From positions 1 through 39,227 of the forward strand of contig JAFTJI010000224.1 in the NCBI GenBank assembly GCA_017456495.1: 39,227 nucleotides of DNA, written 5' to 3'. How positions within the stretch are numbered: the stretch's first letter is position 1; every line of letters begins with the position of its first letter. This stretch comes from Lentisphaeria bacterium (GTDB lineage: Bacteria > Verrucomicrobiota > Lentisphaeria > Victivallales > UBA1829). The position numbers and the translations under genes were made by a program. The notes beneath the pieces were generated by a model. It was not told where the DNA came from. It was given only the letters and a program-made list of their open reading frames with translations, and ran no database searches. This document shows positions 1 to 39,227 of the stretch, one piece after another.

Positions 1-1
1 A

Positions 2-469
2 GGAAAAATCGGCAGAGGATTTGTTGCGATTTCTTATATGACCGGATCTGAACCGACTGAAGATACTGGGGTTGCTCAAGACATTGAACTTGATTCTCTC
101 CTGAAATATGCTGAAAAATGCGACCCTTTTGTCTGGGAAATAACCGCAGAAGAGATGTGGAAACTTTTGCAGAAATCACTACGCAAAAATGATAAAATGA
201 CTATTGCAAAAATGATTACATTCCCAATGGATTTCTGTGGTGAACGCATTTACACCCGTGCAGAATTTGTGGAAAAATTTGATGAGATTTTTTATCCTGA
301 ATATAAAGAATTTGTCCTGAAAAGCGATGCTTCAGAAATATGGTACAGCTGGCGTGGTGCAGGATTGCCTGATCGTTGTTCCTGGTGCCGCGATGCTTCC
401 AAAAAGTCAGCCGGACCGCTCTCTTTGTATACAGACAGATGGTTAATGATCAAAGCGTTAGGAAAATAA
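2..469 (+). CDS. NTF2-like protein, 5'-truncated by window edge
   Basis: The reading frame is open back to the window edge, so the methionine at 38 is probably internal and the N-terminus is missing. The visible part has an acidic stretch, a helical segment (ITAEEMWKLLQKSLRKND), then IAKMITFPMDF, a 'YTRAEFVEKFDEIF' helix and a 'WYSWRGAGL' strand. This order of short helix, 'ITFP' strand, 'EEF...FDEIF' helix and a W/Y-rich strand resembles small exported NTF2/SnoaL-like domains. I judge that by pattern only and cannot assign a function. The cysteines near the end (DRCSWCRDA) are unusual for the fold. No neighbour on this strand helps. Confidence 0.4.
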   Translation, partial: GKIGRGFVAISYMTGSEPTEDTGVAQDIELDSLLKYAEKCDPFVWEITAEEMWKLLQKSLRKNDKMTIAKMITFPMDFCGERIYTRAEFVEKFDEIFYPEYKEFVLKSDASEIWYSWRGAGLPDRCSWCRDASKKSAGPLSLYTDRWLMIKALGK

Positions 470-554
470 GAACAAGCGGCGGTGTAGGCTTCCCGTCTGA
501 TTATGCCGGAATCTGAACTTGACTCCAGTCGGTGATAATTCCAAAAGATGAATT

Positions 555-588
555 GACTTTGCCCGCCTCAAAACGGTTGGGCAAAGTC
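555..588. repeat. 10-bp inverted repeat spanning a stop codon
   Basis: GACTTTGCCC at 555-564 is exactly complementary to GGGCAAAGTC at 579-588, with a 14-nt loop. On the minus strand the first arm encodes the last residues of the PHP fragment and the second arm lies past its stop codon. It could act as a terminator, although no strong T-tract follows. Confidence 0.5.
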
Positions 589-828
589 ATCATCTGTAAA
601 GCCGTATTCTTCCGGAATCTTTTCACATTCGCTGAAGCTTGATTCTCCACTGAGCGGATAGCCGCCTTTATGAAGGTCGCTGCCAAAGGTGAATTTTACC
701 CCTTTTTCTCTCCATTCAGCCATCTTTTCCAATGTTGTTCTGGCAATGATCCCATCGCCCCGTTTGTTGCAGATATCGCAGCGGTTCAGTTCCGCAGACC
801 AACATAATACAGTTCCGCTAAAATACAA
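568..828 (-). pseudogene. C-terminal remnant of a PHP-type phosphoesterase
   Basis: The 86-residue frame contains 'AELNRCDICN', 'LEKMAEWREKGVKFTFGSDLH' and 'EEYGFTDDDFAQPF'. This is the usual end of a PHP/histidinol-phosphatase-like protein: a strand with a conserved Asn, a helix, the metal-binding 'GSD.H' strand, and a closing 'GFT..DF' helix. Full-length relatives have the metal-binding 'D.H.H' motif at the N-terminus, which is absent here. Only 40 bp separate the frame from the AraC gene upstream, so there is no room for the missing part. I therefore call it a degraded remnant. A small intact protein is possible but less likely. Confidence 0.45.
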
Positions 829-868
829 ATTTTTGTATTGTATTGATTATCAGATGATTCTTTATGCT

Positions 869-1687
869 TCAGTTGGAATGGGAAGAGACTCTTTTTCTGA
901 ATGAAGCCGGAGGATAAGAGAAATATTTTTTAAACATTTTCGAGAAATGATAACGGTCAACAAATCCTGTCTCCAAAGCAATTTCATCAATACTTTTTTC
1001 TGTTTTTACCAGGAGCATTCTTGTATATTCCATTTTGCGTTTTATGATATACTGTTTCGGCGTGATTCCGGTTCCTGCGACAAAATGACGGTGAAAATTA
1101 TTTTCTGACATATTCGTCATTTTGCAGAGGCTTTTGATCGTATGATTCATACCCGGATTCCTGTCGATGAAATTCAATGCATCGCAGATTCTTGAATCAA
1201 TGACTTTCTGTACAGATTCGAATGCTTCTGTAGGAATTTTACTGAGAGTACTCAGGATGATTTGTTCCAGAATGATTGAATTATGCAGTTTGTTTTTCGG
1301 GTGATCCAGTTTCATTATTGATTTTGAAATATTTTCAGCCGGAATTTTCAGCATTTTATTTACGACCCGATCAAATGGTGATTCTGCCAGAAAATGAACT
1401 GCGAACTGAATAAATGATTGATAGTATTTACCTGAATATTTGGTATAAGGCGGGAATAGATAAATCGTTTCCGGGTCAGGTTCAAAATCTGTGCCGTTCA
1501 CAGAGAGAATTGCTCCCGGAAAAGGATGCCAGTAAAGTGTCCAATATGGGCGGAACTGTTGTACCAGAGACCACTCCTCTACATTGAAAAATCCCCAGGA
1601 AAGAGGAAACACAATGAATTTATCCATATCCTGCTGCCAGTAGTATATGGCTTTTTTTTGCAATTTTCTTTTGGTGTTTTTATACAT
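869..1687 (-). CDS. AraC-family transcriptional regulator
   Basis: 272 residues at the usual length for AraC-type one-component regulators. The N-terminal half looks like a cupin-type sensor (W/F/Y-rich, 'YLFPPYTKYSGKYYQSF'). The C-terminal third is a clear double helix-turn-helix: first HTH 'IKSLCKMTNMSENNFHRHF', second HTH 'SIDEIALETGFVDRYHFSKMF' followed by 'KKYFSYPPASFRK', the family signature. The start is uncertain: ATG 1687 has no good ribosome-binding site, and an internal ATG at 1627 follows AGGAT closely. By eye the gene is more AT-rich than the operons downstream, which could reflect transfer or relaxed selection. The ligand and targets cannot be read from the sequence. Confidence 0.85.
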   Translation of the reverse strand: MYKNTKRKLQKKAIYYWQQDMDKFIVFPLSWGFFNVEEWSLVQQFRPYWTLYWHPFPGAILSVNGTDFEPDPETIYLFPPYTKYSGKYYQSFIQFAVHFLAESPFDRVVNKMLKIPAENISKSIMKLDHPKNKLHNSIILEQIILSTLSKIPTEAFESVQKVIDSRICDALNFIDRNPGMNHTIKSLCKMTNMSENNFHRHFVAGTGITPKQYIIKRKMEYTRMLLVKTEKSIDEIALETGFVDRYHFSKMFKKYFSYPPASFRKRVSSHSN

Positions 1688-1707
1688 TTTTTATTAAGTT
1701 TTTTACA

Positions 1708-1736
1708 TTTACTTTCTCTAAGTTCAGGTATATAAT
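1708..1736 (+). promoter_or_regulatory. Candidate sigma-70 promoter facing the pseudopilin remnant
   Basis: TATAAT at 1731-1736 is a perfect -10 hexamer. TTTACT at 1708-1713 is a weak -35 at 17-bp spacing. It points at the ATG at 1795. The region is very AT-rich, so chance is a real risk. Confidence 0.3.
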
Positions 1737-1794
1737 ATAACCGGAAAAATGATATTTTCAAATAAAAAATTCAAAGAAGAAAGGCAGGTTTAAG

Positions 1795-1935
1795 ATGTGT
1801 TCCACAAACAAAAAAGTTTTTACCTTGATTGAGTTGCTTGTTGTAATTGCGATTATCGCTATAACAACAAGAAGTTCTATCAGCGTAAAACATGCACACC
1901 TTGTACCGGATGACGGTTCCATCGACAATTTCTGA
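1795..1935 (+). pseudogene. 5' remnant of a pseudopilin gene (plus strand)
   Basis: An ATG preceded by AGGCAGG opens a 46-codon frame with short N-terminus 'MCSTNKKV' and then '[16 protein letters not shown]', the standard start of a Lentisphaerota/Planctomycete pseudopilin. The match ends at the centre of a palindrome near 1854. From there the frame runs backwards through another pseudopilin gene read antisense and stops at 1935. The rest of a normal protein (about 200-250 residues with an H-X9-DG motif) is missing, so this is a remnant. Confidence 0.6.
1818..1890. repeat. Imperfect 73-bp palindrome of two pseudopilin 5' ends
   Basis: The sequence and its reverse complement both encode [16 protein letters not shown]. 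The exact core is GCGATTATCGC at 1849-1859, centred at 1854, and the ends are TTTTAC/GTAAAA. Mismatches fall mostly at synonymous codon positions. Confidence 0.8.
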
Positions 1936-1966
1936 AAGCTTTTCATTTTTTTTCCTTTATATAATG

Positions 1967-3355
1967 TTATGAGTAAAAGCGTAATACACTGTCTATGATC
2001 TTCTCTCTGGAAAGCGAACCTTCCAGATATTGTTCCAGATAGGGGAGCATGGCATTCCCCACCGGAGCCGGATAACTTCTCGGGTTTTCCCTGCAGCTGT
2101 TGAAGTATTTCAGGGCTTCTTCCGTCGTTGAAAAATCAAGTGTCTTCAAAGAATCCACCCTGACAGGTGCGCTGCGCAGGGATTTCCAGAGCGTGTTCTG
2201 AACCGGTTCGGAGAGCAGATATTCCGTGAAAGAAAATGCTTCCTGATGATGTTCTGAACTTTTGCAAATCGCAACAGAACCGCAGCTGCCCCAGAAGTAA
2301 CAGCCTTCGCGTACCGAAAACAGCACATCTTCATATTCAGCAAGATCCTGATCTTCCCGATACAGAAATAAATTGGAAAGAGATTGCCGGCAGAACATTT
2401 TTCCGGGCGAATTGGCTTTCCATGGTCTGCTGTAGCCGGATGCCGCAAAAGCATTTTTTCTGGAACGGATGAGATCAAACCTGTCAAGGATCAGATTACA
2501 ATGTTCCAGAATGATCTTTTGGGAAAACTCTGCAGGGATCCCCAGTCCCCGGCAGAGATCATAATAAATATTGAACAGAGGAATTTCTTCCGGAATGTTT
2601 TTGATGACTCCGGAGAGCATTTCCTCGAAGGAAAGATCTTTGACATGTCTTCCATTCTGAATATGATAAGGCTTCAAAAATTGCGCAACGGGAAAGGTGA
2701 AAAGATAAGGATAGGTGTAATCCCGGAGCAGCTGTGAAGTTTCAGTAAGAACGTTGATCAGAAACTCATCTGACAGCAGATGAGCTTTGACAGCAGGTTT
2801 CAGCGGTTGAAAATGTTCTTCGATCCCTTTCTTCCAGCGATAGGAAACGGGCAGAACGGCAATATCGAACTTTTCCTGTTCAATCAGGTCCCAATATTGG
2901 CAGTCGTCAGTATAATCGCAAACCGCAGAGACCGGAACCAGTTCATGCGCCGGGAGCAGGGCGTTGAATTTATCAATGAGCTGTGCCCAGAATTGTTTCT
3001 GCAAAGGATGCTCTTCAAACAGCAGAATCTTCATCTGAATTTTAGATGGATCAATGGTGTAAGATGATGCACCATTGTTTGGTTTGTATGCACCATCTTT
3101 GTGATTGACGAAGGTTTTGTGACCTTTTCTCTGCAACATTTCTGCTTCAAGAAACGGTCTGAGAGCCTGTCGCAAAGTCCGCCTGTTAACGTTCAGAAAA
3201 ACAGAGAGTTCCCGTTCGGATGGAAAGAGCGTTTCATGCTCACAATCATTGAGCCATGCGGAAAATCCCTTCCGCAGCTGCAGGTACAAGGCTGTCTCTG
3301 CACCATTATTCAAATGTTGGGAAAAATATTTTGTTCGTATAGATTCTGAAATCAT
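1967..3355 (-). CDS. GntR-type DNA-binding domain fused to a sugar-binding-protein-like domain
   Basis: Residues about 20-85 form a GntR winged helix: 'ALYLQLRKGFSAWL', 'LFPSERELSVFLNVNRRTLRQAL' and the 'EAEMLQRKGHKTFV' wing. A short Asn/Gly linker follows. The remaining roughly 350 residues look like a family 1 extracellular solute-binding protein: 'MKILLFEEHPLQKQFWAQLIDKFN', 'FDIAVLPVSY', and near the end 'EAFSFTEYLLSEPVQNTLW'. There is no signal peptide, so the binding domain probably acts as a cytoplasmic ligand sensor, as LacI/GalR proteins do with a different fold. It is probably self-regulated, since palindromic sites flank and overlap its own promoter. It may also control the divergent exporter operon. 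The ligand is unknown. Confidence 0.75.
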   Translation of the reverse strand: MISESIRTKYFSQHLNNGAETALYLQLRKGFSAWLNDCEHETLFPSERELSVFLNVNRRTLRQALRPFLEAEMLQRKGHKTFVNHKDGAYKPNNGASSYTIDPSKIQMKILLFEEHPLQKQFWAQLIDKFNALLPAHELVPVSAVCDYTDDCQYWDLIEQEKFDIAVLPVSYRWKKGIEEHFQPLKPAVKAHLLSDEFLINVLTETSQLLRDYTYPYLFTFPVAQFLKPYHIQNGRHVKDLSFEEMLSGVIKNIPEEIPLFNIYYDLCRGLGIPAEFSQKIILEHCNLILDRFDLIRSRKNAFAASGYSRPWKANSPGKMFCRQSLSNLFLYREDQDLAEYEDVLFSVREGCYFWGSCGSVAICKSSEHHQEAFSFTEYLLSEPVQNTLWKSLRSAPVRVDSLKTLDFSTTEEALKYFNSCRENPRSYPAPVGNAMLPYLEQYLEGSLSREKIIDSVLRFYS

Positions 3356-3374
3356 GATAATCTCTTTGTTTTAT

Positions 3375-3388
3375 ATGGTGTACACCAT
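3375..3388. promoter_or_regulatory. Palindromic operator for the GntR-fusion regulator
   Basis: ATGGTGTACACCAT is a perfect 14-bp palindrome lying just downstream of the predicted transcription start of the minus-strand regulator gene, where bound protein would block the polymerase. A related half-site, ACACCA at 3404-3409, sits two helical turns away inside the promoter. Confidence 0.6.
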
Positions 3389-3393
3389 TCTTT

Positions 3394-3406
3394 TGTATAT
3401 TATACA
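3394..3406. promoter_or_regulatory. Second palindrome over the -10 of the regulator gene
   Basis: TGTATATTATACA is a perfect 13-bp palindrome covering the -10 hexamer. With the operator at 3375-3388 it gives two dyads centred about 18-19 bp apart, a layout expected for cooperative autorepression. Confidence 0.4.
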
Positions 3407-3427
3407 CCAAATTGCGTGTGTTGTCAA
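3399..3427 (-). promoter_or_regulatory. Consensus sigma-70 promoter of the GntR-fusion gene
   Basis: On the minus strand TTGACA (3422-3427) and TATAAT (3399-3404) are both perfect hexamers separated by exactly 17 bp. The predicted start near 3392 gives a leader of about 37 nt to the ATG at 3355. So strong a promoter in front of a regulator fits tight repression through the adjacent palindromes. Confidence 0.75.
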
Positions 3428-3487
3428 GAGTGGATTCATAAAAAAAAGAGTCTTTTTTTATGGTACTGTCATCTTGTATTTCACTGC

Positions 3488-3515
3488 TTGAAAATTTTTA
3501 ATCCTAATATATATT
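3488..3515 (+). promoter_or_regulatory. Candidate promoter of the MATE-NAT operon
   Basis: TTGAAA (3488-3493) and TATATT (3510-3515) with a 16-bp spacer lie about 40 bp upstream of the exporter start. Confidence 0.4.
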
Positions 3516-3557
3516 AACCGTCTTTGGACAGTTATATCAAAAAGGAGATACTTGTTC

Positions 3558-4922
3558 ATGTTTTTCAAGGAATTGTTTCAGGATAAGACATTCAACCGGA
3601 AACTGTGGGACTTGACGTTGCCGATCACATTGCAGAGCCTGATGCTCGCTCTGGTTGCGGCGGCAGATGCGCTGATGCTCGGGATGGTAAGTCAGGATGC
3701 AATGGCGGCAGTTTCTCTGGCAACTCAGATCCAGTTTGTTCAAAATATGCTTCTGGGCGGGATTGTGGCGGGTGTCGGGATCCTCGGTGCGCAATACTGG
3801 GGAAAAAAGGATCGTCTGGTTCTCAGCAAGATTTTCGGCATGAGTGTTCAGGAAACGCTACTCGTTTCCGTTGTATTTTTCATTGGCTGTTATTATTATC
3901 CTGAGAAACTGATGCTTCTGTTTGCGCATGATGAACGTCTTGTGTCGCTTGGTGCGGAATACCTGAAAGTTGCCAGCTGGTCCTATCTTCTGACAGGGAT
4001 TTCCCAATCTTATCTTGCGACGATGCGTGTGACTGACCACGCCAGCCGTTCTGCATGGATCAGTTCAGGGGCTGTTGTGCTGAATATCGTGTTGAATATA
4101 GTTTTTATTTTTGGATATTTCGGTGCGCCTGCGATGGGGGTGAAAGGGGCTGCTCTGGCGACAGCGTTTGCCCGGCTCATTGAGCTTGGCTGGTGCGTAG
4201 TTTCGACCTTTGAGAAGAGCTTCATCCGGCTGCGGTTCAAGTATATTTTCAAGATCGAAAAGAGGCTGCTGCTTGATTTCTGGAAATATTCTCTTCCGGT
4301 TCTTGGGGCGTATATGCTTTGGGGGAGCGGATTTACTGCTTATACCGCATTGATGGGGCATATGGGACCGGATGCAGCTGCAGCAAATGCCGTTGCTGCT
4401 GTGGTACGGGATTTGATGTGCTGTCTCTCTTCCGGCATTGCCGGAGGAAGTGCAATCGTTGTCGGAAACGCATTGGGGGCAGGGGATTTGAACCTCGGTC
4501 GCCTCTATGGCAGGCGCATTACGATTCTTTCTTTCCTGATCGGATTTCTCTGTACGCTTGTGATCCTCTGTTCGATTCCGCTGGTTTCCTGTTTTATCAA
4601 GCTGACGGATCAGGCTTATGATTACATGGTTGGCATGTTCCTGATCCTTTCGGTCTATATGATCGGACGAAGTGTCTGCACTGTGGTGATCAACGGGGTG
4701 TTTTCCGCGGGCGGCGATACAATGTTTGATGTGTACAGTCTGGCGGTCTGCATGTGGGGGATCGCTTTGCCGATTGCGTTTACCGGAGCTTTTTATTTTC
4801 ACTGGCATGTTCTTGTGATTTACGGCTGCACCTGTCTGGATGAAGTGGGAAAAGTTCCATGGGTTATCCATCATTACAGAAAATACAAGTGGGTAAAAAA
4901 TCTTACCCGGGAGAATATCTGA
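3558..4922 (+). CDS. MATE-family multidrug/metabolite exporter
   Basis: A 454-residue polytopic membrane protein with about twelve hydrophobic segments in two similar halves, as in MATE/DinF/NorM transporters. Typical features are 'LTLPITLQSLMLALVAAADALMLG' near the start, 'GVKGAALATAFARLIE' at the end of the first half, and 'AGGDTMFDVYSLAVCMWGIALPIAF' in the second. MATE proteins export drugs or cationic metabolites by Na+ or H+ antiport. The substrate cannot be inferred. The ATG at 3558 has AAGGAG at good distance. A TTG at 3552 is an alternative but sits too close. The stop codon overlaps the start of the acetyltransferase gene (TGATG), so the two are translationally coupled. The pairing suggests a modify-and-export unit. 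Confidence 0.9.
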   Translation: MFFKELFQDKTFNRKLWDLTLPITLQSLMLALVAAADALMLGMVSQDAMAAVSLATQIQFVQNMLLGGIVAGVGILGAQYWGKKDRLVLSKIFGMSVQETLLVSVVFFIGCYYYPEKLMLLFAHDERLVSLGAEYLKVASWSYLLTGISQSYLATMRVTDHASRSAWISSGAVVLNIVLNIVFIFGYFGAPAMGVKGAALATAFARLIELGWCVVSTFEKSFIRLRFKYIFKIEKRLLLDFWKYSLPVLGAYMLWGSGFTAYTALMGHMGPDAAAANAVAAVVRDLMCCLSSGIAGGSAIVVGNALGAGDLNLGRLYGRRITILSFLIGFLCTLVILCSIPLVSCFIKLTDQAYDYMVGMFLILSVYMIGRSVCTVVINGVFSAGGDTMFDVYSLAVCMWGIALPIAFTGAFYFHWHVLVIYGCTCLDEVGKVPWVIHHYRKYKWVKNLTRENI

Positions 4923-5740
4923 TGTTGACAGAATCAATGATTTCCCTTTACCTCGAACGTTTGGGCTGTCCGGATGCCCGGGCAGTTTCCGGAGAAAACC
5001 TCTTTCGTCTTCAGGCGGCTCATCTGGAAAAAATTCCTTATACGAATCTCTCTTTTTACCGGAATGGAGTGGTCAATTCTCTTGAGACGGAGGCACTTTT
5101 CGAACGGATCATTCTGAAGCGGAAGGGCGGATATTGTTTTGAGTTGAACGGACTTTTCGGCGAATTGCTGCGGTCACTCGGCTATGATGTGACGGAGTAT
5201 TTTGCCCGATGGCATTTCGGCGGGACGGATGCGATTCCAATGCGGCGACACAGGGTTCTGAAAGTCGTGCTTGGAGACGATGTTTATCTTGCCGATACGG
5301 GGATCGGCAGTCCCTGTCCGGCAACGCCGCTGCTGTTTCAGCATGGGATCATTCAGGCGAAAAATTACCGTTCGTACCGGATCGTGAAAGATCCGTTGCT
5401 GGGCAATGTCGTTCAGGCGGAAACACCGGAAGGTTTTCTGCCCTACTTTTCTTTTACAGAGGATCCGCATTTTCCGCAGGATTATATCTATGTTCATGCC
5501 TACTGCGTTCAGCAGCCGGATTCTGTTTTCCGGAACAAAGTTTTTGTGCATAAGATCACAGCAGATACGGACTGGCTTCTTCTGAATCCGACACCGGAAA
5601 GCCCGGATTTTATGTTGCGGATCAAGAATGAGTCGGAAGTTTTGCAGCCCATCCGGTCAAAGGATGAGATGCTTGCGATACTGAATAAAGTGTTTTCTCT
5701 TGACTTCAATGCGGAGGATTTACCGGAGATTCCGCGTTGA
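4922..5740 (+). CDS. Arylamine N-acetyltransferase family protein
   Basis: 272 residues, normal for prokaryotic NAT. The hallmark 'KGGYCFELNG' carries the catalytic Cys72. His110 (in 'RRHRVLKV') and Asp125 (in 'LADTGIGS', usually DVGFG) complete the Cys-His-Asp triad. NAT enzymes move an acetyl group from acetyl-CoA to arylamines and hydrazines in the cytoplasm, and some relatives act in amide synthase steps. The start is taken at 4922, where ATG overlaps the exporter stop; the longer open frame runs back into the exporter gene. Linkage to a MATE exporter suggests detoxification of an aromatic amine, which is inference. Confidence 0.9.
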   Translation: MLTESMISLYLERLGCPDARAVSGENLFRLQAAHLEKIPYTNLSFYRNGVVNSLETEALFERIILKRKGGYCFELNGLFGELLRSLGYDVTEYFARWHFGGTDAIPMRRHRVLKVVLGDDVYLADTGIGSPCPATPLLFQHGIIQAKNYRSYRIVKDPLLGNVVQAETPEGFLPYFSFTEDPHFPQDYIYVHAYCVQQPDSVFRNKVFVHKITADTDWLLLNPTPESPDFMLRIKNESEVLQPIRSKDEMLAILNKVFSLDFNAEDLPEIPR

Positions 5741-5748
5741 ACGATACC

Positions 5749-5796
5749 TCCGGAAGCACGATTCCGGAAAGAATCTTTGAAAAAGACTCTTTTTTT
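5749..5796 (+). terminator. Possible terminator after the NAT gene
   Basis: TCCGGAA (5749-5755) pairs with TTCCGGA (5762-5768) across a 6-nt loop. A T-tract follows at about 5790 after an A/T-rich stretch. The distance between stem and T-tract weakens the call. Confidence 0.35.
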
Positions 5797-5980
5797 CTGA
5801 GTGACTGACTTGAAAAACTCTGTAACAGATATTACATTGCTTTGAATCCATGCAAATCAGAGAGGAAGCCATCTGAACTCTTTTTGCTTAAAACATTAAC
5901 AATAAAATGCCGTTTTCTTCGTTTAATGGTCAAAAGCCGGCAATGAGAAACAACCAACAACAGAAAACAGAGGTTTTATC

Positions 5981-6637
5981 ATGAAGAAAATTTTTCGAGC
6001 AGGCGCATTTGCCCTTATGATGTTTGCGGCACTCACTGCCTTTGCACAGGATGGCGATTCGGGGAACAGAAGAAACGGTGGAGACAGACCCGGAAATAGA
6101 AGAAATGGCGGGGACCGTCCGGGATTCCGCAGCAGAGAACAGGGCAGACGCGGTTTCGGCTGGGGCGCAAGACAGAATCCCCGCGCAGCAGCTGAAAAGA
6201 AGCTGAAAGCTCAATTCCCGAACGAATTTGCAGAAATCGAAAGATTGCGTGCGGAAGCCGAAAAGAAATTGCAGGCTCTTGCCAAAAAAGCCAATATTGA
6301 ATTGCCCGCGCCTCCGAAATCAATGGAAGAACGCATGGCTGATCTCAAGAAAAAATATCCCAAAGAAATGAAAGAGATCGAAGACCTTCAGCGGACAGAT
6401 CCCAGAGCAGCATTTACAAAACTCCGCGCTCTGATGATGAAAGAAAATGGCGGCAAAGCTCCGCGTGAAGGCGGTCCTGCAATGCGTGAGAACTCTCAGA
6501 AACTCTTGAGAGCAGCTCAGAAAAAATATCCGGCAGAGTGGAAAGAAATTCAGAAAATCCGCAGAAAAAATCCTGCCAAAGCTCGCAAAATGACAAAAGA
6601 TTTGATTGAAAAATACAAAAGAGAAAGTAAGAAGTAA
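5981..6637 (+). CDS. Basic exported protein with repeated 'YP-x-E' helices, first gene of the secretion operon
   Basis: A signal peptide (MKKIFRAGAFALMMFAALTAFA, cut before QDGDSG) is followed by two copies of 'NRRNGGDRPG' and an Arg/Gly-rich stretch. The rest is highly charged helix with three related units: 'AQFPNEFAEIERLRAEAEKK', 'KKYPKEMKEIEDLQRTDPRA' and 'KKYPAEWKEIQKIRRKNPAK'. I know no named family. The protein should be periplasmic. Its gene ends directly before the TTG start of the GspL-like gene, so it belongs to the type II secretion operon. It might bind pseudopilins, the secretin or an anionic cell-wall polymer. None of these roles is shown by the sequence. Confidence 0.75.
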   Translation: MKKIFRAGAFALMMFAALTAFAQDGDSGNRRNGGDRPGNRRNGGDRPGFRSREQGRRGFGWGARQNPRAAAEKKLKAQFPNEFAEIERLRAEAEKKLQALAKKANIELPAPPKSMEERMADLKKKYPKEMKEIEDLQRTDPRAAFTKLRALMMKENGGKAPREGGPAMRENSQKLLRAAQKKYPAEWKEIQKIRRKNPAKARKMTKDLIEKYKRESKK

Positions 6638-7849
6638 TTGAGCTTCCAACAGGCAAAAAAACTGGCGGTAGTGGCATTTTCCAAAGATTCAGTCAGCGGT
6701 GTCATATTCCGCCGGAATAAAGAAATTCTGGAACCGAAGGTCTTTGTCAGAGAGCAGATCTCTGACAAAGATCCGTCTATTGCCTGGAAAAGTGTTCTGA
6801 AGCAGATGGGGCGCGGAAAGGATTGTCCGCTGTACCTGACCGGTTCCCTCCGGGATGGAGTTTGTTTTGACGTACAACTGGCAGATCTGGCTCCCCGTTT
6901 TCAGAAACAGGCACTGGAACTTGAACTGCCCCGGCATCTTCTTACCGTGTCTGAAAATATGCGGTTCCAATTTTTACCTCAGGGAGAACCGGAAGGCGGC
7001 TTTGCAAACCTGCGGGTCTATGCCGCTCCGGAAAAATCTTTCGAACATGTCGCAGCCATGCTGACTCAAGGCAGCAGTTGCGCTGATGGTTTTATTTATC
7101 CTGCATTGGCATTGGCAGAAGGTGATCCTCTTTTCTTTGCCGAAGAAATGGATCCGGAGCGTTCTTTTACTGATGGTATGTGGGGTCCGGGCGGTGCTGA
7201 TGCAACAATGGTGTGCCAATGGCGGGAAAAACTGGAAAAAGAGATCGGGCTGAACCCCAATGCCGGATTTGAACTCAAGGATTGTCTGCTGCATATTATA
7301 GTCGCACGGGCACTCTTCAGGAATGGAGATTATGCCGGTTTGGAGATTTTGCCCGATCAGCTCCGTCCTCAGCGGGTCCGGAAACAGGTTCGGACGACAG
7401 TTGTTCTCGCAATTCTCTTGATCCTCAGCCTTGTCTGGAGCAAGGGCGGCAGCTGGAAGAATAATTACCTGGAAATGCGTTCCGTTTCAAAGGATATGCA
7501 GAAACTTTTGCGTGAAAATGCTGATTTGAAACGGAAATTGAAAGTGAAAGAAAAGGGGCAGAAAGAACTGAACCGGGTTTTGAATCTGAAGGTCGGCGAA
7601 AAAGAATTGCCGGGAAAACTTGCGGATCTTTCTTCCGTTCTTCCCGAAAATGCCCTCGTAACATCATTCCGCTGTCATGAAAACGGAATTGATCTGCAGA
7701 TACAAACTGCTGCAGATCAGAATCAAATCAGTACTGCTCTCCGGAGGCTTCCTTACTGGAAAGTCGGACAGCTTCAGCAGCGTCGGTGGGGAAACAGCAC
7801 CTCAACAATGATTACGTTGAAATTAGTTCCGGTTGAGGTGAAAAAATGA
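6638..7849 (+). CDS. GspL/PilN-like inner-membrane protein of type II secretion
   Basis: 403 residues. The N-terminal 240 or so look like a degenerate actin-like cytoplasmic domain of the GspL/PilM type. One membrane segment follows at about 254-267 (VVLAILLILSLVW), then a coiled coil (about 280-320, 'LLRENADLKRKLKVKEKGQKEL') and a C-terminal ferredoxin-like domain as in PilN/GspL. GspL anchors the ATPase GspE to the inner membrane and binds GspM. The TTG at 6638, directly after the previous stop, is the best start because the frame begins there. The gene overlaps the next one by ATGA. Assignment rests on architecture and position; sequence similarity to classic GspL is weak. Confidence 0.7.
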   Translation: MSFQQAKKLAVVAFSKDSVSGVIFRRNKEILEPKVFVREQISDKDPSIAWKSVLKQMGRGKDCPLYLTGSLRDGVCFDVQLADLAPRFQKQALELELPRHLLTVSENMRFQFLPQGEPEGGFANLRVYAAPEKSFEHVAAMLTQGSSCADGFIYPALALAEGDPLFFAEEMDPERSFTDGMWGPGGADATMVCQWREKLEKEIGLNPNAGFELKDCLLHIIVARALFRNGDYAGLEILPDQLRPQRVRKQVRTTVVLAILLILSLVWSKGGSWKNNYLEMRSVSKDMQKLLRENADLKRKLKVKEKGQKELNRVLNLKVGEKELPGKLADLSSVLPENALVTSFRCHENGIDLQIQTAADQNQISTALRRLPYWKVGQLQQRRWGNSTSTMITLKLVPVEVKK

Positions 7850-8445
7850 CTTTGAAAGAGCATCTTAAAACACCGAAAGGACGTTTGATCGCTGCGCTTT
7901 GTGTGCTCGGGATCAGCTGGATCTTTCTGCTTTTTTATTTTATCGGACCTCTGGATTCTCTGTTTCCGACACGGGCAGCGATAGATGCAAAGAAAGCTGA
8001 ATTACTGAAACTTCAGAAAGAGAACAGTTCCTTGAAAGCGAAGATGAAACAGCATACAGCACTGGAGCAGAAGTTCAAATCTTTGGTGAACAGTTCCTGG
8101 CAGGAAAAAGATGGTGTGGTCGAGATGGATCTCCGTTCTCGGGTTCAGACGGCGGCACAAAAAGCCGGATTGAACCTGAACAGCCTCGGTTCTGTGAAAC
8201 TTGTCAAGATCAATAATGAACTTTCTTTTGCTGAAATCGATATTCAGGGATCCGCACCGATTGAGATCATTGCTGCGTTCCTCACTCAAATACAGGAGAT
8301 CAAACCGGCATTGACCTGGAAACGTTTTGATCTCCGTGCCAATATGCGTCCGCGGCGAAATGCTGCTCCGGATGATATTCAGAATCTTTTCTTCACCGGA
8401 TCCCTCAGGGTGCTTTATGCCGGAAAACAGGAGGGGCGTAAATGA
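7846..8445 (+). CDS. GspM/PilO-like inner-membrane protein
   Basis: 199 residues: a short cytoplasmic start, one membrane segment at about 14-34 (LIAALCVLGISWIFLLFYFIG), a coiled coil (about 46-75) and a small periplasmic ferredoxin-like domain ('LSFAEIDIQGSAPIEIIAAFL'). That is the layout of GspM and PilO, which pair with GspL/PilN to form the inner-membrane platform. ATGA overlaps join it to the genes on both sides. The name comes from architecture and gene order. Confidence 0.65.
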   Translation: MTLKEHLKTPKGRLIAALCVLGISWIFLLFYFIGPLDSLFPTRAAIDAKKAELLKLQKENSSLKAKMKQHTALEQKFKSLVNSSWQEKDGVVEMDLRSRVQTAAQKAGLNLNSLGSVKLVKINNELSFAEIDIQGSAPIEIIAAFLTQIQEIKPALTWKRFDLRANMRPRRNAAPDDIQNLFFTGSLRVLYAGKQEGRK

Positions 8446-9206
8446 AACGGATCTTCTTTTTTATCAATGTGTTCCTTGCAATAGCCCTCTTCGCATCCGT
8501 CGGGTATAATATTGTTGTGAAAAAAGATAAGGATCAACCGGAATACAGTGTGAAGAAGGCTGGAAAGAAGCCGGCACCGGCAAAGCCTCAGACCAATTAC
8601 GGAATACAGACAAAGAAAGGCGATCAGGAAACGTTGATTGTCAAAAAGAATTTGTTCAATTCTGCCAGAAATCCCGGCGTGCAGACAGGGCGGATGGGCT
8701 GGAATACCTCTCAGATGACTTTGGTCGGAGTATGCTTGATCGAAGGAAAAAAAGGAGCAATTATTCTGCAGCGGACCCGGAATTTCAGACAATTTCCGCA
8801 GTTTGGCGGCAGAGGCGGAATGCCGAATTGGAATAACAGAAACACTCAGCCTCAGGCAGCGGCTCAGCAATATATCAGACTCGGGGAAAAATTGGCTAAC
8901 GGCTATGAATTAACAGAAGTTACCCGGACGGGCGCCGTGTTGACTTTGAACGGCTCCAGGCTGGAACTGCCGCTTCAGGAGGCTTCTAAAAATCAGACGC
9001 GTACAACAAGCCGTCCGCGCCAGATGTCGACTCAGCAGCAGATGCTTATGATGCAGAGAATGCAGATGATGCAGCAGATGCAGATGATGCGTATGCTGCA
9101 GCAGAATAACAGGAACCAGGGGCAGAACAATAATTATAATCCCCGGGGGACTTACAACATGCCGAACGCCGGTAACCGCGGCGGCACTCAGATAAGAAGA
9201 CGATAA
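8442..9206 (+). CDS. GspC/PilP-like protein with Met/Gln-rich tail
   Basis: 254 residues. A membrane anchor (about 4-25) precedes a Lys/Pro-rich linker and a small beta domain resembling the HR domain of GspC or PilP: 'TLVGVCLIEGKKGAIILQ', 'YIRLGEKLANGYELTEV', 'AVLTLNGSRLELPL'. GspC links the inner platform to the secretin. The C-terminus replaces the usual PDZ or coiled coil with a low-complexity Met/Gln tract (about residues 195-225) followed by an Asn/Arg/Gly-rich end, encoded by short CAGATG-type repeats. It overlaps the gspM-like gene by ATGA and lies just upstream of the secretin gene. Confidence 0.65.
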   Translation: MKRIFFFINVFLAIALFASVGYNIVVKKDKDQPEYSVKKAGKKPAPAKPQTNYGIQTKKGDQETLIVKKNLFNSARNPGVQTGRMGWNTSQMTLVGVCLIEGKKGAIILQRTRNFRQFPQFGGRGGMPNWNNRNTQPQAAAQQYIRLGEKLANGYELTEVTRTGAVLTLNGSRLELPLQEASKNQTRTTSRPRQMSTQQQMLMMQRMQMMQQMQMMRMLQQNNRNQGQNNNYNPRGTYNMPNAGNRGGTQIRRR

Positions 9207-9234
9207 AACAATAAAGATACAAGCAGGGAAAATC

Positions 9235-11508
9235 ATGAAAAAAATCTATCTCATTCCGGCAGCGGCATTTTTGGCAATCTTCTTTTCATCATGCTCTATG
9301 TTTGATGATGTTGTAGTTGAAAAAGATCTCAAGGAAGATAAAGCTGAGGATCGCTTTGCGTTTTTACGAGACAAAAATGCCCCCAAACCGAAACCTATGA
9401 CCGATACGGAAAAAGATGAAGTCGCCTATCCCGGAGAAAAACCCGACGGAAAACAGGGAAATACGCTGGCTGGATTGAATACTCCGAGAGGAACGGGAAA
9501 AGAAGAACCTCCGAAGAGTCAGGAGGCACCGCGTTTCTTTGATGATCTAATCGTTACCAATGGCGAAGAAGAGCTCACAGCCTCTCTGGTTTTCAACAGC
9601 GCACCGCTGGTGGATGTGATCCCTGCATTTGCTGATATTCTCGGATTCAATTTTGTTGTTGACAGTAATCTGAAAAGTACGGTTACAGTCAATTTGAACT
9701 CAAAAATGACCCGGCGGGAACTTTGGAACACCTTTGACCGGATGCTTTTTATTGCCGGAGCCGGTGCGACGGTGGAAGATTCCCTCCTGCGGATCACTCC
9801 CCTTGCACAGCTTGCCCGCCAGCCCGGCGGAAACGGGGAAATCTTCTTCTATGCGTTCAAGAACTCTACTGCCAAAGAAGTCGTTGCTCAGATCAAACCG
9901 TTCCTGGGAGTGAACAGTGTCTGCGTTGAACTTGCCCGTCCCAATGCGATTCTGATCTGTGATGAACAGAGCAATATGCCGAAAATCAAAGCTCTTCTGA
10001 CTACGATCGACCAGAACTGCCGCAGAAACTGGCCCCGGCTCGCAGTGAAATGCAACTATGTCCTTCCGTCAAAACTGGTGGAAGAACTTCAGAATGTTCT
10101 GCCTACTCTCGGCTTTACTGTTACAAAAACGAATGAAAGGAATGCGCCTCCGGGATCCGTTCAGATGACAGGCGTTGACCGAGTCGGGCTGCTGGTCATT
10201 TCTGCTGCAAATCAGGAAGCTCTTGATGAAATCCGGAAATGGATCGCAATTTTTGACAGTTCAGAGTCCATTGATCAGGAGCGGGTTTTTGTTTATAAAG
10301 TAACTCATGGAAAAGCAGATCAGCTTGCTCAGGCTCTTTCTGTCGTTTACAACACAACTGGTTCCAGTTTGACAATTGATACCTCAACCGGGAACAGCCG
10401 GACTACTCAAATCAATACCGCGAACCGCACCCGTACGACAACAACGGGTGGAACCAACAGAAATAATCAGACAAGTGCATCGGCATCCATTTTCGATAAC
10501 AATGTCCGTGTTTTTGCAGACGGCAGATTGAACCGTTTGGTGATTCGCACCACGCCGCGGACTTATGCTTCCATCCAGGCACTTCTGAAACGTCTGGATG
10601 TTGTTCCTCCGCAAGTCCTTCTGCAGGTTCTTGTTGTGGAAGTCACTTTGACAGAATCCACTCAGTTCGGGATCGAATTTTCCGCTGCAGGCAGCATCAA
10701 CGGAAACAAGACTCTGCTCGGAACCAACTACTCCGAACTGTCAAATATTTTCTCTACGGATGCAAACGGAAATACGACTATGAACACCGGTTCCAACAGA
10801 CAGAACGGTTTTACATTTGCGATCGCCAATCCTGATAATCCGCAGGAAAAATTCGGTTATATCCGTGCTCTTGCCGGTAATGGGGACGTTAAGGTGATTT
10901 CCAGTCCTCAGCTTCTGGTGACAAGTCATAAAGAAGCCGTGTTCCAGGTCGGTGACCGGGTTCCTTATATCAGCCAGGGAACGACAGATACCTCCAGCAA
11001 TGGAACAATGCTGCAGAATTATGATTACGAAGATACCGGTGTGATCCTGACTGTTACACCGCAGATCACCAGTACGGGGCTGATTTGCATGAATGTCAAA
11101 CAGGAACTTTCTTCAGTGGTGAGAACGACTTCATCCGGTCTTGATTCCCCCACATTCAGCAAGCGAGTCATTGAGACTGAAATGACCATTGCAAACGGAA
11201 GAACGATGATTCTCGGCGGATTGATCCAGGAGAGAAGAACAGATTCTCTTGATACGATCCCGGTGATCAATCAGATTCCTTTCCTGCGCCGTCTTTTCGG
11301 TAATACGAATGCCAATGTCGAACGCACTGAGATCCTTGTTCTGATCACCGGTTATGTTATCACGGAAAAGAGCCCTGTGGAAGAGATGATGGGACGGTAC
11401 AACGATTCCATCCGTCTGCTCAATCAGTTCAACAGAGATATTGAAGAACGCAGCAAACCGTCGAATAAAAAACGCCGTCTGCTCAAAACCGGGGAGTTCT
11501 GGAGATGA
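9235..11508 (+). CDS. gspD: Type II secretion outer-membrane secretin GspD
   Basis: 757 residues with a lipoprotein signal (lipobox 'FSSC', Cys at about 20). An N0 domain lies at about 115-180 ('LVFNSAPLVDVIPAFADIL'), followed by N1-N3 KH-like domains with a Thr/Asn-rich insertion at about 380-420. The secretin beta-barrel region runs from about 457 to 710: 'VPPQVLLQVLVVEVTL', 'VKVISSPQLLVTSHKEA', 'VGDRVPYIS', 'TMILGGLIQERRTD', 'IPFLRRLFG'. It forms the outer-membrane channel for folded proteins. Being a lipoprotein, it may reach the outer membrane without a separate pilotin. ATG 9235 has an AGGGAAA site. The gene overlaps gspE by ATGA. Confidence 0.93.
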   Translation: MKKIYLIPAAAFLAIFFSSCSMFDDVVVEKDLKEDKAEDRFAFLRDKNAPKPKPMTDTEKDEVAYPGEKPDGKQGNTLAGLNTPRGTGKEEPPKSQEAPRFFDDLIVTNGEEELTASLVFNSAPLVDVIPAFADILGFNFVVDSNLKSTVTVNLNSKMTRRELWNTFDRMLFIAGAGATVEDSLLRITPLAQLARQPGGNGEIFFYAFKNSTAKEVVAQIKPFLGVNSVCVELARPNAILICDEQSNMPKIKALLTTIDQNCRRNWPRLAVKCNYVLPSKLVEELQNVLPTLGFTVTKTNERNAPPGSVQMTGVDRVGLLVISAANQEALDEIRKWIAIFDSSESIDQERVFVYKVTHGKADQLAQALSVVYNTTGSSLTIDTSTGNSRTTQINTANRTRTTTTGGTNRNNQTSASASIFDNNVRVFADGRLNRLVIRTTPRTYASIQALLKRLDVVPPQVLLQVLVVEVTLTESTQFGIEFSAAGSINGNKTLLGTNYSELSNIFSTDANGNTTMNTGSNRQNGFTFAIANPDNPQEKFGYIRALAGNGDVKVISSPQLLVTSHKEAVFQVGDRVPYISQGTTDTSSNGTMLQNYDYEDTGVILTVTPQITSTGLICMNVKQELSSVVRTTSSGLDSPTFSKRVIETEMTIANGRTMILGGLIQERRTDSLDTIPVINQIPFLRRLFGNTNANVERTEILVLITGYVITEKSPVEEMMGRYNDSIRLLNQFNRDIEERSKPSNKKRRLLKTGEFWR

Positions 11509-13076
11509 GCTGTGATTTCAACAAATCCCGCAGTACATTGGCGGAGTTGCTGAAACGCGCGATCCCGAAATCATCTGCCGCTGCCCGGGCGGCTGATATG
11601 GCAGCTTTGAATGCGGGCGAACTGACAGAGTATGAGCTGATCGGGTTTTACAACAAAGCCTATGGAACGGTTCCAGTTGAAGAAGAGGAATTTGAACTCC
11701 CGGAGATCTCAAAAGATTCCCCCTGGGAGTTCTACAATGCAAATACCTGCCTGCCGATCGAATACGATGAAGAATCAATGACTCTTCTTGTGGCAGATCC
11801 TTATGATCTGGAACATCTTTCTTATCTTGTGGAAAAAAGCTGGAACAAGAAATTGCTGTTCCGGTTCGCCCGCCGTCCGTTCCTGGAACGTCTGCTGAAT
11901 AAACTGCAAACGTTGGAAGAAGAAAATTCCGACGGCGGTGTGGAAGATGAAAATACCCTGCGTTCTATGGCTGGCGAAGCCCGGATCGTGCGGCTTGTCA
12001 ATGATATTTTCACCCGTGCCATGGAGCTGGGGGCAAGTGATATCCACATTGAGCCTAACGAAGAATCTGTCAGTGTGCGCTGCCGTGTCGACGGTTTGTT
12101 GACGGAGATTATCTCCTGTCCGCTGAAAGAGTTCCCTGCCATTGCATCCCGCATTAAACTGCTCGGGAACCTGAACATTGCAGAGAGCCGTCTTCCGCAG
12201 GATGGACGAACCAATATCCGTCTGGGGCGCGATGAGCTGGATATGCGTATTTCCACCATTCCGATCATGAACGGCGAAAGTATCGTGCTGCGTTTGTTGA
12301 ACTCTGATTCTCTTTCCTTTGATCTTCAGACTCTGGGGATGAACGAAACGATCCTGAAAAAATTCAATCAGCTGATCAACATTCCCCATGGAATGATTCT
12401 TGTTGTGGGGCCCACCGGAAGCGGAAAAACAACAACTCTTTACAGTGTGATCAGCCAGTTGAATGACTCTCGGAAAAAGATCATTACCGTGGAAGATCCG
12501 GTGGAATATAAAATGCGCGGTTTGTGCCAGATGCAGGTCAATGCCAAAATTGGCGTTACCTTTGCCAACGGTCTGCGCAGTATTGTCCGGCAGGACCCCG
12601 ATATCATTCTTGTGGGGGAAATCCGCGACCGGGAAACTGCGGATATTGCCATCAATGCCGCATTGACCGGACACCTCGTGCTGTCGACTCTTCATACCAA
12701 CGATGCCGTGGGGGCTGTGACCCGTCTGGTGGATATGGGAATGGAAAACTTTCTTGTTTCATCGGCACTCAGCGGAGTTCTTTCCCAGCGGCTTGTCCGC
12801 AAAATCTGTCCGGTTTGTAAAGGTTCCGGAAATGATGGTTCCGGCAAATGCCGTCGCTGTAACGGTTCCGGTTACAAAGGAAGAACGGGGATCTATGAGC
12901 TCCTTCTGCTTTCCGACGAATTACGGATGGCAGTGAACCGGAACGCATCCAGTTCGGAATTGGAGGCTATTGCAAGAAAAGACGGTATGATCACGCTCCG
13001 GGAAGACGGAGAGGAAAAAGTCCGTCTCGGCATTACTACTCAGGAAGAATTGAACCGTTCAGCGGCAGAGGGTTGA
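11505..13076 (+). CDS. gspE: Type II secretion ATPase GspE
   Basis: 523 residues. An N1E-like domain that would contact GspL lies at about 65-140. The ATPase core has Walker A 'GPTGSGKTTTL' at about 302-312, an Asp box 'ITVEDPVEY', Walker B 'DPDIILVGEIRDRETAD' at about 364-380, and a His box 'LVLSTLHTND'. A four-cysteine zinc-binding module, 'CPVC' and 'CRRC' at about 435-453, is typical of GspE and shorter than the classic loop. The enzyme hydrolyses ATP in the cytoplasm to drive pseudopilus assembly. It overlaps gspD by 4 nt and is followed by gspF after 4 bp. Confidence 0.95.
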   Translation: MSCDFNKSRSTLAELLKRAIPKSSAAARAADMAALNAGELTEYELIGFYNKAYGTVPVEEEEFELPEISKDSPWEFYNANTCLPIEYDEESMTLLVADPYDLEHLSYLVEKSWNKKLLFRFARRPFLERLLNKLQTLEEENSDGGVEDENTLRSMAGEARIVRLVNDIFTRAMELGASDIHIEPNEESVSVRCRVDGLLTEIISCPLKEFPAIASRIKLLGNLNIAESRLPQDGRTNIRLGRDELDMRISTIPIMNGESIVLRLLNSDSLSFDLQTLGMNETILKKFNQLINIPHGMILVVGPTGSGKTTTLYSVISQLNDSRKKIITVEDPVEYKMRGLCQMQVNAKIGVTFANGLRSIVRQDPDIILVGEIRDRETADIAINAALTGHLVLSTLHTNDAVGAVTRLVDMGMENFLVSSALSGVLSQRLVRKICPVCKGSGNDGSGKCRRCNGSGYKGRTGIYELLLLSDELRMAVNRNASSSELEAIARKDGMITLREDGEEKVRLGITTQEELNRSAAEG

Positions 13077-13080
13077 GAGA

Positions 13081-14280
13081 ATGGGTCTTTACCGGTACAT
13101 CGCAGCGGCTCCCGGGGAAGCTCCCCATGAGATCCTCATAGAAGCAGATTCCTTGAGAGAGGCACAGGGAAAGCTCCGCAGCCGTCATCTGACCCCGATC
13201 CGTTTTTGCGGTGAGGCGGGGATCGCTTCGGAGGGCGGTTCATACTGGTCAAAAAACAAAATCGACACCTGCCAGTTCGCCCGTCAGCTTGCACCGCTTC
13301 TGGCAGCAAATATTCAGTTGGAACGGGCTCTTGCGATCATTGCGGACAGTTCAGCGGAACAGGAACAGAAGCAGTTTGTCAATTCATTGAGGCAGGGGCT
13401 CCATGAAGGGAAAAAGTTTTCTGATTTGATCCGGAGTCACGGAAAATTATTTCCCGGGTACTACGCCAATCTGGTGGAATCCGGCGAAGAGTCCGGCTGT
13501 CTTCCGCAGGCGGTGGAAGAACTTTATAAGTTTATGAGTGAGAATCGGGAACTGAAAAGTTTTATTGTTTCCAGCAGTGTTTATCCGTTGGCGATCCTTG
13601 GTGTCACGCTTCTTGTTACGATTCTGCTTTTTACGGTTTTTGTACCGAAATTTGCGAAAATTTTTGCGGATATGGGCAGAGAGATGCCGGCTTCCATGAA
13701 CTTTCTCATGGGTGCGAGCAGTGTGTTCTTCCATTCTCTCTGGATCATCCCGGTTGTCGGTATCTCTGTTTGGCTGCTGCTTCAGAAATATTGGGGAAAG
13801 GAGCTGCTGCGCTACCGGATCAGTCAGCTGAAATTGAAACTGCCTGCACTGGGAAAGATCATGGTAGATCTTGAAATGTGCCGTTATATCCGGACACTTG
13901 CGATCCTGCTTGCCAACCATGTGGAGATCATCCGGACAGTCAGGATCGCGGAAAAAATCATTGTCAATCCGGTGATTGCGGAAGGTTTTCTGAATATTGA
14001 CCGCAAACTGAAGGGCGGGGAAAAACTTTCTGCCGCATTGACCGGGAACCGGTTTGTTCCGACTGAGATGGTTCCCATGCTGCGGGTTGGCGAGGAAACC
14101 GGGGAAGTCGGAGTGATGCTGGAACGGATCGCCTCCAATCTGGAGACTGATACCCGTGCAAAGATTAAACGGATGCTCAGTTTGTTTGAGCCTGCCGTTA
14201 TCGTTTTTTTAGCAGTTATCGTGCTTATCGTGGTGGTTTCGATTTTTGCCGCCATGATGGAAATAAACTCAATCAACTAA
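13081..14280 (+). CDS. gspF: Type II secretion inner-membrane platform protein GspF
   Basis: 399 residues with two repeated cytoplasmic T2SSF domains and three membrane segments (about 165-195, 218-238 and 370-395), as expected. Motifs include 'FARQLAPLLAANIQLERALAII', 'LVESGEESGCLPQAVEELY' and the second-repeat counterpart 'LRVGEETGEVGVMLERIASNLE'. GspF is the rotor-like platform on which GspE builds the pseudopilus. The start at 13081 follows GAGGGTTGAGAG. Confidence 0.94.
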   Translation: MGLYRYIAAAPGEAPHEILIEADSLREAQGKLRSRHLTPIRFCGEAGIASEGGSYWSKNKIDTCQFARQLAPLLAANIQLERALAIIADSSAEQEQKQFVNSLRQGLHEGKKFSDLIRSHGKLFPGYYANLVESGEESGCLPQAVEELYKFMSENRELKSFIVSSSVYPLAILGVTLLVTILLFTVFVPKFAKIFADMGREMPASMNFLMGASSVFFHSLWIIPVVGISVWLLLQKYWGKELLRYRISQLKLKLPALGKIMVDLEMCRYIRTLAILLANHVEIIRTVRIAEKIIVNPVIAEGFLNIDRKLKGGEKLSAALTGNRFVPTEMVPMLRVGEETGEVGVMLERIASNLETDTRAKIKRMLSLFEPAVIVFLAVIVLIVVVSIFAAMMEINSIN

Positions 14281-14295
14281 GGAGGGAAAACTGAT

Positions 14296-14727
14296 ATGAA
14301 ACAGAAAAGAACATTCAAACGGAACTCATTTACGATGATCGAAATTGTTGTTGTGATCGTGATCCTGGTCGCGCTGGCATCCATTGCAACCCCGCTTTAC
14401 ATGAATCATGTGAAAAAAGCCAATATCGGAACCGCAAAGACCCAGATCAAACTTCTGGAAGATGCTCTTGCCGGTTATAAGCTGGATATGGGAACATATC
14501 CAAGCACCGATGACGGTCTGCAGGCATTGATGACCAATCCGGGCGACAGCGAAAAATGGAAAGGTCCCTACATCAAACCGGCAGTCCCGAAAGATCCCTG
14601 GGGCAATGATTATGTTTATACCAGTCCCGGTGAACATGGCGATTTTGATCTGCTGAGCTATGGCGCAGACGGTCAGCCCGGCGGAGAAGGAGAAGATGCT
14701 GACATCACCAACTATGTTGCGGAATAA
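14296..14727 (+). CDS. gspG: Major pseudopilin GspG
   Basis: 143 residues with a 12-residue basic leader and then 'FTMIEIVVVIVILVALASIATPLYM', a class III prepilin signal with Glu5. The body carries GspG marks: 'AKTQIKLLEDALAGYKLDMGTYPS', 'GLQALMTNP' and 'GPYIKPAVPKDPWGNDYVY', ending in the calcium-loop region 'FDLLSYGADGQPGGEGEDADI'. It polymerises into the pseudopilus that pushes substrates through GspD. The residue before the cleavage site is Ser, not the usual Gly. AAGGAGGG precedes the ATG at good distance. Confidence 0.94.
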   Translation: MKQKRTFKRNSFTMIEIVVVIVILVALASIATPLYMNHVKKANIGTAKTQIKLLEDALAGYKLDMGTYPSTDDGLQALMTNPGDSEKWKGPYIKPAVPKDPWGNDYVYTSPGEHGDFDLLSYGADGQPGGEGEDADITNYVAE

Positions 14728-15196
14728 CTCTTTCACACTCATAGAAATTGTAATCGTACTGGCGATCATCCTTCTCGCCACCGGGATCGCTGTCGCCACA
14801 TACCGGGGGGATTCCCCTGCCAGAGTTCTGGAAAATACATCTCTTGAGTTTGAAACATTTTGTGCCGGAGTCAGATATCAGGCGATGGAAAACGGGGAGG
14901 AGCGGATCGTTTCGCTGGATCCCCGGAATCATCGTCTGGTCATGCTGAAACCAACGGAAAAAGGCACAGAAACGGAAGAAGCTCCGGAGATCCGCACAAA
15001 GATGTCCCTGCCGGAAAAGATGACTCTTGATATCGAGGATGATTCCGGCGAAGAGTTTACCGAATTGTTCCGCTTTTTTCCCGATGGCGGCGCATCCGGA
15101 ACGCGTGAACTGATTTTTCGTTATCACTCCCTTCAGCGGAAATATGTGATATCGCCTCTGACCGGAAAGCTGTATGTTGAGGAGACGGAAGAGTGA
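14696..15196 (+). CDS. gspH: Minor pseudopilin GspH-like
   Basis: About 166 residues, with 'NNSFTLIEIVIVLAIILLATGIAVATY' near the start and a GspH-type beta body ('FETFCAGVRYQAMENGEERIVSLDPRNHRLVML'). GspH sits near the pseudopilus tip. The start at 14696 has GGAG nine bases upstream and overlaps gspG; ATG 14714 is an alternative. The -1 residue is Ser. The name rests on the order G-H-I-J-K and on the N-terminal signal. Confidence 0.8.
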   Translation: MLTSPTMLRNNSFTLIEIVIVLAIILLATGIAVATYRGDSPARVLENTSLEFETFCAGVRYQAMENGEERIVSLDPRNHRLVMLKPTEKGTETEEAPEIRTKMSLPEKMTLDIEDDSGEEFTELFRFFPDGGASGTRELIFRYHSLQRKYVISPLTGKLYVEETEE

Positions 15197-15594
15197 AGCG
15201 GTTTACTCTGATAGAAGTTGTTGTTGCATTGGGTATTCTGGCTCTCAGTCTCGCCGGTCTCCTGCAGCTTTTGAGTTCATCGCAGGAGAAGATCGCCAGC
15301 AGTCTGGATCATTGGAACCACACTCATATCCTTATGCAGGCAGCCGAATATGTCCTGCTCCGGAAAGGGAACGATGATGAAATCGAAATCCCGCAGGAGA
15401 TCTTCGATTATCCCGATTACTATCCGGTCATTACATTCAATGACGTGGATGATCAGCTCCCGGAGGATTTGAAAGATCAGATGGGACAGGTTCCTCTGAC
15501 CGGGGTGAAAATCGAAATTGTCCGGCAGCAGGACAAAAAAACAGTTACAGAGGTCATTGTTGACCGGTTTAACTATGAGGAGAATAACCCGTGA
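15193..15594 (+). CDS. gspI: Minor pseudopilin GspI-like
   Basis: 133 residues with the very short leader 'MKR' and then 'FTLIEVVVALGILALSLAGLLQLL'. The 'VVALGILALSLAG' pattern is typical of GspI. It starts with GTG overlapping the gspH stop (GTGA). Arg occupies the -1 position. The C-terminal part is acidic and rather divergent. GspI, J and K form the tip complex. Confidence 0.78.
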   Translation: MKRFTLIEVVVALGILALSLAGLLQLLSSSQEKIASSLDHWNHTHILMQAAEYVLLRKGNDDEIEIPQEIFDYPDYYPVITFNDVDDQLPEDLKDQMGQVPLTGVKIEIVRQQDKKTVTEVIVDRFNYEENNP

Positions 15595-16274
15595 AACATT
15601 CTCCTTTCACTCTGGTTGAAGTGGTTGTCGCAATGGCGATTCTCGTGGTTGTCGGAACTCTGATCGGAACAGCTTCTGCCATGTTCTACCGTGCCTATGC
15701 CCGTTCGACAGAGATTACGGAACAAATGAAAGAATATATTGCCATTGATCAGGTCATGGATCAGTGTGTCCGGAACACCATTCCCTTTCAGTGGCGGGAG
15801 AAAGAGACGAATAAGATCCGGTATGTCTTTCAGGGTGATCCTGACATGGTGATCTTCTCCGCACTCCGGCGCAGTCATGCGAATGACAAAGGCAGTTTGA
15901 TATTTGTCCGTTTGAGGCTTGTCGATGACAAACTCGCGGCAGAGTATTCCTCCTATCCGCTTCTACCGTGGGAACTGGAAGAAAATGATGATCCGGAACG
16001 TTATACCCGCGAAATTCTCACAGGAAATGTTCAGTCGGTCAAGTTCCTTTATGCGGAGCGTGATTCCGATGGAAATATAGAGTTTCTGGATGAATGGATC
16101 GAAGACGATCATAATGGGATCCCGCTGGCAATTCAAATCGAGATCGAATGGAAAAACGGGCACAAGGAACGCTGGCTCCGGAGAACTGCCGGATCAGCTG
16201 CCAATGCCTCTTACGGAAACCGTCAGGATCAAAGCGGGCTTGACAGATCAACGGGCAGGGGAGGGATCCGATGA
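15591..16274 (+). CDS. gspJ: Minor pseudopilin GspJ-like
   Basis: 227 residues. 'FTLVEVVVAMAILVVVGTLIGTASAMFYRAY' is a GspJ-like N-terminus, and the long body with 'DQVMDQCVRNTIPFQW' fits the family. GTG start overlapping gspI (GTGA). Pro precedes the cleavage site, which would normally block prepilin peptidase. Confidence 0.75.
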   Translation: MKHSPFTLVEVVVAMAILVVVGTLIGTASAMFYRAYARSTEITEQMKEYIAIDQVMDQCVRNTIPFQWREKETNKIRYVFQGDPDMVIFSALRRSHANDKGSLIFVRLRLVDDKLAAEYSSYPLLPWELEENDDPERYTREILTGNVQSVKFLYAERDSDGNIEFLDEWIEDDHNGIPLAIQIEIEWKNGHKERWLRRTAGSAANASYGNRQDQSGLDRSTGRGGIR

Positions 16275-17254
16275 AGATGAAACAGGAATCCGGCTCCGCA
16301 TTGATCGCCGCAATCTTCTTTATTCTTGCCGCAACGCTCCTGACAATGGCGGTGCTGGCAATGTCGAAGTTCAATACGTTCACGATCCGTCCGCATACCG
16401 ATTTGCAGCGCAGCTTCTACACAAATGAAGGCGTCGCAAACCGGATCCAATGGCTGATTGCCGCTGACAGAGGATTGCACCCCGTTGCAAATCCCGGCGA
16501 GGAAGATTATTCCGAATATGATTATGACCGCTATCTCGCAGATGGTGTGATCCATACGTTGAACTATTATGGAACTGAAATCGAATTTACCATTTCTGAT
16601 GCCCGGAGCGGGTTTGACTTCACGCCCCGCGGCTGGAGCTCTACTCTGAACAGGATCAAACGACGGTGGAACACTGATACGGATCTGGCGGAAAAACTGG
16701 ATCTGCTGCGTGATCTGATTTCGGATTATACAGATTCAAACGACAATATCAACGGTGATGGAAAAGAGGTTTCCGATTATGAATCGGAAAACCGGGCACC
16801 GCTTCCGCGTAACTCCGCAATGCAGTTCCGGGAAGAACTCTTTTATATCGACGGCTTTACGGATATGTTCCCGATCGACAATCATGGCAGACTCTCTTCC
16901 ATCCGGCTGATCCCCCCCGGAAATATGGCGAACCTCTCCGGAAATCCAAGTATCTTTACCGCAGACAGATATCTTTTGATGGTCTATTGCGACTTGGAGG
17001 AAGAGGACGCTGATGCCGTCCTGGAAGCAATTAAAATTTACCGGACCGAGCGGACGAAACTTTCTGATCTGCTGGGTGCTGATCTGCTGCCGAAAATCCG
17101 CAGACTCTCCTGGCGGGAAAGCGGGTATTATACCGTTGATATCAAACCAAAAAACGGAACAGTCGGAAAACGTCTGACTTTTTCATTCCCCGGCTTCGGG
17201 AGAGAAGGTCCCCAGAATGAAACTGTCCGCTACCTGCAATGGATTTTCTATTGA
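16271..17254 (+). CDS. gspK: Minor pseudopilin GspK-like
   Basis: 327 residues. 'ESGSALIAAIFFILAATLLTMAVLAM' is a GspK-type N-terminus: Gly at -1 and no Glu5, both usual for GspK. The body has 'LLRDLISDYTDSNDNINGDG', the linker and Asp/Asn-rich stretch seen in GspK calcium sites, and 'FYIDGFTDMF'. GspK caps the pseudopilus tip and limits its length. It is the last gene of the operon and overlaps gspJ by ATGA. Confidence 0.82.
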   Translation: MKMKQESGSALIAAIFFILAATLLTMAVLAMSKFNTFTIRPHTDLQRSFYTNEGVANRIQWLIAADRGLHPVANPGEEDYSEYDYDRYLADGVIHTLNYYGTEIEFTISDARSGFDFTPRGWSSTLNRIKRRWNTDTDLAEKLDLLRDLISDYTDSNDNINGDGKEVSDYESENRAPLPRNSAMQFREELFYIDGFTDMFPIDNHGRLSSIRLIPPGNMANLSGNPSIFTADRYLLMVYCDLEEEDADAVLEAIKIYRTERTKLSDLLGADLLPKIRRLSWRESGYYTVDIKPKNGTVGKRLTFSFPGFGREGPQNETVRYLQWIFY

Positions 17255-17276
17255 ACTTCTGCACTGTGTAAGCATA

Positions 17277-17315
17277 AATAAAAAGGGCTGTCACAAGATT
17301 TTGCGGCAGCCCTTT
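17277..17315 (-). terminator. Rho-independent terminator of the rhamnosidase operon
   Basis: AAAGGGCTG (17282-17290) pairs with CAGCCCTTT (17307-17315). Read on the minus strand, the stem is followed by TTTTTATTTAT. On the plus strand there is no T-tract, so it serves the minus-strand genes, though it may also slow transcripts leaving gspK. Confidence 0.75.
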
Positions 17316-17331
17316 GACGTTGTTCCGGATG

Positions 17332-17643
17332 TCAGCAGACAGGTGTCAGAACCTTGAGGGAAGATCCTTTCCTGAGATCCTTGACGTTTTCCATAAACAC
17401 CTTCATGTGCGGAGCCTGAAGGTGTTTTTTCAGGTGATCTATGCTTTCCCAGCATTCGATGAAGGTTAGGGCGTTGGGATCAAGATCTTTCTGAGCGGGA
17501 AGACCGGAATCAAAATTTCCGTTCAGCTGGTACATGATGCACCCTTCTTCTGCCAGAACATTGGGAATGTTTGCTTTGGCGATTTCAATGAATTTTTCCC
17601 GGCATCCTTCTTTGAGTTCTGAGGTTGCGACAACGTAGATCAT
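17332..17643 (-). CDS. ABM/YgiN-like small monooxygenase-fold protein
   Basis: 103 residues, the normal size for antibiotic-biosynthesis-monooxygenase (ABM) domain proteins. Marks are 'MIYVVATSELKEGCREKFIEIAKANIPNVLAEEGCIMYQL' (start of the dimeric alpha-beta barrel) and 'TFIECWESIDHLKKHLQAPHMKVFME'. Relatives act on quinols or other aromatic substrates without cofactor, and many are unassigned. It lies 16 bp downstream of the rhamnosidase gene in one unit. L-rhamnose mutarotase has the same overall fold, but its conserved residues are not visible here, so I do not call it RhaM. Confidence 0.8.
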   Translation of the reverse strand: MIYVVATSELKEGCREKFIEIAKANIPNVLAEEGCIMYQLNGNFDSGLPAQKDLDPNALTFIECWESIDHLKKHLQAPHMKVFMENVKDLRKGSSLKVLTPVC

Positions 17644-17659
17644 AGTAATGACTCCTTGA

Positions 17660-20302
17660 TTAAAGTTCTATTTCGACAAGATATTCTCCCGGATTTGCAA
17701 GGAAAATACCGCTTTTCTGTTGGATGATGCCTGCTTCTTTCAGAGCTTTTTCCTGCCCGGGCAGTTTGACGATCGCTGTCGTTCCGGCAGGCACGCAGAA
17801 CGCCCAGAGAATAAACTTCCCGTCACGTCTCCAACTGGAAACGATGGGACCATATTGAGAAAGATAAGTGGCTGTGGCATGTTCCAGACTTGTTCCGAAT
17901 TCCGGAGCGAGCATGAACTGTTTGAACCCGACCTGATCCAAGGTGTCCGACAGTGCATTGATTCCGCAAATCGTTTCGTAGAACCATTCCCCAACAGCAC
18001 CGTAGGCATAATGGTTGAATGAGTTCATGTTGATATCACCGAAACCGGTGTCTTCTGTCCAGCTGTTCCAGCGTTCCCACATGGTCGTTGCGCCTTGAGT
18101 GATGGGATAAAGCCAGCCCGGATAATCCGTTTTCTGCAGAATTTCGTAGGCAAGATCGACCTGTCCGATCTTTGTAAGGACTTTCAGCAGAAGCGGAGTG
18201 CCGAGGAATCCGGTTGTAAGATGGTTGTCATGGGCTTTCAAGTTGGCAAGCAGATCATCACAGACATTTTGGTATGCAGCTTTTGGGGCAAGTTCAAAAT
18301 GAAGTGTCAGCAAAGCCGCGGTCTGGGATTTTTCTTTCAGTTTATTTTTAACAAAAAACTCTTTCTGATAAGCCTCCGTGACCTTTTGGGAAAGCACAGT
18401 CAGCTCTTCTGCATCATCCTTTCTTCCGATCAGTTTTGCATGGTGTGCCATGAGTTTTGTCATGCCTGCAAGATAAGCCGTTGAGATAAGCTCTTTGGAG
18501 GTCGGATCATCAAGGTTTAGCCAATCACCAAATACAGCATTGTTAACGATGTAATTTCCGCCCGACTTATCCAGCTGAACCTGAAAGTAATCTTTCATCT
18601 TGTCAAAATACGTTTTGATCAGTCTGGTATCACCGTATTTTTTCAGCATGATATCCGGACAGATAAATGCCGCATCTGCCCAGCCAGCGGCAAAACGGTT
18701 CATCTTGTAGGCAAAGGGAATGTAATGAAGATATCCCTTTCCCGGATATTTACAGCTGTTCAGATCATGGATCCACTTTGTGTAAAATTCCGGCGCATAC
18801 ATATTGTAAGTTGCTTCATTGATAAAGACTTGTGTATCTCCGGTCCAGCCGAGCCGTTCATCCCGCTGGGGACAATCTGTCGGATTATCAAGGAAGTTCC
18901 CGCGCTGACCCCAGACAATGTTTCTGAAGAGTTTGTTGATCATCTCGTTGGAACATTCAAAATGTCCGGTATCGGGGAGATCCGTGTGGATGACCACAGC
19001 TTCGATCTGATCTTTTTTCAATTCCCCGGGCCAGCCGGAAATTTCCAGATAACGGAAACCGTAATAGGTGAATTTCGGCTCATAAATGACCTGTTTCCGG
19101 CTGTTGGCTGCATAATAGACCGTTGTTGCCTGAGCCTGCCGCATGTTCCGGGTATAAAGGGAACCATCTTCATTCAGCATTTCTCCATGCCGGATCGTAA
19201 TGGCTGTTCCCCGACAGGATCGCTTCAAAAGAAAACGTTCCCTGCCGGTTAGATTCTGTCCGAAGTCAACGATATAAGTCCCTGCCTGTTTCCGTTTTTT
19301 GATGGAAACTGGTTCAATGGTCATGATTTCACGAACCGGAGCCCCGCTGTTCCATACGATATCGGGGAGCTTTTTGGAATGGTATTCCGGACACGCATCA
19401 AAGAATCTCTTTTCAAACTCTCCGGCAAACTCTTTTGCCGGTGTTTCGTTTGGAGCTGCCTCTTCCAATATCATCCAGCTGTCGCCCCCTTCGTTTGCAT
19501 CAAAAATTTCCCCCATGTAAATATCACTCATAATGATTGACGAGGGAAAATTCACGGTATGAAAACGGCTGTCCGATACGATTTTTTCAGAAGTGCCATC
19601 TTCGTAGGTGATATGCAGTTCCTGCATGAGCATGGGGAACGGGCCATAAGCCGGTTCTCCCAGGTTATGCAAACGGGGAATGGAACCGCAGAACCAGCCT
19701 TCACCAAGATAGTCTGCAAGCGTATTGAACCCGGGCTTCAGCATTTTTGTGACATCGTACGCCTGATATTGAACGCGGTTATGGTAATCAGTCCAACCGG
19801 GGGAAAAGAGATCTGCTGAGACTTTTTTACCGTTCAGGAATGCTTCATAAACACCAAGAGCTGTCGTATAAAGCCTTGCTTTTGCAATCTTTTTTTCAAC
19901 AGAAAATCTGCGGAGAAAACGCTGAACGGGCTGCCGGTAACATTGTCCAAAGTTCCCGAGGATCCATTTCGCTGTCCATTTTTCTCCGAGGAATCCGGTT
20001 TCAAAAAATGCTTTTTCTGTGGATTTTCCGATTCTTCCGGTTTCATCTTTGACCTGAACATGCCAATGATAACGGGTGAACGGTTTTAAATCAGCCCCTT
20101 CATAAACGATCTGATGACAACGTTCATTTTTTACAAATCCTGAATCCCAGACGATTTCTTTTTCTTCTGTTTGAACGATGATCCTGAACTCTTTCTGAAA
20201 AGAGGTATCCCCGAGCAATTCATAAGAAAAGCGCGGGGTGGATTCATCCATCCCAATCGGATTGTTTTTATATTCAACTTTCAGATTAACAGCTTTGAGC
20301 AT
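17660..20302 (-). CDS. Alpha-L-rhamnosidase (GH78)
   Basis: About 880 residues. N-terminal beta domains ('SYELLGDTSFQKEFRIIVQ', 'TRYHWHVQVKDETGR') precede the rhamnosidase N-domain ('ARLYTTALGVYEAFLNGKKV', 'FSPGWTDYHNRVQYQAYDVT'). The catalytic (alpha/alpha)6 barrel begins near 430 with the family signature 'DNPTDCPQRDERLGWTGD' at about 471-488. A C-terminal beta domain follows. It removes terminal L-rhamnose from glycans or plant glycosides. No signal peptide is seen, so it is probably cytoplasmic and acts on imported fragments. Start 20302 has GGAG six bases upstream; the longer frame to 20329 runs into the terminator hairpin. Confidence 0.92.
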   Translation of the reverse strand: MLKAVNLKVEYKNNPIGMDESTPRFSYELLGDTSFQKEFRIIVQTEEKEIVWDSGFVKNERCHQIVYEGADLKPFTRYHWHVQVKDETGRIGKSTEKAFFETGFLGEKWTAKWILGNFGQCYRQPVQRFLRRFSVEKKIAKARLYTTALGVYEAFLNGKKVSADLFSPGWTDYHNRVQYQAYDVTKMLKPGFNTLADYLGEGWFCGSIPRLHNLGEPAYGPFPMLMQELHITYEDGTSEKIVSDSRFHTVNFPSSIIMSDIYMGEIFDANEGGDSWMILEEAAPNETPAKEFAGEFEKRFFDACPEYHSKKLPDIVWNSGAPVREIMTIEPVSIKKRKQAGTYIVDFGQNLTGRERFLLKRSCRGTAITIRHGEMLNEDGSLYTRNMRQAQATTVYYAANSRKQVIYEPKFTYYGFRYLEISGWPGELKKDQIEAVVIHTDLPDTGHFECSNEMINKLFRNIVWGQRGNFLDNPTDCPQRDERLGWTGDTQVFINEATYNMYAPEFYTKWIHDLNSCKYPGKGYLHYIPFAYKMNRFAAGWADAAFICPDIMLKKYGDTRLIKTYFDKMKDYFQVQLDKSGGNYIVNNAVFGDWLNLDDPTSKELISTAYLAGMTKLMAHHAKLIGRKDDAEELTVLSQKVTEAYQKEFFVKNKLKEKSQTAALLTLHFELAPKAAYQNVCDDLLANLKAHDNHLTTGFLGTPLLLKVLTKIGQVDLAYEILQKTDYPGWLYPITQGATTMWERWNSWTEDTGFGDINMNSFNHYAYGAVGEWFYETICGINALSDTLDQVGFKQFMLAPEFGTSLEHATATYLSQYGPIVSSWRRDGKFILWAFCVPAGTTAIVKLPGQEKALKEAGIIQQKSGIFLANPGEYLVEIEL

Positions 20303-20321
20303 AAGGAGTCTCCGGATAAAA

Positions 20322-20351
20322 AAAAGCACAGTCGTGAAAAACTGTGCTTTT
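20322..20351 (-). terminator. Strong hairpin with T8 tail, between epimerase and rhamnosidase genes
   Basis: AAAAGCACAGT (20322-20332) and ACTGTGCTTTT (20341-20351) pair perfectly around an 8-nt loop. On the minus strand T residues follow. It ends the epimerase transcript but lies only about 20 bp before the rhamnosidase start, so it may also work as an attenuator. Confidence 0.8.
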
Positions 20352-20379
20352 TAAGAATGTTAATTCATGTTACTGCAAA

Positions 20380-21483
20380 TCAGAGAAGTTCGGGGAACTC
20401 TTTCTTGTAGTACATAGTGATCATCTTCTTGAGGAAGTTGATATCGAGCTTCCAGTCGAGGAAATCGTCTCCGAGTTTTTCACGGACATTGGAGCTGTCG
20501 AAAGTGATTTCGGAAGCAAAGTACGGCATGAGGTCGCTGATCATTCTCTGAACGAGTTTTTCTTCCTTGGTGGGATCCTTGACTTCATCGCAAACTTCGA
20601 GACCCTTAGCCTGGAGGACATCGACCACAGCTTCTTCGATCCATCTGGTTGTGACAGGACTTTCACCGGTGATGTGATAGGTCTTGTTTTCCGTGGGGAA
20701 CGGGAAGAGTTTTACGATAGCATCCTGCACATAGTCAATGGGGACGAAATAGATTTTATCGGTGATGCCAGCCTGGAGGCGCATCTTCTTTTCGAAGGGT
20801 CCGTTGGGAGCGATACCAGCCTTGGCGCAATGGTTGCGTTTGAGCATGGCAAAGAATTCAAGGATACGATAGAATGCCAAGGGTTTGCGGATGATACCAT
20901 CGGAACGGCGTCCAACGATGATGGAGGGACGGTAGATGGTGAAGGGGAAACCGGATTCGCGGACGAGCTTTTCGGAATCAAACTTACTCTTTTCATAGGA
21001 GTTGTTGAATCCGGGAGCAGGCATGGAATCTTCCATGACACGACCCTTGCTGAGACCTGCGACATAAGCAGTTGAGACGTAATGGAACGTGGGGATGTTT
21101 GCTCTTTTTGCGAGAGCAAGTGCAGCCTGAGTTCCGCCGAAGTTGGTTGCATAGGTTTTTCCCTGAGGATCTTTTCCCAGATTCACATCTGCCGCGCAAT
21201 GGAAGAAGGTGTCATAAGGACCTTTTGCAAGCATTTCTTCTTCAGGAAGAGCCTGAAGGGTTCCTTCGATGATTTCCACTCTTGACAGAATTTCGTCAGC
21301 AGCTTCGGGGATTCCGTCAAATGCGCACTGGATACGGATGGTTTTTTCTGCACGGTCTTTTCCGCTTTCGTTACCGAATCCACGGCAAAGGGAAACGATC
21401 TTGTAGTCCGGGTGCTGTTTCAGCAATGAGGTGACAAATGCGGCACCGACGAGCCCGGTAATACCAGTCATCAATATTTTCAA
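20380..21483 (-). CDS. NAD(P)-dependent extended SDR, thioester-reductase/epimerase-like
   Basis: About 367 residues. A Rossmann start 'MTGITGLVGAAFVTSLL' has the TGxxGxxG motif. 'FHCAADVNL' and 'FHYVSTAYVAGL' are the strand 4/5 signatures, and 'SYEKSKFDSEKLV' has the catalytic Tyr-x3-Lys. 'FTIYRPSIIVGRRSDG' and a later 'VPIDYVQDAIVKLF' match the NAD_binding_4 (thioester reductase, male-sterility) group of extended SDRs. Substrates in this group are acyl thioesters or nucleotide sugars and cannot be told apart here. The start is taken as TTG 21483, which has AGGAGAG at good distance. The gene is probably monocistronic, closed by the hairpin at 20322-20351. Confidence 0.82.
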   Translation of the reverse strand: MKILMTGITGLVGAAFVTSLLKQHPDYKIVSLCRGFGNESGKDRAEKTIRIQCAFDGIPEAADEILSRVEIIEGTLQALPEEEMLAKGPYDTFFHCAADVNLGKDPQGKTYATNFGGTQAALALAKRANIPTFHYVSTAYVAGLSKGRVMEDSMPAPGFNNSYEKSKFDSEKLVRESGFPFTIYRPSIIVGRRSDGIIRKPLAFYRILEFFAMLKRNHCAKAGIAPNGPFEKKMRLQAGITDKIYFVPIDYVQDAIVKLFPFPTENKTYHITGESPVTTRWIEEAVVDVLQAKGLEVCDEVKDPTKEEKLVQRMISDLMPYFASEITFDSSNVREKLGDDFLDWKLDINFLKKMITMYYKKEFPELL

Positions 21484-21936
21484 TTTCTCTCTCCTGTTGG
21501 TTGCTGTTAAATTACAAAAAAACATGAAGGTAATTTAGCATGTTTTTGTCTATTTGCAAATGAAATATGGAAAAATTAAGAAAATAAATAAATTTTGAAT
21601 ACGATTTTTTACCTTATAAATATTCTATATGTCGTTTTTTGCTGAGCATTTGTCTTCTTTTCTCCTTAATGGTCATCAGCAAAAACTGAGCCGTCATGCT
21701 GATATATATTAGAGGATAACGTTCCGGATCGCCCGCGATGTTTTTATTGATTTTATTGACGGATAACGGCGTTTTTTGAGAGAAAACGCGCGATTTTGTT
21801 TGATTTTGATCGAAAATTATCGAAAATTATCATATTTTTTTTATTTCGGACTGGAAATGATCGCAGAAGAAAGCTATATTACGGATGTTTTAAAGACATC
21901 TTGAAAACACAAAATCAACAGGAGGGTTTTGATACC
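21484..21936. other. 453-bp divergent intergenic region
   Basis: AT-rich region between the epimerase and lpd genes. A TTGCAA (21554-21559) and a downstream TAAATT-type hexamer could be the epimerase promoter on the minus strand. It also holds a 10-bp inverted repeat TTTTTGCTGA/TCAGCAAAAA (21636-21645, 21676-21685), a GCGTTTT/AAAACGC hairpin near 21768-21789, and a tandem ATCGAAAATT at about 21809-21829. No convincing coding frame was found. The open frame leading into lpd from 21796 has no ribosome-binding site. Confidence 0.5.
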
Positions 21937-23316
21937 ATGCAGGAATTTGATGTTCTGGTGATCGGTGCCGGTCCCGGCGGATATGTTTCCGCAATCAGAG
22001 CGGCAAAGAACGGTGCAAAGACAGCACTTGTAGAAAAAAATGAATTTGGCGGAACATGCCTTAACATTGGCTGTATCCCCACAAAGACTCTGCTCGCAGG
22101 CTCCGAAGTTCTGCACAAAGTCCGTCATGCCGCAGATTTCGGTGTGAAGGTCGGCGGAGAAATCGGCGTTGACTGGAAAGCAATGCTCGGCCGTAAAGAC
22201 AAAGTGATCAGCACCCTGCGCGGCGGGATCGGCGGACTTCTCAAGGCTGCCGGAGTTACCGTTTTCCAGGGAAGCGCAACCTTCCTGACCAAGAACAGTG
22301 TCCTTGCCGGAAATGAACAGATCAAAGCAAAAAATATCATCATCGCTACCGGTTCTGAATCTCTCGTCCCCGGATTTATTCCCCGCGGTCCCAGAGTGAT
22401 CACTTCCACTGAACTTCTCTCCATTCCCAAGATCCCGAAGACCCTGCTCGTTCTGGGCGGCGGTGTGATCGGATGTGAATTTGCATGTCTTTTCAACGAA
22501 CTCGGAACCAAAGTCACCGTTGTTGAAATGCAGGATTCCATCATCCCGGCAGTGGATAAAGAAGTTACAAAGACTCTCGCAGCAGAAATGCAGAAAGCCG
22601 GCATTGAAATCCTCAATGGCGTGCCTCTCTCTGATATCAAGGCTGATGCCAAGGGCGTTTCCGGAAAAGTCGGCGACAAGGTCCTTAAGGCTGAATATCT
22701 CCTCGTCTCCATCGGAAGAAAGAGCTGCAACCAGTCTCTGAATCTGGGTATTACCGGAGTCAAGACTGACGAACGCGGCTGGATCCCCGTTGACGAACAG
22801 TGCCGCACTAATGTAGCAGGCATCTACGCGATCGGTGATACCACCGGTAAGTGGCAGCTTGCTCATGCAGCCAGCGCAATGGGTACTGTCGCTGCTGATG
22901 CAGCTTGCGGAAAACGCGCTTCTTTCGATCCCCGCCACATCCCCGGATGTATCTTCACATCCCCTGAAATCGGAAGTGTCGGTATGACCTCTGAACAGTG
23001 CGCAGCAGCAGGAATCGAAGTCAAAGTCGGTAAATTCCCGTTTGCAGCTCTCGGAAAAGCTATGGCAATCAACGAAACCGTCGGTTTTGTCAAGATCATC
23101 GCTGATGCTGCAACCGATCAGGTTCTCGGTGTCCACGTTGTCGGACCTCATGCAACCGACCTCGTTGCAGAAGCAGCTCCGGTTCTTCAGCTGGAATGCA
23201 CCGCACGCGAACTCGGAAAGGCTATCCATGCTCACCCGACTCTGGGCGAAGCTATGATGGAAGCTGCTCACGCTGTTCACGGCGAATCCGCTCATATCCC
23301 CTCCAAGAAGAGATAA
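21937..23316 (+). CDS. lpdA: Dihydrolipoyl dehydrogenase
   Basis: 459 residues. FAD-binding 'VLVIGAGPGGYVSAIRAAKNG' lies at the start. The redox disulfide is Cys41-Cys46 in 'GGTCLNIGCIPTKTLL'. NAD-binding 'LLVLGGGVIGCEFACLFNELG' follows, then a second FAD motif 'GIYAIGDTTGKWQLAHAASAMG' and the C-terminal catalytic 'HAHPTLGEAMMEAAHAVHG'. It reoxidises lipoyl groups of 2-oxoacid dehydrogenases or the glycine cleavage system. No E1, E2 or Gcv gene is adjacent, so its partners lie elsewhere. The ATG at 21937 has GGAGGG ten bases upstream. Codons ATC, CTC, AAC and CGC are favoured, suggesting high expression. Confidence 0.95.
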   Translation: MQEFDVLVIGAGPGGYVSAIRAAKNGAKTALVEKNEFGGTCLNIGCIPTKTLLAGSEVLHKVRHAADFGVKVGGEIGVDWKAMLGRKDKVISTLRGGIGGLLKAAGVTVFQGSATFLTKNSVLAGNEQIKAKNIIIATGSESLVPGFIPRGPRVITSTELLSIPKIPKTLLVLGGGVIGCEFACLFNELGTKVTVVEMQDSIIPAVDKEVTKTLAAEMQKAGIEILNGVPLSDIKADAKGVSGKVGDKVLKAEYLLVSIGRKSCNQSLNLGITGVKTDERGWIPVDEQCRTNVAGIYAIGDTTGKWQLAHAASAMGTVAADAACGKRASFDPRHIPGCIFTSPEIGSVGMTSEQCAAAGIEVKVGKFPFAALGKAMAINETVGFVKIIADAATDQVLGVHVVGPHATDLVAEAAPVLQLECTARELGKAIHAHPTLGEAMMEAAHAVHGESAHIPSKKR

Positions 23317-23342
23317 GCGGATCACTCATCAGGAGTTTACGG

Positions 23343-23372
23343 GGGAAGGGTAAAACCTTCCCTCTTTTTTTA
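23343..23372 (+). terminator. Terminator of lpd
   Basis: GGGAAGG (23343-23349) pairs with CCTTCCC (23356-23362) over a 6-nt loop, followed by TCTTTTTTTATT. Confidence 0.85.
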
Positions 23373-23390
23373 TTATCTGAGGTTATTCAA

Positions 23391-24062
23391 GTGTTACACA
23401 TTCACAAAGAGATCCTGTCCTTTTCCGATATGCCGGAAATTGCGGCTCATTCAGAAAAGACTGTTATGCTTGTCCGGCATTCCATCCGGGAATCCCTGCA
23501 GAACGGTTCTCATGATCCGGGGTTGACGGCAGAGGGCAGAGAATATGCGCGCCGGTGCGGAACTTTTCTGCGCGGAATGAACGGGGTTTGTTTCGGTTCT
23601 TCTTTCCGGAAAAGATCTGTTGAAACGGTTCAGGCATTGATTGAGGGCGCAGGATTTGAGCTGTCTGAAATCAAACTTTATCCTGTCATTGGTGATACTG
23701 CCCAGTTTCAGCGACCGGAAGATCTTGATATCACGATAGATAACGGGAACATTCCTGCGCTGTTGAAACAGTATTTCACAACCGGTATTGCAGAGCGGAT
23801 GATTCCCCTGCCTGAATATCACAAAAGTCTGCTGGGATTTCTGACGACAACGGAGTTCGGGAACAGGAACGTGATTCTGGCATCCCATGATATTGTTATT
23901 GCCGCGCTTCTTCTTCCGCTGAATGTTTATCCGTTCCGTCAGGATGACTGGTGCGGCTATATTCAGGGGGCTGCATTATATCAATCTTCCAATGGAGATT
24001 GGACGATCGGGTACATTGTTCCGGACAAGAATACCCGGGAAAAATATACGCTCTTTGTCTGA
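23391..24062 (+). CDS. Histidine-phosphatase-superfamily protein
   Basis: 223 residues. 'TVMLVRHSIRESL' contains the phosphate-binding Arg-His pair, with Ser in place of the usual Gly. 'LTAEGREYARRCGTFL', 'CFGSSFRKRSVETVQALIEGAG' and 'VILASHDIVIAALLL' supply the remaining RHG-family elements, including the second catalytic His. Relatives dephosphorylate sugars, proteins or small metabolites; the substrate here is unknown. The GTG at 23391 has GAGG eight bases upstream. The longer open frame lies inside lpd. The gene is bounded by terminators on both sides. Confidence 0.82.
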   Translation: MLHIHKEILSFSDMPEIAAHSEKTVMLVRHSIRESLQNGSHDPGLTAEGREYARRCGTFLRGMNGVCFGSSFRKRSVETVQALIEGAGFELSEIKLYPVIGDTAQFQRPEDLDITIDNGNIPALLKQYFTTGIAERMIPLPEYHKSLLGFLTTTEFGNRNVILASHDIVIAALLLPLNVYPFRQDDWCGYIQGAALYQSSNGDWTIGYIVPDKNTREKYTLFV

Positions 24063-24066
24063 AATT

Positions 24067-24097
24067 GCGGGAGACCTCTTGTGTCTCCCGCTTTTTT
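24067..24097 (+). terminator. Terminator of the histidine phosphatase gene
   Basis: GCGGGAGAC (24067-24075) pairs with GTCTCCCGC (24083-24091), followed directly by TTTTTT. Confidence 0.9.
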
Positions 24098-24201
24098 CGT
24101 TATACTTTTGATGGTGAATGAGAAACAATGTTTTTTACTGTTATATTTCATTGTGCAGCATTTATTTGAGTATATTATCACTATTATTCTAAAAAAAAAA
24201 C

Positions 24202-24230
24202 TTGCTTTTTTCAAAATCAAGTGATATATT
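24202..24230 (+). promoter_or_regulatory. Candidate sigma-70 promoter of the lipoprotein gene
   Basis: TTGCTT (24202-24207) and TATATT (24225-24230) are separated by 17 bp, with an A-tract just upstream that could act as an UP element. The predicted leader is about 80 nt. Confidence 0.5.
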
Positions 24231-24317
24231 ATCCTCAGTGTTGCGTACCATTGAGTGTTGGTAAAGCAATGCCAAGAGTCCATTTTAATCAAACAAAAAC
24301 TAAGGAGGTTCGTTAGA

Positions 24318-24800
24318 ATGGGTAAATTTGTTATGTCTGCTGTGGCTGCTGTGTTGGCAGTCGTCTTTCTCGCTGGTTGCGGAAAAACCCCGAAACACTG
24401 GTACAACATCAAGGACAATCACTATGTAAACCTGTCCAAGGTCACATATTTTAATGCAATGGGTGCTGTCGTTGTTGAAGACAAAGACAACAAAGGCAAG
24501 GAACTTTACATCCTTGGCTCAGACGAAGGTCCCGTTGGAATCACCGAAGAAAACATTGAAAAAGCATTGGAAAAACTTGAAAAGTATGATGTGAAGAAAG
24601 CCAAACTCGCAGCAGTTATCATGCTGGATGGACGTTCCTTTGAACTGCCTGTCACTGTTGAGAAAAAAGGCAAAAAAGAAGAAAAATCTGATGAAAAAGC
24701 TGATGAAAAAGGCATGAAGAAATATTCCAAAGATGAAATCAAGGAAATTCTTAATGACTGGCTTAAGATCGTCAATGACGTCAAAGCATCTCTTCCCTGA
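24318..24800 (+). CDS. Small lipoprotein of unknown function
   Basis: 160 residues. Lipoprotein signal 'VVFLAGCGK' with Cys at about 20. The next part, 'HWYNIKDNHYVNLSKVTYF' and 'GAVVVEDKDNKGKELYILG', looks like a small beta domain that might bind a ligand. A Lys/Glu/Asp-rich low-complexity segment (about 113-140) precedes a C-terminal helix. I do not recognise the family. It has AAGGAGG before ATG, its own promoter and a strong terminator, and so is an independent unit that is probably well expressed. Lipidation would need the Lgt encoded at 27471. Confidence 0.75.
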   Translation: MGKFVMSAVAAVLAVVFLAGCGKTPKHWYNIKDNHYVNLSKVTYFNAMGAVVVEDKDNKGKELYILGSDEGPVGITEENIEKALEKLEKYDVKKAKLAAVIMLDGRSFELPVTVEKKGKKEEKSDEKADEKGMKKYSKDEIKEILNDWLKIVNDVKASLP

Positions 24801-24834
24801 TCTCTCTTGAATCTTAATCAGGATTGATTATTTC

Positions 24835-24865
24835 AGCCGCGCATGAAAATGTGCGGCTTTTTTTT
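24835..24865 (+). terminator. Terminator of the lipoprotein gene
   Basis: AGCCGCGCAT (24835-24844) pairs with ATGTGCGGCT (24849-24858) with one G-T pair and a GAAA tetraloop, followed by T residues to 24865. Confidence 0.92.
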
Positions 24866-24901
24866 GCTCTGTCCTTGATAAGAGGGTGGAAACAGAGCCT
24901 T

Positions 24902-26464
24902 TTATTTTACTTTCAATCCTTTACCGGCACAACGGAGAAGTTTTCCTGCATGGAAAGAGTGTACTCCGTTTACAAAAACAGAACGGATCCCGGAGGTTTT
25001 TGCATGAGGTTCTCTGAACGTTGCATGATCCATAAACTCTTCCGGATGGAACAGAACAAAATCTGCCGCATATCCCGGTTTCAGTATTCCGCGATTTGTG
25101 AGATTACAAATCTCTGCCGGGAGAGAAGTCATTCTTCTGATGGCTTCTGCGGTTCCCTGTGTTTCTGATACCATACGGAAAAATTTCGGGAAACTGCCGA
25201 ATCCGCGTGGATGGCTGACTCCCAGAGCGTAATTTTCCGGGCGCGCTGTTTCGTCACTCCCGCAGCAAACGTAAGGTTCTGCAAGGATAAGATCTAAATT
25301 TTCCTGAGAAAGCCCGCCGAATGCCGCCATCGTTCCGGGGGCATCGGCAACCATCAAATCGGTACAGAGATCTTCCGGAGCTGTCTGCAAATTCCGGCAG
25401 ATCTCAAGAAAATATTCCCCGGCTGATCCTGCCGCCGGTTTGTAGGATGTCGAACAGAGTATGATCCGCTCCCATGCAGGAGGATTCTGTTTCAGTTTTT
25501 CCGTAAGGATCTTCTGCTTTTCCGGATACCGGTTCAAATCTTCCATGATCGCCGCATCTGTCATAACATCCCATGGCGGCGGAAGAACTACGCTCAAAGA
25601 GGTTTGAGCAAACGTATAAGGATATCTGTCTGCATGAACGGATATCCCATTTTTCCGAACGTTCCGGATCGTTTGGAGAAGTTCTGATATCTTGTGCCAG
25701 TTCCGTGGCTGGGCTGTTTTCAGATGGCTGATTTGAAGCCGGTTGTCTGCAGCTTCTGCAATTTTGATTGCTTCAAGAACCGATTCGATCAGCCTGTCAC
25801 CTTCGCTTCTGAGATGAGTGGCGATCGGTTTCCCTGTTCCTTTCAAGGCGGAGGCTGCCAGCTGCAATTCCTCTGTCGTTGCAAAATTCCCGGGAACATA
25901 AAGCAGCCCGGTAGAAAGTCCGACTGCTCCCTGAGCGAGCATTTCAGAAAGCAAATCCCGCATTTCTCTTATTTTTTCGACCGGAAACGGTTTATTTTCA
26001 TATCCGGTAAAATTTGCGCGCAGGGTATTGTAACCGCAGAAAGAAGCAAAATTGACCGATGGTTTTCTCTGTTCCACGGCAGAAACATAGCCTTCATAAT
26101 CGCTCCAGGTGATGGGAACCTGATATTTCCGGTAGGTCTTTTCCAGATGTTTTCTGACTTCATCTGTCAGGATCGGGAACGGCGAGAGACCGCAATTTCC
26201 GGAAATCTCAGTTGTAATGCCCTGAGAAATTTTTCCGAATGCGGTCGGCTCCGCAGCAAGAGAAAGATCCGAATGTGCGTGGATATCAATGAATCCGGGC
26301 GCAAGGATCAGATTTTCTGCATCATAAACCGGCAGATCTTCACCTGGATTTTTCCCGACATCTGAGATGGTTCCATTTTCAAAACGCAAGTCAGCCCGAA
26401 ACGGTTCACTTCCCGTTCCATCACAAATCAGCGCGTTGCGGATAATTCCGGAATCCATCTGCAT
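24902..26464 (-). CDS. N-acyl-D-amino-acid deacylase (amidohydrolase superfamily)
   Basis: 520 residues. 'APGFIDIHAHSDLSL' carries the metal-binding HxH. 'GITTEISGNCGLSPFPI' holds the conserved Cys ligand region, 'GAVGLSTGLLYVPG', 'IATHLRSEGDRLIESV', 'LQISHLKTAQPRNW' and 'CCGSDETARPE' (catalytic Asp) follow in family order, and the C-terminal 'GILKPGYAADFVLFHPEEF' closes the small beta domain. These enzymes release D-amino acids from N-acyl or dipeptide-like compounds, often wall-derived. No signal peptide, so cytoplasmic. It is the last gene of the dedA operon, 11 bp after the small exported protein, with AGAGG before the start. Confidence 0.9.
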   Translation of the reverse strand: MQMDSGIIRNALICDGTGSEPFRADLRFENGTISDVGKNPGEDLPVYDAENLILAPGFIDIHAHSDLSLAAEPTAFGKISQGITTEISGNCGLSPFPILTDEVRKHLEKTYRKYQVPITWSDYEGYVSAVEQRKPSVNFASFCGYNTLRANFTGYENKPFPVEKIREMRDLLSEMLAQGAVGLSTGLLYVPGNFATTEELQLAASALKGTGKPIATHLRSEGDRLIESVLEAIKIAEAADNRLQISHLKTAQPRNWHKISELLQTIRNVRKNGISVHADRYPYTFAQTSLSVVLPPPWDVMTDAAIMEDLNRYPEKQKILTEKLKQNPPAWERIILCSTSYKPAAGSAGEYFLEICRNLQTAPEDLCTDLMVADAPGTMAAFGGLSQENLDLILAEPYVCCGSDETARPENYALGVSHPRGFGSFPKFFRMVSETQGTAEAIRRMTSLPAEICNLTNRGILKPGYAADFVLFHPEEFMDHATFREPHAKTSGIRSVFVNGVHSFHAGKLLRCAGKGLKVK

Positions 26465-26475
26465 AAGAAACCTCT

Positions 26476-26718
26476 TTATTTATTCCGGAACTTATCAACA
26501 TGTTTCTTGATTTTTCCGTTGTTCAATCCGGTCGAATCTTTCAGACATTTGTTGCCCTCGCGGAAATGATGTTTCATTTCGCCCCATGCGTAAGATATCC
26601 TGTTAATGGTCCATTCCAGATAATTCTGGGCATGTTCTGCCTGTTTTTGAAATTCAGTATTGGCATTTAAGGGAACAGCAGAAAGAGAGATCAGACAGAT
26701 GATAAAGATTTGCCGCAT
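26476..26718 (-). CDS. Small exported protein of unknown function
   Basis: 80 residues: signal peptide 'MRQIFIICLISLSAVPLNA' cut before NTEF, then a mature part of about 60 residues with amphipathic helix character, ending 'GKIKKHVDKFRNK'. It is coupled to dedA: GGGAG lies seven bases before its ATG, and its start is 1 bp from the dedA stop. Good ribosome-binding site, signal peptide and coupling argue that it is real. No family recognised. Confidence 0.6.
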   Translation of the reverse strand: MRQIFIICLISLSAVPLNANTEFQKQAEHAQNYLEWTINRISYAWGEMKHHFREGNKCLKDSTGLNNGKIKKHVDKFRNK

Positions 26719-26719
26719 A

Positions 26720-27388
26720 TCAGACTCCCTTTTTCATGACTTTATGATGAACCAGAAGATATCCGCCGACAAGGACCGCAAGTGCAAGGAGAAGCCAGAT
26801 ATAGTGATCCGAGATCATCTGTTTTCCCTTGTGTACAAGATCAACGTAAGACATATCTCTGGAAAGATGTCCGAGGTAAGCTCCGACAGCGGTCAGAATA
26901 AGATTCCAGATCCCGGCACCGAGAACTGTAAAGATAATGAACTGCTTATGTTTCATCTGAGCCAGACCAGCGGGAATGGAGATGACCTGACGGATCCCGG
27001 GGATCAGGCGGCAGATGAATGTGGTGATCTCCCCGTGTTTGCGGAACACTTCCTCCGCCCGCTGCAGAGTATCCGGTTTCAGGAAGAAATATTTTCCGTA
27101 GCGGTACAGAAGCGTTCTGCCCAACTTTTCTGCAAGAAAATAGTTGACGTATGCGCCCAACAGACATCCGGCTGTTCCGACCAGAACCGCAAGAATACAG
27201 TCCAGCCACCAGATCCCCGTTGTCATTTCACCGCGCAGAGCCAGAAAACCCGCGGGGATCATAACGACTTCACTTGGAAACGGAATGAACGAACTTTCAA
27301 TCGCCATAAATATAAAGATGAACAGGAATCCCCACACAGGTGCATAAGCGGAAGCGTTCTGTAAATGTTGTGCAATTTGATCTGTCAT
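26720..27388 (-). CDS. DedA-family membrane protein
   Basis: 222 residues with 'ESSFIPFPSEVVMIPAGFLA' and the functional motif 'FICRLIPGIRQVISIPAGLAQM', both characteristic of DedA/SNARE-associated (VTT) proteins, plus several membrane segments and a re-entrant loop. DedA proteins are lipid scramblases or transporters, including undecaprenyl-phosphate recyclers. The specific substrate is open. First gene of the operon with the exported peptide and the D-aminoacylase, divergent from lgt. Confidence 0.92.
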   Translation of the reverse strand: MTDQIAQHLQNASAYAPVWGFLFIFIFMAIESSFIPFPSEVVMIPAGFLALRGEMTTGIWWLDCILAVLVGTAGCLLGAYVNYFLAEKLGRTLLYRYGKYFFLKPDTLQRAEEVFRKHGEITTFICRLIPGIRQVISIPAGLAQMKHKQFIIFTVLGAGIWNLILTAVGAYLGHLSRDMSYVDLVHKGKQMISDHYIWLLLALAVLVGGYLLVHHKVMKKGV

Positions 27389-27411
27389 AAGATTTTTTCA
27401 TCCTTTCTGAT

Positions 27412-27440
27412 TTGCCTTTTTGCTGTTTATGGTGTACATT
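27412..27440 (+). promoter_or_regulatory. Candidate promoter of the lgt operon
   Basis: TTGCCT (27412-27417) and TACATT (27435-27440) with a 17-bp spacer, about 30 bp before the ATG at 27471. Confidence 0.4.
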
Positions 27441-27470
27441 ATGCCAGAAATCTAACATAAGGGAAATATA

Positions 27471-28337
27471 ATGCAAGAACTCGCTTTTTCAATCGGAACT
27501 TTAGAAATTCATTGGTATGGGATCCTTTCTGCCTGTGGATTTCTTTCTGCCATGCTTGCTTTGCTGTGGAAACGGCACATCGCAGGCGTTTCCAAAGATA
27601 ACATTATGGATATCGGAATGATCGCCATGTTTGCCGGGATCGCCGGGGCAAGAATTTTCTATGTGATACAGTTTCATGAACAGTTCGAAGGAAATTTTCT
27701 GAAGGTTTTCCGTGTCGATCAGGGCGGTCTTGTCTTCTACGGCGGATTTATCCTGTCGACCATTGTTCTGATCACTTACTGCTGGATCAAAAAGATCAAT
27801 CTGGCGCGCCTGCTGGATGTTTTCGCGCCTGCTGTTGCTCTGGGGCATGCGTTCGGCAGACTGGGCTGTTTCATGCAGGGGTGCTGTTTTGGAAAGCCTG
27901 CCGGTGACAGCTGGATGGGCGTGACATTCCCTGCCGGATCCGTCCCGTCAATGAGATATCCGGCTCCGTCAACCGGGGATATTTTCATGCAGAAAGTGGA
28001 ATCCTTGCCCCTTTATCCGACTCAGCTGATCGAAGCCGGGGTAAACTTTGCCCTGTTCGGTATGCTCTTCTTTATTGCCGGACGCTTCAAGAAACCGGGA
28101 AGAGTCGCAGGAACTTATGTTGTTTGCTATGCTGTCCTCCGTTTCCTCATGGAATTTATGCGCGGGGACCACTCTCATTCTGTCGCCGGCTTGACTCCTT
28201 CCCAGTCTGTCGCGCTGTTTATTACTGCGCCCATCGGGATCCTGATGATTGTTTTCGCCGGAAAATGGGGTGGAAACGGTGCGCCTGATCCGATGGAAAA
28301 TCTGAAAAAAGAAGAACCTGAAGCGGACAAGAAATGA
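27471..28337 (+). CDS. lgt: Prolipoprotein diacylglyceryl transferase
   Basis: 288 residues, multi-spanning. 'IHWYGILSACGFLSAM' near the start, 'GGLVFYGGFI' and the Lgt signature 'HAFGRLGCFMQGCCFGKP', then 'LYPTQLIEA'. Lgt adds diacylglycerol to the lipobox cysteine of preprolipoproteins in the inner membrane. Its clients in this window would include the GspD secretin and the lipoprotein at 24318. ATG follows AAGGGA. It overlaps the next gene by ATGA. Confidence 0.95.
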   Translation: MQELAFSIGTLEIHWYGILSACGFLSAMLALLWKRHIAGVSKDNIMDIGMIAMFAGIAGARIFYVIQFHEQFEGNFLKVFRVDQGGLVFYGGFILSTIVLITYCWIKKINLARLLDVFAPAVALGHAFGRLGCFMQGCCFGKPAGDSWMGVTFPAGSVPSMRYPAPSTGDIFMQKVESLPLYPTQLIEAGVNFALFGMLFFIAGRFKKPGRVAGTYVVCYAVLRFLMEFMRGDHSHSVAGLTPSQSVALFITAPIGILMIVFAGKWGGNGAPDPMENLKKEEPEADKK

Positions 28338-29269
28338 TTTCGGTTACGGTGACAGATGAATGGAACGGAAAACGGATCGATGCTGCAGCTGCGGGATTGA
28401 CCCCTGACTTTTCCCGTGCAATGATCCAACGGATCATCGAAGCCGGCGGAATGCAGTGCAATGGAAAAGTCTGTTCCGAAAAACGCACTCTGGTGAAGAC
28501 CGGTGATGTCCTTGAGTTTGAATCTTCCGCAAATCAGGAAAATTTTGCAAAACCGGAAGATATCGACCTGGATATTCTGTATGAGGATGATTCTCTGATG
28601 GTGATTGCAAAGCCTGCCGGAATGGTAGTTCATCCGGGGGCTGGGAACCATTCCGGAACGGTTGTTAATGCTGTTCTCGGACATGAATCTTCCATGCTGG
28701 AGGGCTTTGAAAATACCGATCCGACCCGTCCCGGGATCGTGCATCGGCTGGATAAAGATACCTCCGGCTGTCTGGTGATTGCCAAGACAGAACAGGCGAT
28801 GTTCAAGCTGTGCCGTGCCTTTGCCGCCCGTGTCGTCTCCAAAACCTATCTTGCCATCGTTGCACCTGCGCCGCGGGTTCAGTGCGCTGAAATCAAAACC
28901 TATATCGGACGGCATCCGGTCAACCGCAAAAAAATGGCAGTTGTCCGGGATGAACGGCAGGGAAAATTTGCCCATTCCGTTTTTACAGTGGAGCGATCCG
29001 GCAAGATCGGGACAGTTTCCGCCGCATTGGTGAAAGTTCGGATCATGACCGGACGAACTCATCAGATCCGCGTCCACATGTCCCATTACGGCTGTCCGGT
29101 GATCGGCGATTCTGTGTATGGAGGGAACTCCCGGATCGCTGCAGAACGGCAGATGCTTCACGCCTGGCGGATCTCATTCCCCCATCCGGATACCGGCGTT
29201 GTCATGACCTTTGAAGCACCGCTGCCCGCTGATTTTGAACACTATTTACAGGAGATGAAACCCTTATGA
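28334..29269 (+). CDS. rluD: RluA/RluD-family RNA pseudouridine synthase
   Basis: 311 residues. An S4 RNA-binding domain at about 12-65 ('GKRIDAAAAGLTPDFSRAMIQRIIEAGGMQCNGKV') precedes the catalytic domain with 'GIVHRLDKDTSGCLVIAKT' (catalytic Asp140), 'GRTHQIRVHMSHYGCPVIGD' and 'LHAWRISFPHP'. The layout with S4 domain is that of RluD, which modifies 23S rRNA helix 69. RluC is an alternative. Coupled by ATGA to lgt and by an overlapping ATGATG to cmk. Confidence 0.9.
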   Translation: MISVTVTDEWNGKRIDAAAAGLTPDFSRAMIQRIIEAGGMQCNGKVCSEKRTLVKTGDVLEFESSANQENFAKPEDIDLDILYEDDSLMVIAKPAGMVVHPGAGNHSGTVVNAVLGHESSMLEGFENTDPTRPGIVHRLDKDTSGCLVIAKTEQAMFKLCRAFAARVVSKTYLAIVAPAPRVQCAEIKTYIGRHPVNRKKMAVVRDERQGKFAHSVFTVERSGKIGTVSAALVKVRIMTGRTHQIRVHMSHYGCPVIGDSVYGGNSRIAAERQMLHAWRISFPHPDTGVVMTFEAPLPADFEHYLQEMKPL

Positions 29270-29943
29270 TGAATGTTGTCGCTATTGATGGTCCCGCTGC
29301 TTCCGGGAAAAGTTCTGTCGCAACTGCTGTAGCTGAGGCCCTGAATGCTGTTCATATCAACACCGGTTCCATGTACCGGGCAATCGGATATAAAACAGTT
29401 CTTGCCGGGATCGATCCGGAGAAAGACCCCGAAACCTTTGCGAAGGTTCTGGCTTCTGTGCAGATGCGCTTTGTCCGTCAGGGGCAGGGCGACCCGGAAC
29501 TGGAAGTCGACGGTGAATTTCCCGGCGAAAAGCTGCGGACAGAAGCCGCTTCTGCTGCTGCCTCCAAAGTCGCAACGATCCCCGCAGTCCGCACCAGACT
29601 GGTGGAACTGCAGCGGGAAATGGCGGGAAATGATTTGCTCGTCATGGAGGGAAGAGATATCGGAACTGTCGTTTTCCCCGATGCAAAATATAAATTTTTC
29701 CTGACAGCTTCCCCGGAAGAACGGGCAAAGCGGCGTCTTCTTCAGGATGGTTTTGAGCTTGATCCGGTGCTGTTGCAGAAGACAGCTGCTGCAATTGCTG
29801 ACCGCGACAGAGTGGATTCCACCCGTGCGGTTTCGCCCTTGAAGCAGGCGGATGATGCAACCCTCGTAGACAGCTCCGATCTGAGCAAAGAAGAAACAGT
29901 TCAGCGGATCCTTGATTTGATCCGGGAAAAGCAGAATGGCTGA
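29266..29943 (+). CDS. cmk: Cytidylate kinase
   Basis: 225 residues, the normal size. P-loop 'IDGPAASGKSSVATAVAEAL', CMP-binding 'HINTGSMYRAIGYK', 'LLVMEGRDIGTVVFPDA', LID region 'ASPEERAKRRLLQ' and 'IADRDRVDSTRAVSPLKQADDA'. It phosphorylates CMP and dCMP. It sits between the pseudouridine synthase gene and an AraC regulator whose start overlaps its end by 8 nt. Confidence 0.95.
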   Translation: MMNVVAIDGPAASGKSSVATAVAEALNAVHINTGSMYRAIGYKTVLAGIDPEKDPETFAKVLASVQMRFVRQGQGDPELEVDGEFPGEKLRTEAASAAASKVATIPAVRTRLVELQREMAGNDLLVMEGRDIGTVVFPDAKYKFFLTASPEERAKRRLLQDGFELDPVLLQKTAAAIADRDRVDSTRAVSPLKQADDATLVDSSDLSKEETVQRILDLIREKQNG

Positions 29944-30778
29944 TCTTTTCCTGAAAAATGAGGATTATTTCCGGAAGAAACAACTCCCGCTCGTCCTGCT
30001 GCGGCGGGATCCTCAACCGGAATTTCCGCTCCACAGTCATGAAAGCTCTGAACTGGTTTTTGTGACTCGCGGTCATGGCAGACACGTTTTGTCCGGCAAC
30101 GACCGTGAAATCTCTGCCGGAGATGTTTTTCTCATTCATGGAAAAACCCGGCACGCTTATGCCGATCTGCATGATCTTGCTCTCTACAATATCATGTTTG
30201 ACTTGAAAGAGTTCAATCATCCTTTGTTTGCATTGCAGGGAAAATCTCTCCTGCCATCGCTGTTCCTTTTGAAAGTTCCTGATGGCGGGCTCCATCTTTC
30301 CGGAGAGATGTTTCAAACGGTTCTTGATCTGATCCGCCGGATTGAAGAGGAGCAGCATTCCGGTTCGGAGGATTCCTCTGCGATGATCGCAGCATTGTTT
30401 ATGCAGTTGGTTCTGCATCTCGGAAGATTTGCAAAATCAGCCGGGATCACGCAGAAAAATCCCCAGTTCTCCCGGGTCGATGAACTGGTGGATGAGATCA
30501 CGGAAAATTCCGCGCGGAAATGGACCCGCGCAGAAATGGCAAAATCAGCCGGGATGTCCTTGAGTACCCTGACACGGCATTTCCGGGAACGGACAGGCGT
30601 TGCGCCTCTGGAATATCTCATCAGAGTACGCCTGAAAAAAGCCTCTATCCTGCTGCAGAATCCCGAACTCGGAATTGCCGAAATCGCCGATATGACAGGC
30701 TTTTCTGACAGCAATTACTTCTGCCGTCTGTTCCGGAAAAACTTCGGCGTCTCCCCCGGAAAATACCGGCAGGAATAG
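29936..30778 (+). CDS. AraC-family regulator with cupin sensor
   Basis: 280 residues. N-terminal cupin ('EFPLHSHESSELVFVTRGHGRHVLSG', 'ISAGDVFLIHGKTRHAY') binds a small ligand, often a sugar. The C-terminal AraC domain has 'WTRAEMAKSAGMSLSTLTRHFRERTG' and 'IAEIADMTGFSDSNYFCRLFRKNFGVSPGKYR'. The arrangement is like RhaR/RhaS. It overlaps cmk by 8 nt, an odd place for a catabolic regulator. The natural targets would be the rhamnosidase gene or the convergent glycan cluster beginning 200 bp away; this is inference. Confidence 0.9.
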   Translation: MADLFLKNEDYFRKKQLPLVLLRRDPQPEFPLHSHESSELVFVTRGHGRHVLSGNDREISAGDVFLIHGKTRHAYADLHDLALYNIMFDLKEFNHPLFALQGKSLLPSLFLLKVPDGGLHLSGEMFQTVLDLIRRIEEEQHSGSEDSSAMIAALFMQLVLHLGRFAKSAGITQKNPQFSRVDELVDEITENSARKWTRAEMAKSAGMSLSTLTRHFRERTGVAPLEYLIRVRLKKASILLQNPELGIAEIADMTGFSDSNYFCRLFRKNFGVSPGKYRQE

Positions 30779-30973
30779 AGGTAATTTCAAAAGTCCGGCA
30801 AAATTTGGCTGAAAAAAAGATTGTTGATGAGTTGGAAATGGTAGTTTGAGCGTGGCTACCCAGCTTGTCCTCCGTAGCTTCAGCGAAGGAGGAAGAGTAA
30901 CCACCGAAAACGCTCCATTTGCAGATCGCAACAAGAAATTTCAGCCATTTTTGAAGACTTTTGAAATTGCCTC
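30778..30973. repeat. 196-bp palindromic (MITE/REP-like) element
   Basis: The ends are imperfect inverted repeats: 30778-30814 (GAGGTAATTTCAAAAGTC...GGCTGAAA) against 30939-30973 (TTTCAGCC...GACTTTTGAAATTGCCTC). Shorter complementary blocks (GTTG, AAATGG, GTGG) continue inward to a central TCCTCC/GGAGGA hairpin at 30868-30893 with inner CTTCAGCGAAG. The whole element could fold into one long hairpin. It lies exactly between the stop codons of two convergent genes and has no coding frame of its own. The central CTCCGTAGCTTCAGCGAAGGA resembles a hairpin I remember from repeats in other bacterial genomes; that is recollection, not a search. Confidence 0.7.
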
Positions 30974-30979
30974 GAATAA

Positions 30980-33586
30980 TCAGCTTTTTCTGCAGATCTG
31001 ATACATAAACTGCGGCTGATATACTCCATGACAGAGACGGTAACCCGTCATGGAATGTTCCGGGGCACAGTCCTGTTCATTCTTCCCTCTGTAATACAGA
31101 TATCGTCCAAAGGCAATTCTGAACGAAGCCGGATCGGAAGTAAAGAGTTTGTACGGAACCCGGAACGAAATTTTCCAGCACTCTTCACTGAGTTCAGTTA
31201 TCTTGAAAGAACTTCCGGAAATATTGGGAAAGAAAGTTCCTCTCCTGCTGAGATCCAGCAACAACAGAGGCGTATAACAGTTTTCACGCAGCGTTACCAT
31301 GATCTGATCGGAATCCGATTTTCCGTTAAGCGTAAGGTCTATCAATAAATCACTTTGATCATATTCCAGACTCCAGGTGAAACTTCCGGCTTTGTGTTCG
31401 CCTCTGCCGTCTCCGATCGGAACAAGCGTGGAACATGCCGGGGCAGGGGAAACAAGTTCCCGTTCCAGCATGGCAGCTCTCGCCTCCAGTTTTTCGGGAA
31501 AATACTTGTAGTTTTCCGCTTCGGAGTGAAAGCCTATACGGGAATCTTTCCGGCAGAGTTCAGCGGCCTCCCGGGAAACTTTGATTTGCCGTTCAAGAAT
31601 CTCTTTCATAACAGGAGTTACGCCGGAATTTTTGCTGCGTTCACTGTAGAATTTAAAAATATCATATCCCGCGATGAAGTGAAGTTCCAGCACCCGGAGC
31701 AGATCAATATCCCGGAGCCGTTCCGGTTTGTGTGAAAAAATCTGCTTCAGCGGTTCCAGTTTTGCAACCGCCTTGCTCCAGCCGGAACTCAGACGGTGTG
31801 CAAGTTCCGTGACTTCTTCCAGTGTGTGATTTTCCAGAGCCTCTCCGATCGTGTCTCCGCTGACCGGATAATTGGTTTGCCAGGTGGGTGCAAGAGGAAG
31901 ATTCTGTTCGTTGCAGTACAACGGCCAGACGATCCCATCGTGATATGGTCCATAATACTGCATCGTATTGGAAAGCGGATAATTGCTGTATGCTTCGCTG
32001 CACTTGCTGTAAACTTCAGCCACTGCATCAGCATATTTTCCCCATTCCGGACGCAGAAGCCCGGATAAAAAAGTCTGTTCATCTGATGAGAAATCTTCAA
32101 AGCTCAATAACCCGGCAGCCTTATTCATGATTCCGGGATAATTTCCGAAATACCAGCACTGCATAACCGTTTCGACACCCAGTTCCCGCATGGCGCGGTA
32201 CTTACGGTAGAGCAAGCCCGGAACAGGAATATAGGGAACTGTCGCAAGTTCATGAGAACAGCCCACTTGCAGTTTTGCACCCGGCTTGATCCCGGGCGGG
32301 CATTGTGCCGCAAAACGACGGAACCGTTCGGAAGGTCCGACATAAGAGAGCCAATAATCGCCTCCCACACGTTTTTTCCCGAGCTGTTCCGCAGTTCCGC
32401 CGGATTCAAAGTTCCACATGGGCGTTGCACCCTCCGGCATTTTGCTCAATGTATAAACCCAATCCCGCTGTTCCAGCGCATTGGGGATATAGTTCCAGCT
32501 GATAAATTCCGCTTCGGGAGAAGCTGCCCGCATTCCGGCTGTCATGGCTGAAACAGAGTTGAAGATGATCTCATTGTGGGGCAGATGACCGCAGCGGGGA
32601 CATTTTATTTCCGTTCCTTCTTCTTTCGACCATTCGATTTCCGTATGGATGGAACTCAAACAGGTGGTGCTGCGTTCTCCGAGAGAGATATTTATCATAC
32701 CGCCCAGATCCGGAACCTCTGAAAAGATGTAGTTCACTGACTCATAAAGATACCGCTGCGCCGTTTTCGAGGATGGACAGAAACAGACTCTGCCGCCGGG
32801 CAGTTTCGCGCCCGCAAGCTCCGGATATTTTTTGATAACGGGATCGTTTGCATCCCAACTCACCGGTTCAATGGTGAAAATATATGTTTTGATCCCGTAG
32901 CGCAGACATTGTGCCACTGTCCGGCGCAATTTCGCCAACCGTTTCGGGGCATCTTTTCCGTAATCAGGCGCAAACCCTGTCCGGCAGAGATCTTTGAACG
33001 TTACAGTCAGCCACAAGCCGTTGATCCCTTCGTGCGCCAACCGGTTGAGATACGCATCCGGATAATAGTCATATTCATCGAGAAGCTCATCCCGATTGTT
33101 TGGCGGACGGCGGATCGGTCCGAAAAAACAGCGGGAAATGCGGTGCTTTACCCACGCCTTTTTGCGGATGATCCCGGGCTCCAGAACGGCTTCACCGTTA
33201 CCCATGATAAGATCTTCCAAATGGCAGATCCCACGCCGGATCCCTTCAAGATTTGAGCCGTAAATGCAGCATTCATCCTTTGAAATTTCAATCTCAAAAG
33301 AATCATAAGGTCCGCACTCTTTGATCCGGGCTATGATCGGATAATTCCCGGTGGGGATTTCCATTTCCCGGAAAAAGCCTTCCAGATCATCAAATGCCGT
33401 GCAGAGCATACCTTTTGCATCGGTGATTTCTTTCACGATCTTAACGCCGCCAGAAAGAAAAACCGGATTTTTGATGTTGCTTCCGGAAATGGAAAAAGAA
33501 CGCTTTTCCGGTTTTTTCAGCTCTTCCGCAAAACGCCAGTTTTCCTGCGCCGGAAGCGGCACGGACGAAATGATATCTGTCTGCAT
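30980..33586 (-). CDS. GH20-like family glycoside hydrolase candidate
   Basis: About 868 residues. The N-terminal part, 'DSFEIEISKDECCIYGSNLEGIRRGICHLEDLI', is the GH20b/alpha-glucuronidase N-domain pattern that precedes a TIM barrel in exo-acting glycosidases. The barrel follows from about 150: 'RISRCFFGPIRRPPN', 'LNRLAHEGINGLWLTVTF', 'CLRYGIKTYIFTIEP', 'INISLGERSTTCLSS', then a 'CPRCGH' metal-like motif and 'EAEFISWNYIP'. The C-terminus has helices and a beta domain. The catalytic pair is not obvious; the Glu in 'LGERSTT' is one candidate. No signal peptide seen. It follows the pseudopilin gene by 19 bp. ATG 33586 is preferred over TTG 33598. Confidence 0.6.
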   Translation of the reverse strand: MQTDIISSVPLPAQENWRFAEELKKPEKRSFSISGSNIKNPVFLSGGVKIVKEITDAKGMLCTAFDDLEGFFREMEIPTGNYPIIARIKECGPYDSFEIEISKDECCIYGSNLEGIRRGICHLEDLIMGNGEAVLEPGIIRKKAWVKHRISRCFFGPIRRPPNNRDELLDEYDYYPDAYLNRLAHEGINGLWLTVTFKDLCRTGFAPDYGKDAPKRLAKLRRTVAQCLRYGIKTYIFTIEPVSWDANDPVIKKYPELAGAKLPGGRVCFCPSSKTAQRYLYESVNYIFSEVPDLGGMINISLGERSTTCLSSIHTEIEWSKEEGTEIKCPRCGHLPHNEIIFNSVSAMTAGMRAASPEAEFISWNYIPNALEQRDWVYTLSKMPEGATPMWNFESGGTAEQLGKKRVGGDYWLSYVGPSERFRRFAAQCPPGIKPGAKLQVGCSHELATVPYIPVPGLLYRKYRAMRELGVETVMQCWYFGNYPGIMNKAAGLLSFEDFSSDEQTFLSGLLRPEWGKYADAVAEVYSKCSEAYSNYPLSNTMQYYGPYHDGIVWPLYCNEQNLPLAPTWQTNYPVSGDTIGEALENHTLEEVTELAHRLSSGWSKAVAKLEPLKQIFSHKPERLRDIDLLRVLELHFIAGYDIFKFYSERSKNSGVTPVMKEILERQIKVSREAAELCRKDSRIGFHSEAENYKYFPEKLEARAAMLERELVSPAPACSTLVPIGDGRGEHKAGSFTWSLEYDQSDLLIDLTLNGKSDSDQIMVTLRENCYTPLLLLDLSRRGTFFPNISGSSFKITELSEECWKISFRVPYKLFTSDPASFRIAFGRYLYYRGKNEQDCAPEHSMTGYRLCHGVYQPQFMYQICRKS

Positions 33587-33605
33587 TCTGCGCCCCAAAA
33601 AGACA

Positions 33606-34322
33606 TTAAATTCCGTCGATCAGATATTGGTCATGGAATCCGGGAATATTGGGACTCAGGAGTTCAGAGATTCCGACAAAATGCCCCCAGAAGTACAACC
33701 AGTTGTCGCCGTTCAGGATTTTTTTCAGCGATCTTGTATGACCGTCAACAAAAACAAAATTGCAGGATCCTCCATGACGGAAGTCCGGAGAGTACATTCC
33801 TGTATAGGTGATGATGGCTGCGTTGTTTGATTGACCTGAGGTAGCTCCGGACTGCTTGTATGTCTGGCTGTCTCCAAACAGGATCTTCCGTCCCGGATGG
33901 GTGACACGGCTGATTTTTTTATGCACAGTTGCATTCAAATTCAATGTATAAAGCGATGCACCGTAAGACATGTTATAGGTCCCATGATCTCCGCCCCAGG
34001 CTTTATGATCGTAACTGTCAGGTGCATTTCTTGTTCTGCATTCCGTTAAAATATTGACACTTCCCAGGTAAGGCATAATTCTGTCTGAATAATATGGAGA
34101 CAGGTTATTGGGCAGATATTCATCAAAGTCTTTGACATACATCATAACAGCCAGGTTCATCTGCTTGAGATTGCCTGCACATGCTGTTTTCCGGGCAGCG
34201 ATCAGGGATCTGTTCAATGCCGGCAGCAGCAATCCGGCAAGGATCGCAATAATGGCAATCACAACAAGAAGTTCAATCAGGGTGAATTGCCGTACAGAAG
34301 ATTTTTTGTTCATCAGTTTCAT
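33606..34322 (-). CDS. H-X9-DG pseudopilin in the glycan operon
   Basis: About 238 residues. '[44 protein letters not shown]' is the N-methylation/pseudopilin start, followed by '[17 protein letters not shown]' and '[20 protein letters not shown]', the H-X9-DG signature of Lentisphaerota and Planctomycete pseudopilin-like proteins. They are expected in the inner membrane or in a pseudopilus built by the type II machine, and their individual roles are unknown. ATG 34322 has AAAGG at 10 bases; an upstream GTG 34340 would overlap the DUF4838 stop (GTGA). Gln occupies -1. It lies between two large glycan-enzyme-like genes in one operon. Confidence 0.88.
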
Positions 34323-34336
34323 GGTAAGAAAACCTT

Positions 34337-37300
34337 TCACTTGGCGCGTTCAATTGTTATTGATATGTTTTTCAGTTCCAGCTTTGTATCAGGGAAAGCG
34401 TAAAACATCGGACGGAATACAGACGGGTTCTTTCCCGGACGGTTTTTGACAACAAAGACCGTCTCCATCTCTGTAAACTGATCCGGTGTATTCAACATCG
34501 TCCGTTTATGTTCCAGGAAGGAATATCCCCTGACCGTATCATAAAAGAAGTACATTCCCGGAGCAAAAAGACCTTTTCCTTTCACGGAATAGCGGACGGT
34601 GATCTTATCGCCATCTTTGCACGGGAACTTATTCTTGTGCAGGAGATATCTGTACCGCTTGAGATCCGGCATTTTTGTTCCGAAATCCACGACCCCGTCC
34701 TGAGCGGAAAGTGCTGCTGTCTGACCTTTTCCAAGCAATTCCCACCATTGATCCGGGAATTTTGCTCCGGGCAATACGCGGAACGCTCCATTGACTTCAA
34801 CCGTTTCTCTGTTTGTCTGCATCTGCGGGAGTTTTTCTTCTGCCGCAGGAACCAGCGTTACAGAGACATTTTTCAGTTCCAGTTTTGTGTTGGGGAACGC
34901 ATAGAACATGGGCATGAATTTTCCGGGGATTTGACCGGGGCGTGTCGTTACGATGAAAATCGTTTCCATCTCTGTGAACTTGTCCGGTGAATTAAATTCT
35001 GTACGCTTATGTTCCAGGAAAGACTGTCCCAGCAGATCGTTATAGTAAAAATACATTCCCGGCGCAAAAAGCCCTTTCCCTTTCACAGAGTAGCGGACAA
35101 TGAGCTTGTCGCCGACTTTGCAGGGATAGCGTTTTTTATGCAGAAGGTATCTGTACCGTTTGAGATCCGGAGCTTTTGTTCCGAAATCCACGATTCCGTT
35201 CTGTACGGACAGAGAAGCTGTTTGGTTTTTCGCAAGCAATTCTCTCCACTGATCCGGGAATTTTGTTCCGGGCAATACGCTGAAGGTTCCGTTGATATCA
35301 AAGGTCTGCTTCTTTGTTTCCTGGGTGATATAAATGATCCCGGGCTTCAGCATGCCTTCATGGTAATCATTTGTATAAATGGGACTCCATGAGTAAGAGT
35401 TCAGGGCACCTTTCTGGAAATCTGTGCGGTAAATGTTTGCGCTGATCGTTTCTCCAGCCCGGATTGCCGGACCGTAGCCCGGAATTTTATTGAGAGGAAC
35501 GCAGACTTTCACGATCCAGCGGTTTCCTGTCCGGATATTTTCAATCTTGATCACATCGGAGCTTACTTTCTGTTTTCGCGGGGCTCCATGGATCACTGTT
35601 CTCAGGTTGATCTCGCTCTTGCCTGACGGTGCAGCAGAAATCTGGAAGTAATCTGAACCTGCACGTTTGGCAAGAAAGATTTCCATATTGTTTTCCCAGA
35701 AGGGGGCGCGTTCCGCATTCTTCAAGGCCTTTGTATTATTTTCCTCGTAACAGATATAAAGATATTTGTCATCAGAAACGATACGGATATCCGGTTTCCA
35801 ATTGACATCTTCACCGTCGAGAGTGCGCCATTCTTTCAGCGGAGCAGCCTGTTCAAAGGAGACTTTGGAAAGATCTCCGTTTGCGGGGGCGATCCGTCTT
35901 GTCAAACCCTGAGAGATGGGCTTGTTCCGGTTTTTCTCTCTGCGTTCGAAAGCCGCGCGGCCTTCCACTGCCTGTTTCCAGATGTGATTGAAGAAACGTT
36001 CGACTCTGGCGCGTTCTTCGGGAGTGGATGCAGCTCTCCGGGCTTCGTCAATATATCCCTGCAGCATCTTCATCCGTTCCGGTGTGCCGTAATGCCAGTT
36101 TCTGCGTTCGGTCTGATACCCGTAAATATAGGATCCACCGATCACTTTGTTTCTGGAGGCTTCGCTCATATTGGCAGGATCCCAGCAGATTTTTTCCAGC
36201 TGAGAGTAGAATTTTCTCATTGCCGGTCCGGCTTTGCCGTAATAACTGCGGAAGTAATCTTCGATGATCTCATCTGTATTCACAGAAGCATCATAGGTGA
36301 TCCGGGAGGCAAGATAACATTCCAGAACATGATGCTGGATATTGATCTCTCCGAACCATCCCTTGATTCCGTCTTGAGCAAACTCTTTCATGTATTCCGC
36401 AGTTTTCCACGGATAGAGGAACGGGAAAAATTTGTTGTACCTGTAGATGATCGTCGCTTCTGACCACGGTGAAAGCATGTAGGTCCAAACCATCAACGGA
36501 CGGTTTTTGATTTCTTTATTGACCCATGTCTTGTAAACTGCATGCTGGCGCGCATAGATCCCGGGGTGATAATAAGCCTGCAGACTCAGACAGATCATGA
36601 CAGCCACGGAGGGGTGCAGTTTTGTTTTCGGGTATGTTCCGCCGCCGCTGTAACAGAGCGTGGAGATCCCGCTGTTGGGATCTTTCTTTGAAATTGCTTC
36701 TGCAAGACGGTTGATGAACTCATAACGGAGTTCCACATAGGGCTTTTTCTTGATATAAGCCTGGCAGTTTGCACACTTGCAGAAATAGTTGTTGTCGTCT
36801 TCCTGGAAGGCATAATAATAGGGCTGACCTGCCATCCTGGGACGCCAGCCGTAACTGCCGGGGACCCGTTTCCCTTTGAGAGATTCCAAAGCCTCCCAGA
36901 TGAAATAGTCCAGCGTTCCTTTCTGAGTAAGGCACAGCTGCGGCGGCAGATCGGGATCATCCGGATATTCCGGTCCGATGACTGCGGCAAGTCTTCCTTT
37001 ATACCCCTGAGCAAACAATTCATGACGTTTTTCTTTGAAGAGAACTGCTCTGTCTTTGGACTTTGCTTTGCCCCAGTACCGGAAAAAAATCCCCCAGGTA
37101 CTGTGATTGGAAATGCCGTACATCGTATTCAAACGCCAGCGCAGAAACATCATTTCGTAGTCGCGCTTCATTCCGTTTTCGATCTTGTAATTGGCAATCG
37201 CGCGGAACGCATCGAAACTGGGCGCACGGTATCTGCGGAACGGTTTTACTTTGACAGTTGCCCGCTTGGTATAGGTCATTCCAAGATCGCCGGGACCATA

Positions 37301-37771
37301 ATAACGCACATTCAGAGCATCTTCGATGAAGTCATAAACCGCGTAGGTGGTGGAACGGTAATACCAATCCCGTTTCGGGAACGTGTACCATTTTGCATAA
37401 TCAACTTTCCCGTAATCTTTTTCATCGTTCCCCATGAGGAAAATGTTATTGTCTTTGTAATCGACAAGATAATACTCTTTCTTCAGCTCCTTATCCGGAA
37501 AACCTTTCTTGAGACTTTCGCCGGATTGTCCGACGTAGATCAAGACCTTATGTTTTCCGGACGGGGTCGCGCGGATCTCCACATTGCAGGCGGCTATTTT
37601 ATTCAAAGCATATTGCAGTTCCAGTGCAGCAAACTGGGCGGAACGGACAGGTTTGTCTCCTAAAATAATTTCACAGTCAGGTTTCCCATCCTGTATCAGA
37701 ACGATTTCTTCAGCTGCCGAAACCACAACGGTCAGCAACAGAACAATAAGCAGAAAAAATTTCTTCATCAT
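34337..37771 (-). CDS. Exported DUF4838 protein with CBM9-like domain and two tandem C-terminal repeats
   Basis: 1144 residues with signal peptide (about 1-19, '[18 protein letters not shown]'). An alpha-glucuronidase-like N-domain ('[16 protein letters not shown]') lies at about 45-115. The DUF4838 TIM-barrel-like region (about 170-560) has '[20 protein letters not shown]', '[15 protein letters not shown]' and '[17 protein letters not shown]'. A CBM9/DOMON-like beta domain ('[16 protein letters not shown]', '[15 protein letters not shown]') covers about 625-815. Two copies of a roughly 160-residue module follow at about 821-983 and 989-1144, each with '[12 protein letters not shown]', '[17 protein letters not shown]' and 'FLEHKRT'. 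DUF4838 proteins are linked to glycan breakdown; the reaction is not established. Likely periplasmic or secreted by type II. Confidence 0.85.
34340..35310 (-). repeat. Tandem intragenic duplication of a ~490-bp module
   Basis: The two C-terminal modules of the DUF4838 gene are similar at DNA level: compare the stretches around 34562-34610 and 35062-35110, where most bases match. The copies are offset by about 500 bp and joined by a linker of about 6 codons. Confidence 0.8.
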
Positions 37772-37805
37772 AAAGTTGAATTACTCCCGGTGATTTTATG
37801 AAGAA

Positions 37806-37834
37806 CGCAGGCATCCTGTAAGAAGATGCCTGCG
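37806..37834 (-). terminator. Hairpin between deacetylase-like and DUF4838 genes
   Basis: CGCAGGCATC (37806-37815) pairs with GATGCCTGCG (37825-37834) across 9 nt. On the minus strand only TTCTTCAT follows, so termination may be partial. No clear promoter is visible between it and the DUF4838 start, so it may tune read-through within one operon. Confidence 0.5.
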
Positions 37835-37858
37835 CGATTCATTTTTATTGCTTGTTTT

Positions 37859-39055
37859 TTACTTGTCCCAGCTGGTATTTCCGAGGATACCATCATTGTA
37901 GAAGGTGGGGGCATAGCCGTTTTCAGTGAAGATCTTAGCTGTGAGAGCCAGACGTTCCATGTGATCCGGAATGTAGTTCGGATAGCTTGGGAAGGTGTAC
38001 TGTTCATGGCTTGCATAGTTCATGGCTTCCACGCCGTAACGTTCGGCTGTCTTCAGGTAAGCATCCATCTTACCGGGGATCTCTTCGAGCGGAACAAGGT
38101 TTCCGCAGATGGTTCCGCGGAAGAAGATCACGTCGAGAGTCGGATCGTAATATGCGAAATGACGGGTCAGGTAATCAGTTTCTTCCGGATAGTCATAGTG
38201 CATCTTCAAGCCTTCGGTGGAAGCGGCTTTGTCCACTCCGGAGAGGGAGCGCGCCTGAATCTGCTGCATGTTACCGCCGGACTGACGGTCTTTGAGGCTG
38301 GGACCACCCATGACTCTTGCGCGGAAGTTGCTGGAGTAGCAGCGGGTTCCGCGTTTGATGATCTCCTGCGCAGCGGTGGGGTGAATGTTTGCCCAGTGGA
38401 TCACGATCGGCGGAATGAATGCGTTTTCTCCTGCAAAACGGTAGATTTCATTCTGGATCAGATCATAGTCATTCCCGATATCTTCTGCAGATGCTTCCAG
38501 ATAGGGTCTGTCGGGAAATTCACTGTAAGAGTGGAAGGAGAATTTCAGCCAGTCAGAGTTGTCTTCGAACTCGGATTTCCAGATGTCCGGCATATCTTTG
38601 AGCAGGAATCCATCTTTGTCATGATCGTTCCGGTAGAACGCATTAAGGGTGACTTTGAAGCCGTACTCATCGTGGATCTTCTTCAATCCGGCGAGATAGA
38701 AGTGATCGAAAGCGCGCTGGGGACGCTGGCGTGCAAGTTCGGTGAACACAAAACTGTGGTCGTCGATATAGCAGTTGTAGCGGCGGGTGGATTTTTTATC
38801 CCAGACCAGCACGATGGATTGGGAATATTCTCCGTAGGGTGTCGTAACGGATGCCGTAACCTGATTCAGTTTCTGTGTCAGTTCGATTTCTGCAGAGAAG
38901 AGTCTGCCTTCCATAACAGCCGGAATGCCGTTAACTTTGACGGGCTGCCCGCTGTCGGAAATTCCGCTGACGGTGATTTTTAAAGAGTTTTCAGTTTCGA
39001 TCCCGTGATTGTGGTTCAGGATCGCCCCCTGCCGGTGACTTGTGATTTCAAGCAT
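37859..39055 (-). CDS. Polysaccharide-deacetylase-like protein
   Basis: About 398 residues. The N-terminal 90 or so form a beta-sandwich ('LEITSHRQGAILNHNHGIETENSLKITVSG', 'VKVNGIPAVMEGRLFSAEI') like a small Ig or carbohydrate-binding domain. The rest resembles a NodB-type deacetylase barrel: 'YNCYIDDHSFVF' with the Asp-Asp pair, 'FKVTLNAFYRND', 'WLKFSFHSYSEFPDRPY' with a metal-type His, and 'YGVEAMNYASHEQYTF'. The canonical HxxxH motif is not clear, so activity is unproven. No signal peptide. Start 39055 has AAAAGGAA and lies about 46 nt after a predicted transcription start; the longer frame to 39136 covers the promoter. Confidence 0.65.
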   Translation of the reverse strand: MLEITSHRQGAILNHNHGIETENSLKITVSGISDSGQPVKVNGIPAVMEGRLFSAEIELTQKLNQVTASVTTPYGEYSQSIVLVWDKKSTRRYNCYIDDHSFVFTELARQRPQRAFDHFYLAGLKKIHDEYGFKVTLNAFYRNDHDKDGFLLKDMPDIWKSEFEDNSDWLKFSFHSYSEFPDRPYLEASAEDIGNDYDLIQNEIYRFAGENAFIPPIVIHWANIHPTAAQEIIKRGTRCYSSNFRARVMGGPSLKDRQSGGNMQQIQARSLSGVDKAASTEGLKMHYDYPEETDYLTRHFAYYDPTLDVIFFRGTICGNLVPLEEIPGKMDAYLKTAERYGVEAMNYASHEQYTFPSYPNYIPDHMERLALTAKIFTENGYAPTFYNDGILGNTSWDK

Positions 39056-39107
39056 GGTAAAATTCCTTTTCAGTTGAAATGGTATTTGCTTTAATAAATT
39101 CTGCCTT

Positions 39108-39136
39108 AATATAGCATAAATCCGGAAGCAAGTCAA
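39108..39136 (-). promoter_or_regulatory. Sigma-70 promoter of the glycan cluster
   Basis: On the minus strand TTGACT (39131-39136) and TATATT (39108-39113) are separated by exactly 17 bp. It would drive the deacetylase-like gene and possibly the genes beyond. Confidence 0.65.
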
Positions 39137-39143
39137 ATAGCGG

Positions 39144-39172
39144 TAATTTCAAAAGTCTTCAAAAATGACTGA
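39144..39172. repeat. End of a second copy of the palindromic element
   Basis: TAATTTCAAAAGTCTTCAAA and the following AATGACTGA match the reverse complement of the right end of the 30778-30973 element at 27 of 29 positions. Beyond it the sequence diverges, and GATCTTTGAAATTA forms its own small inverted repeat with TTTCAAA. It may be a shortened variant or a copy cut by the window edge. Confidence 0.6.
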
Positions 39173-39227
39173 TCTTTGAAATTATTTCATTGATACGGAG
39201 CAAAACCGTAAGGATAAGCAACAGTTG

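Follow-up and report, generated by a model that had tools for sequence, protein, structure and literature searches.

A reverse-strand gene in the 39,227-nucleotide stretch of Lentisphaeria DNA analyzed here (the window) raises two questions: what kind of protein joins a GntR-like DNA-binding domain to something resembling a sugar-binding protein, and why a word found at its promoter recurs in the DNA that encodes its own linker. The gene and the parts of its product are placed as follows.

1967..3355, reverse strand: GntR-SBP fusion regulator gene, an ORF of 462 aa
3107..3289, reverse strand: winged-helix (GntR) domain, residues 23-83, from Pfam GntR and the secondary structure of the model; recognition helix VNRRTLRQAL
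3050..3106, reverse strand: interdomain linker, residues 84-102; pLDDT below 50 at 89-103
1970..3049, reverse strand: solute-binding domain, residues 103-462, from structural alignment and Pfam over the family

The first-pass annotation took the product for a fusion of a GntR regulator to a solute-binding protein without a signal peptide, and Pfam over the family, the predicted structure and structural matches bear out the fusion. In the 462-aa regulator itself, Pfam GntR is matched at residues 39-79 (E 1.8e-5; 24.7 bits, narrowly missing the cut-off of 27) and SBP_bac_8 faintly (E 0.051). Over the family, GntR is matched in all 13 members of alignment A1 (E up to 0.1; best 2.5e-10) and reaches its Pfam cut-off in 8/8 further members (27.3 to 40.7 bits). 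SBP_bac_8 is matched in 10 and SBP_bac_1 in 7 of the 13 at E up to 0.1, and five of the eight further members have an SBP-family match at E up to 0.01, two of them (L057 and L066) above the cut-off; these two pass the Pfam cut-offs for both the GntR and the solute-binding domain. In the AlphaFold model of the regulator (mean pLDDT 77.8), a winged helix is followed by a low-confidence linker at 89-103 and a C-terminal domain with a solute-binding fold, so that structure prediction, the check proposed at first pass, returns both domains. The C-terminal domain aligns with 1eu8_A (VIA-align Z 21.1, rmsd 4.5, 341 aligned), and residues 103-462 match trehalose/maltose, cello-oligosaccharide and xylo-oligosaccharide binding proteins at Z about 21; the rows of this fold search span 103-462 only, and evidence for the winged helix comes from Pfam and from the model's secondary structure. 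For the relative at L025 (modeled as L006), a second model has linker pLDDT below 50 at 90-101. Read by eye, the sequence has no hydrophobic N-terminal stretch that could act as an export signal, and the DNA-binding domain comes first, in keeping with the absence of a signal peptide. By its N-terminal winged helix (PF00392) the protein belongs to the GntR superfamily and, structurally but weakly by sequence, to the oligosaccharide-type solute-binding proteins with a family-1 fold. The models and matches thus support a predicted GntR winged helix joined via a linker to an oligosaccharide-type solute-binding domain, whose putative ligand, to judge from the fold and the gene neighbors, is a sugar.

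Several known systems have a related plan. AraR, as described in the excerpt of PMC4494728, combines a GntR winged helix with a binding-protein-type sugar sensor and controls sugar use. Its C-terminal domain is of the GalR/LacI type, whereas the domain here is of the family-1 oligosaccharide-binding type, and no Peripla_BP appears among the 23 families listed for 13 members (E up to 0.1). To judge from the portion of a preprint at hand (PMC13060122), SgrR and DsvR are the nearest systems in plan, with an N-terminal HTH and a C-terminal solute-binding domain, and SgrR negatively autoregulates. Their domain is SBP_bac_5, in contrast to GntR with SBP_bac_8/SBP_bac_1 here, and neither an SgrR-type HTH nor SBP_bac_5 is among the Pfam matches listed for the regulator, A1 and 8 more members. 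MocR regulators such as GabR and PdxR likewise join a GntR helix to a large effector domain and have direct or mixed repeats (excerpts of PMC4494728 and PMC5320631), but their effector domain is aminotransferase-like and the spacers between repeats described in those excerpts are long; no aminotransferase family is listed for the 13 members here, and the fold matches are solute-binding proteins. The six GntR subfamilies in the excerpt of PMC4494728 include none with a family-1 solute-binding domain, and this lineage therefore represents a further route to a cytosolic sugar sensor. Among the literature matches listed, no natural GntR fusion to a family-1 solute-binding domain was found. Regulators engineered from binding domains have reportedly been studied.

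The family is represented in 18 of 197 genomes of the same class (up to 8 candidates per genome were scored) and in 11 of 387 of the phylum, each of them in that class (4 candidates per genome); since so few were scored, members may have been missed. The class scan gave 32 matched places, of which 30 were analyzed; one of those left out is the second half of a broken gene in genome G006. A frame break splits that gene (L026:5525-6863) into two ORFs, with promoter and linker arrays present; the copy may be decaying, or the assembly may be at fault, and the break counts against the regulatory model set out below. When named genomes were searched, the regulator sequence alone yielded no relative, and alignment A2 yielded three close ones, Lentisphaeria bacterium RGIG5373 and RGIG5364 (both from sheep colon) and Lentisphaerae bacterium ADurb.Bin242, together with seven matches to the N-terminal part only. 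The window regulator forms a four-member clade with L024, L025 and L026 (tree support 99/99).

What this protein might bind is suggested by its own promoter, which carries the following elements.

3422..3427, reverse strand: -35 hexamer TTGACA, by sequence match
3399..3404, reverse strand: -10 hexamer TATAAT, by sequence match
3394..3406, no strand: palindrome TGTATAATATACA, overlapping the -10 box
3403..3410, reverse strand: promoter half-site TTGGTGTA, overlapping the -10 box
3375..3388, no strand: candidate promoter operator ATGGTGTACACCAT, a head-to-head pair of half-sites shortly beyond the inferred start site

The promoter is perfect, as the earlier reading had it, with 12/12 hexamer positions matched in TTGACA-17-TATAAT (3427..3399, reverse strand), and the two palindromes that it described, one over the -10 box and one of 14 bp past the start, are both real. 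It further implied that the palindrome is an operator, a claim to be given up if the palindrome were absent upstream of orthologues. Taken literally the claim fails, as the 14-bp palindrome is missing from the promoters of the three closest relatives (L024, L025, L026); what stands is the half-site TGGTGYA, on or after the -10 box, and its conservation, in those relatives as 9-bp direct repeats, rescues the idea. At the same promoter place L024 has ATGGTGCAgtTGGTGTATATGGTGCA, L025 TTGGTGCATGTGGTATA and L026 ATGGTGTATATGGTGCA, with half-site starts 9 bp apart. In a set of 24 non-redundant family upstream regions, a lag-9 self-match of at least 7/8 bases occurs in 8 (shuffle mean 0.42, largest 3) and one of 8/8 in 4 (shuffle mean 0.04, largest 1); each of the other lags from 5 to 20 reaches at least 7/8 in at most 2/24, and lags 11, 15 and 18 have one 8/8 case each. 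Within the clade the best lag-9 scores are 7/8 for L026, 6/8 for L024 and L025, and 5/8 for the window, whose promoter is without the 9-bp repeat. That array geometry is not the same across species counts against a model with two arrays. An A/T-rich inverted repeat at 3437-3462 (two perfect 10-bp arms, 6 bases between) separates the regulator promoter from a promoter-like site of the divergent MATE gene.

The half-site varies with the recognition helix. TGGwGyA is present in 8/9 loci with NRR/NRH/HRK-T helices and in 0/13 with SR[VI]T (Fisher 2.8e-5 with rows taken as independent, 0.0014 with near-copies collapsed), and TGGyAT in 11/13 SR[VI]T loci, with L059 and L060 having neither word. This correlation connects the sites with the regulator itself and not with some unrelated protein. 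Counted against it is the occurrence of TGGyAT in 6/9 NRR/NRH/HRK loci as well, and L076, whose helix is NRGT, has three words of the TGGTAT type, contrary to a rule on Asn alone. Outside both helix groups lie L042, L043, L044, L052, L053 and L076; L056 and L075, which have uncertain starts, were left out of the promoter and CDS counts. L044 belongs with L053 to a divergent GntR-SBP branch with an NKRT helix, and in its promoter (L044:2977-3030) AGTACACTA boxes recur at intervals of 11 bp and may represent a further operator code.

The first-pass annotation expected a genome search for the site to define a regulon, and no scattered regulon was found at the stringencies searched; its sites may be looser than those. 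With up to 1 mismatch, the 14-bp palindrome matches two places in its own assembly, its own site and one inside an ORF, and a reversed-pattern control gave 1 forward and 1 reverse match; a palindrome-based genome-wide regulon was rejected at this level, about that of the control. The direct repeat TGGTGYANNTGGTGYA has no exact match in the window's own genome and, with up to 2 mismatches, 24 forward and 26 reverse matches against 11 and 15 in the control. The 9-bp repeat, searched in four genomes with up to 1 mismatch, has 7 matches. Five of these are at the regulator gene: G006 and G012 each have one at the promoter and one at the linker, and G011 has one at the promoter. The remaining two lie one each in G006 and G000, against 5 for the reversed pattern. 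As the pattern was written from these sequences, its matches at the gene are partly by construction, and its scarcity elsewhere is what counts. A paralogue array, TTGGTATTATTGGTATTA, occurs as one exact copy in each of three genomes, always directly upstream of a GntR-SBP gene, with one further place at 2 mismatches.

Why, then, does the half-site recur within the gene? The coding copies are these.

3299..3306, reverse strand: coding half-site ATGGTGCA, in N-G-A codons near residues 17-19
3089..3096, reverse strand: linker half-site ATGGTGCA, in D-G-A codons
3068..3075, reverse strand: linker half-site ATGGTGCA, in N-G-A codons, 21 bp from the 3089 site
3054..3061, forward strand: linker half-site ATGGTGTA, on the opposite strand, in Y-T-I codons

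The three linker sites (3054, 3068, 3089) are those proposed at first pass, at about 3055-3100, as extra operators; the half-site recurs in the linker-coding DNA of the three closest relatives, and the three sites remain good candidates for that role, and the copy at 3299 is additional. On both strands of the 39-kb window ATGGTGYA has 7 copies, 6 of them inside 3054-3388. The four coding copies compare with a mean of 0.34 in codon permutations of the gene, and four were reached in 0/5000. The linkers of the four clade members are divergent, yet each linker-coding stretch has the half-site: ATGGTGCA, ATGGTGCA and TACACCAT in the window, TACACCACGTGGTGCA in L024, GTGGTGCATGTGGTGCG in L025 and CTGGTGTACATGGTGCA in L026. 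The window linker mirrors the layout of the promoter, with two same-strand half-sites (21 bp apart; 22 in the promoter) and then an opposed one. The offset from promoter to linker is 305 bp in L024, 310 in L025 and 324 in L026; in the window the same-strand pair give 314 and 313, and the opposed site 321. The 305-324 bp offsets are not all whole helical turns, which is counted against the arrangement.

A rival explanation is that promoter arrays alone are bound and that the half-sites in the linker follow as a by-product from a conserved G-A(-Y) peptide encoded there. G-A stands in the same frame in 4/4 linkers and GAY in 3/4, and the whole-CDS count of TGGTGYA, modest in L024 (P 0.012) and L026 (P 0.025), is not significant in L025 (P 0.43), as this explanation would have it. 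With the protein held fixed, however, TGGTGYA is still enriched in the linkers of 4/4 clade members (P 0.00025 for the window, 0.00045 for L024, 0.008 for L025 and 0.00035 for L026), in a region picked after the sites had been seen and in the four clade members that the searched sets hold. The second half-sites, moreover, lie in other contexts or on the other strand (TACACCA in L024, T-G-V in L026, Y-T-I in the window), and in L025 and L026 the linker agrees with the gene's own promoter at 14 and 15 of 16 bases, respectively, a match reached in 0/150 codon permutations each. In both, the best promoter-CDS 16-mer match falls at the linker. In this unbiased comparison neither the window (0.10) nor L024 (0.95) reaches significance, and over 28 loci it adds to L025 and L026 only a borderline 0.033 in L067, outside the linker. 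Taken together, a peptide by-product seems to us rather unlikely.

The shorter word was adopted after tests with the strict 8-mer, which has 0 copies in the CDS of L024, 0 in L025 (A or T first) and 1 in L026, none significant; nor were subfamily-specific words significant in the CDS of nine further loci. TGGTGYA is found in 5/28 CDS, those of the four clade members and the sister L073, and 10/12 copies, across the five genes, start at CDS nucleotides 241-294. Within the upstream 75 bp it is present at 7 loci, among them all 5 CDS-positive ones (Fisher 2e-4, rows taken as independent); L064 and L072 have it at the promoter and not in the CDS, which counts against the two-array model. In L073 (L073:5727-7166) the linker start, from CDS nucleotide 241, carries TGGTGCACCA, which hints at a possible origin of the trait before the four-member clade.

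This distribution also bears on the idea that the linker array is a relic, an operator that once lay between separate GntR and solute-binding genes, became linker when they fused and may be inactive now. Operator-like DNA at a domain junction is what such an origin would leave. The fusion, however, is common to the whole family, whereas TGGTGYA occurs in the CDS only in one clade and its sister L073, and the 16-mer test detected no other half-site types in the linkers of other members; we consider a relic very unlikely. Alternatively, the half-sites could act as RNA, the 5' leader pairing with linker mRNA, and the palindrome does fall within the inferred leader. In L025 and L026, though, leader and linker are the same sense sequence and not complements, an orientation on which pairing was rejected and which makes it scarcely credible.

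The half-site itself is similar to that of NanR of E. coli, whose effector domain is FCD. NanR, of the FadR subfamily in the excerpt of PMC4494728, occupies a tandem array of three GGTATA repeats, downstream of where RNA polymerase binds, as three cooperative dimers, and the excerpt of PMC8012715 that reports this describes no linker-encoded array. Atu1419, a tetrameric GntR protein, forms a DNA loop between palindromes 190 bp apart and, for atu1420, has a second, degenerate site that lies within an ORF, 109 bp away (excerpt of PMC7797058); it is of the FCD/VanR type, and in that excerpt its coding site lies in a target gene, not in the regulator's linker codons. GntR helix, sugar-binding domain and tandem TGGTAT-like repeats are thus of known kinds, and the unusual element is the linker-encoded operator, for which the literature matches listed gave no precedent, though this does not prove absence.

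One and the same half-site stands at the gene's own promoter and in its own CDS, as in an autoregulator with an auxiliary intragenic operator, and autoregulation, proposed at first pass, appears the likely mode. We think it fairly probable, from these sequence patterns, that the protein is a sugar-responsive autorepressor and binds two operators, one at the promoter and one within the gene, encoded in the linker. It would be a cytosolic one-component regulator whose GntR winged helix binds TGGTGYA half-sites and whose oligosaccharide-binding domain detects a saccharide taken up by the cell. As long as no ligand is bound, the protein would sit on the half-site array on or after its own -10 box and also occupy the second array about 310 bp downstream, in the linker codons. 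This occupancy would repress its own operon (regulator, pseudopilin and a large, probably secreted, protein), most likely via looping or a block to RNA polymerase, and ligand would close the solute-binding domain and release the DNA. Repression is favored over activation because the half-sites lie on and just past the -10 box. That the linker-coding DNA is an operator for its own protein, with selection at the DNA level maintaining arrays, similar to that of the promoter, about 310 bp downstream and with self-repression by a loop across the DNA-binding-domain codons, has in our judgment slightly better than an even chance. If arrays are so kept, linker amino acids would be partly set by the operator sequence, a dual coding, and a working linker array would be a clean case of regulatory DNA constraining protein sequence in a disordered linker.

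The genes around the regulator bear on what it might control.

1850..1946, reverse strand: pseudopilin gene, 5' end (MKSFQ...); ATG at 1946, 20 bp past the regulator stop; left end approximate
1795..1935, forward strand: second truncated pseudopilin start, head to head with the reverse-strand one
3558..4922, forward strand: divergent MATE-family transporter gene; none beside the regulator in three close relatives (ORFs by eye)

A further possibility is that the main targets are the divergent MATE/N-acetyltransferase genes and that the protein is a drug- or arylamine-responsive repressor. The promoter operator does lie within the intergenic region 3356-3557, and a MATE-like ORF (by eye; L065:80-1438) is found near family member L065, one gene between. 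Yet the three close relatives have no MATE gene beside theirs, and in the window the operator is placed on the -10 box of the regulator itself, with the promoter-like site of the MATE gene (3488-3515) about 100 bp away, so that we regard MATE genes as distinctly unlikely main targets.

The autorepressor reading places the targets on the regulator's own strand. A pseudopilin start (FTLIEL-like) lies on the same strand within 400 bp downstream in 18/30 loci by script, in addition to the truncated one in the window, and in at least 12 loci one of the next genes is a large ORF, about 800 to 1570 aa long, that reads in the same direction. The large protein is probably secreted, to judge by eye from its N terminus; that of L024 has a DUF4838 domain, and for those of L025 and L026 Pfam lists nothing. 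Since a truncated pseudopilin lies just 3' of the regulator, the window has the usual operon start, broken. The reverse-strand pseudopilin start is cut off after the conserved motif, and the two starts join at a quasi-palindrome around 1854 (29/40 pairs) formed by VIAIIAI codons; the junction at 1795-1946 is either a true rearrangement or a mis-join at repeated genes in the metagenome assembly. Through the regulator one can also approach the question of how operons for pseudopilins and large proteins, probably secreted ones, might be controlled in uncultured gut Lentisphaeria. Elsewhere in the window, at 33606-37771, a pseudopilin adjoins a large DUF4838 protein, an operon of the type found 3' of the regulator in L024.

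Follow-up and report, generated by a model that had tools for sequence, protein, structure and literature searches.

The type II secretion system (T2SS) pseudopilins of the class Lentisphaeria have lost, class-wide, the -1 Gly or Ala that other bacterial prepilins carry. In bacterial prepilins, a Gly (or Ala) at this position is regarded as invariant, and the models by which they are found incorporate it (TIGR02532, 'GFxxxE'); pilin finders that demand a -1 Gly will miss or mis-start the pilins of Lentisphaeria. The reading that we favor, with a probability of roughly 0.7, is that the prepilin peptidase of these bacteria would no longer require Gly or Ala at P1 (-1) and would cut before Phe+1. 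A class without -1 Gly, sister classes with it and a single recognizable peptidase constitute a natural experiment on how membrane aspartyl proteases choose the bond to be cut, a question common to presenilin-type enzymes. Among open-licence papers, we found none on the -1 residues of Lentisphaerae.

The pseudopilins of the window

The window, i.e. the whole 39,227-nucleotide stretch of DNA analyzed here, is contig C218 of a 3.43-Mb assembly of 233 contigs (about 91% complete) and carries a T2SS gene cluster. Its pilin-like features are the following, a slash marking the boundary between positions -1 and +1:

1795..1892, both strands: two truncated pilin N-termini, head to head; -1 Val on the + strand (1816-1818), -1 Cys on the - strand (1890-1892)
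14296..14727, + strand: GspG, the major pseudopilin; MKQKRTFKRNS/FTMIE, -1 Ser at 14326-14328
14714..15196, + strand: probable GspH, start ATG at 14714; MLRNNS/FTLIE, -1 Ser at 14729-14731; TIGR01708 39.7 bits, sub-threshold; gene order
15193..15594, + strand: probable GspI, GTG start; MKR/FTLIE, -1 Arg at 15199-15201; weak XpsI/GspI matches; gene order
15591..16274, + strand: probable GspJ; MKHSP/FTLVE, -1 Pro at 15603-15605; PF11612 22.1 bits, below the cut-off of 28; gene order
16271..17254, + strand: probable GspK; MKMKQESG/SALIA, -1 Gly at 16292-16294, Ser at +1, no Glu5; PF21687 24.2 bits, sub-threshold
33606..34340, - strand: pseudopilin of the H-X9-DG type; -1 Gln at 34287-34289; PF07596 and TIGR04294 above cut-off

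Profile matches make the identification of GspG secure (TIGR01710, 158 bits for a cut-off of 88.85; PF08334, 145.6 bits for a cut-off of 21). GspH, GspI, GspJ and GspK gave sub-threshold matches and no profile match above a curated cut-off; their probable identities rest on the gene order after GspG, on a short leader followed by a helix and on these sub-threshold family matches. The set is that of normal type II secretion pseudopilins, alongside a large H-X9-DG pseudopilin family. The GspI leader is unusually short: it consists of MKR, bounded by an in-frame stop, and of MK in the congener G002, for leaders of 6 to 26 residues according to a review (PMC4471445). Rereading the sequence bore out the -1 residues listed in the earlier note, namely Ser for GspG and GspH, Arg for GspI, Pro for GspJ, Gln for the pseudopilin at 33.6 kb, and Val and Cys for the two remnants, as well as its statements that GspK alone keeps a Gly among the pseudopilins of the cluster and that the prepilin peptidase gene lies outside the window; contig C112 of the assembly carries this gene.

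The two remnants, which flank the imperfect palindrome GCGATTATCGC, look like the 5' ends of two pilin genes joined together at this place, and their head-to-head arrangement may be an assembly artefact. Similar truncated pilin N-termini are present at loci L230 (contig C221), L241 (C90) and L223 (C214). Elsewhere in the genome, pilin genes L225 (G000:C196), L227 (C36) and L231 (C220) contain an in-frame insert of about 170-195 bp (FTLIELLV-[S/N]xTCQIGVLPLYCLKKIHKN...), with FTLIELLV repeated on both flanks and the downstream part also present in L226, L228 and L229; it has the appearance of a small, frame-preserving repeated element. Finally, a second GspG-like frame (G000:C164:26529-26822), which displays 63% identity, one internal TGA and a 67% match in the congener G001, is possibly a degraded paralogue.

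Variability at position -1 in the genome

A PF07963 search of the genome to which the window belongs returned 130 matches, from which we read 115 distinct sites starting with FT(L/I/M)(I/V)E, the scan pattern itself demanding Phe and Glu. The alignment of positions -1 to +5 that the earlier note had advocated shows a variable -1 position, with 19 different residues (S21 C17 N12 K10 R10 H8 A8 V5 G4 E4 Q3 F3 P2 Y2 L2 D1 I1 T1 M1) and an entropy of 3.70 bits, vs 0-0.17 bits for each of the near-fixed positions +1 to +5. Gly at -1 is no more frequent than the leader background (3.5% vs 3.3% elsewhere in the leaders), and Ser and Cys are over-represented, in part via paralogous leaders. The other traits of bacterial class III signal peptides are present, i.e. 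a basic leader (basic residues are retained at -2 to -4), Phe+1, Glu5 and a hydrophobic stretch, with the exception of GspK, which has Ser at +1 and no Glu5. When these loci were scanned separately for pilin-like starts with a residue other than Phe at +1, none was found. Such near-invariance of positions +1 to +5 beside a free -1 position indicates that -1 is little constrained and that the +1 boundary is sharp. Most of the sites (101 of 115) belong to intact genes of the H-X9-DG type, which show the same -1 spread, and a handful correspond to truncated remnants or to genes with in-frame inserts.

Class-wide loss and retention outside the class

The same situation prevails among relatives. 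In the 29 T2SS clusters of the same order in which all four genes were readable, Gly occupies -1 in only 9 of the 116 GspG, GspH, GspI and GspJ proteins, the others displaying P, S, R, D, N, H, L, F, K, E, T, C, A, V, W or Y, and the -1 residue of a given orthologue changes freely among close relatives. Gly and Ala together, the residues admitted at -1 in class III signal peptides, account for 11 of these 116 proteins and for 12 of the 115 sites of the genome itself. In other orders of the class, the GspG-linked pseudopilins have A3 R3 H1 Q1 K1 P1 G1 at -1. Altogether, 40 Lentisphaeria genomes contain 2852 FTx(I/V)E motifs, of which 129 have Gly at -1, a count that covers one motif pattern in mostly metagenome-assembled genomes (MAGs), with sites related by descent within and between genomes and with the class label based on named relatives identified by means of the peptidase rather than on a marker-gene tree. 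Named examples are the Victivallis vadensis MAG (11 of 42 motifs; besides Gly, the pattern reveals R, Y, K, F, M, N, Q, T and I), an Oligosphaeraceae MAG (4 of 79; otherwise mainly L, F, S and H) and Lentisphaeria RGIG8244 (16 of 211). Ile, Met, Leu or Val at +1 is rare in the class genomes, an observation confounded by family expansion.

By contrast, in the other classes of the phylum, Gly stands before 298 of 406 motifs (73%; 39 genomes), and Ala accounts for 22 of 23 non-Gly sites in a small sample of five genomes. Their GspG-linked pseudopilins carry Gly (49) or Ala (6) in 55 cases out of 55; compared with 12 of 115 in the genome of the window, this gives a Fisher p of about 3e-33, which is indicative only, as the sites are related by descent. 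Outside the class, Gly was likewise found in Pontiella (3/3 and 4/4), Syntrophaceae (8/8), Armatimonadota (11/11) and Omnitrophota (17/18). Thus, a prevalence of Gly in close relatives, which the earlier note had named as evidence against its observation, is not what we see: relatives throughout the class lack it, and only other classes keep it. Note that L157, L158 and L167, which are labeled Lentisphaerae, behave like the sister classes; L167 shares contig coordinates and motifs with G068, which is placed outside the class, and its label may be out of date. Chance and assembly or gene-calling noise are ruled out by the class-wide counts, by single-contig genomes (0 Gly before 113 motifs in G129) and by the 101 intact genes.

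The prepilin peptidase

The genome contains one A24 peptidase, encoded on contig C112, with PF01478 (41.6 bits) and PF06750 (99.9 bits) matches that are both above cut-off. It displays D139 in TDLEKLIIPD, D214 in GWGDVKY and two CxxC pairs (C59/C62/C84/C87). An enzyme of this PilD type is present in every class genome sampled. It is the sole A24 enzyme in G045 (5 contigs, 99% complete; 170 motifs, 3 with Gly) and in the single-contig genomes G036 and G129, so that in these three genomes it serves all substrates if processing by an A24 enzyme occurs. A dedicated second A24 peptidase was sought and found neither in the genome of the window nor in G045, G036 or G129. Some other class genomes (G011, G125, G004, G073, G038 and G057) have a second, short A24 peptidase (about 185-250 aa) with no N-terminal domain match, possibly TadV/CpaA-like.

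When 46 enzymes of the class were compared with 49 sister-class enzymes and 20 others, including E. coli GspO, the catalytic and zinc residues were found to be conserved. Several canonical positions (Gly186, Gly190, Met210, Trp227 and PFGP) are relaxed in the class, none being altered in all members, and no position changes consistently with the loss of the -1 Gly. The homologue that the earlier note proposed to compare with classic enzymes is thus there, with intact catalytic residues, but it shows no single change that explains an altered specificity. Position 136, Ser or Thr in most canonical enzymes and mostly Ala in the class, is only a candidate for a specificity determinant. Other putative switches were rejected: position 152, Gly in the sister classes and never Gly in the class, is Pro in E. 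coli GspO and in other enzymes of the canonical type; for the loss of PFGP, E. coli GspO has AFGP; as to Gly186/Gly190 and the W of GWGD, deep class members lacking the -1 Gly keep the canonical residues.

Most of the class enzymes cluster in one large group in a quick, unfinished tree, in which the other members of the class lie on basal branches. The deeper members L081 (G156), L100 (G125), L090 (G096) and L102 (G129) contain an insert between the region of the first catalytic Asp and GxGD, which splits the PF01478 match in two. Owing to this insert, the G096 and G125 enzymes are misaligned around GxGD in multi-group alignments; their motif is intact in a separate alignment. The model of the V. 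vadensis peptidase has a pLDDT of 94.2 and no significant PDB match, and PDB sequence and fold searches with the peptidase gave no usable template.

Putative processing of the pseudopilins

From these sequence comparisons, we infer that the pseudopilins are cleaved, that cleavage takes place at the usual bond and that Phe+1 is its main determinant. The peptidase would cut just before Phe+1, at the cytoplasmic face, and would still methylate the N-terminus thus exposed; what specifies the bond would be the mature side (Phe+1, T-L-I-E, Glu+5 and the membrane helix) and the basic leader instead of the -1 residue, the P1 pocket having relaxed. That Glu5, Phe+1, the peptidase and the Cys of its zinc domain have been retained suggests a processed N-terminus, as does the fact that unprocessed pilins are not assembled in the systems studied (PMC13170266). 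On the other hand, GspI leaders of 2-3 residues would be odd substrates, no peptidase position tracks the loss, and the -1 Gly is already missing from deep members whose motifs are canonical.

GspK, which has neither Phe+1 nor Glu5, keeps G-S-A-L in all 12 relatives in which a simple, narrow pattern found it, and certain substrates may therefore still obey a Gly rule. Two readings are conceivable: the enzyme may require that a substrate have Phe at +1 or else Gly at -1, or GspK may be the only pseudopilin to be cut. The first would refine the relaxed-P1 explanation by giving one enzyme two recognition modes, Phe+1 with any -1 residue, or Gly at -1 with any +1 residue. It fits the presence of Phe+1 in GspG, GspH, GspI and GspJ in every same-order cluster read, the makeup of GspK and the rarity of Ile, Met, Leu and Val at +1 in class genomes; however, because the family has expanded through duplication, the apparent constraint on Phe+1 may be overstated, the pattern used for GspK was narrow, and GspK keeps its -1 Gly in canonical systems too. 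We regard these two modes as a tentative refinement, with the odds rather against it.

The second reading extends to most pseudopilins of the class: GspG, GspH, GspI, GspJ and the H-X9-DG proteins would keep their leaders and either assemble in this form or stay anchored in the membrane, the peptidase serving only GspK and a few Gly-bearing pilins. The restriction of Gly to GspK in the cluster of the window and in 12 relatives, the very short GspI leaders and the absence of pili in N. gonorrhoeae with a G-1S pilin (PMC4010543), Ser being the -1 residue of GspG and GspH here, are consistent with this idea. However, Phe+1 and Glu+5 occur at 115 of 115 sites (the scan demanded both), as expected if the free (methyl)Phe1 amine pairs with Glu5, pilins that stay unprocessed elsewhere fail to assemble (PMC13170266), and a full bifunctional peptidase is retained in every class genome sampled. 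Altered specificity is favored over a lack of cleavage because the catalytic Asp and the four Cys are conserved and Phe+1 and Glu+5 are invariant; uncleaved pseudopilins are less likely than relaxed-P1 cleavage, and unlikely in themselves. It is more doubtful still that GspK is the only processed protein and that, throughout the class, the T2SS and the pseudopilins, which number up to a few hundred per genome, function with their leaders in place; if true, leader removal would be dispensable for assembly, contrary to what holds in the systems studied.

The removal of non-Gly leaders by a protease outside family A24 would accommodate a free -1 residue, and sequence searches could miss such an enzyme, but no candidate was seen, an intact PilD-type enzyme exists throughout the class and positions +1 to +5 form the usual prepilin motif, so that we consider it very improbable. 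In conclusion, among the options raised by the earlier note (altered peptidase, no cleavage, other protease), the conserved residues favor an altered specificity, although we found no active-site change that would prove it on its own.

Comparison with known systems

The Lentisphaeria proteins resemble the bacterial prepilins of T2SS and type IV pili processed by PilD/GspO in their basic leader, F-T-x-I-E motif, Glu5, hydrophobic helix and GspG profile, and in the two-domain architecture of the peptidase. They depart, throughout the class, from the -1 Gly/Ala rule of bacterial class III signal peptides (PMC4471445, PMC10191384), and their leaders can be as short as 2-5 residues. The H-X9-DG/DUF1559 pseudopilins of the sister PVC classes have the same N-terminal start and large gene numbers, but those sampled keep Gly or Ala at -1.

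The substrates of the archaeal enzymes FlaK, EppA and PibD have a -1 Gly with many exceptions (PMC4471445). Determinants are found on the mature side, a Gln at +1 for EppA and a Gly at +3 of archaellin for FlaK (PMC4390842), and FlaK apparently recognizes features of the membrane helix (PMC4985597). By analogy with this precedent from EppA and FlaK, we propose that recognition in Lentisphaeria may also rely on the mature side, with the difference that FlaK, EppA and PibD are devoid of the bacterial zinc/methyltransferase domain, whereas the Lentisphaeria enzyme is of the bacterial bifunctional type.
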